Shown here: in pieces, positions 1 to 33,092 of the stretch
How positions within the stretch are numbered: position 1 is the first letter of the stretch
How the letters are laid out: each line of letters starts with the position of its first letter
DNA from: Nitrososphaeraceae archaeon
Lineage (GTDB): Archaea; Thermoproteota; Nitrososphaeria; Nitrososphaerales; Nitrososphaeraceae
Length of the DNA: 33,092 nucleotides
Assembly: GCA_025923455.1 (NCBI GenBank)
Contig: JAICFW010000070.1
Location: 1-33,092 of the forward strand
Direction of reading: 5' to 3'
Notes under the pieces: generated by a model
Databases searched by the model: none
Told to the model about the DNA's origin: nothing
The model's input: only the letters and a program-made list of their open reading frames with translations
Position numbers and translations under genes: made by a program

Positions 1-290
1 AAATATCCGATGAGATGTCTTGTTCTTTCTTGATATCAATCTCGTTCCATTCCACTCTTATTCCCTTCCAACCTTGCGTGTGCCATTTCCCAATTGGTAG
101 TGGTTGATGAATAATATTTTCACTAAAAGGGTAAGGGTTTATGTATAGATAGGGTGCTTCAGAAATGTCATCTCCTGGTGAGACACCAACTCCAATTTGG
201 CCGTTGTTTTTATCGATAAAAGATTCAACAGAGAAATCAAAACCATGGTGCCACAGGTGGACTTGAGTGAAATGATCCTTCAGCTTCATT
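1..290 (-). CDS. C-terminal part of a conserved hypothetical protein (runs off the window)
   Basis: This is an open frame read on the minus strand from ATG at 290 and running off the left edge with no stop seen. The product contains HLWHHGFDFSV, then IGVGVSPGDD, then PYLYINPYPF and KWHTQGWKG. I associate this motif order with the C-terminal half of a family of unknown function resembling DUF5996; that is recognition from memory, not a search. The frame is open further upstream to a TGA at 332-334, and that extension (HSAKRVNKSLKLFR) also looks like family sequence, so the true reading may start before the ATG. The preceding gene (336-680) looks like the N-terminal half of the same family in another frame, so this may be the distal piece of a broken gene. 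Function is unknown. Confidence 0.55.
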
Positions 291-335
291 CTGAACAATT
301 TGAGACTCTTGTTGACTCTTTTTGCCGAATGTCAT

Positions 336-680
336 TTATTCAAACAAACACTCCTGTTGCAAAGTCATCGACGGCGCTTTTGGCATCTTGAGTCTATATT
401 TAATAACAATTGATTCCAATCTCTCATAAAATCCATCACAAGTCAAGTCAACAAAGTGTCCAATCTCGTTATGAAAATAAAGGAGTTCTCCTGTTAGTAG
501 ATGAATTTTTACTTCTTTCTTGTTGTTCAGTAAACCAGTAGTTATTTCATCATTTTGAAAAAAAAGTGCATCATGACCGTAATGTGGTAACTCTTCTATT
601 AATTGTGACTTTATCTGAGAAATTATTCTGCATACCGTTTGCAGATGATAAATTCTCTCTAGGAACCTATGACTATCCAT
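336..680 (-). CDS. Hypothetical protein, probable N-terminal half of a split gene
   Basis: This 114-residue product starts at ATG 680 and ends in TAA at 336-338. It has no membrane segment. The stretch YHLQTVCRIISQIK followed by LPHYGHDALFF and ITTGLL resembles the N-terminal half of the family whose C-terminal motifs appear in the frame at 1-331. The two open frames are separated by only a few bases: this one stops at 336 and the next is open from 331 downward. No single base deletion in that gap joins them, because TAA and TGA are both present. It may therefore be a decayed gene, an assembly error, or two co-transcribed halves. Function is unknown. Confidence 0.45.
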   Translation of the reverse strand: MDSHRFLERIYHLQTVCRIISQIKSQLIEELPHYGHDALFFQNDEITTGLLNNKKEVKIHLLTGELLYFHNEIGHFVDLTCDGFYERLESIVIKYRLKMPKAPSMTLQQECLFE

Positions 681-762
681 TTATTTTCTATAAGTAAGTA
701 TCTGTTAAAAACTATGATCTCAGGAACTCTGGTATAGAATTAGCAACAAGTACAGCTTTTAC

Positions 763-1596
763 TTAATCAGACTTTATCTTCAGGCTAAAAGCTAAAAATA
801 GATTGGGATGGATTTGCCCATGAACAATGCTGTAAACTTCTCCTACTGATGTATTTTTATTCAGTGCCAAAACAAGGTTGTCTATGCCCTGCCCCAAGTC
901 CCTAATTGCATTAATCTTCATCCCCATTGGGATAGGCATCAATCCCGTAGAATTCTCGAATTTGGCATCTTCTAAATAATTAATAAACATTATTTTCAGC
1001 GATTTTGCCAGCGCTATGGATGTCTCATAATTGGCCAAATTTTTGACAACTTTGTTTTCTCGATTTTCTTCATTACTTGTGGATTGCTTATTAGACATCG
1101 ATGTCATCTTTTTCATACTATGTATGTTTGCAATATCAGTAATGTTCGTAGTGGATGTTTCGTTCATCTTCATATTCATATCTATACCCATGTTTAGCAA
1201 ACCAGAGGCCATCTTACGGTCAAGTCCAGTTGATAATCCATATTCTAGAAGAGACTCGTCAGCTAAATTGGCAGAAATAAGTGCCTTAGTAGTCAAATTA
1301 AGGTCCGAAAGGATATCGTGATGATTGGGAAAAATTGAATTCTCGGTTATGTCATTTCTGATGGAGGCAAGTTTATCAAATAATTCGTCCGCCCTTTCTG
1401 AATGAATTGAATAAGACGAATTGTTTACGTATTGATTTTCTAGAGCTAGATTTTTTTCAACTTCGAATTGCTTTATCAATGTATACAGTACCGAACTATC
1501 ATTCTGATAAAAATTGTGAGCATATGAAATATTATTGTTAGATAATGCCAAAACAACTCCAAACAGGACGAGGTATTCTCTAATATCTAACTTCAA
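763..1596 (-). CDS. Secreted protein of unknown function with an N-terminal signal peptide
   Basis: The open frame extends up to ATG 1713 (316 residues), but I prefer the TTG at 1596, giving 277 residues. That start produces a compact signal peptide (MKLDIREYLVLFGVVLALS, then an ISYA cleavage region before HNFY) and has an AT-rich TATA-like box at 1621-1631 (about 25-35 bases upstream). The longer version would place two hydrophobic stretches before the same cleavage site. The mature part is mostly helical and polar, with a Met/Asn/Ser-rich middle (MNMKMNE, MKKMTSMSN) and several N-x-S/T sequons, suggesting an extracytoplasmic, possibly glycosylated protein. I see no catalytic motif. The Met/His content could hint at metal handling, but that is speculation. 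Confidence 0.65.
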   Translation of the reverse strand: MKLDIREYLVLFGVVLALSNNNISYAHNFYQNDSSVLYTLIKQFEVEKNLALENQYVNNSSYSIHSERADELFDKLASIRNDITENSIFPNHHDILSDLNLTTKALISANLADESLLEYGLSTGLDRKMASGLLNMGIDMNMKMNETSTTNITDIANIHSMKKMTSMSNKQSTSNEENRENKVVKNLANYETSIALAKSLKIMFINYLEDAKFENSTGLMPIPMGMKINAIRDLGQGIDNLVLALNKNTSVGEVYSIVHGQIHPNLFLAFSLKIKSD

Positions 1597-1825
1597 ATCA
1601 GGGTAACTATGGGCGTTACCAAATAATAAATGTACGATGATAGTTTCAATAAGAAGAGAAAACATAGAAATTATTCTACTCATCTTACTCCTACAATATA
1701 ATGTCATGATCACCTGAACCTAAGATGACATATCTAGTTATAAAAAAGCTTGATCTCATTTGATCGACATTATTAAAAACTATTTGGAGTAATCTTTTTA
1801 GCCGTAGTTGGGTAGAATTGATAAT

Positions 1826-2323
1826 ATGAAATCAAATCAATCTCCTACATCTATTAATCACATTGCTATTAGTGTTCCTGATCTGGATACAGGCATCAAT
1901 TGGTATCAGGAAGTTATGGGATTTACAATTGTAAGAGGTCCCGCAGATCTTAGCTACGATGATATCTACGTAGGTAAAGCACTTCAGAATATTTTTGGGG
2001 CCCAATTTAAGAGATTACGAATTGTATGGATGACTTCCGCAAACAATATAGGAATTGAGCTATTCCAGTTCATACAACCTGAGCAGCTCACACATAAGAA
2101 ACAAGTCGAATACTGGCACGGCGGAGTTATACACATTGCTGTCACTGAAAGAAATATTGAGGCTATGTTGGAAAAGGTTACTAAGACAGGAGGAAAACAG
2201 CTTAGCAATATCTGGGAACTAGACCCAAAAAACCACCACAAATTGGTTTTCTGTTCTGATCCATTTGGAAACATTATTGAAATTTACTCACATAGCTTTG
2301 AACAGTTCCATGCTAACCGATAA
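1826..2323 (+). CDS. VOC superfamily (glyoxalase-like) protein
   Basis: The product is a single-polypeptide metal-dependent enzyme fold of the vicinal oxygen chelate type: two beta-alpha-beta-beta-beta modules. From ATG 1826 (165 residues) the expected metal ligands are visible: His12 in INHIAISVPDL, a Glu in GIELFQF, a His in GGVIHIAV and a Glu in GNIIEIYS. Conserved 'WYQEVMGF' and 'DPFGNIIEIY' signatures fit lactoylglutathione-lyase-like and extradiol-dioxygenase-like members. The substrate cannot be told from sequence. An in-frame TTG at 1808 would add six residues (GRIDN region); ATG matches usual family starts better. The gene stands alone between minus-strand neighbours. Confidence 0.85.
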   Translation: MKSNQSPTSINHIAISVPDLDTGINWYQEVMGFTIVRGPADLSYDDIYVGKALQNIFGAQFKRLRIVWMTSANNIGIELFQFIQPEQLTHKKQVEYWHGGVIHIAVTERNIEAMLEKVTKTGGKQLSNIWELDPKNHHKLVFCSDPFGNIIEIYSHSFEQFHANR

Positions 2324-2400
2324 TTCATAAGAAATTTGTTACCCTAATACATGCAGTGGCAATTTCAAACGACAGCTTCTGGTTACATCTTTCATCAACT

Positions 2401-2432
2401 TAATAAAATAATAAAAATAATAAAAATAATAA
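2401..2432. repeat. Low-complexity ATAAAA/ATAATA tract
   Basis: An A+T-only run of short ataataaaa units lies just past the stop codon of the minus-strand Cys-rich gene and downstream of the VOC gene. Between two converging transcripts it probably serves only as a spacer or a U-rich termination zone for the minus strand. It has no longer periodic structure. Confidence 0.6.
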
Positions 2433-2570
2433 TCAATTATTGTATCTTACAACAAGCCAACAACAGCATTCCTTCAGTCGACAATTGACACATTCAAGCG
2501 GTGACATATTTCCTTTACAATCGTCAAGAGTACATCCGCATTCTGAGCATTTCAACATGTTGATCTTCAT
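2433..2570 (-). CDS. Cysteine-rich zinc-ribbon-like microprotein (45 aa)
   Basis: ATG at 2570 and TGA at 2433-2435 frame a 45-residue product with nine cysteines. Pairs are arranged as C8-x2-C11, C13, C18, then C27-x2-C30 and a C35-C36-C37 cluster followed by Trp. The sequence around the first pair (LKCSECGC) and second pair (LECVNC) is typical of a small metal-binding ribbon. The CCC cluster is unusual and could bind a second metal or be lipidated or redox active. It fills most of the gap between the VOC gene and chaB and lies downstream of chaB on the same strand. I do not recognise a named family. The density of Cys codons in one frame argues for real coding. Confidence 0.6.
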   Translation of the reverse strand: MKINMLKCSECGCTLDDCKGNMSPLECVNCRLKECCCWLVVRYNN

Positions 2571-2677
2571 GACATATTATGATAGATAGACATGATGAAG
2601 GATTATTCTTTACAATTTGAGCGTAACAATGGGTTAGAACGACTATGTCAATTCATTAGGTCTCCCTGAGAGAATAA

Positions 2678-2947
2678 CTATTGTTCTTTCCTCAACCATC
2701 TATCACCCTGCTTCTTGTATTTCGTTTTAACCGCCGCCCAGGCTACTTTATGGGCGGCTAGTTCGGTGCTTTGCTTCCTACCGCCTCTTCTTTTTTCTGG
2801 ATCTTGATATTGTTCTATTGCACTGTCATGGGTCTTCCTGAAAATGTGTTGAGCATGCACTGTCAAAGAATCAATTTGTTTTCTGGTTCTAGTCCAGAGT
2901 CTTGCATTTCGAGATCCCTTTTTACTCGAGGATTGTTTATTGGGCAT
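2678..2947 (-). CDS. chaB: ChaB family protein
   Basis: The 89-residue product is basic at its N-terminus (about 25 residues) and then carries the ChaB fold: HAQHIFRKTHDSAIEQY, DPEKRRGGRK, then ELAAHKVAWAAVKTKY and a Trp-containing basic end. ChaB was first named as a regulator of the ChaA cation antiporter in Escherichia coli, but its biochemical role is not settled; in archaea it is usually a small soluble protein, sometimes fused to Rho-N-like or DNA-binding segments. ATG at 2947 sits about 29-35 bases from the TATA-like box at 2976-2982, which it appears to share with the divergent ABC permease. A cation antiporter gene lies 1.2 kb away (4113) but in a separate unit. Confidence 0.85.
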   Translation of the reverse strand: MPNKQSSSKKGSRNARLWTRTRKQIDSLTVHAQHIFRKTHDSAIEQYQDPEKRRGGRKQSTELAAHKVAWAAVKTKYKKQGDRWLRKEQ

Positions 2948-2975
2948 TTTCTATTTTCATGAATGGACATAATCC

Positions 2976-2982
2976 TATATAT
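2976..2982. promoter_or_regulatory. Shared bidirectional TATA box between chaB and the ABC permease
   Basis: TATATAT lies almost exactly midway between the chaB ATG (2947) and the permease ATG (3006). It is 24-30 bases from the permease ATG and 29-35 from the chaB ATG, fitting archaeal TATA spacing for leaderless messages on both strands. No second candidate is visible in the 58-base gap. Confidence 0.6.
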
Positions 2983-3005
2983 CTGGAATAAGCGGTGTGC
3001 ATGCC

Positions 3006-3758
3006 ATGTTTATTGCTAAAACTAGGACAGCACTGATGCAAACATTTCTCATTGCTTACCTAACTGGGATTCTATGGTTGAGAAGAAACCCCCTTTCCTT
3101 AGTTTTCTCTGCGATAAGTCCTTTTTCCCTTTTATTTGTTCTATTTATCATTAGTGACGGCAAGTATTTACCCCTCTCTATCACGGGAAGTTTGGTAATG
3201 GCATTAGTTGGATATGGCCTCTCACTCGGTCAAGATATCTCCTTTTATAAAAATGAATACAAAATTCAGGATCTCTTTGTCGCGTCACCAGTATCTCCAA
3301 TTACTTATATGGTTGGTCTTGCAATTTCACAAATTCTTTTTGGATTACCTGCATTAATCGTCTTATTGTCATTGGCCACTCTGTTTCTTTCTTCTTCAAT
3401 GTTCCTTCCCCTACTGATTATCACAACGTTACTAGTATGGGGCTCTATGTCTTCTATGGGATTCTTTCTATCTTCGCATATGCTCCATATGCGAAATGTT
3501 TCACAAATCATATCGTTTGTTAACGTGATTCTATCTATCCTACCGCCTGTTTTTTACAGTATTGAAAGGCTACCTATAGAGCTGCAATTTGCTTCCTATT
3601 TTGTACCGACTACACATGCATCCTTAATGATTCAAACTACGATGGGATTACCTACACCGAAAGAATGGTCTATTGAATTAGGACTTTTGGTACAGGTATC
3701 ATATCTTGTAGGTTTCGTGATCTTGGCTAAAGTTAAGGCAGTATGGCGGGAAAGTTGA
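3006..3758 (+). CDS. ABC-2 type transporter permease
   Basis: The product is a roughly 250-residue integral membrane protein with six hydrophobic segments, typical of ABC-2 permeases of drug, lipid or polysaccharide exporters. The cytoplasmic loop 'YKIQDLFVASPVSP' and the following 'YMVGLAISQILFGLPALIV' match the conserved region after TM2 in this family, and a late 'LPPVFYSIERLP' region fits the EQPLP-like loop before the last helices. A GTG at 2997 is in frame, but ATG 3006 has better distance to the TATA box at 2976-2982. No ATPase is adjacent; the orphan ABC ATPase at 18393-19328 is a possible partner, by inference only. An eight-T run follows the stop. Confidence 0.85.
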   Translation: MFIAKTRTALMQTFLIAYLTGILWLRRNPLSLVFSAISPFSLLFVLFIISDGKYLPLSITGSLVMALVGYGLSLGQDISFYKNEYKIQDLFVASPVSPITYMVGLAISQILFGLPALIVLLSLATLFLSSSMFLPLLIITTLLVWGSMSSMGFFLSSHMLHMRNVSQIISFVNVILSILPPVFYSIERLPIELQFASYFVPTTHASLMIQTTMGLPTPKEWSIELGLLVQVSYLVGFVILAKVKAVWRES

Positions 3759-4112
3759 TTTGTCAGGTACTACTACTTTTTTTTGAATATGATCTAGATA
3801 TAACCGAAATATTATAACTCCCGTCCTAAAACGGTGTATCTAATTTGTTACTTTGGACAGAACCATATTTAGCAAGATATACTTGACTTTTACAAGTCGG
3901 TATTAATTACAGAATGTGTTCTGCTATTAGGAAACTTGATATAGTTATCCAATTTCTTTTCCATGATAATGATACAATATGGGTAGGATAGAGCAGAATA
4001 ATTAAAAATCAAATATAATAATATTACCTAAAAAGTATCGCAAAGCATTTAATATGAATCAGGTCGTAATTTTCCAAAAGGATAAATCTAGTTAGAAAAA
4101 GTTTGATAAATT
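3759..4112. other. Intergenic region without a recognisable gene
   Basis: I find no convincing open frame here on either strand. It begins with a T8 tract (3777-3784), contains a small hairpin (GACTT at 3885-3889, AAGTC at 3894-3898), and ends with a probable promoter for the antiporter: a 'gataaat' box near 4081-4087, about 27-32 bases before its ATG. Confidence 0.5.
3777..3784 (+). terminator. Oligo-T terminator after the ABC permease
   Basis: Eight consecutive T residues occur about 20 bases after the permease stop codon. U-rich tracts without strong hairpins are the usual archaeal intrinsic termination signal. Confidence 0.55.
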
Positions 4113-5339
4113 ATGGCAACAGAGCAGCTGTTCATCAGCGTAGTTATTATTTTGGTGGCAACACGCTTACTGGGCGAGTTCTCTCAAAGACTCCGATTGC
4201 CTCCGTTAGTAGGTGAATTGGCTGCAGGAATAATCATTGGCCCATATGTTTTAAAATTGATAATACCTGATCAGAGTCTAAATGTAATTTCGGACTTGGG
4301 AGTATTCTTCCTTATGTTACTAGCAGGACTACAGATGGACCCCAGAGAAATAAGAAAGGCTGGATTGAGTGGGGGGATCTTGTCAGCAATAGCATTTTCA
4401 TTGCCTTTCTTAGGAGGTCTTGGAATAGCCGCTCTTTTTGGACTCGGAATGCTTCAATCAATGTTTGTTGGATTATTATTGTCTATAACCGCTGTTCCAG
4501 TCTCCACAATTGTTCTAATGCAATTCGGAATATTGGAGACCAAGGTAGGCAATACTGTAATTACTGCAGCTGTAATTAACGACATTTTCTCCCTTGTGGT
4601 CTTATCAATTGTGTTACAACTTCACGGCGCCAATGGGGCACCGGTGAATATCACGGAGTCGATGATAAATTCTGTAATTAAGATCTTGTTGTTCATAGGT
4701 GGAATATTTCTTATTGATATACTATTTAGAAAAGCAAATGCTTGGTTTCAACGTAGAGGTGCCTACTTTTTTGAAAAACTGCATACAAAGGAAGCTGCGT
4801 TTGGTATATTACTGATTTCTACCATTCTCGTTTCTGTTGTAGCACAGGTAGTAATAGGTCTACATTTCATTATAGGAACTTTCTTTTCGGGGTTAATAGT
4901 TTACAAAGAAATAATCAGGAGAGAAAACTTTGAACGAGTCTATGGAATAATTTCTGCAATATCATTTGGATTTTTTGCTCCCATATTTTTTGCTGTAATA
5001 GGAATAAATATCAACATGGATTCAATCGCAAACAACCTTCCATTTTTTATAGTTCTTGCAATAGTAGCAGTCGTTACTAAAGTAGGGGGAGGTTACATTG
5101 GTTCAAGGTTAATTAAATTCTCAAAGGACGAGAGTTTAGCCATAGCATTTCTCATGAATGGAAGAGGGATGGTGGAATTAGTTATAGCATCAATAGGCTT
5201 TACTTCTGGTATTATTGATTCAACTATCTTCTCGATTACCGTAACAATTGGGTGGGCAACAACAATTTTGGCACCAATACTTTCAAGACCATACGTAATG
5301 AAAATCAAATCTCAAACAACAGACAAACCTACTCAGTAA
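4113..5339 (+). CDS. Cation:proton antiporter (CPA2/KefB-NapA type)
   Basis: The 408-residue product has 11-13 predicted membrane helices and belongs to the Na+/H+ exchanger superfamily. Diagnostic features are the early 'LPPLVGELAAGIIIGP' segment, the DLGVFFLMLLAGLQMD segment, and the ion-binding helix with AAVIND (Asn156-Asp157), the ND form usually linked with electroneutral exchangers; the DD form is usual in electrogenic ones. A late 'MNGRGMVELV' motif is also typical. It lacks the C-terminal RCK/TrkA-N domain of Kef channels, so it is a bare transporter. It likely contributes to pH and Na+ or K+ homeostasis at the cytoplasmic membrane. The gene converges with sufC, their stops being 10 bases apart. 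Confidence 0.9.
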   Translation: MATEQLFISVVIILVATRLLGEFSQRLRLPPLVGELAAGIIIGPYVLKLIIPDQSLNVISDLGVFFLMLLAGLQMDPREIRKAGLSGGILSAIAFSLPFLGGLGIAALFGLGMLQSMFVGLLLSITAVPVSTIVLMQFGILETKVGNTVITAAVINDIFSLVVLSIVLQLHGANGAPVNITESMINSVIKILLFIGGIFLIDILFRKANAWFQRRGAYFFEKLHTKEAAFGILLISTILVSVVAQVVIGLHFIIGTFFSGLIVYKEIIRRENFERVYGIISAISFGFFAPIFFAVIGININMDSIANNLPFFIVLAIVAVVTKVGGGYIGSRLIKFSKDESLAIAFLMNGRGMVELVIASIGFTSGIIDSTIFSITVTIGWATTILAPILSRPYVMKIKSQTTDKPTQ

Positions 5340-5348
5340 CTAATCACA

Positions 5349-6137
5349 TTACTGGCTACTACTTTCATCTGACAATCCTATCCACCCATACCCTTTGACC
5401 TCTAATTCTTCGGATAGTTCTTTACCTCCAGATTTGATAATTTGTCCTTTTGCCATAACATGCACCGTGTCAAGTCTTGACAAATACCTCAGAATCCTTG
5501 CATAATGTGTGATAATCAATATTCCGGCTCCTGTGGATATTAGGATGTTTATAGCCTCTGCAACCGCTTTGATTGCATCTATATCCAAGCCAGAATCTGG
5601 TTCGTCAAGAATGGCAATAATTGGTTTGAGTACTAGCATTTGCATAACCTCGGATCTTTTTTTCTCCCCTCCAGAAAAACCCTCATTAAGATATCTACTC
5701 AAAAACATTTTCTGGAGACCGACGTTATCTAGATTCTTCTTGAGGTACTCATGAAACTCCTTTACTGTCAAAAATACTTCTCTATCTTTCTGTTTTCCAC
5801 TCAGACTTTTGTTTAAAATATTGTAAGCGTTCCTCAAAAAATGACTATAACCAACCCCTGGAATCTCTGTAGGGTATTGAAAACCTAAGAATAGACCCCT
5901 TTTTGCTCTTTCCTCCGTTGACAAATCAAGTATGTTTTCGCCGTCAACAATGATTTTTCCTGATGTAACGGTATATTTTGGATGACCCATTATCACATTA
6001 GCCAGAGTGCTTTTCCCTGAGCCGTTTGGGCCCATTATTGCATGAACCTGACCTCTGTCCATATCAAAACAAAGGCCATTCAGTATTTGTTTACCAGTAA
6101 TGTTTGCCGACAGGTTTTGTATCTCTAAAAAGGCCAC
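5349..6137 (-). CDS. sufC: SufC, Fe-S cluster assembly ATPase
   Basis: SufC is the ABC ATPase of the SUF iron-sulfur cluster scaffold, acting with SufB and SufD in the cytosol. The protein has Walker A (GPNGSGKST), Q-loop 'FLGFQYPTEIPGV' (the GFQ/P-EIPGV form is SufC-specific), signature FSGGEKKRSEVMQM, Walker B AILDEPDSGLDIDA and the switch His in IITHYARIL. The frame extends to a TTG at 6155, but I chose GTG 6137 (262 residues) because it gives the standard start (AFLEIQNL) and lies 24-33 bases from the TATA-like box at 6161-6170. An ATG at 6159 is out of frame. SufB and SufD are not next to it in this window, so they are presumably elsewhere. Confidence 0.93.
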   Translation of the reverse strand: MAFLEIQNLSANITGKQILNGLCFDMDRGQVHAIMGPNGSGKSTLANVIMGHPKYTVTSGKIIVDGENILDLSTEERAKRGLFLGFQYPTEIPGVGYSHFLRNAYNILNKSLSGKQKDREVFLTVKEFHEYLKKNLDNVGLQKMFLSRYLNEGFSGGEKKRSEVMQMLVLKPIIAILDEPDSGLDIDAIKAVAEAINILISTGAGILIITHYARILRYLSRLDTVHVMAKGQIIKSGGKELSEELEVKGYGWIGLSDESSSQ

Positions 6138-6160
6138 AAATTCTCTGGTTTTCAAACATA

Positions 6161-6170
6161 ATATAAATAT
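6161..6170 (-). promoter_or_regulatory. TATA box of sufC
   Basis: Read on the minus strand the sequence is ATATTTATAT, 24-33 bases before GTG 6137. This spacing supports a leaderless transcript beginning at that GTG and argues against the upstream TTG. Confidence 0.5.
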
Positions 6171-6221
6171 TGAGTTACTTCATTCAAAATTTAAATTATT
6201 CATCTTGTATTCTATACCAAT

Positions 6222-6752
6222 TTGTCGAGAGGCATATTCATAGGCAGGTTTCAACCATTCCATGTTGGTCATATTGCAGCGATCAAATTTGCCTTCAAAA
6301 ATGTTGATGAATTAGCAATTGTTGTAGGTAGCGCTCAGGTAAGTTATGAGTCACAGAATCCATTTACTGCCGGTGAGAGAATACGCATGATAAAGGACTC
6401 CCTGAATGCAGATAATGGGGTAGATTGCAAAAAAACCCTCATAATTCCTGTTCCTGATACAAATATTCATTCAACCTGGACTCACTCTGTCGACATGTTG
6501 GTTCCTAAATACGACGTTGTGTTTACTAATAATGCATTTACAGGTTACCTTTTCACCCAAAGAAATATCCCTGTTACTGAACCAAAATTGCTAAATCGAA
6601 GTGAACTTTCAGGAACTGAAATTAGAAGGAGAATGGTGAAAAATATTAAATGGACTCACCTTGTTACCAAACAAACTCAAAGAGTTATCCAAGAAATTGG
6701 TGGAGTTGAACGTTTGAAAAAAATACCCAATTTATCACAACATAAGGATTAA
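6222..6752 (+). CDS. nadM: Nicotinamide-nucleotide adenylyltransferase, archaeal type
   Basis: NadM joins NMN and ATP to form NAD+, the last step of NAD synthesis and salvage. The 176-residue protein begins with the nucleotidyltransferase signature GRFQPFHVGH (residues 8-17, HxGH motif His14 and His17) and has the second signature LSGTEIRRRM near residue 129, corresponding to the ISSTxxR motif. Length fits archaeal NadM, which has no Nudix fusion. The start is TTG at 6222: no ATG is available in frame upstream before a stop, and an AT-rich box (ttaaatt, 6191-6197) lies 25-31 bases before it. It faces sufC divergently and is followed by a PUA-domain gene on the same strand. Confidence 0.93.
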   Translation: MSRGIFIGRFQPFHVGHIAAIKFAFKNVDELAIVVGSAQVSYESQNPFTAGERIRMIKDSLNADNGVDCKKTLIIPVPDTNIHSTWTHSVDMLVPKYDVVFTNNAFTGYLFTQRNIPVTEPKLLNRSELSGTEIRRRMVKNIKWTHLVTKQTQRVIQEIGGVERLKKIPNLSQHKD

Positions 6753-6847
6753 GTCTCACATTTGAGCTAATATTCATGTAACTTATTCAAATTTAAAAAC
6801 CTCGATTATGGATATTGATAAATATTTCAAAAACGACACCAAAATAA

Positions 6848-7330
6848 TTGAAAGTCCATTCACTATCAAAGCGAGAGATACATGACATCACGGATCAGAT
6901 TGGCAGATCTTGGCCAACAAATTCTATAGTTCCCATCAAGAGTCTCCAGGCTTACGTCATAGATGAAAATAAGCGACTCCTCGTGGGAAATAATATAGTT
7001 GCCATCCAATTGACACCTGATCTCGTGATTCCTCATCTGACTCAACATGAAATTTTGAATCATTTTGCATCGGTTCAGGTTGACATGAATGCGGTCAAGT
7101 TTGTTTGCAATGGTGCTAATATCATGAGGCCGGGCATAACTTATTTTTCTGCATTCAAGGAATCAGAAATAGTACTGGTAAAAGATCAAACTCATAAAAA
7201 AGAACTCGCCGTATGTATTTCCAATGTGGATGATGAGAATGGAAGAAAAATGGAAAAAGGGGTTGTATTAAACAACATACACCATATTGGGGATGAGTAT
7301 TGGGAAATGAAAAAAACTATTAGGACATGA
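6848..7330 (+). CDS. PUA domain RNA-binding protein (archaeal DUF1947-PUA type)
   Basis: The product is about 160 residues: a basic N-terminal module (KREIHDITDQIG, an RxPTNSIVPIK-like strand) followed by a PUA domain starting near residue 80 (VQVDMNAVKFVCNGANIMRPGI, then KESEIVLVKDQ and LAVCISNVDD). The 'GANIMRPGI' turn is the characteristic PUA motif. Related archaeal proteins resemble eukaryotic MCT-1/Tma20, which act on ribosome recycling or initiation, but the exact archaeal role is not established. The start is TTG 6848, with a gataaat box at 6817-6823 about 25-31 bases upstream. Its 3' end converges on psmB with a hairpin between. Confidence 0.85.
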   Translation: MKVHSLSKREIHDITDQIGRSWPTNSIVPIKSLQAYVIDENKRLLVGNNIVAIQLTPDLVIPHLTQHEILNHFASVQVDMNAVKFVCNGANIMRPGITYFSAFKESEIVLVKDQTHKKELAVCISNVDDENGRKMEKGVVLNNIHHIGDEYWEMKKTIRT

Positions 7331-7357
7331 TTTAACTGACGATTTTAGAAAATTGAA

Positions 7358-7381
7358 GATTTTGAGAATAAATTCAAAATC
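7358..7381. terminator. Hairpin between convergent PUA and proteasome genes
   Basis: GATTTTGA (7358-7365) and TCAAAATC (7374-7381) form a perfect 8-bp stem with an 8-base loop. It lies 27 bases after the PUA gene stop and overlaps the stop codon of the proteasome gene, so it may end both transcripts. The stem is AT-rich, so this is a moderate prediction. Confidence 0.45.
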
Positions 7382-7976
7382 ATAGACCAAGTGATTCTTC
7401 TTCTATCCCCTTTTTAGTTATCGTCAAGACATCAATACCATCACCACTTGCAGAATCTCTTTGTATTGACGACTTTACTGCCTTAATAGCAAGTTTCTTG
7501 GATGTATCCTCCGACATGTTTTTCTTGTACTCAGCATCCATTATTCCCAACGCCATTTCTGCTCCTGTGCCTACTGCTGCATAGTTATCGGGAAGAAGTG
7601 AGCCCAAAGGATCCAGTGTATAAATTTCAGGTGTAGTTTGCACTCCTCCAACAATTACCTGGGTCAGTAAAGGAAAGTATCTTCTTTCGAACATAATAAC
7701 TGACATCAACTTCGCAACAGAATTTGTAGCCATATCTCTTCTAGTTTCCAATTTTCTAATTTTTGCAAGAGCTCCAACTTGTCTTGTCAGAACTTGCATG
7801 TCAGCCACCATACCTGCGCATGCACTGGCAACTTGATCAGTTATCGTGAATATTTTCTTCGTATTCTTATTTACCACAAAATTTCCGTAGGAAATACGTT
7901 TTTCAGCAGCAAGAACAATACCGTCTTGATAAGTTATACCTACCGCGGTAGCACCTGGCATAAATTGAAACGCCAT
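7380..7976 (-). CDS. psmB: Proteasome beta subunit, non-catalytic beta1-like
   Basis: This is a 198-residue subunit of the 20S proteasome core. After a short leader (MAFQFMPG) the mature-like start reads ATAVGI where active beta subunits have TTTVGI, so the nucleophilic Thr1 is Ala9 here. Other active-site positions are kept: Glu17-equivalent in AAEKR, Lys33-equivalent in NKNTKK, and the late RDSASGDGID motif. The same P-A-T-A start occurs in crenarchaeal PsmB1, as I recall, where a second beta subunit supplies activity. I infer that an active beta2 is encoded elsewhere in this genome. ATG 7976 gives the usual length. The gene converges with the PUA gene. Confidence 0.93.
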   Translation of the reverse strand: MAFQFMPGATAVGITYQDGIVLAAEKRISYGNFVVNKNTKKIFTITDQVASACAGMVADMQVLTRQVGALAKIRKLETRRDMATNSVAKLMSVIMFERRYFPLLTQVIVGGVQTTPEIYTLDPLGSLLPDNYAAVGTGAEMALGIMDAEYKKNMSEDTSKKLAIKAVKSSIQRDSASGDGIDVLTITKKGIEEESLGL

Positions 7977-8058
7977 ATGATTGGTTAGTAGTGAATGTAG
8001 TTAGATTTAGTCGTTTCGTCTATTCTCCGATAACCTAAGCAATGTTAGTTATTGCAAT

Positions 8059-9678
8059 TCAAGGCACTTTAGTCAAAAATGTATCGTGAATCCTTATTGC
8101 TTCTGAAACCAATCTATTTTGTAATTCCAACGCTTCCTTCCCTTCTGGATGCCTTGTCTCTGCTACAGCTTGTGCTACAATATTCATGATGTGCCGCAAA
8201 AGGAACTCATCTCCTCTTAATGATTCAGCTTTGTATGTCGGATTTGCCTTGTTTACAAATACTACATTCTCGTTTATGAAGCTATATCTTGAATCGGTTT
8301 CATCTTCGTAGGGAATGATCTTGTACCCAACTTTTTTCAATGCAAAAGTTTTCTTCATTAATGGCTTTCTTAACTGAGTTGTAACTGTAACATTTTCGTA
8401 GTTTTCCATGTCTGGGCTTTGCCCACTGTATAGATAATTAGGTAGAGTATTATCTGCGTCATCCAATGTCTGCCTATTCTTTCCTTTTTCAGTTATTGTA
8501 CCTCGTGTTCTTTTGTTTTCATTCTTGGTAATGTCTTTGTATTCATCATCTATTGATTTGTCAAACAAATTATCTTCAGCGGGAATTGAAGATGCCTTCC
8601 CAGTAGGTTTTGATACTATTTTTTTTGTTTCAACTATTTCATATCCTTCGATTTCTTCCGAGGGTTCCAAAGTTTCAAATACAGCTTGACCAAGAACTTT
8701 ATCAATCTGTTTGTAAATTTTTGATTCTTCTCGAGTCACAAGAACATCTTCATAAAGTGTAAGACTTGGGATGACCGTATCGACTATGAACTTTTTCATC
8801 AGTCCTGAAAATTTCTCAAATTCCTTATCTTCTATTATCGCAGATTTATCTGCAAATCTAGATGTTAGTGTATCGCATCTTACAAATCCAGTCACTCTAG
8901 GTATTTTGGAGTCAAATCCAAATAAGGTCCTCATTACTATATGTCCTCCTACCATGACTGCAATACCTCTTTCATCTTCAGTTAGCGGTCGGCGAGCCAC
9001 AGTAATTTCACCAACTATGCTTCCCTTGTCAAGGTTCAGGGGGATTCTATGACCCTGTATGTCGGGGACTCTTATCAACTGAGCATTAGTAAAGCTCCAT
9101 TCTTTGAATCTAGATGATCTCTTAATATACACCTCAAAAAGTGGATGCCTGAGCACTGCCAATTTTCTAATTTCCTTTACTAGTCTTAACTCATCAACAT
9201 ATGATTTGGCATCACTTACGATTATCTCAGTTCCATCCCTTGACAAGCGCGTTTCTCTGATTTCGCGTAAGTTGGATTTACCTCTAAATAGATCATCTAA
9301 TGATTTTGTATCTATTAGAAATGATTTATGATAGTTACCCTTTCGGGTTCTAATTTTCATTTTTTCGAATGATGTCAAAAAAGATAGTCTTCCTGTTCCA
9401 TATCTTCCTGTTCTAATCCTCTTTAACTTGGGCGAAACAGAATCGACTTTCTTATGTGGCGAACCAAGAAGCAAGAATTTTTGAATCTCGCTTTCATCCA
9501 TTCCCGCATTATCTTCAATTGAAATTGAGTTATCAGAAAGGATGGTTATTAGAACTCTTGTTGCGTCCTCATCGAAAGCGTTTTCAACTAATTCCTTTAC
9601 AACGTCTGCTGGAGAAACCCATGTCTTTGTAGCAAATTCCTTAAAGAAAGATGGATGCACCTTTAGAGCGATTGCCAT
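8059..9678 (-). CDS. GHKL-type ATPase (MutL/Hsp90/MORC-like) of unknown role
   Basis: The 539-residue protein opens with a Bergerat ATP-binding fold. The N box is KELVENAFDEDAT (residues 28-40, with Glu, Asn and Asp in the expected places), motif II is IEDNAGMDESEI (54-65), and the Gly-rich lid is TGRYGTGRLSF (90-100). Residues about 200-310 look like an S5-type transducer (GRI-like 'VTGFVRCDTL', then SAIIEDKEF), resembling MutL and MORC-type proteins. A charged, low-complexity linker spans about 340-430, and a distinct C-terminal domain (FVNKANPTYKAE, then a long helix) closes the protein. A TATA-like box is at 9703-9709. No nuclease motif is visible. Role unknown: repair, chaperone or chromatin functions are all possible. 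Confidence 0.8.
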   Translation of the reverse strand: MAIALKVHPSFFKEFATKTWVSPADVVKELVENAFDEDATRVLITILSDNSISIEDNAGMDESEIQKFLLLGSPHKKVDSVSPKLKRIRTGRYGTGRLSFLTSFEKMKIRTRKGNYHKSFLIDTKSLDDLFRGKSNLREIRETRLSRDGTEIIVSDAKSYVDELRLVKEIRKLAVLRHPLFEVYIKRSSRFKEWSFTNAQLIRVPDIQGHRIPLNLDKGSIVGEITVARRPLTEDERGIAVMVGGHIVMRTLFGFDSKIPRVTGFVRCDTLTSRFADKSAIIEDKEFEKFSGLMKKFIVDTVIPSLTLYEDVLVTREESKIYKQIDKVLGQAVFETLEPSEEIEGYEIVETKKIVSKPTGKASSIPAEDNLFDKSIDDEYKDITKNENKRTRGTITEKGKNRQTLDDADNTLPNYLYSGQSPDMENYENVTVTTQLRKPLMKKTFALKKVGYKIIPYEDETDSRYSFINENVVFVNKANPTYKAESLRGDEFLLRHIMNIVAQAVAETRHPEGKEALELQNRLVSEAIRIHDTFLTKVP

Positions 9679-9702
9679 AGTAACTATGTCTCAATCTCTC
9701 AC

Positions 9703-9709
9703 CTTTATC
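9703..9709 (-). promoter_or_regulatory. TATA-like box of the GHKL ATPase gene
   Basis: Read on the minus strand the sequence is GATAAAG, 25-31 bases before ATG 9678, consistent with a leaderless transcript. Confidence 0.4.
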
Positions 9710-9823
9710 TATTACTCGTTTGTATTTTTATCAATCTCAAAATATTCTTTCTTGAACAATAGCGAATAATTGAAACAAACTTTGAGTTACTTGACACCAA
9801 AATTTGAGGATGTTGTTACTATG

Positions 9824-9994
9824 TTAAAAATTAAGAAGACTAATTCCGATTGGGGAAAATTCAGTAGTGCCAAGTAGTAGATGAGGTGCGGAACCGCTGG
9901 GTGTTGTTGTCAACCAAATCATAACAGCCGGTACTGCTGCACACGCGATTATCGTCAATAAGATAAGCCAGACAGCAGTCATTTTTTCAGCCAT
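9824..9994 (-). CDS. Small single-pass membrane protein (56 aa)
   Basis: ATG 9994 and TAA at 9824-9826 define a 56-residue product: MAEKMTAVWL, a hydrophobic helix of about 20 residues (LILLTIIACAAVPAVMIWL), then a short Thr/Pro/Ser/Gly-rich tail ending LLNF. A clear TATA box (tttatata on the minus strand, 10017-10024) lies 23-30 bases upstream, which supports transcription directly from this ATG. It is too short for default gene callers and fills the gap between the GHKL ATPase gene and sucC. The family is not recognised; tiny membrane proteins of this type often accompany membrane complexes, but no partner can be named from context. Confidence 0.6.
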   Translation of the reverse strand: MAEKMTAVWLILLTIIACAAVPAVMIWLTTTPSGSAPHLLLGTTEFSPIGISLLNF

Positions 9995-10016
9995 AGTATA
10001 CGGATTTAATAGAAGA

Positions 10017-10024
10017 TATATAAA
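10017..10024 (-). promoter_or_regulatory. TATA box of the 56-aa membrane protein gene
   Basis: TTTATATA on the minus strand, 23-30 bases before ATG 9994. The divergent sucC start (10088) has its own box (aatataag, 10051-10058), so the two promoters are back to back. Confidence 0.5.
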
Positions 10025-10087
10025 TTTTCAAATTTGGTAACTCGTATAGGAATATAAGTCGCCATATAGGCTTCAAATCCTTGCTGA

Positions 10088-11200
10088 ATGAAGTTACTAG
10101 AATATCAGGGGAAGGAATTATTTACAGAACATGATATCGCCGTCCCAAAATCATATCTTGCTAGAAACCAATCTGAATTGAACCAAATTGCGGACAAACT
10201 GCAATTCCCTGTTGTACTAAAATCTCAATTGACCGTTGGTGGTAGGGGAAAGGCTGGCGCAATATTGAAATGCATGAAACTGGAAGATTTGGCACCGAAA
10301 TTTACGGAATTGTTGAATAAAGAGGTTAAGGGAGAGCTACCAAAAGTGATCTTGATTGAAGAAGCTGTAAACATAGACAAAGAGCTTTATCTTTCTTTGT
10401 TCCTAAACAGAGGAAAAAGGAGTTATTCAATAATTTCTTCTGCTCAGGGAGGAATGGATATTGAAAGTGTGGAGAACAAGGTAATTCAGGACATTTCAAT
10501 TACTGGATTGACGCAATCAGACGCAGAAAACATTGCCAAAAAATTAAATCTTGATGGTGTAACTGCAAAGTCATTTTCAAACATTGTAATAAAATTAGCT
10601 AAACTCGTTAGAGAAAAGGAAGCAGAGTTGGCAGAAATCAATCCCTTGGCCATATTAAAGGATGGAACTTGTTTGGCACTTGACTCAAAAATCATTATAG
10701 ATGATAACTCATTGTTCAGGCATCCTGAGTTAAGAAAATATGTCCAAATTTCTGAATTGCAAGAGCAAGCCGAAAAGAGCGGATTTTCATTTGTTGAGCT
10801 AGATGGAAACATAGCAATAATAGGTAATGGTGCTGGTCTTGTTATGTCCACATTGGACATTGTAACAGATGCGGGTGGTAAGCCTGGAGCCTTTTTGGAT
10901 TTTGGCGGAGGAGCTACTACTGAAACAATTTACAAGGCATTAGAAGTAATTAGCAAATTGTCAAAAATAAAGGCTATCTTGGTAAATTTGTTTGGCGGTA
11001 TTGTCAGAACAGACTTGGTGGCTCAGGCTATACTTAATGCGTATCAAGACGGTATGATCACTGTTCCAATTTATGCAAGAATCTCGGGAGCAGAATCTGA
11101 AAAGTCAAAAAAAATGCTTTCTAACAGCAATGCAAAGCTATATGATACAGTAGAGGAAGCAATTTCATCACTAGTCCAGTATAAAGAGTTGAGCAAATAA
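10088..11200 (+). CDS. sucC: Succinate-CoA ligase (ADP/GDP-forming) beta subunit
   Basis: SucC is the nucleotide-binding beta subunit of succinyl-CoA synthetase, which interconverts succinyl-CoA and succinate with NTP formation. The 370-residue protein shows the ATP-grasp start (MKLLEYQGKELFTEHDIAVP), the Gly-rich LTVGGRGKAGAI segment, AELAEINPLAI (metal binding region) and the C-terminal CoA-ligase part GKPGAFLDFGGGAT and ILVNLFGGIVRTD. Length is slightly below bacterial SucC (about 388). The stop codon abuts the sucD ATG with no spacer, so the two are co-transcribed and probably translationally coupled. In AOA-type metabolism it would connect succinyl-CoA of the incomplete TCA and 3HP/4HB routes, by inference. 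Confidence 0.95.
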   Translation: MKLLEYQGKELFTEHDIAVPKSYLARNQSELNQIADKLQFPVVLKSQLTVGGRGKAGAILKCMKLEDLAPKFTELLNKEVKGELPKVILIEEAVNIDKELYLSLFLNRGKRSYSIISSAQGGMDIESVENKVIQDISITGLTQSDAENIAKKLNLDGVTAKSFSNIVIKLAKLVREKEAELAEINPLAILKDGTCLALDSKIIIDDNSLFRHPELRKYVQISELQEQAEKSGFSFVELDGNIAIIGNGAGLVMSTLDIVTDAGGKPGAFLDFGGGATTETIYKALEVISKLSKIKAILVNLFGGIVRTDLVAQAILNAYQDGMITVPIYARISGAESEKSKKMLSNSNAKLYDTVEEAISSLVQYKELSK

Positions 11201-12115
11201 ATGTCCAAGAAATTTGATATTTTTGATATTCTTGTAGGTAAACCTGGTGATACTGACTATGGTAATAAACCAGTCATAATTCAGGGAATCACTGGAAATT
11301 TTGGTTCTGTCCATACAAGGTTGATGAGGGAATATGGTACCAATATCGTTGCGGGAGTAACTCCTAACAAGGGAGGACAGACATTTGAAGGAATTCCTGT
11401 TTTCGACTCCTTAAAGGACGCTAATAAGAACTTTGGCGCAAAAATATCTGGAATATTTGTTCCAGCCCCATTCTTCCTTTCTGCAGTAAAGGACGCGGTC
11501 AATAACGGAATAAAATTACTTGTCGCTATTCCAGAACATGTTCCAGTACGTGATGCAATGGAAGCCCTAGAGTATGCACAAACTAATGGTGCTAAGATAA
11601 TAGGTCCTAATACTCCCGGTGTTATTGTACCATCGGTAAATAAAATCGGGATTATGCCGTCTCAACCATTTACGAAGGGAAGTACCGCGGTCTTTTCTAG
11701 GAGCGGGACCTTGATGTATGAAGTTTCATATCATCTGTCAAGGCAAGGAATAGGTCAACAAATCGCATTAGGTATCGGTGGAGATCCAATTAACGGCACA
11801 AACTTGATAGAAGCATTTGAGCTGATAGGCGACCGGGATGAAGTTGAATCAGTAGTGGTAGTTGGTGAAATAGGAGGAGATGCAGAGGAATCATTAGTCC
11901 AGTACATTGAAAAAACAGGTTTCAGTAAACCAGTTGTAGCTTACGTAGCAGGACGTTCAGCACCAAAGGAAAAAAGAATGGGCCATGCAGGCGCAATAGT
12001 TTATGGAAATTATGGTTCTGCAGAATCTAAGATTTCTAGTTACTCTAAAGTCAATATTCCTGTGGCCAAAAGACCTGCCGAAGTTCCAAGCATTCTGCTA
12101 AAGCTGATGAAATGA
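11201..12115 (+). CDS. sucD: Succinate-CoA ligase alpha subunit
   Basis: SucD carries the CoA-binding Rossmann domain and the phosphorylated active-site His of succinyl-CoA synthetase. The 304-residue protein has the CoA-binding motif VIIQGITGNFGSVH near the start, a 'VAGVTPNKGGQ' segment, 'PNTPGVI' and the active-site loop MGHAGAIVYGNYGSAESK, whose His accepts phosphate. The N-terminus is somewhat extended (KKFDIFDILVGKPGDTDYG) compared with bacterial SucD. ATG follows the sucC stop directly. A T6 tract at 12161-12166 about 45 bases past the stop is a plausible terminator. Confidence 0.95.
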   Translation: MSKKFDIFDILVGKPGDTDYGNKPVIIQGITGNFGSVHTRLMREYGTNIVAGVTPNKGGQTFEGIPVFDSLKDANKNFGAKISGIFVPAPFFLSAVKDAVNNGIKLLVAIPEHVPVRDAMEALEYAQTNGAKIIGPNTPGVIVPSVNKIGIMPSQPFTKGSTAVFSRSGTLMYEVSYHLSRQGIGQQIALGIGGDPINGTNLIEAFELIGDRDEVESVVVVGEIGGDAEESLVQYIEKTGFSKPVVAYVAGRSAPKEKRMGHAGAIVYGNYGSAESKISSYSKVNIPVAKRPAEVPSILLKLMK

Positions 12116-12350
12116 ACAAATGTTAAATCTACCGCACAAATTTACATACTTATTTTCCTATTTTTTGGTAAAGCGATAAAAATGAAAATAATAATATTAA
12201 TATTTCATCTCATCAATCATAAATGAATAATTATGGTAAATGGACATCCCTCTTCAGATTAACTTGAAATTTTTAGAGTTCAATATCATCATTGTTCCAA
12301 CAATACCAAGATCTAATAATTTAAGCTTGAAAATTCAAAGTGAAATTTGA

Positions 12351-13175
12351 ATGGTACAAAACTACTTGGTTCAGGAGTTGCTCAAACTTAAAAATGAATA
12401 CCTTGAAAAAATTCATTCATACAATCATATAAGAGAGTTTTTACCAGACACGGGCAATCACGATCTTTTTGACAAATCAAATTTAGAAAAACTACATACC
12501 TTCTTTAAGCTTAACAAAATCTATTACAAACAGGAGAGTCTGGTACTCGGAAATATTCCATGCATATCATATGAAGGTGATATCAATCAATTTTGGCTAA
12601 GTTCGAAAAAATATGATACAAATTATCAACCATTCCTTCCAACATGGGTACTCTCTGCATTGGTAATGGTCCTAGTGGCAAAAGATTTAGGATTTGAAAA
12701 TATAATTGATATCGGGTCGGGTGATGGGAGGTTACTGTATTGTGGCAGTATTATCGGTCTTAATTCCATCGGAGTAGAGATAGATAAAGACTTATGCGAT
12801 CTCCAAACTAAGATATCTGATAATAGTAACGTTAAATTTCGGGTCATAAATGGAGATTCGAATTCGATAGACTACTCACAATTGGCACTTGAGAATACTA
12901 TGCTCTTTGTTTCGGCTTTGCCTGAGTCTGGTGAAATGATATCATATGGAATAACAAATCAATTCAAAAAATATATGGATAAACTGCAGAATGTGGGTAT
13001 CACATTAATGGGAAGCCATACGTATAGGAAGTACTCGCGAGATAAGTCTATGTGGGGTTGGGGAAAATTCATAGATGATTGTGAATTAAAACTAGTCGAA
13101 TGTTTGAGTCTGCCAACCTCATGGACGCTTGATGAAAAGAAAGAAACTCCATATTTGTTCACGCTTTTTAGATAA
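12351..13175 (+). CDS. SAM-dependent methyltransferase (class I fold), substrate unknown
   Basis: The 274-residue product has an N-terminal helical region of about 90 residues and then a class I Rossmann methyltransferase core. Motif I is IIDIGSGDGRLLY (residues 118-130) and motif II is the acidic end of strand 2 in SIGVEIDKDLC; INGDSNSIDY is the motif III region. Motif IV is unusual (LFVSALPESGEM rather than NPPY or DPPY), so it is not an obvious N6-adenine enzyme. It resembles archaeal methyltransferases of unassigned substrate. It has its own 235-base upstream region and is not obviously operonic with sucCD. ATG start with purine-poor leader. Confidence 0.75.
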   Translation: MVQNYLVQELLKLKNEYLEKIHSYNHIREFLPDTGNHDLFDKSNLEKLHTFFKLNKIYYKQESLVLGNIPCISYEGDINQFWLSSKKYDTNYQPFLPTWVLSALVMVLVAKDLGFENIIDIGSGDGRLLYCGSIIGLNSIGVEIDKDLCDLQTKISDNSNVKFRVINGDSNSIDYSQLALENTMLFVSALPESGEMISYGITNQFKKYMDKLQNVGITLMGSHTYRKYSRDKSMWGWGKFIDDCELKLVECLSLPTSWTLDEKKETPYLFTLFR

Positions 13176-13336
13176 CGATACCGATTCTCAGAATAATTTT
13201 GAGCCAAGAAATCACATCAGAAACCTGTTTGCATTTTAACAAACTTCAGATTTACCATCTAACTATACCTGTTATCTGTTGTGCTCATAGTTTGATTTTA
13301 GAATGAAATTGCCTTCTTTAAATGCAATAACTTATT

Positions 13337-13948
13337 TTGGTACGACGTTCATATGGTATCAGGATCAGAGATTTGATGGAACCCTCATCAAGATACATGG
13401 TATATCTGGAGAATGAAAAATACCTTCCCGAAGACGCAAATTCAATTCTTTCTTTGTCCAGAAATATTTTGAAAGATTACAAAATAATTATTAGAGATGT
13501 AAGAGTTGCATCGTACTTTCTTGAACTTGATATGAGTATCCCTTCTTCATTAGATCCAGAAAAAATAAAATCAAGATTACGAAAAATTGGGACCATGACA
13601 GAAATTGATAAGATCGGTGAAAGCGAATTGGACAAAAAAGTATCACTAGAGCTTGCACGTCAGCTATTCAACACCGAGAAATATTGGAAGACCCATGAAA
13701 TTCTTGAAGGAGTATGGAAACATACCCAAGGGGACGAGAGAGCCCTGTTAAACGGTATAATTCTTGTTGCAGCAGCCTTGGTACATTATCAAAAAGGAGA
13801 ACATGATACATGTATATCAATAATGAAGAGAGCACTAAACAAATTGCGTAGTGCATACGGCCATTATCATGACATAGATGTGGATTTGATAAAAACTCAT
13901 GTGATGAATATTATCAATTCGGCCAAGATCTCAAGGTTTAATATCTAA
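13337..13948 (+). CDS. DUF309 domain protein
   Basis: The 203-residue frame from TTG 13337 has two parts. Residues 1-90 are not recognised. Residues about 105-170 carry the DUF309 signature: ELARQLFNTEKYWKTHEILEGVW, then ERALLNGIILVAAALVHYQKG and a late helix with RALNKL. DUF309 is a helical bundle with conserved His/Glu residues suggestive of a metal or hydrolytic site, function unknown. The start is uncertain: ATG 13376 (190 residues) is an alternative, and neither has a convincing TATA box at the usual distance. No obvious operon partner. Confidence 0.75.
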   Translation: MVRRSYGIRIRDLMEPSSRYMVYLENEKYLPEDANSILSLSRNILKDYKIIIRDVRVASYFLELDMSIPSSLDPEKIKSRLRKIGTMTEIDKIGESELDKKVSLELARQLFNTEKYWKTHEILEGVWKHTQGDERALLNGIILVAAALVHYQKGEHDTCISIMKRALNKLRSAYGHYHDIDVDLIKTHVMNIINSAKISRFNI

Positions 13949-14016
13949 GAAAGTACATCAATAATATGCCAGCATCTAGAAATCAACATTAGATAACGAA
14001 CTGTCATGTTGGTTTA

Positions 14017-14166
14017 TTAAGATTGTCTATTTCTTCTTTTTCTCATTATGTAGGCTGCTGCAATAAGTCCTGCAAGAATCGTAATCATGATAAAAAAGGT
14101 ACCTTCATCTCTCACTGTACCCTTTGGCAATATTGCAAATAATGTGGCTGAAAGAATTGCTAACAA
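14017..14166 (-). CDS. Small two-helix membrane protein (49 aa)
   Basis: A TTG at 14166 and TAA at 14017-14019 frame a 49-residue product: a signal-like first helix (LAILSATLFAILP), a short polar loop (KGTVRDEGTFF), a second helix (IMITILAGLIAAAYIM) and a strongly basic end RKRRNRQS. An in-frame TGA three codons upstream fixes the N-terminal limit, so TTG is the only near start. The clean helix-loop-helix-basic layout is unlikely by chance and resembles small membrane proteins common in Thaumarchaeota. It is convergent with the DUF309 gene and divergent from gatE. Function is unknown. Confidence 0.5.
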   Translation of the reverse strand: MLAILSATLFAILPKGTVRDEGTFFIMITILAGLIAAAYIMRKRRNRQS

Positions 14167-14259
14167 TTTGAATCAATCATACTAAACTGACTGTGGAAAT
14201 TAAAGATTTCTTGAATGTAAATAATAATAATAATAAGGTTCTGTTTTATTCTTATTGTA

Positions 14260-16194
14260 TTGGTAAATAATGATGCATTAAATCCAGATAAACATAAGGT
14301 TGGGCTTGAAATTCATCAGCAATTGGATTCAAAGAATAAATTATTTTGTAATTGCAAGATAACAGATTCTACTAAACATGATTTTACCTTTAAAAGGATT
14401 CTACATCCGACTCAGAGTGAAATGGGATCCTATGATCAAGCTGCCATTTTTGAATCAAAGAAAATTAGGACAGTAAAATACCTGTCATCCAGAACTTCCA
14501 ATTGCCTGATTGAATCAGATGAGGAACCACCTGAACTGGTTAATGCAGAGGCACTCGAGCTAGTCTTGACCATCTCTCTTGCACTTCATTGTACTATTGA
14601 GGATGAATTACATGTAATGCGAAAAATAGTAATTGATGGGTCAAATACCACGGGATTCCAAAGAACAATACTAGTTGGTAGGAACGGATATTTGGATGTT
14701 GATGGTGTTAGGGTTGGAATCCAAAGTATTTGCTTAGAAGAAGATGCTGCGAGAATAGTTAATGAAGATAAGGACAACGAGAATGATACGAAGATATTTG
14801 CTCTCGATAGATTGGGAATTCCTCTTATAGAAATTGCTTTGGATCCTATCTCTAACACTCCATTGTTTGTAACAAACGTAGCCCAGACCATTGGCAGATT
14901 ATTGCGCGCTACAAAAAAAGTAGCACGAGGACTAGGAAGTATTAGACAAGATGTAAATATTTCAACAAATGGTGGAGCAGTTGTTGAAGTGAAAGGTGTG
15001 CAACAGCTATCACAGTTGGCTCTAGTTATTGAATATGAAGCAAAAAGACAGGATGGATTAAACCAGATCGCTAAAGAGCTAAAGGATCGTAAAATAGATG
15101 AATCAAAATTCTTGGACAGTATCACAGATGTTACTGATTTTATGAAACTATCAACCTCCAAAATAGTTAAGAAAATTCTGAGTGGTGATTCTAGATTCAT
15201 GGGATTTGTATTGCGAGATTTTAGTGGGCTACTATCTTTTGAACCATATCCAGGAATAAGATTAGGAAAAGAATTGGGGGAAGTTGCAAAATCCTATGGA
15301 ATTGGTGGGATATTCCACTCCGATGAATTACCAAATTATGGGATTACCGCTGAAGAGGTCAAATCATTATCATCTATTTTGAAGATAAACAAAAATGACG
15401 CTTTCGTATTAGTTGGAGGCCCATCAGTATTAGTAAACTCTGTAATATCTGAATTATCTAATAGAATTAGGAGGGCATTTTCAGGTGTTGTTGCGGAAAC
15501 GCGTTCTGTGAGATTGGATGGTGTTACTGTATTTAGTAGACCCAGACCGGGTTCATCGAGAATGTATCCTGAAACAGATATCCCTTACATTTCCATAAAT
15601 GAACACAGATTAGAGGAATTATCGAAGAACATTCCTCGCCCGTGGAACGAAGTCATAGATCAAATATGCAAGAAATATCTTATTAATCGTACACTAGCGG
15701 AAAATATTTTTGACTCTCAATACTTTTCTCTCTTTGAGAATATAGTTTCTCACACCTCAGTTAACCCTTCTTTCATAATATCTAAACTTACAGAAGATTT
15801 AGTTAGCTTGGAAAGACAAGGTTATGACATTTCCATTCTTACTCACAACAATCTATTTTATCTGTTTGAGCAGTTAGAAAAATCTAAAATATCCAAGGAA
15901 TCAATTTCAATAATACTTGAAAAACTACTAAGGAAGGAAGGGGGTTCTATCGATGAAATCATAAGATCATTTGGATCCGAAGGAGTCACAGAGGAGGATA
16001 TCGACGGAATCATCCAAAAGATAATAGCGGAAAACGAAAACATAATTTCTCAAAAGGGTATGGATTCAATGGGTCTTTTGATGGGCAGGTGTATGTCAAT
16101 TCTAAGAGGCAAGGTTGATGGGGAAAAAATCAACAAGAAACTAGTGACGAAATTAACTGAACACTTGGAAGGTTCCAAAGGGAGTAAAATGTAA
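14260..16194 (+). CDS. gatE: Glutamyl-tRNA(Gln) amidotransferase subunit E
   Basis: GatE, with the glutaminase-like GatD, converts Glu-tRNA(Gln) to Gln-tRNA(Gln) in archaea, which lack GlnRS. The 644-residue product begins with the kinase-like GatB/GatE core (HKVGLEIHQQLDSKNKLFCNC, later ALDRLGIPLIEIALDP and GLGSIRQDVNIS), contains the GatE-specific AspRS-like insertion (FSGVVAETRSVRLDG, then RPRPGSSRMYPETDIPY), and ends in the helical YqeY-like tail domain. The start is TTG 14260 (VNNDALN). It lies after a TAA-repeat-rich leader. GatD is not in the window; in many archaea it is adjacent, here it must be elsewhere. Confidence 0.95.
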   Translation: MVNNDALNPDKHKVGLEIHQQLDSKNKLFCNCKITDSTKHDFTFKRILHPTQSEMGSYDQAAIFESKKIRTVKYLSSRTSNCLIESDEEPPELVNAEALELVLTISLALHCTIEDELHVMRKIVIDGSNTTGFQRTILVGRNGYLDVDGVRVGIQSICLEEDAARIVNEDKDNENDTKIFALDRLGIPLIEIALDPISNTPLFVTNVAQTIGRLLRATKKVARGLGSIRQDVNISTNGGAVVEVKGVQQLSQLALVIEYEAKRQDGLNQIAKELKDRKIDESKFLDSITDVTDFMKLSTSKIVKKILSGDSRFMGFVLRDFSGLLSFEPYPGIRLGKELGEVAKSYGIGGIFHSDELPNYGITAEEVKSLSSILKINKNDAFVLVGGPSVLVNSVISELSNRIRRAFSGVVAETRSVRLDGVTVFSRPRPGSSRMYPETDIPYISINEHRLEELSKNIPRPWNEVIDQICKKYLINRTLAENIFDSQYFSLFENIVSHTSVNPSFIISKLTEDLVSLERQGYDISILTHNNLFYLFEQLEKSKISKESISIILEKLLRKEGGSIDEIIRSFGSEGVTEEDIDGIIQKIIAENENIISQKGMDSMGLLMGRCMSILRGKVDGEKINKKLVTKLTEHLEGSKGSKM

Positions 16195-16238
16195 TAGTCT
16201 TAAATTAGTCTGGTATAGAGGTGTTATTCGTATTGTAT

Positions 16239-16781
16239 TCAAGTCGCCTGCTTGTACCTGGTTCTTAACCTCAATCTTTCAAAGAACTCCAAGATAATCC
16301 ACAAAATAAGAGCACCAATACCTATTAGTAAAACTATGACCCCTATGAAGATTACTTTAATTTCGACTTTAGGATTTTTATTACTATCAAAAAGGATCGC
16401 ACTCCCAAACATACTTTCTGTATAAATTTCTGAACCTTTGAGATTAGTCAAAACTGCAGTGTAATTTCCGCTAATTGTCGGATTTATTGTTGCAAACAAC
16501 GGCTGAGATGAATTGACATCAAATAACAACGTGCCTTTTGGATTAATTATCCTAAGATTAGCTAGGTCTGACGAGTTTTGAGGAGTTACAGATATAGAAA
16601 TGTTTTTTCCTTTTTGTACATCTTTAAGAAATAGAATCGAATTGTCCTCTTTTGCTATTTTTCCTTTAAATACCGTGCTTGTAGTGTGAAGGGGATCTGG
16701 TACCCTAATGGAGGATATCGAAATTATCGTTACTCCTATCAATATTGATATCAATGCTATGGATAAAATAATTCTCCTCAT
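16239..16781 (-). CDS. Membrane-anchored extracytoplasmic protein of unknown function
   Basis: The 180-residue product has an N-terminal hydrophobic segment (IILSIALISILIGVTIISIS), an extracytoplasmic domain of about 110 residues that looks like a beta-sandwich (alternating strands, sequons such as NSS and NYT), and a C-terminal helix (VIFIGVIVLLIGIGALILWIIL) followed by a basic tail (RLRLRTRYKQ). That is an N-out-C anchored topology often seen for thaumarchaeal surface proteins. There is no enzymatic motif. It diverges from the GH5 gene across a 223-base gap containing a perfect 9-bp inverted repeat, so the two may share regulation. Confidence 0.65.
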   Translation of the reverse strand: MRRIILSIALISILIGVTIISISSIRVPDPLHTTSTVFKGKIAKEDNSILFLKDVQKGKNISISVTPQNSSDLANLRIINPKGTLLFDVNSSQPLFATINPTISGNYTAVLTNLKGSEIYTESMFGSAILFDSNKNPKVEIKVIFIGVIVLLIGIGALILWIILEFFERLRLRTRYKQAT

Positions 16782-16849
16782 TGGTTGTCACTCATCATTG
16801 ATGCCATCTATTGATATTCTCCTTTTAAAGAGTTACAGATATGTGTTTT

Positions 16850-16882
16850 AAAGATATTACTGTATTCCCAAACAATATCTTT
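16850..16882. repeat. Inverted repeat in the divergent promoter region of the GH5 gene
   Basis: AAAGATATT (16850-16858) and AATATCTTT (16874-16882) are perfect 9-bp arms with a 15-base spacer. It sits between two genes transcribed away from each other, where a dimeric regulator might bind, or it may form a 5' hairpin. Arms are AT-rich, so chance occurrence is possible. Confidence 0.4.
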
Positions 16883-16970
16883 GGCCGACGCCCAAAATTC
16901 GGATAGTCCTATGGTCTATAGTTTATGAAATTTGATATCACGAATTGAATATTGGAAAGGAGAATTCATA

Positions 16971-16983
16971 ATATATATATAAA
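16971..16983 (+). promoter_or_regulatory. TATA box of the GH5 gene
   Basis: ATATATATATAAA lies 22-34 bases before ATG 17005, preceded by a purine-rich stretch (ggaaaggag, 16955-16963) that could act as the BRE. It is the longest TATA tract in the window and suggests a strong promoter. Confidence 0.6.
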
Positions 16984-17004
16984 CTAAAATTGGTACTAGT
17001 TGCA

Positions 17005-18396
17005 ATGAGTAGTTTCAAGCACGCTAGGACTGCCTTATTTGGTTTAACTTTTGTATTGATAATGTTCATGTCCAATGGACTTTTTGCTGCCTTTGGTCAA
17101 TCTACAAATTTTGAAGGTCCCTTTGTCGGTGTTGCAATGAAGGGTGGATATGTGGATCAAAAAGAAAACAGAGAAGATACTCCATTACCTCCTGCAACTT
17201 ATTTTGATGAGAGTTTCAGGTTACTTAGTGAAGCAGGACTAAATCATGTAAGATTCTTGTTCTACTGGGAAGCATATGAGAAAAATCCACAAGGATTTAT
17301 GAATGAACTAGAACAGGTGGCAAACGCAGCCGACAAATATGGTATTAAAGTTATTTATGACAATCATCAATGGCATACATCTTCTTGGCTTGAAAAGAGG
17401 GGAACTGGCTTTCCAACTGCCCTTTTTGCCAATAATTCACAGCTATACCCAATGAACAGTGGTGGTAAGGAAGGTGAACCGGTAGCAAAGCTTTGGTGGT
17501 CTAATTTCTGGGATGGTACTATCAAGGATGGACAGGGAAATGATGCATGGACTCTGTTAGCTGACTTTTATAAGAAAGTAGTTGCCGCAGTCGATAGTCA
17601 TGAGAGCACTTTGGGATACGAAATTTTGAGTGAACCTCACGTAGAAGCTGCTGACCAATGGGAAAAAATTGGAAGCTTTAACTCATTTATGACTGACGAA
17701 CTACGCTCGGTGACTCAGAAAATTATTGTTTATAGTATGAATGTCCCTGTCGATCTAAACGGACCCATACAATTAACAGCAGAAAACCTTGCCGAGATGG
17801 CTCCTGCAAATAAGGAAAATGTATGGTTTAAAATAAGCGTCTATGGAATTCCAGACAGAGATCAATATCAACAAGAGAGATTTGACCTTTTCTTACAAAC
17901 TCGTGAATTGACCGGCATTCCACTTTATATCGGTGAATGGAACAATGTCGTAAGAACTCAAGTCAATGGCGTATTTCAGCTAGATCCTCAAAAGAGCGGT
18001 CTAAACCAGCAAATTGCAGATACTATGCTTGAAGCATTTAAAAATGAAAATATAACTGCCTCGGCTTTCTGGAAATGGGATTACCAAGATGCAGATACTG
18101 CTAGCTTCAACTTGATTTCTCCTCAAAACGCCACATTGACGCAAAATCAAAACGCCACATTAACTCCAACAGAATACTACACATTTCTCAAGAATTCAGT
18201 AGCCAATGTTTATGGTGATTTATCCACTTCTACATCTGGCTCATCTTCAGAAACTACTTCTGACACAACATCTGACACAACATCTGACACAACATCTGAC
18301 ACAACATCTGACACAACATCTGACACAACATCTGATGCAACTTCGGAAGAAACTTCTGAAGCCACGTCCGAAACTAACTCTACTGAAGAGAATTAG
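17005..18396 (+). CDS. Secreted GH5-like glycoside hydrolase (cellulase/mannanase superfamily) with TSDT-repeat tail
   Basis: From ATG 17005 the 463-residue protein starts with a signal peptide (basic FKHARTA, then a hydrophobic core, cleavage near AFG-QS at residue 31). The catalytic domain (about 40-395) has a (beta/alpha)8 GH5 layout: LNHVRFLFYWEAYE, VIYDNHQWH (residues 117-124), then GYEILSEPHVE with the probable acid/base Glu210, and LYIGEWNN with the probable nucleophile Glu311. The usual NEP motif reads SEP here. The tail is a Ser/Thr/Asp-rich, probably O-glycosylated linker with seven TSD-type repeats. There is no carbohydrate-binding module or membrane anchor. It would act outside the cell on beta-glucans, mannans or its own exopolysaccharide. 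The stop overlaps the stop of the convergent ABC ATPase. Confidence 0.85.
   Translation: MSSFKHARTALFGLTFVLIMFMSNGLFAAFGQSTNFEGPFVGVAMKGGYVDQKENREDTPLPPATYFDESFRLLSEAGLNHVRFLFYWEAYEKNPQGFMNELEQVANAADKYGIKVIYDNHQWHTSSWLEKRGTGFPTALFANNSQLYPMNSGGKEGEPVAKLWWSNFWDGTIKDGQGNDAWTLLADFYKKVVAAVDSHESTLGYEILSEPHVEAADQWEKIGSFNSFMTDELRSVTQKIIVYSMNVPVDLNGPIQLTAENLAEMAPANKENVWFKISVYGIPDRDQYQQERFDLFLQTRELTGIPLYIGEWNNVVRTQVNGVFQLDPQKSGLNQQIADTMLEAFKNENITASAFWKWDYQDADTASFNLISPQNATLTQNQNATLTPTEYYTFLKNSVANVYGDLSTSTSGSSSETTSDTTSDTTSDTTSDTTSDTTSDTTSDATSEETSEATSETNSTEEN
18256..18339. repeat. Seven tandem 12-bp repeats encoding TSDT in the GH5 tail
   Basis: The unit ACATCTGACACA recurs in register with codons, five exact copies flanked by one variant copy at each end. 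It encodes Thr-Ser-Asp-Thr. Near-identical units indicate recent expansion by slippage; copy number may vary between strains. Confidence 0.9.
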
Positions 18397-19328
18397 TCTC
18401 GCACCAACTCTCTATCAGAGTTATTGGGCTCAGAGCCCACTAGAGATACAAATACGTCATCCAGAGTAATAGGAGATACTTTAAAGAATAAATTTTTCTT
18501 TATTGCAATAGCTGATAATTCCTGAATATTGGATTCAAACGTGAATAGTTTTATGGTTTCCGTTCCTCCATCAACTACTGTCCCATAAGATTTTAACACA
18601 TCACTTTCAACTCCAGATTTCGAGATCTCTATTTTGATATTTTCTTTAATATTCTTTCTAATCTCCGAAATAGTCCCTTGTGAGATAACGATTCCCTTGT
18701 CTATGATGACTATATCATCAGACAATACTTCTGCTTCATCCATGTAGTGTGTTGTAAGCAGAATTGTAGTTCCATTTTCTTTATTTTCCTTGATGGCTTT
18801 CCAGATTTGACGTCTGGAGACGGGATCAAGTCCTATCGTTGGCTCGTCTAGAAAAAGTAACTTTGAGTCCGTGGCCATCGCCATGGCCACCAGTACCTTT
18901 TGCTTCATGCCTCCTGACAGGTACATGGCCAGTCTATTTCTGACATCATATAATTCAAATTCTCTAAGAATTTTCTCGGCTCTTGTGTATGACTCCTGTT
19001 TGTTAACGCCCCTGATTCTTAGCCAGTAATAAACATGATCCCACGGAGTAAGAGCCCGCAGTGGTCTTCCTTCTTGAGGTACTATGGATATATTATTTCG
19101 TATTTTTTCTGTATCTTTAATTAGATCATTTTCAAATATTTTTACAGTTCCGGAGCTTGGTAATAATTGCGTTGCACATATTCTTACGAATGTAGTTTTT
19201 CCCGCGCCATTTCTGCCTAGAAGAGTGAATATTCTCCCTGGTTCAATATTTAACGAGATATTATTAATTGCGTAGCTTGATGATCCCTTGTATTTTTTAG
19301 TAACATCAACAGCCTCTATTGCTTTCAT
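18393..19328 (-). CDS. ABC transporter ATP-binding protein (DrrA-like)
   Basis: The 311-residue protein is an ABC ATPase of the ABC-2/daunorubicin-resistance type: Walker A GRNGAGKTT (residues about 37-45), Q-loop SIVPQEGRP, signature YLSGGMKQK, Walker B LLFLDEPTIGLDPVSR and switch TTHYMDEAE, followed by a C-terminal domain of about 90 residues ending in the usual 'ITLDDVFVSLVG' DrrA tail. The ABC-2 permease is not adjacent; the one at 2997-3758 in this window is an orphan of the fitting class. Minus-strand TATA-like sequence catataa is at 19356-19362. The stop overlaps the GH5 stop by one base pair set (18393-18396). Confidence 0.9.
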   Translation of the reverse strand: MKAIEAVDVTKKYKGSSSYAINNISLNIEPGRIFTLLGRNGAGKTTFVRICATQLLPSSGTVKIFENDLIKDTEKIRNNISIVPQEGRPLRALTPWDHVYYWLRIRGVNKQESYTRAEKILREFELYDVRNRLAMYLSGGMKQKVLVAMAMATDSKLLFLDEPTIGLDPVSRRQIWKAIKENKENGTTILLTTHYMDEAEVLSDDIVIIDKGIVISQGTISEIRKNIKENIKIEISKSGVESDVLKSYGTVVDGGTETIKLFTFESNIQELSAIAIKKNLFFKVSPITLDDVFVSLVGSEPNNSDRELVRD

Positions 19329-19436
19329 AATGACACATTTTCAGTTTTTAAATTCATATAATCGATATCTTAAAAAGGATATTATTGAGAAGAGGTAGTA
19401 TGGAAACTGAAACTGGGGAAAAACAAATAGTCCCAC

Positions 19437-20021
19437 TTACTCCACATTTATAGATACTCCATGATCCCTTGAATCTTTTAATTTGAATGTTGCTTCTAGA
19501 ATTCCATTTTTGTATGTTGATTTTCCGGTGGACGGATCAATTTGATCCGGTAGCTCAATTTTTTTACTATACTTTCTCTCTCCTGAAATTGATTCTATAG
19601 TTAGAGAATTTTCATTCGCAGTTATCCTTAAATCACTCTTGCTCACACCAGGCATTTCTGCAATTATTTTCAATTTGTCAACATCCCTGATAATGTCGAC
19701 TACCGGCTCCCTCTGATCACTAACTGAAAATCTCCCAGTTAAGGAGCTTGGGAATGTATTCAAGTTTCCAAATCTTCTGACGACCGGTTTCCCATCCTCT
19801 CCTATTTTGAATGAATATCCGTAAACGATAGGGCCCATTTCGCGTACGGTTGAACCGTCATCAAGTTTGCGTTCTCTTATGAGATTCTTTGGAACATTTT
19901 GATCCATACTTTTGACAGCTTCCTGCATCAACTTTTCCATTTCCTTCATCATTGAATCTACATCAGGAAACCACGAATTTGTTCTCCTTCGTCCGAACCA
20001 CTCATCAAAGGGAGTCGACAT
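19437..20021 (-). CDS. Small heat shock protein, Hsp20/alpha-crystallin family
   Basis: The 194-residue protein has an N-terminal region with a Trp/Arg/Met-rich start and a long linker, then an alpha-crystallin domain from about residue 105: REPVVDIIRDVDKLKIIAEMPGVSKSDLRI, SLTIES, ELPDQIDPSTGKSTYKNGILEATF. The A-x-x-n-GvL-like motif is present as YKNGILEATF. The C-terminal I-x-I motif is visible as SINV. It holds unfolded proteins for the Hsp70 system. It is the last gene of the minus-strand chaperone block but has its own TATA box at 20043-20052. Confidence 0.92.
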   Translation of the reverse strand: MSTPFDEWFGRRRTNSWFPDVDSMMKEMEKLMQEAVKSMDQNVPKNLIRERKLDDGSTVREMGPIVYGYSFKIGEDGKPVVRRFGNLNTFPSSLTGRFSVSDQREPVVDIIRDVDKLKIIAEMPGVSKSDLRITANENSLTIESISGERKYSKKIELPDQIDPSTGKSTYKNGILEATFKLKDSRDHGVSINVE

Positions 20022-20042
20022 ATGTACTATCTTGTGTTGTTT

Positions 20043-20052
20043 AAATATAAAT
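20043..20052 (-). promoter_or_regulatory. TATA box of hsp20
   Basis: ATTTATATTT read on the minus strand lies 22-31 bases before ATG 20021, in the 41-base gap after dnaJ. It indicates that hsp20 can be transcribed separately from the grpE-dnaK-dnaJ unit. Confidence 0.5.
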
Positions 20053-20062
20053 ATTACAGACC

Positions 20063-21184
20063 TTACGATTTGATATTTTTTGTATTATCCAATTCTTCAA
20101 TTAGCCATTTTTGTCTATCACTGAGTTTGGTAGGCACTTCAAGACTTATTTTTATGATTTGATCTCCCTTGGAACGTTGACCATGTACAGGAATTCCTTT
20201 CCCCCTTAGTCTAAAAATTGAATCAACTTGTGTTCCCGCAGGTATTTTCAACTTCTCACTTCCATATAATGTAGGCAATACTATTTCTGTACCTAGTACC
20301 AGCTCTGTATATTTCAATTTGAGATGATAAAGTAAATCTCCGTTTTCAAGTCTTTGAAAAATTTGATGAGGCTTGATGTGAATTCGAATAAATAAATCTC
20401 CTGGAACTTCATATCCATCTGAAATTCCCCTGCCACTTAACTGAAGTGTCATACCATCATCAATTCCAGGTGGCACTTCGATCTGTATTTTTTTTCTGGT
20501 CGCAACTTTGCCATTTGCCCCACAATTTTTACACGGTTTTTCTATAATCTCTCCTATGCCTCTACAAGTTCTACAAGTTTCAACAGTAACGAATGTTGAA
20601 AATCTGTTTTCATTAAATACTCTCTTTGTTTGTCCAAGTCCGTTACAAGATGTACATTTCTTAGGTTTCGTACCCGGATAACATCCAGTTCCGTTACACG
20701 CAGAGCACTTTTCCAAAGCGGGAACTTCAATGGTTTCGTTCTTTCCGCTTACTACCTCTTCTAGAGTAAGCGACAAGTCAATTACAGTATCCTCCCCTCT
20801 GTTGTTCCTTCCAAAGTTAAATCCAAATCCAAATGGGTCGCTTCTATTTCTGCCTGAAAAGCCGCCCCCGAATAATTGCTCAAAAATATCTTTTATTCCG
20901 CCAAATCCGATGTCCCTGAAGATTTCATCAAAGTTTGATTCTGATCCCCTAAAGACCTCCTCAGATCCTACATGGCCATATTTGTCATATTTTTTCCTTT
21001 TTTCATCATCAGATAGCACTGCATACGCCTCTGAAATTTCCTTAAATTTTTCTTCTGCACCTGCATTCTTGTTTCTATCGGGATGAAATTGAAGAGCTAA
21101 TTTCCTATATTTGTTTTTGATATCTTCTTTAGTAGCATTTTTATCAACATTCAAAACTTCGTAATAATCACGCTTTGTACTCAT
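20063..21184 (-). CDS. dnaJ: Chaperone protein DnaJ
   Basis: DnaJ is the Hsp40 co-chaperone that delivers clients to DnaK and stimulates its ATPase. The 373-residue protein has the full type I architecture: J domain with HPD at residues 34-36 ([12 protein letters not shown]), a Gly/Phe-rich region (about 75-125), four CxxCxGxG-like zinc-binding repeats ([32 protein letters not shown]; the last lacks the usual final Gly pattern in part) and the C-terminal substrate-binding domains ([24 protein letters not shown]). It is 62 bases downstream of dnaK and likely co-transcribed. Confidence 0.96.
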
Positions 21185-21246
21185 TTGAAGAAACCATTAA
21201 TTAGAAAATGACCGGATAGACTCAGATTTGACATTCAGCTTCATTT

Positions 21247-23139
21247 CTAAGCCTGCGTGTTGGACTGATTTGCATTATCTGTTGGTTGATTTGCATTATC
21301 TGTTGGTTGATTTGCATTATCTGTTGGTTGATTTGCATTATCTGTTGGTTGAGACGAGGTTGCTTGTTGCGATGCAGCGGCACCAGCCGATTTATATGCT
21401 TCGGTACTTATTTCGCCTAGGATATTTTTTAGAGATTCAATCTTCTTCTTTAAATCTTCAATATTGTTTGACGCCATGGCTTCCCGTAATTCCTTAACCG
21501 CGTTATTTGCTTTTTCCACCTGTTCGGGTTTTATTTTGTCCTTCAAATCCTGCTGGGTCAGTTTTTCTGCAGTATATGTTAAATTGTCTGCTTCATTTTT
21601 CACTTCCGCTTCTTCCTTCTTCTTTTTATCCTGTTCGGCAAATTGTTCTGATTCCTTCTTTAGTCTTTCAATATCGTCTTTGGAAAGTTTAGTATTTGCA
21701 GAAATCGTTATTTTGGATTCCTTCGAAGTTGCAAGGTCTTTTGCAGTGACATTTAGAATGCCGTTTGCGTCAATATCAAAAGTAACCTCCACTTGCGGAA
21801 TTCCTCTTGGCGCTGGCGGTATTCCTGACAAGTTGAACATTCCCAAAGAAACACAATCGGCTGCCATCGATCTTTCACCTTGAACTATGTGTACAGTTAC
21901 TGCGTTTTGATAGTCTGCAGCAGTAGTAAAAACTTTACTTTTCTTTGTAGGAATAGTAGTATTTCTTTCAATAAGCGGTTCCTTTAATCCCCCCAGTACT
22001 TCCACCCCTAATGTTAGCGGAGTAACATCAACTAACAGTATATCTGTAGTAACATCACCCGCAATGATTGCCCCTTGAACGGCCGCACCCATAGCTACGG
22101 CTTCCATTGGATCTATGCCTCTTTCGGGCTCCTTTGACATTACACCTGAGATGAATTGTCGAACAATCGGCATACGGGTTGGCCCTCCAATCAAAATAAT
22201 TTTGTCTATCTCGGTGGGTTTGAGCTTTGCATCCTCAATTGCTTGCAACATGGGAGTTTTACACCTTTCAATTATTGGTCTCAACAATTCCTCTAGCTTT
22301 GATCTCGATAATGTCAAGACCAAGTTTTTTGGACCCGATGAGGAATCATAAGATAAGAATGGTAAATTTATTTCAGTGCTCATTACATTAGACAATTCAA
22401 TTTTTGCCTTTTCAGCTGCTTCCTTGATTCTCATCATCGCGGCCTTATCATTACGAATATCAATGGAAGTTTGATTCTTAAATTCTTGAATAATGAACTC
22501 CACCACTGAATTATCCATATCCGTACCTCCTAGTTGAGTATCTCCAGAAGTACTCTTTACCTGAAATACGCCACCGCCCATTTCCATAATTGTAACATCC
22601 AAAGTTCCTCCACCGAGATCGAAGACCATTATCTTCAAATCTTTGTTTACCTTATCTAGTCCATAGGCTAGTGAAGCAGCTGTAGGTTCATTAATAATTC
22701 TAACAACTTCTAGGCCTGCGATTTCTCCTGCATCCTTTGTTGCCTGTCGTTGATTATCATTAAAATATGCCGGTACCGTTATCACCGCCTTGTCTACTGT
22801 TTCACCAATGTAGGCTTCAGAATCTCTCTTTATTTTTTGCAAAATAAATGACGAAATCTGTTGTGGCGTATACTCCTTGTCATAAACTTTAAATTTGAAA
22901 TCAGTGCCCATCTTGCGTTTTGCAGCTATAACTGTCCCTTCGGGATTTGTTACCATCTGTCTTCTTGCAGGCTCGCCAACAAGCAATTGACCGTCTTTCG
23001 TGAAGGCAACATATGACGGAAAGGCTTTTCCACCTACGGATGTTCCTTCGGCGGCTTGGATTATTGTAGGCTTTCCACCGATCATTACAGATGCTGCAGA
23101 ATTACTTGTTCCAAGGTCTATCCCAATAATTTTACCCAT
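21247..23139 (-). CDS. dnaK: Molecular chaperone DnaK (Hsp70)
   Basis: The 630-residue protein is a bacterial-type Hsp70. The phosphate loop is [14 protein letters not shown], phosphate 2 is [14 protein letters not shown], the adenosine motif is [14 protein letters not shown], and the linker is [13 protein letters not shown]. The substrate-binding domain follows, with a charged helical lid. The tail is unusual: four perfect PTDNANQ repeats (21-bp DNA units) ending QSNTQA, instead of the EEVD-like or DnaK EKKD tail. It is 12 bases after grpE on the same strand. Hsp70 systems in mesophilic archaea are known to derive from bacteria. Confidence 0.97.
21267..21350. repeat. Four perfect 21-bp tandem repeats in the dnaK tail
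   Basis: Unit GATTTGCATTATCTGTTGGT plus one T, repeated four times without a mismatch at 21267, 21288, 21309 and 21330. It encodes the PTDNANQ heptad on the minus strand. Lack of third-position drift implies recent expansion. Confidence 0.95.
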
Positions 23140-23151
23140 AATCTCTATTCA

Positions 23152-23796
23152 CTACTCCTTATCTCTTTCATTGATATCTTTATTTGTAACTGTCCTTTTA
23201 GATAAAATGACTGAAGAAGGTCTTAAAACTTTATTGCTTAGCAAATATCCCTTTCTTACTACCTCTACTATCGTATTATCGGGTGCCAAATCATTTGTTA
23301 CAAATCCAATAGCATCATGTACATTTGGGTCAAATGATGTGTTCATGGCCTCTATCTCTACCATACCCTCATCCTTCATAAAACCTTCAAAATTGGCCAT
23401 TATTCCTTGTATTCCACCAACCACGGTTGGATCATATTGGCCATTTTTTAGCGTTTCTAGGGCCAATACACAATCATCATAAATCTTTAAAATTTTTATG
23501 AAGAGCTGACCCCTATTTTCTTCAATCTTTGATTCCACCTGTTTCTGCATTTGTTTCCGATAATTGTCAAAATCCGCCATAAGGTACCTAAGTTTTGACA
23601 AATTCTTTTCTGATAATTCTCTTTCCTTTTCGAGTTCACCATTCAAGAATTCTATTTCTCTCCTCAATTGTCCAATGTCGGTCTCTTCGGAATCCTCTTC
23701 TTTCTCATTTCCATTATCATCAGTGTCGTTGTCCAACAATCCACCGTCAGTCTCTTCGGAATCCTCTTCTTCACCGTCATTTACTTTTTCGGCCAA
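23152..23796 (-). CDS. grpE: Nucleotide exchange factor GrpE
   Basis: GrpE releases ADP from DnaK. The 214-residue protein has a very acidic, disordered N-terminus with an internal duplication (EEDSEETD twice), a long coiled-coil helix (about 45-110: REIEFLNGELEKERELSEKNLSKLRYLMADFDNYRKQ), and the C-terminal beta domain with MVEIEAMNTSFDPNVHDAIGF and ILSKRTV region. The start is TTG 23796, supported by an AT-rich box (taattatc on the minus strand, 23823-23830) at 27-34 bases. It heads the grpE-dnaK-dnaJ unit and diverges from a thioredoxin gene. Confidence 0.93.
   Translation of the reverse strand: MAEKVNDGEEEDSEETDGGLLDNDTDDNGNEKEEDSEETDIGQLRREIEFLNGELEKERELSEKNLSKLRYLMADFDNYRKQMQKQVESKIEENRGQLFIKILKIYDDCVLALETLKNGQYDPTVVGGIQGIMANFEGFMKDEGMVEIEAMNTSFDPNVHDAIGFVTNDLAPDNTIVEVVRKGYLLSNKVLRPSSVILSKRTVTNKDINERDKE
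23681..23771. repeat. 22-bp direct repeat inside the grpE acidic region
   Basis: GTCTCTTCGGAATCCTCTTC (plus TT) occurs at 23681 and again at 23750, 69 bases apart, in the same codon frame. It encodes the duplicated EEDSEETD segment. The exact DNA identity suggests a recent internal duplication. Confidence 0.9.
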
Positions 23797-23903
23797 GATC
23801 GCAAATGTTTTGACCTATCTCAGATAATTAGATATCGGAAAGGAATTTACAAATCAAAAAACATAATAAACCAAAACATGGTCACTTGATAACATAAACT
23901 AAA

Positions 23904-24314
23904 TTGGAAGATGAAGAATTAAGGGTCATTAACGAAAAAAGAATGAAAAAGCTACAACAGATAGTTAATGAAAAGGAACTTTTAAAAAATATCAAAGAAC
24001 CACTCAATCTTGACGACTCAAATTTTGCTCAGACAATCAACAAGTATCCGTTACTTTTAGTTGATTTTTGGGCTCCTTGGTGTGGACCTTGCAGGATGAT
24101 GTCTCCGATAATTGATCAGGTTGGTAAGGAGTACATTGGCAAATTAGTTGTAGGTAAAGTAAACGTTGATGAAAATCCACATATTTCAGGACAGTTTGGG
24201 ATATCCAGTATTCCAACGTTGATATTATTCAAGAGAGGCCAAGCTGTTAACAATATCATTGGTTCAGTGTCCAAAAGCAGGATAGATGAAATGGTAAGAA
24301 TGCATCTCGAGTAA
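23904..24314 (+). CDS. trxA: Thioredoxin with an N-terminal helical extension
   Basis: The 136-residue protein has a standard thioredoxin domain from about residue 34: LLLVDFWAPWCGPCRMM with redox Cys60 and Cys63, then VNVDENPHISGQFGISSIPTLILF containing the cis-Pro. About 30 residues precede it, starting EDEELRVINEKRMKKLQQ, a charged amphipathic helix similar to those at the N-terminus of archaeal PDCD5-like proteins. The start is TTG 23904; an internal ATG at 23943 would remove part of the helix. It reduces disulfides in the cytosol and here diverges from grpE, so it may be co-induced under proteotoxic stress, by inference. Confidence 0.92.
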   Translation: MEDEELRVINEKRMKKLQQIVNEKELLKNIKEPLNLDDSNFAQTINKYPLLLVDFWAPWCGPCRMMSPIIDQVGKEYIGKLVVGKVNVDENPHISGQFGISSIPTLILFKRGQAVNNIIGSVSKSRIDEMVRMHLE

Positions 24315-24391
24315 GGTAATATTTTAAAGCGTTATTTCACTGTAATTTTCATTTTTAGTAACTAAAATAGAGATAAATAGTTTCAGGTTTA

Positions 24392-24456
24392 ATGATATTT
24401 AGTTTGGTAACAGTTATCAAAATGTAACTTTTAATTAGATAGACTCTAAATATCAT
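24392..24456. terminator. Long inverted repeat between convergent trxA and the 86-aa gene
   Basis: ATGATATTTAG (24392-24402) and CTAAATATCAT (24446-24456) are perfect 11-bp arms around a 43-base centre that itself contains a near-palindrome (TGGTAACAGTTATCA). The right arm overlaps the stop codon of the minus-strand gene. It may act as a bidirectional terminator or be a structured RNA element. Confidence 0.45.
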
Positions 24457-24713
24457 ATGTCAATATTGAATAACTGTGGCGCATAAATCGATCCTTCTCT
24501 AACTCTCTTTACTTTTGCTACAGACAGGTAATGTGGCCATATTGTAATCATAATGGAGCCTTGAGGAACTCCTTCGGGAGATTCAATGATCACAATATCA
24601 TTTGGATTAACACCGTGTTCATTTAATACAACTTTGCTCCTTTCCACTAGTTCTGAAGACATGCCACTACTGTAAAGATAAACTTTATCAACATAATCAA
24701 TCTTAGAATCCAT
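24453..24713 (-). CDS. Small conserved-looking protein of unknown function (86 aa)
   Basis: The 86-residue soluble product reads as an alternating helix-strand fold: KIDYVDKVYLYSSGMSSELVERSKVVLNEHGV, then DIVIIESPEGVPQGSIMITIWPHYLSVAKVKRV. There is no Cys pair and no membrane segment. An AT-rich box (gaatttaatgc on the minus strand, about 24736-24746) lies roughly 25-33 bases upstream of ATG 24713, in the 53-base gap after the Elf1-like gene. I do not recognise the family. The good start, promoter and coding character make it a real gene. Confidence 0.65.
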   Translation of the reverse strand: MDSKIDYVDKVYLYSSGMSSELVERSKVVLNEHGVNPNDIVIIESPEGVPQGSIMITIWPHYLSVAKVKRVREGSIYAPQLFNIDI

Positions 24714-24766
24714 TTCGATCTATAGAGTTGTTAATGCATTAAATTCTTATCTGATTATTTTTTGAT

Positions 24767-24934
24767 CTATAGTTCGTCGATGTGGAATTTGGATCTGCAA
24801 CCAATGCATTCATAAATTTCGTTTCCAACGGATCCGCTTACATTGAATCTGACAATTGTAGTGCATTTGGGGCATCTACCTTCTACGGTTCTTCTACTCT
24901 TATGTGGTCTTGATGTACTTTTTCTTCTTCCCAT
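24767..24934 (-). CDS. Small zinc-ribbon protein, Elf1-like (55 aa)
   Basis: ATG 24934 and TAG at 24767-24769 frame a 55-residue basic protein starting MGRRKSTSRPHKSRR, followed by a zinc ribbon with CPKC (residues 21-24) and CIGC (43-46) pairs. The MGRRK start plus a single C4 ribbon is the layout of the transcription elongation factor Elf1 (called by analogy), although archaeal Elf1 proteins are usually somewhat longer. A TATA box (gtttataaat, 24961-24970) is 27-36 bases upstream. It is too short for default callers. An equally possible reading is an unassigned RNA-binding ribbon protein. Confidence 0.7.
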   Translation of the reverse strand: MGRRKSTSRPHKSRRTVEGRCPKCTTIVRFNVSGSVGNEIYECIGCRSKFHIDEL

Positions 24935-25054
24935 GATCCATTTTGGATAGTAACTAACTGGTTTATAAATTACATTGAATTCCGTGAAAATCTTGAAACA
25001 AATTATTCAGGCGAGTGTAGCCTTGATTCAAGTAAATTTCATACTGTGGACAGA

Positions 25055-25201
25055 ATGTTAGGGGTGTTAATTTATTTATTGATTAGTACATTAAGAGCTA
25101 GGGAATTAGCAAAAGAACTTTTGCAGACTAGATTTCAAAGTAAACTCGTAATAGTTCGCACAGCGAATGAGTTAAATGTTACAAATAAGTCATTAAATTA
25201 G
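25055..25201 (+). CDS. Possible 48-aa ORF upstream of the heme prenyltransferase (doubtful)
   Basis: ATG 25055 to TAG 25201 encodes 48 residues: a short hydrophobic start (LGVLIYLLIS), a basic helix (LRARELAKELLQTRFQSK) and an ordinary tail. It ends six bases before the prenyltransferase ATG. Composition is compatible with coding, but nothing in it is recognisable and the region may simply be the promoter of the downstream gene (gttaaatg at 25171-25178, 30-37 bases before its ATG). Treat as a candidate only. Confidence 0.2.
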   Translation: MLGVLIYLLISTLRARELAKELLQTRFQSKLVIVRTANELNVTNKSLN

Positions 25202-25207
25202 CTGTGA

Positions 25208-26092
25208 ATGTTATCTGACTATATCGAAGTTTCAAAGCCAAGAATAGTGGTGGTACTGGTTGTTACAGCAATCACAAGCTCTTTGGCAGCAACTAGATTT
25301 GATTCAACTCCCCTAACATCGTGGGACATTTCACTATTCCATCTACTGTTTATTGGAATATGTGGTTGTTTAGCATCAATGGGCTCAAGCGCTTTGAATC
25401 ACTATTTTGATAGGGATATTGATAAAATCATGTCTAGGACAGTAAAAAGACCAATCCCGGCGGGAAGATTGGAACCTAAGAACGTACTCATTTACGGTAT
25501 CGTACTCTGCGCAAGCTCTGTTATCATTTCTTTCTTGACTCTGAATTTGATGGCAATGGCCATGATTGCACTGGGGATTTTTTTCTATGTATTTATTTAC
25601 ACGTTGTGGCTAAAACGTTCCAATGTGTCTAATATTGTCGTAGGAGGCTTTGCAGGGAGTGCGGCATCAATGGCAGGATGGGCAACTACCACTGGATCGA
25701 TGGATATCCTAGGATTCCTCATAGGCTGCTTGGTATTCTTGTGGACTCCCCCCCATTTTTGGTCTTTTGCTATAAAATCAAGGGAAGAATATGCAAGTGT
25801 GAACGTTCCAATGTTGCCTGTTCTTATAGGTAATGAAAAAACAGCAGGGTATATTTTTGCGAACACTGCAATCCTGTTACCATATTCATTATCTTTGTAT
25901 CTACTCGGTTTGGGAGCATTGTACTTTATTACTGCTGCAATTTCAGGTTCGCTTATGCTTATTTATCATTATAAGTTGACAAAGGATCCCACTCCTGACT
26001 TTGCATGGAAAGCATACAAGATAACGGCGCCATATTTGGTTGTTATATTTATTTCACTTGCATTTGATTCTCTTTACTATTATCGATTTTAA
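25208..26092 (+). CDS. ctaB: Protoheme IX farnesyltransferase (heme O synthase)
   Basis: This UbiA-superfamily membrane enzyme transfers a farnesyl group to protoheme IX to make heme O for heme-copper oxidases. The 294-residue protein has nine hydrophobic helices. The first Asp-rich motif is NHYFDRDIDKIMSRT (Asn64, Asp68, Asp72; NxxxDxxxD) followed by the CtaB-typical RPIPAGRLEP. The second is the region around LWTPPHFWSFAIKSREEYASVNVPMLPV, where TPPHFWxLA and the YxxxxVPMLP motif are diagnostic for CtaB/COX10 as opposed to other UbiA members. No cox gene is adjacent in the window. Confidence 0.95.
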   Translation: MLSDYIEVSKPRIVVVLVVTAITSSLAATRFDSTPLTSWDISLFHLLFIGICGCLASMGSSALNHYFDRDIDKIMSRTVKRPIPAGRLEPKNVLIYGIVLCASSVIISFLTLNLMAMAMIALGIFFYVFIYTLWLKRSNVSNIVVGGFAGSAASMAGWATTTGSMDILGFLIGCLVFLWTPPHFWSFAIKSREEYASVNVPMLPVLIGNEKTAGYIFANTAILLPYSLSLYLLGLGALYFITAAISGSLMLIYHYKLTKDPTPDFAWKAYKITAPYLVVIFISLAFDSLYYYRF

Positions 26093-26138
26093 CAATACTT
26101 TTAGTGCAAGTTAATTACTTCTTCATAAACATAAAAAG

Positions 26139-26152
26139 AGTAGATAACTACT
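26139..26152. terminator. Small hairpin between convergent ctaB and aEF-1 beta
   Basis: AGTAG (26139-26143), loop ATAA, CTACT (26148-26152), preceded by an A5 run that reads as T5 for the minus-strand transcript. It lies just past the stop of the aEF-1 beta gene. A weak but well-placed terminator candidate. Confidence 0.35.
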
Positions 26153-26156
26153 GATT

Positions 26157-26438
26157 CTATTTCATACTGACTGACTTTCTGCTAACATTTATTACTTCTA
26201 TTTCGCCCACTGCCTCTACATTTCTTATTGATTCTTCTAATAATTCCATTTGACCCTCGGAATCATCTAGGGTAAAATCTGCCAAAAGGGAATACAGGCC
26301 AAAAGCAATTGGTTCTTTTTTATGTGCTAATAATTTGAACCCTTCCGGAAGCGTTTCTTTCAGAATATTAGGGATCGAATCTATATCTGCATCTGACTCG
26401 GAAGGAAGCATCTTGATTCTCGCGACTAATTTGCTCAT
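26157..26438 (-). CDS. Archaeal translation elongation factor 1 beta
   Basis: aEF-1 beta is the guanine nucleotide exchange factor that recycles aEF-1 alpha during elongation. The 93-residue protein is full length for archaea: a ferredoxin-like fold with LVARIKMLPSESDADIDSI, KEEPIAFGL-like 'HKKEPIAFGLYSL', and the C-terminal IRNVEAVGEIEVINVSR, which matches the conserved V-x-S-x-x-V/I-x-x-x-SR ending of the family. It follows the zinc-ribbon gene by two bases and is surely co-transcribed, an arrangement that is widely conserved in archaea. Confidence 0.94.
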   Translation of the reverse strand: MSKLVARIKMLPSESDADIDSIPNILKETLPEGFKLLAHKKEPIAFGLYSLLADFTLDDSEGQMELLEESIRNVEAVGEIEVINVSRKSVSMK

Positions 26439-26440
26439 TA

Positions 26441-26620
26441 TTATGGACCTTCAAACCCACATCCAATGCATTTGTATGACCTTGCAAACTGTCTGCAACT
26501 TTGGCATCTCCAAATTAATACATATCCACAATTAGGACAGTAGTATTTCACACATTCGTCGTTTGCGATTATTGGTCGACTGCAAGAAGTACAAACTGGT
26601 AATTGTAATGATTTTGACAC
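26441..26620 (-). CDS. Zinc-ribbon protein (DUF1610-like) paired with aEF-1 beta
   Basis: From GTG 26620 the 59-residue product has four CxxC pairs (CTSC, CPNC, CQSC, CIGC) forming two zinc ribbons, with the ending GCGFEGP typical of this archaeal family of presumed RNA-binding ribbons found next to EF-1 beta. The frame continues to ATG 26683 (80 residues), but the extra N-terminus is hydrophobic and unlike the family, and the TATA box at 26645-26652 lies inside that extension, 25-32 bases before GTG 26620. I therefore prefer the GTG. Precise function is unknown; the tight pairing with aEF-1 beta suggests a role around the ribosome. Confidence 0.85.
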   Translation of the reverse strand: MSKSLQLPVCTSCSRPIIANDECVKYYCPNCGYVLIWRCQSCRQFARSYKCIGCGFEGP

Positions 26621-26644
26621 AAAGAGCACAAACATTATTCCGAA

Positions 26645-26652
26645 TTTATATC
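26645..26652 (-). promoter_or_regulatory. TATA box of the zinc-ribbon/aEF-1 beta operon
   Basis: GATATAAA on the minus strand, 25-32 bases before GTG 26620. It decides the start: with this promoter the longer frame from ATG 26683 cannot be in the message. Confidence 0.55.
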
Positions 26653-26726
26653 TTGCTTGGATGATTTGAGCAAAAAGGCTCACAAATCATCCGGAAGTTT
26701 AACTCGCAGGTCTCAACTATGTGTAT

Positions 26727-27893
26727 CTAAATATCCTTATTAGTACTGAAAACTCGCCGAAATTCATTACCTATCAATATTTTGGTCAAGTTAGTAGCTA
26801 TCTTTGATTTAAGAAAAAGATCAAGCGCGCTGGAATGAAAATCAAAATCCGAAAAATTAGAAACCTGGCTAATTGCCACTTTTGATATTTGTGAGAATAT
26901 TAAATCAATCGACTTGTTATCCAATCTTTCCAATACCTTCCTTGCAAGCAACATGGAGTTGAATTCCTTCCAAAACATGGATTTCCATTTTTTTTCATAA
27001 TCATGCAGGAATCCATTATCGTTGGTCTCTATTGCCTTTGAAATTGCTTTACCTGCCAAGATACCCGCCATTCCACAACTAAAAATACCTCCCGCCGTAG
27101 TTGGTTTAGTCTGTCCAGCGGCATCACCAACCACAAGAACTCTTTCTTTGATGAAAGGTGGTCTTGGACCTCCAATCCAAATAGGCGCAAAGATTTTCCT
27201 GATAATAGAATATTTTTCTCCCCTAGAGTTTATGAAATTATTCAGCGCAACTAACGTGTTAATACCCTTTCCTGCGACTCCTATCTTGCCTTTCCCTTCA
27301 CCAGTAGGAATTATCCAGACAAAAAATCCGGGATATTTTTCAGCGTCAAATAGTATTTCAACTGTTTTACGGTCAATCCAGTTTGCATAGATTTCGAACT
27401 GAGCAGAGGCTAGAATTCCACTATCAGTAGCATCTTTCAAGGAGCTTAGCCCTTTTGCATCCACAAAATATTTACATTCAATTTCTCCGTCCGAAGTCTT
27501 TACAAAATAGGTGGATTGATTCTTTGAGATACTCTTAAAAGAGCATCTAGTTCGAATTTCAGCGCCTGCGCTTTGTGCCTGTTTAGCTAACTGTTTATCC
27601 AGACCCCTACGATCTACTACTATGACGTTTTGTTTTTCAGCAGGTAATTCAAAACTGGAAGCTCTCGAACTAATCTTAGCCTTATAGACAGCATTTTGAA
27701 AATTATTAGAGTCAACTATGAGACCTAACTTTTGTAGACCACCAAGACTTACCATCCCCCCACAATGTTCAGGTGTACCAATTTCATGATCCTCTTCTAT
27801 AACTATCGTGGATGGTCCATTTGAAGAGCATTCTCTCGCGGTTGCAAGACCTGCTACACTCCCACCCGCAATTAATACATCGCAGTATTCCAT
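26727..27893 (-). CDS. Geranylgeranyl reductase family FAD-dependent protein
   Basis: The 388-residue flavoprotein has an N-terminal FAD-binding Rossmann motif (VLIAGGSVAGLATARECSSNG), the family motif TPEHCGGMVS near residue 41, a second FAD contact VVGDAAGQTKPTTAGGI and a C-terminal helical part. This fits the geranylgeranyl reductase (GGR/ChlP) family, which in archaea saturates the isoprenoid chains of membrane lipids (digeranylgeranylglycerophospholipid reductase) and can act on menaquinone tails. Several paralogues are common per genome, so the exact substrate is open. It diverges from pth2 with 47 bases between start codons. Confidence 0.88.
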   Translation of the reverse strand: MEYCDVLIAGGSVAGLATARECSSNGPSTIVIEEDHEIGTPEHCGGMVSLGGLQKLGLIVDSNNFQNAVYKAKISSRASSFELPAEKQNVIVVDRRGLDKQLAKQAQSAGAEIRTRCSFKSISKNQSTYFVKTSDGEIECKYFVDAKGLSSLKDATDSGILASAQFEIYANWIDRKTVEILFDAEKYPGFFVWIIPTGEGKGKIGVAGKGINTLVALNNFINSRGEKYSIIRKIFAPIWIGGPRPPFIKERVLVVGDAAGQTKPTTAGGIFSCGMAGILAGKAISKAIETNDNGFLHDYEKKWKSMFWKEFNSMLLARKVLERLDNKSIDLIFSQISKVAISQVSNFSDFDFHSSALDLFLKSKIATNLTKILIGNEFRRVFSTNKDI

Positions 27894-27940
27894 ACCCTAT
27901 AAGGAAACAATTATTTCATCATTTTATTAACTAACCTGTA

Positions 27941-28294
27941 GTGGAATTCAAACAAGTCATCGTTGTTCGAAAAGATCTCCGAATGGGTACTGGAAAAATA
28001 GCATCTCAGGTTGGACACGCAGCTGTCTTGGGAGTTGAAAAATCCAGAAAATCTAACAAATTCTGGTTAGAAAGTTGGTTTTACGAAGGACAACCGAAAA
28101 TAGTCGTTAAGGTAAACAGCCTCGAAGAACTACTGGAGATACAGCGAGACGCTGAAGATCTAAGAATTCCTGTAATTATCGTCAAGGATAGGGGCCTAAC
28201 GCAGATTCCAGGTGGAACTATTACATGTATTTGCATTGGACCTGCTCCATCAGATATTATTGATAAAGTGACATCAGATCTTAAATTACTCTAA
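27941..28294 (+). CDS. pth2: Peptidyl-tRNA hydrolase, archaeal/eukaryotic type (Pth2)
   Basis: Pth2 releases nascent peptides from peptidyl-tRNA that has dropped off the ribosome. The 117-residue protein matches the family along its whole length: KQVIVVRKDLRMGTGKIASQVGHAAVLG, then QPKIVVKVNSLEELLEI, IPVIIVKDRGLTQIPGGTITCICIGPAP. The conserved Lys, Asp and the G-K-x-A-x-Q-x-x-H-A motif are all present. It starts at GTG 27941. Its promoter box (aattattt, 27909-27916) lies within the promoter of the divergent flavoprotein gene. Confidence 0.96.
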   Translation: MEFKQVIVVRKDLRMGTGKIASQVGHAAVLGVEKSRKSNKFWLESWFYEGQPKIVVKVNSLEELLEIQRDAEDLRIPVIIVKDRGLTQIPGGTITCICIGPAPSDIIDKVTSDLKLL

Positions 28295-28370
28295 CTATCT
28301 AAATGATAAATTTGAATTATTTTACTTTGTATTTTTATATCTTATGTAATTTGCCTACGTTCCAAACATG

Positions 28371-28379
28371 TATATATAC
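28371..28379 (+). promoter_or_regulatory. TATA box of the TBP gene
   Basis: TATATATAC lies 25-33 bases before the tbp ATG at 28404, the canonical distance for a leaderless archaeal transcript. TBP may bind its own strong box here, allowing autoregulation (inference). Confidence 0.6.
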
Positions 28380-28403
28380 TTGCATTTATAAAGCCAACCT
28401 AGT

Positions 28404-28967
28404 ATGCCAGAAACTAAGCCCATTGTTAGCATAGAAAATGTTGTTGCTTCTGCGACTGTCAATCAAACTGTAAACCTTAATTTAATTACTCAAATATTCC
28501 CTGATGTCGAATACCATCCGGATCAGTTTCCAGGACTTGTATTTAGACTGAAATCTCCTAAAACTGCAACATTGATTTTCAGTTCCGGAAAAATGGTATG
28601 CACTGGCGCAAAATCCGAAGAACAGGCGATTAAGGCAGTAAAGAATGTGGTCCAAAAACTCAGAAAAGGAAGTATTCCAATTGAAAATGAACCTCAGATA
28701 GAAATACAAAATATTGTTGCATCTGCAAGTTTAGGTGGCAAAATACATTTAGAACTGGCAGCTAGAGTATTGCCTCGCAGTATGTATGAGCCAGAACAAT
28801 TTCCGGGTCTTATCCACAGGATGTTGGATCCTAAAACTGTGATACTCCTATTTGCTAGCGGAAAGTTGGTCTGTACTGGGGCTAAGAAAGAGTCCGAAGT
28901 ATATAGAGCTGTTCACAATTTACATGATCTTCTAGAAGAGAAGAGTCTAATGATTTATGAAGGTTAA
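28404..28967 (+). CDS. tbp: TATA-box binding protein (TBP)
   Basis: TBP nucleates archaeal transcription initiation with TFB. The 187-residue protein consists of two pseudo-symmetric repeats (about 8-90 and 98-180). The intercalating Phe pairs are kept in both: FPGLVFRL with TLIFSSGKMVCTGAK, and FPGLIHRM with ILLFASGKLVCTGAK. The His in FPGLIHRM replaces the usual aromatic Tyr, a mild variation. The tail is short (EEKSLMIYEG) and moderately acidic, as in other archaeal TBPs. It is followed 41 bases later by a LarA-like gene on the same strand. Confidence 0.97.
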   Translation: MPETKPIVSIENVVASATVNQTVNLNLITQIFPDVEYHPDQFPGLVFRLKSPKTATLIFSSGKMVCTGAKSEEQAIKAVKNVVQKLRKGSIPIENEPQIEIQNIVASASLGGKIHLELAARVLPRSMYEPEQFPGLIHRMLDPKTVILLFASGKLVCTGAKKESEVYRAVHNLHDLLEEKSLMIYEG

Positions 28968-29008
28968 AGTTCACTTGGCCTTATGCATACTCACGATTCG
29001 ATTCGAAA

Positions 29009-30118
29009 ATGCCTGAACTATGGCTAAATTATGGCAGCACTGATATAATAGTAGATTTAAAGGTAGAGAATCTTTCACTTATTGAGAATTCAAAATTTGA
29101 CATACTTGATAGCGAAAACCTAGATCAACAAATTAAGTCTATACAAATCGGAGATGCTACTACACTTGTACCTCTCGATGCTTCGAATTCAACTGTTCAA
29201 CTTGTTTCTAAACTAATTGTCCTTGCGGAAGCAAAAGGGATTAAGTTATCCATAGAATCAACTCCAAAAGCAAGAAAGCAGTTATCAAACAAATTGCAAA
29301 ACCAAAATATTGGTAACATAGATAATAATGGTGAACATTTACAAACCCTTAAAAAAGATAAAAATACTATATTTGTTTCAAAAACTAACATCGATCCTTT
29401 TTTTGGTTATAGTGGAACTCCTGTCACCCTCTTGAGGGAATTTGAACAGGACAAAATGAATGAAGCATTCAAGTCGAGAACAGATAACTTTCCTCATCCT
29501 GCTTTAATTGGTCCACCGATTGAAGTTGCAAACAAATTATGTGAAGGCATGAACGCAATGTCTGTTGAAATTACTTCCAATAATAGTGGAATTAACAACA
29601 TCTTTTATGGCGAAATACTCCAGTCTTTTCATAACTCAATCAAGAATCTCGAAAGCCTTGCGATAGAAGATGTACAGGAATTAAAATCTCTTGTAGTGGG
29701 AACGAATACTGATACGAATTCGAGTTCAACTTTGTCAAGTTCTTTGAGTTTATTGTGGAATTCGGTGAATGTTCTTAAGAGAAATGCCATTGTAGTTATG
29801 GTTTCGGAAAATAACAAAGGATTTGGGGCTAAGGCATTAGAGAAATTTGCATACGGAGAAATAAAACTAGAAGACTACGAGAATTCTACCTACCTCGAGG
29901 GGTTGGAACATATTATGTTTATCAATGAATTAAGAGAGAAATATAATGTTGCAATTCTTTCTTCGTTACCAAAATATTATTTAAAGGACATATTTGGACT
30001 TAGAGTATTTTCGAATATGCAGGAAGCCGCCGAAAAAATACTTGAGATGAATGGAAAAAGTCATAGGATTTCAATTATCCAAGATCCAAATACTGCAATA
30101 TTCAAAAAACATGGCTAA
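29009..30118 (+). CDS. LarA-like (DUF2088 fold) protein lacking lactate racemase active-site residues
   Basis: The 369-residue product has the outline of the LarA family, whose nickel-pincer enzyme racemises lactate. The start MPELWLNYG resembles the LarA LPYG start. The segment IFVSKTNIDPFFGYSGTPVTLLREF (residues 121-145) aligns by eye with the LarA 'PHxxaGxSGGxK' loop, but the His is Phe and the cofactor-linked Lys is Val139. The C-terminal domain (IVVMVSENNKGFGAKALEKF, later NVAILSSLPKYYLKDIFG) matches the LarA C-terminal fold. Asn/Ser-rich insertions occur near residues 95-115 and 232-248. I infer a non-racemase relative, role unknown. It is close behind tbp and may be co-transcribed. Confidence 0.6.
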   Translation: MPELWLNYGSTDIIVDLKVENLSLIENSKFDILDSENLDQQIKSIQIGDATTLVPLDASNSTVQLVSKLIVLAEAKGIKLSIESTPKARKQLSNKLQNQNIGNIDNNGEHLQTLKKDKNTIFVSKTNIDPFFGYSGTPVTLLREFEQDKMNEAFKSRTDNFPHPALIGPPIEVANKLCEGMNAMSVEITSNNSGINNIFYGEILQSFHNSIKNLESLAIEDVQELKSLVVGTNTDTNSSSTLSSSLSLLWNSVNVLKRNAIVVMVSENNKGFGAKALEKFAYGEIKLEDYENSTYLEGLEHIMFINELREKYNVAILSSLPKYYLKDIFGLRVFSNMQEAAEKILEMNGKSHRISIIQDPNTAIFKKHG

Positions 30119-30191
30119 ATGGAATATTAGTACCAACTATGTTTGATAGAAACCCAAAGTTAAAATAATTAAAAATCGTCTATTTGATAAT

Positions 30192-30689
30192 TTGCAGAGC
30201 TGCTTACGAAAAAATGAAGATTATATCTTCTACAGATGTGGTATGGAGAACCTACATTCTGTAATAGAGATAAATTTAAACTCACTTCCCGAACACTATA
30301 CAGAGTATTTTTTTGAATCAATTCTAAAAGAATTACCTGAATCATTCATTGTTGCAGAATTTGGTGGAAAAATCATTGGATATGTAATGTGCAAGATTGA
30401 ATTTGGATTCTCTAATTTCAGGAAATTAGGCTTTGTAAAGAAAGGACATGTAGTTTCCATTGCGATTATGGAAGAACACCGAGGAAAGAGGGTTGGTACC
30501 ATTTTAATGGAGGAAGCGATAAATGGACTTGTATCAAGGCGAACAGAAGAAGTATATCTCGAGGTAAGAGTGAGCAATTCTGCGGCAATAAAAATGTATG
30601 AGAAATTAAATTTTAAGATGAGATCGAGACTGAAAACATACTACAGAGATGGAGAAGATGCATTCTTGATGGCATTAGAATTGTCTTGA
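30192..30689 (+). CDS. GNAT family N-acetyltransferase (RimI/Ard1-like)
   Basis: The 165-residue protein has the acetyl-CoA-binding GNAT fold. Motif A is VVSIAIMEEHRGKRVGTILMEEAI, with the pyrophosphate-binding loop RGKRVG (residues 97-102). Motif B is VYLEVRVSNSAAIKMYEKLNFK, the L-E-V-R-x-S-N-x-A-x-x-x-Y-x-x-x-G/NF pattern found in N-alpha-acetyltransferases such as RimI and archaeal Ard1. It probably acetylates protein N-termini; archaea usually have one such general enzyme. TTG 30192 is supported by an AT-rich box at 30161-30170. The downstream small membrane gene starts at once. Confidence 0.9.
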   Translation: MQSCLRKNEDYIFYRCGMENLHSVIEINLNSLPEHYTEYFFESILKELPESFIVAEFGGKIIGYVMCKIEFGFSNFRKLGFVKKGHVVSIAIMEEHRGKRVGTILMEEAINGLVSRRTEEVYLEVRVSNSAAIKMYEKLNFKMRSRLKTYYRDGEDAFLMALELS

Positions 30690-30717
30690 GTTGAATAATA
30701 GTGGTGAAACATTTATC

Positions 30718-30915
30718 ATGAAACAGAATAAAATAATTGGATTAATTCTACTCATAGTACCATCATTATTTCTCATTTTCTATTCATACTTGTTGTTATT
30801 TACGCATTGGGATATTGTACTTATAAAAACTACTTTGGTAGTCATTGTGGGGATACTAATGACTGTGCTTGTCTGGATGGGTTACACAATGGCTTCAGCT
30901 CCTCCAGATAAATGA
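30718..30915 (+). CDS. Small two-helix membrane protein (65 aa)
   Basis: From ATG 30718 the product is KQNKIIGLILLIVPSLFLIFYSYLL-type helix 1, a loop with 'THWDIVLIKT', helix 2 (TLVVIVGILMTVLVWMGYTMA) and a short tail APPDK. A TTG at 30691, two bases after the GNAT stop, would give 74 residues and tighter coupling; ATG gives the cleaner N-terminus. It is a small membrane protein of unknown function, on the same strand as the acetyltransferase and convergent with trm5. Two-helix proteins of this shape are frequent in Thaumarchaeota (recollection). Confidence 0.7.
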   Translation: MKQNKIIGLILLIVPSLFLIFYSYLLLFTHWDIVLIKTTLVVIVGILMTVLVWMGYTMASAPPDK

Positions 30916-30922
30916 GTCATGA

Positions 30923-31765
30923 TTAAGTTACCATTACATCAGATACGATTTGATAAAATCTAGGACCAACCTCTCTCACGACTCTAACATTTCTAATGGT
31001 GTGGTCAAATTTACTAAACGATTCTGAAGTATCCATAATTCCATTCTGTATGGCGTTTTTCTTATTGTCAGCTCCTACATGACAAAAATAGTGTATCGTG
31101 CCACTACCGTTTTCAAGAGAACTTACGGCAGCATCTACAAAATCTTTTGCTTTTTCCGGTAAGGGCATCAACACCCGTTTTGCAATTCCCTTAAGGCCTT
31201 TATGAATTTCCTGCTCGGCATCACCAAGAACAGGAAACACATTCCCTGTCAATTTATTTATCTCAATATTCTGTCTACACATGTCAATGGCTATTGGGTT
31301 TGAATCAATAGAGTAAACTTTGGCCGAATTGTTGTAGCGAGATATTATGATGGAAAACGTTCCTACACCTCCGAACATATTCACAATCACTTCATTAGGC
31401 TCAGTCAATTTCGCAATCCTTAACCGTTCGGTTGACAGTCTGGGTGAAAAGTAAGTATTGATTACATCTACTTTGAAAGTGCATCCATGTTCCTTATACA
31501 CAGTAATTGGACTATTTTCTCCAGATATCAATTCCAATTTCCGCAATCTGTAATCCCCCTCAATCGCTGATACTTGACAAAATACCGATTTTACTGGCCT
31601 AATTTCCTCAATCAGGGCATCTGCAATCAATTTTCTTTTAGAGGTTAATGAGTCTGGGATTTTGATTATCGCAATAGTTCCAATGATATCAAATGATGAT
31701 GAAAGTTTTTCAAGCTCTGTTCTATCAAGCCTTTCTTGCAATACCTCCTTAAGCATTTTTGTCAT
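30923..31765 (-). CDS. trm5: tRNA (guanine-N1)-methyltransferase, Trm5 family
   Basis: Trm5 methylates G37 next to the anticodon, which prevents frameshifting; the archaeal family also includes Taw2-like members of the wyosine pathway. The 280-residue protein contains the D2 region (YRLRKLELISGE, then YKEHGCTFKVDVINTYFSPRLSTERLRIAKL), which is diagnostic of the class, and the class I SAM motif VNMFGGVGTFSI. The usual NLP motif after strand 4 appears as LMPLPEKA. It lacks the longer N-terminal D1 domain of some archaeal Trm5 enzymes, so assignment to Trm5b-like is tentative. It follows the ABCE1 gene by 13 bases and is probably in one operon with it. Confidence 0.88.
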   Translation of the reverse strand: MTKMLKEVLQERLDRTELEKLSSSFDIIGTIAIIKIPDSLTSKRKLIADALIEEIRPVKSVFCQVSAIEGDYRLRKLELISGENSPITVYKEHGCTFKVDVINTYFSPRLSTERLRIAKLTEPNEVIVNMFGGVGTFSIIISRYNNSAKVYSIDSNPIAIDMCRQNIEINKLTGNVFPVLGDAEQEIHKGLKGIAKRVLMPLPEKAKDFVDAAVSSLENGSGTIHYFCHVGADNKKNAIQNGIMDTSESFSKFDHTIRNVRVVREVGPRFYQIVSDVMVT

Positions 31766-31778
31766 ATTTTGCTTAATT

Positions 31779-33092
31779 TCAAGTCCTCATATAATAGTCA
31801 CCAGAGCTCTTTTGTGCCCTATCCAGCCTTCCACCTAGCTTGTTTATTCTTGGACGACCAGTGTTTTCATCACGCCTGTATGTAATAGAAAGATTCTCGA
31901 GAAACTTGTTCATTCCACTCTCTTTCTTTATGGGGGAACCAGCAAATCCCTTTTGGCCCGGATTTCCAGAAAAGATAATCAAAGAATCAGCTACCAAATC
32001 TATTAATTGCATATCATGGTCAACAATTATTGCGGATTTTCCCTGAGATTTAACAAATCTATGAAGGAATTTTGCAATATTAATCCTATCCTCCACATCC
32101 AAAAATGCAGAAGGCTCATCCAATGCATAGATATCTGCAGGTCTAATTAGAGAACAACAAACTGCGACCTTTTGTAGTTCTCCACCACTCAATGTATCTA
32201 CTCTTTTATCATAAAGTTTTTTGATACCCATTGGAACAACGATCTGCTGTTCCATGGTAGAACCTTCAATCGGTCCTTGATAAGCCACATTTAATAAAGA
32301 TTCTATATTGCCATCATATTCATTTTGCAAATATTGTGGCTTGTACGACAAACTAGCCTTAATATCTATTTGCCCACTATCTGCCTTTTCCATCCCCGCT
32401 ATCATTTTCATAAACGTGGTCTTTCCCAACGCATTGGCTCCGACCAAGCCAACTATTTCGCCCTCTCTAATCTCTCCGTGAGAAACATTCAGCTTAAATG
32501 ATGGAAATGATTTTGTTAAATCAGAAAATTTTGTGAGCGCTTTATCAACAATAAGCTCCTCGTTCTTGTTCGAATCGTCGAACTTAAATGATTTCTCCCT
32601 AAACCTAATATTTTCTGTTGGAATGAATCCATCCAAAAAAGCGTTTATGCCGACTCTGGTACCTTGGATTGGGGCAACGATTCCATAAGCGCCTGGTTCC
32701 CCGTATAAGATATGAATGTAGTCTGAAAGATAATCCAGAAGAGTTAGGTCATGTTCAACTACCATTACGCTCTTCCCATCATCTGCAAGTTGCTTTATAG
32801 TTCTCGCAACAGCTAATCGTTGATAGATATCGTTATATGATGAAGGTTCATCAAAGAAATAATAATCAGCATCCTTGTTGACTGCTATAGCAACTGCCAG
32901 ACGTTGCAATTCTCCACCACTCAATTCGGAGAGAGAGCGATCAAGGGAGTTATTGAGTGATAGCTGTTCGGTTACCAAATCAATTACTCCTCTTTCGTCG
33001 TACTTTTTCAAAAGTTCCCGCGCTGTTCCCTTGAATGCTTTGGGAATTAATTGAACCATTTGGGGTTTTATCGAAGTGCGTAAATTTCCAGA
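31779..33092 (-). CDS. rli1: ABCE1/RLI ribosome-recycling ATPase (5' end outside the window)
   Basis: ABCE1 splits ribosomes after termination. The frame is open to the window edge (33092), beyond ATG 33059, so the start and the N-terminal Fe-S domain plus the first Walker A lie outside. Seen here: the 'TSIKPQMVQLIPKAFKGT' linker, the NBD1 signature LSGGELQR, Walker B YYFFDEPSSYND and hinge YGEPGAYGIV, then NBD2 with Walker A GANALGKTT, signature LSGGELQKVAVC, Walker B IYALDEPSAFLD, and the late FSGNPGQKGFAGSP. The twin LSGGELQ signatures and the hinge are specific to ABCE1. About 437 residues of an expected 590 are present. Confidence 0.96.
   Translation of the reverse strand, partial: SGNLRTSIKPQMVQLIPKAFKGTARELLKKYDERGVIDLVTEQLSLNNSLDRSLSELSGGELQRLAVAIAVNKDADYYFFDEPSSYNDIYQRLAVARTIKQLADDGKSVMVVEHDLTLLDYLSDYIHILYGEPGAYGIVAPIQGTRVGINAFLDGFIPTENIRFREKSFKFDDSNKNEELIVDKALTKFSDLTKSFPSFKLNVSHGEIREGEIVGLVGANALGKTTFMKMIAGMEKADSGQIDIKASLSYKPQYLQNEYDGNIESLLNVAYQGPIEGSTMEQQIVVPMGIKKLYDKRVDTLSGGELQKVAVCCSLIRPADIYALDEPSAFLDVEDRINIAKFLHRFVKSQGKSAIIVDHDMQLIDLVADSLIIFSGNPGQKGFAGSPIKKESGMNKFLENLSITYRRDENTGRPRINKLGGRLDRAQKSSGDYYMRT

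Follow-up and report, generated by a model that had tools for sequence, protein, structure and literature searches.

A near-universal LarA homologue of Nitrososphaerales with the canonical nickel-pincer residues lost and a probably re-tailored ligand pocket

LARA, a 369-residue protein encoded in the window (by which we mean the whole analysed stretch of 33,092 nucleotides from a Nitrososphaeraceae archaeon), is probably an ancient, vertically inherited derivative of the malate-racemase-like branch of archaeal LarA, one that works independently of the nickel-pincer nucleotide (NPN) and has a re-tailored ligand pocket. NPN is the cofactor of lactate racemase. The features in the window on which the analysis draws are as follows.

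28404-28967, + strand: TATA-box-binding protein (TBP) ORF, upstream of LARA, with a gap of 41 nt
29009-30118, + strand: LARA, a degenerate LarA-superfamily protein with a full-length two-domain LarA fold, 369 aa, ATG start
29009-29071, + strand: N-terminal signature of LARA, MPE[IL]WLxYG...ENL, residues 1-21
29387-29437, + strand: LARA loop around IDPFFGYSGTPVTLLR, residues 127-143, equivalent to LarA HFFAGFSGGRKS
29393-29395, + strand: codon of Asp129 (His174 position), within the 127-143 loop
29423-29425, + strand: codon of Val139 (position of the NPN-linked Lys184), within the 127-143 loop
29729-29761, + strand: LARA residues 241-251, TLSSSLSLLWN, LarA helix 11 region
29798-29836, + strand: C-domain loop of LARA, MVSENNKGFGAKA, residues 264-276, containing Glu267
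29888-29920, + strand: LARA residues 294-304, TYLEGLEHIMF, LarA helix 14 (substrate) region
30192-30689, + strand: RimI-type N-acetyltransferase, downstream neighbour, above the TIGR01575 cut-off
30923-31765, - strand: neighbouring Trm5/Taw-like tRNA G37 methyltransferase family protein

LarA homology and active-site residues

Taken singly, the LARA sequence falls below every curated LarA cut-off, scoring 12.9 bits with Pfam LarA_C (cut-off 25) and 34 bits (E 1e-8; cut-off 500) with the NCBIfam model for the LarAH6 malate racemase (MAR), and Pfam Lar_N found no match in the window protein or elsewhere in its own genome. A single-sequence search of the PDB returned nothing useful, and a family profile, made from the alignment of 66 relatives, was required. 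Foremost among the solved structures matched by this profile was Mar2 (PDB ID: 6d6z; hmmsearch, E 7.7e-23), and LarA and Mar2 entries were the sole matches with E < 0.1 (7.7e-23 to 7e-9), including the T. thermosaccharolyticum LarA (PDB ID: 2yjg), which aligned over nearly the whole length (E 6.7e-14). Moreover, the LarAH6 model is matched individually by all 66 relatives, and an hhalign comparison of the family with 19 canonical archaeal LarAs extended over the full length (371 columns, E 2.7e-30). The AlphaFold2 model of LARA (pLDDT 91.1, pTM 0.90) gave 17 Foldseek hits in the PDB at E <= 0.001, all of them LarA, Mar2 or LarA-like, with an E of 4.6e-18 and a TM-score of up to 0.79. The LarA resemblance noticed in the sequence-only reading thus holds by family profile, by hhalign and by fold match, and on these alignments and this model LARA is a genuine full-length LarA homologue with a mainly shortened N-domain, and no look-alike. 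A Glycos_transf_1 match (E 0.012) was dismissed, as it lies below the cut-off and probably reflects a shared Rossmann-like fold.

NPN is bound in LarA by R75, K184, and H200, with D72, H108, H174, and K298 as the catalytic residues (PMC7583248). Canonical archaeal LarAs keep D72, R75, H108, H174, K184, H200, and Q295 in 13 of 13 sequences and K298 in 12 of the 13 (the other being K298R). Across the 66 LARAs, none of the NPN-binding and catalytic residues is kept as such, so that the description of the window protein as degenerate extends to its whole family. The K184 position is occupied by Thr (38), Val (10), or Ser (8), and the earlier assignment of this position to Val139 in the window protein was correct. 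The H200 position has mostly Phe (32) or Tyr (18), the H108 position is mostly hydrophobic with no conserved His, the K298 position is mostly Asn (24) or Ser (13; Ser247 in the window protein), and the R75 position is Lys (20), Arg (10), or Asn (7; Asn60 in the window protein), while D72 is kept in 27 of the 66. At the H174 position, aligning the loops without a gap (GFHYYAGYGGGRKSVL above NIDPFFGYSGTPVTLL) gives Asp in 56 and Asn in six relatives, followed by Pro in 55 of the 66, and places His174 of LarA at Asp129. The sequence-only reading, in which the adjacent His had become Phe, needs amending here; it corresponds to a HMMER alignment in which a gap puts His174 at residue 131, which is Phe131.

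Among the 43 LARAs of ammonia oxidizers, no displaced invariant Lys or His was found, the best-kept being Lys353 (35 of 43, otherwise Arg; far away in sequence) and His301 (29 of 43). With K184, H200, and the His pair lost, LARA would not carry out Ni-pincer hydride racemization; judged from the alignments, neither a covalent NPN tether at the canonical Lys nor a two-His hydride mechanism is open to this protein, while non-covalent binding of NPN or some other ligand would be compatible with its sequence.

Mar2 (LarAH6; PDB ID: 6d6z/7s91) is the best profile match and shares the AECxxGLG C-domain loop and the general fold, but it keeps the equivalents of R75, K184, H200, D72, H108, H174, and K298 (PMC7583248), none of which is found as such in LARA, and LARA is about 60 residues shorter. 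Likewise, L. plantarum LarA (PDB ID: 5huq, 6c1w, 8ezh) has the full-length fold in common with LARA (the TM-score being the above-mentioned 0.79 at most), though LARA is without its NPN-linked Lys, Ni ligand His, and catalytic His pair. In the single-histidine LarAH subfamily (Blautia wexlerae and Streptococcus plurextorum LarA, PDB ID: 9q3j), His174 is also replaced, by Asn where LARA has Asp, but the other catalytic His (H108) and the NPN-linked Lys, both lost in LARA, are kept; one member was loaded with NPN (PMC12611868), and the fold match to LARA is weaker (TM about 0.6).

The degenerate group was almost certainly already noticed in 2020 as LarAH group 12, a LarA-related group of LARA's lineage with unconserved catalytic and NPN-binding residues, whose members were doubted as LarA homologues (PMC7583248). 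Desguin et al. (2020, PMC7583248) denatured and refolded LarAH12 from Candidatus Nitrososphaera gargensis and saw no activity in any of seven NPN-dependent assays. Since LARA is the sole LarA-superfamily protein in the complete Nitrososphaeraceae genomes tested, it very probably corresponds to this group, an identity inferred from the published description. What differs is that the fold and profile evidence makes LARA a true LarA homologue, and we did not find its ubiquity, gene order, and co-occurrence with the cofactor pathway described in PMC7583248.

Distribution, descent and the ligand pocket

A LARA homologue is present in 57 of 61 relatives and in 125 of the 150 genomes that sample the class, including nearly every Nitrososphaerales genome, and in these samples it is nearly always single copy. 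Its dN/dS within the genus is 0.14-0.20. This near-universal, single-copy occurrence and this dN/dS identify LARA as a real gene and no chance ORF. The corresponding values are 0.005-0.024 for TBP and about 0.03 in most pairs for RimI; LARA is under purifying selection, yet evolves much faster than its neighbour genes. A pattern based on MPE[IL]WLxYG matched 246 stretches in genome contigs, 239 of which encode relatives; the N-terminal VWLPYGkTEV of canonical archaeal LarAs is related to it.

In a LarA-superfamily tree (a quick search, with SH-aLRT support only), the LARAs of Nitrososphaeria form one clade (SH-aLRT 99), which nests within a 36-member clade of degenerate LarAs from several Thermoproteota lineages (SH-aLRT 98), in which long branches leave the inner order uncertain. 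The canonical archaeal VWLPYGKTEV LarAs fall apart from this clade. The branch of degenerate LarAs to which LARA belongs is older and lies within Thermoproteota, with RimI and an M50 protease as linked genes. Lys184 has also been lost in the loops of genomes G209 (DPYAGYSGGRAGVL, locus L147) and G223 (HPFEGFSGGRDMIL, locus L145), and, as both fall outside the 36-member clade, LarA probably degenerated more than once. The loop of G329 (FDPVWGYTGGVKTLL, locus L142) keeps Lys184 with Asp in place of His174. These and other LarA relatives from Thermoproteota whose NPN loops are altered in part (L142, L145, L147, L148-L150, and L158) can serve as intermediates between canonical and degenerate forms.

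The new near-invariant residues of LARA are E3, W5, Y8, E20, N21, W250, N251, E267, Y295, E300, and Y324, of which E267 is part of the AECxxGLGS loop common to canonical relatives. In the helix 11 region, Ser247 stands in place of Lys298, and Trp250-Asn251 are new and near-invariant; in the helix 14 region, Tyr295, Gly298, and Glu300 are near-invariant; and the C-domain loop, with the consensus AECxxGLGSxA, is shared with canonical LarAs and malate racemases and has been retained. Because conserved new residues and the AECxxGLGS loop coincide with LarA substrate sites, we propose that LARA binds a ligand in its pocket. As judged by alignment to the LarA regions, the inter-domain cleft would be retained but re-tailored, with Asp129 (His174 site), Trp250-Asn251 (helix 11), and Glu300 (helix 14) joining the old AECxxGLGS loop, all apparently situated where LarA recognises its substrate. 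A small polar metabolite would be bound in this cleft, and LARA might either convert it through acid/base chemistry around Asp129, Glu267, and Glu300, cofactor-free or metal-assisted, or serve as a ligand-bound housekeeping factor.

Alternatively, LARA could be a pseudo-enzyme that catalyses nothing and instead serves the RimI/M50-protease/TBP neighbourhood as a scaffold or stability partner, conserved at its surface and not in a pocket. The complete absence of the canonical catalytic residues is consistent with this, as are the position of LARA among housekeeping genes in several classes and a dN/dS that in most pairs is about five times that of RimI and over ten times that of TBP. We nevertheless find this reading unlikely, because the best-conserved columns fall within the N-terminal strand and the LarA substrate regions and the catalytic positions carry polar residues, a pattern that resembles a pocket more than a surface. 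The overlap of conserved columns with the substrate regions has a Fisher p of 2e-13, which is descriptive only, as the regions were picked after the data had been seen, and the conserved columns may be structural instead of lining a pocket. The sequence-only reading of a dead or repurposed LarA fold stands in that the canonical residues are lost and the protein is conserved enough for repurposing; its proposed tie to TBP is another matter, taken up below.

The NPN pathway and its possible client

No lar cofactor genes lie within the window, as had been noticed; for the genome as a whole, however, the statement does not hold, as three genes above the NCBI equivalog cut-offs are found on other contigs.

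Contig C100:4770-5957: larC
Contig C100:6050-6790: larE
Contig C85:8592-9233: larB

The premise of a missing cofactor pathway is therefore overturned, and larB, larC, and larE are in fact almost universal in the order: of the 150 class genomes, 112 have LarC and 111 each have LarB and LarE above the cut-off, nearly all within the order. They occur in a conserved block in which larB-malate dehydrogenase is divergent from larC-larE-cysteine desulfurase (L123 and L124 in the genome of the window, the larB side reaching C85:8592-10289; L125-L130 and L133 elsewhere). Canonical Lar_N was detected in eight of the 150 genomes (seven over the cut-off), with G173 as the only case within the order. Denser sampling revealed canonical LarA in other families of the order (G039, G041, G042, G047, G049, and G056) and none in the genomes of families f1, f2, f3, and f9, so that, G173 excepted, it is missing from the sampled ammonia-oxidizer families. 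LARA is the sole LarA-superfamily protein found in complete genomes such as G022, G034, G102, G098, G044, G037, and G012. The reverse pattern was seen in family f18 (G061, G064, G067, G071, and G075; L152-L154), where canonical Lar_N is present, the searches detected neither LarB nor LarC, and LarE appears below the cut-off only; at L152 at least, the loop EPHFFAGFSGGYKSVLPG with its Lys is kept.

These data raise a second alternative, namely that the protein using NPN in ammonia-oxidizing archaea is LARA. Its reshaped site would hold NPN, or a LarB/LarE intermediate, without a covalent bond, and the protein would either catalyse a non-canonical hydride or other reaction or deliver the cofactor to another protein. 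The near-universal LarB, LarC, and LarE, present also in its own genome, speak for such a role, together with the upkeep of the pathway implied by the larB-mdh/larC-larE-cysteine desulfurase cluster, the absence of canonical LarA from the sampled ammonia-oxidizer families except for G173, and the sole LarA-superfamily status of LARA in complete genomes (G022, G034, G102, and G098). That larB, larC, and larE are kept with LARA as the only such protein is odd if LARA is NPN-independent, and this is the counterpoint to our preferred reading. Motif conservation points the same way, being lower where LarC is missing: of 33 columns conserved in ammonia oxidizers, the LARAs of LarC-less genomes keep 15-30 and those of LarC-positive non-ammonia-oxidizers 26-32, the columns having been chosen on LarC-positive ammonia oxidizers. 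With one to three independent contrasts, this erosion is no proof, and descent explains it equally well.

Against this alternative, Lys184, His200, Arg75 as an invariant, His108, and His174 are gone with no invariant Lys or His as a substitute, related LARAs persist where LarC is absent (genomes of f10, f18, f20, f22, f29, f32, f52, and f62), LARA lies outside the lar cluster, and LarAH12 was inactive with NPN. Moreover, other users exist, as about 15% of genomes, e.g. of cyanobacteria, have larBCE and make NPN without any LarA (PMC11796402), Haloferax volcanii being a suspected archaeal case (PMC8305020). On balance, we consider it unlikely that LARA is an NPN user. Its strongest form, in which LARA is the missing client of the near-universal pathway, binding NPN or a precursor without a Lys tether for a new and important reaction, seems to us more improbable still; if true, nearly every ammonia-oxidizing archaeon would depend on a nickel cofactor that has yet to be reported from these organisms. 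A search of the literature for NPN in ammonia oxidizers of this kind turned up no paper.

Gene order and meaning for ammonia-oxidizing archaea

In Nitrososphaerales, the gene order is signal peptidase (forward), TBP (forward), pyrE (reverse), LARA (forward), M50 protease (reverse), and RimI (forward), followed by the Trm5-like gene or a DNA ligase, and this signal peptidase-TBP-pyrE-LARA-M50-RimI arrangement looks ancestral in the order. In most of the order, the divergent pyrE (orotate phosphoribosyltransferase) is the immediate neighbour of LARA; it is missing from this place in the window, and it also flanks the distant intermediate locus L142. Elsewhere in the window, a GH5 cellulase-family glycoside hydrolase is encoded at 16990-18396 on the + strand (Pfam E 3e-14), in a genome of an ammonia-oxidizer family.

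The sequence-only reading had placed LARA directly behind TBP, which it is (41 nt, same strand), and had suggested a function tied to this transcription factor. Yet, of the 21 loci at order and class level that have TBP upstream (L031-L070), 19 carry a divergent pyrE in between, and the co-oriented pair with no gene between is found mainly in the genus and family of the window. TBP was not found near LARA in families f20 and f22 or in other Thermoproteota classes; the short LARA relatives of other Thermoproteota lineages (L134-L141) mostly have an M50 (site-2-type) protease and/or RimI alongside. The tight pairing is thus local, and synteny of TBP with a LarA-like gene does not extend across lineages. 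Gene order across the order and in other lineages suggests an old housekeeping set and not a transcription operon, and a TBP-LARA operon was rejected on the same comparison. That LARA senses a nucleotide-type cofactor in connection with transcription is accordingly very improbable: although the two genes are adjacent in the window and neighbours in most Nitrososphaerales, pyrE separates them or other partners stand beside LARA as described, and no DNA-binding domain was found in LARA. Its link with TBP is a bystander effect.

Two papers (PMC8397731; PMC10579303) have inferred that these archaea use lactate, on the strength of lineage-specific 'lactate racemase' clusters. As proteins were clustered at 35% identity in PMC8397731, a fast-evolving family like LARA would be split, and these inferences may rest on LARA divided into lineage-specific clusters, though canonical LarA exists in some genomes.

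A near-universal protein of ammonia oxidizers, whose standing as a LarA had been doubted, thus proves to derive from LarA while keeping none of the known NPN residues. More interesting in its consequences than the degeneracy of LARA is that ammonia-oxidizing archaea nearly all maintain the NPN pathway and yet, with rare exceptions, have no canonical client for it. With larB, larC, and larE near-universal and canonical LarA rarely present, either LARA or another protein would be the nickel-pincer cofactor user in some of Earth's most abundant nitrifiers.
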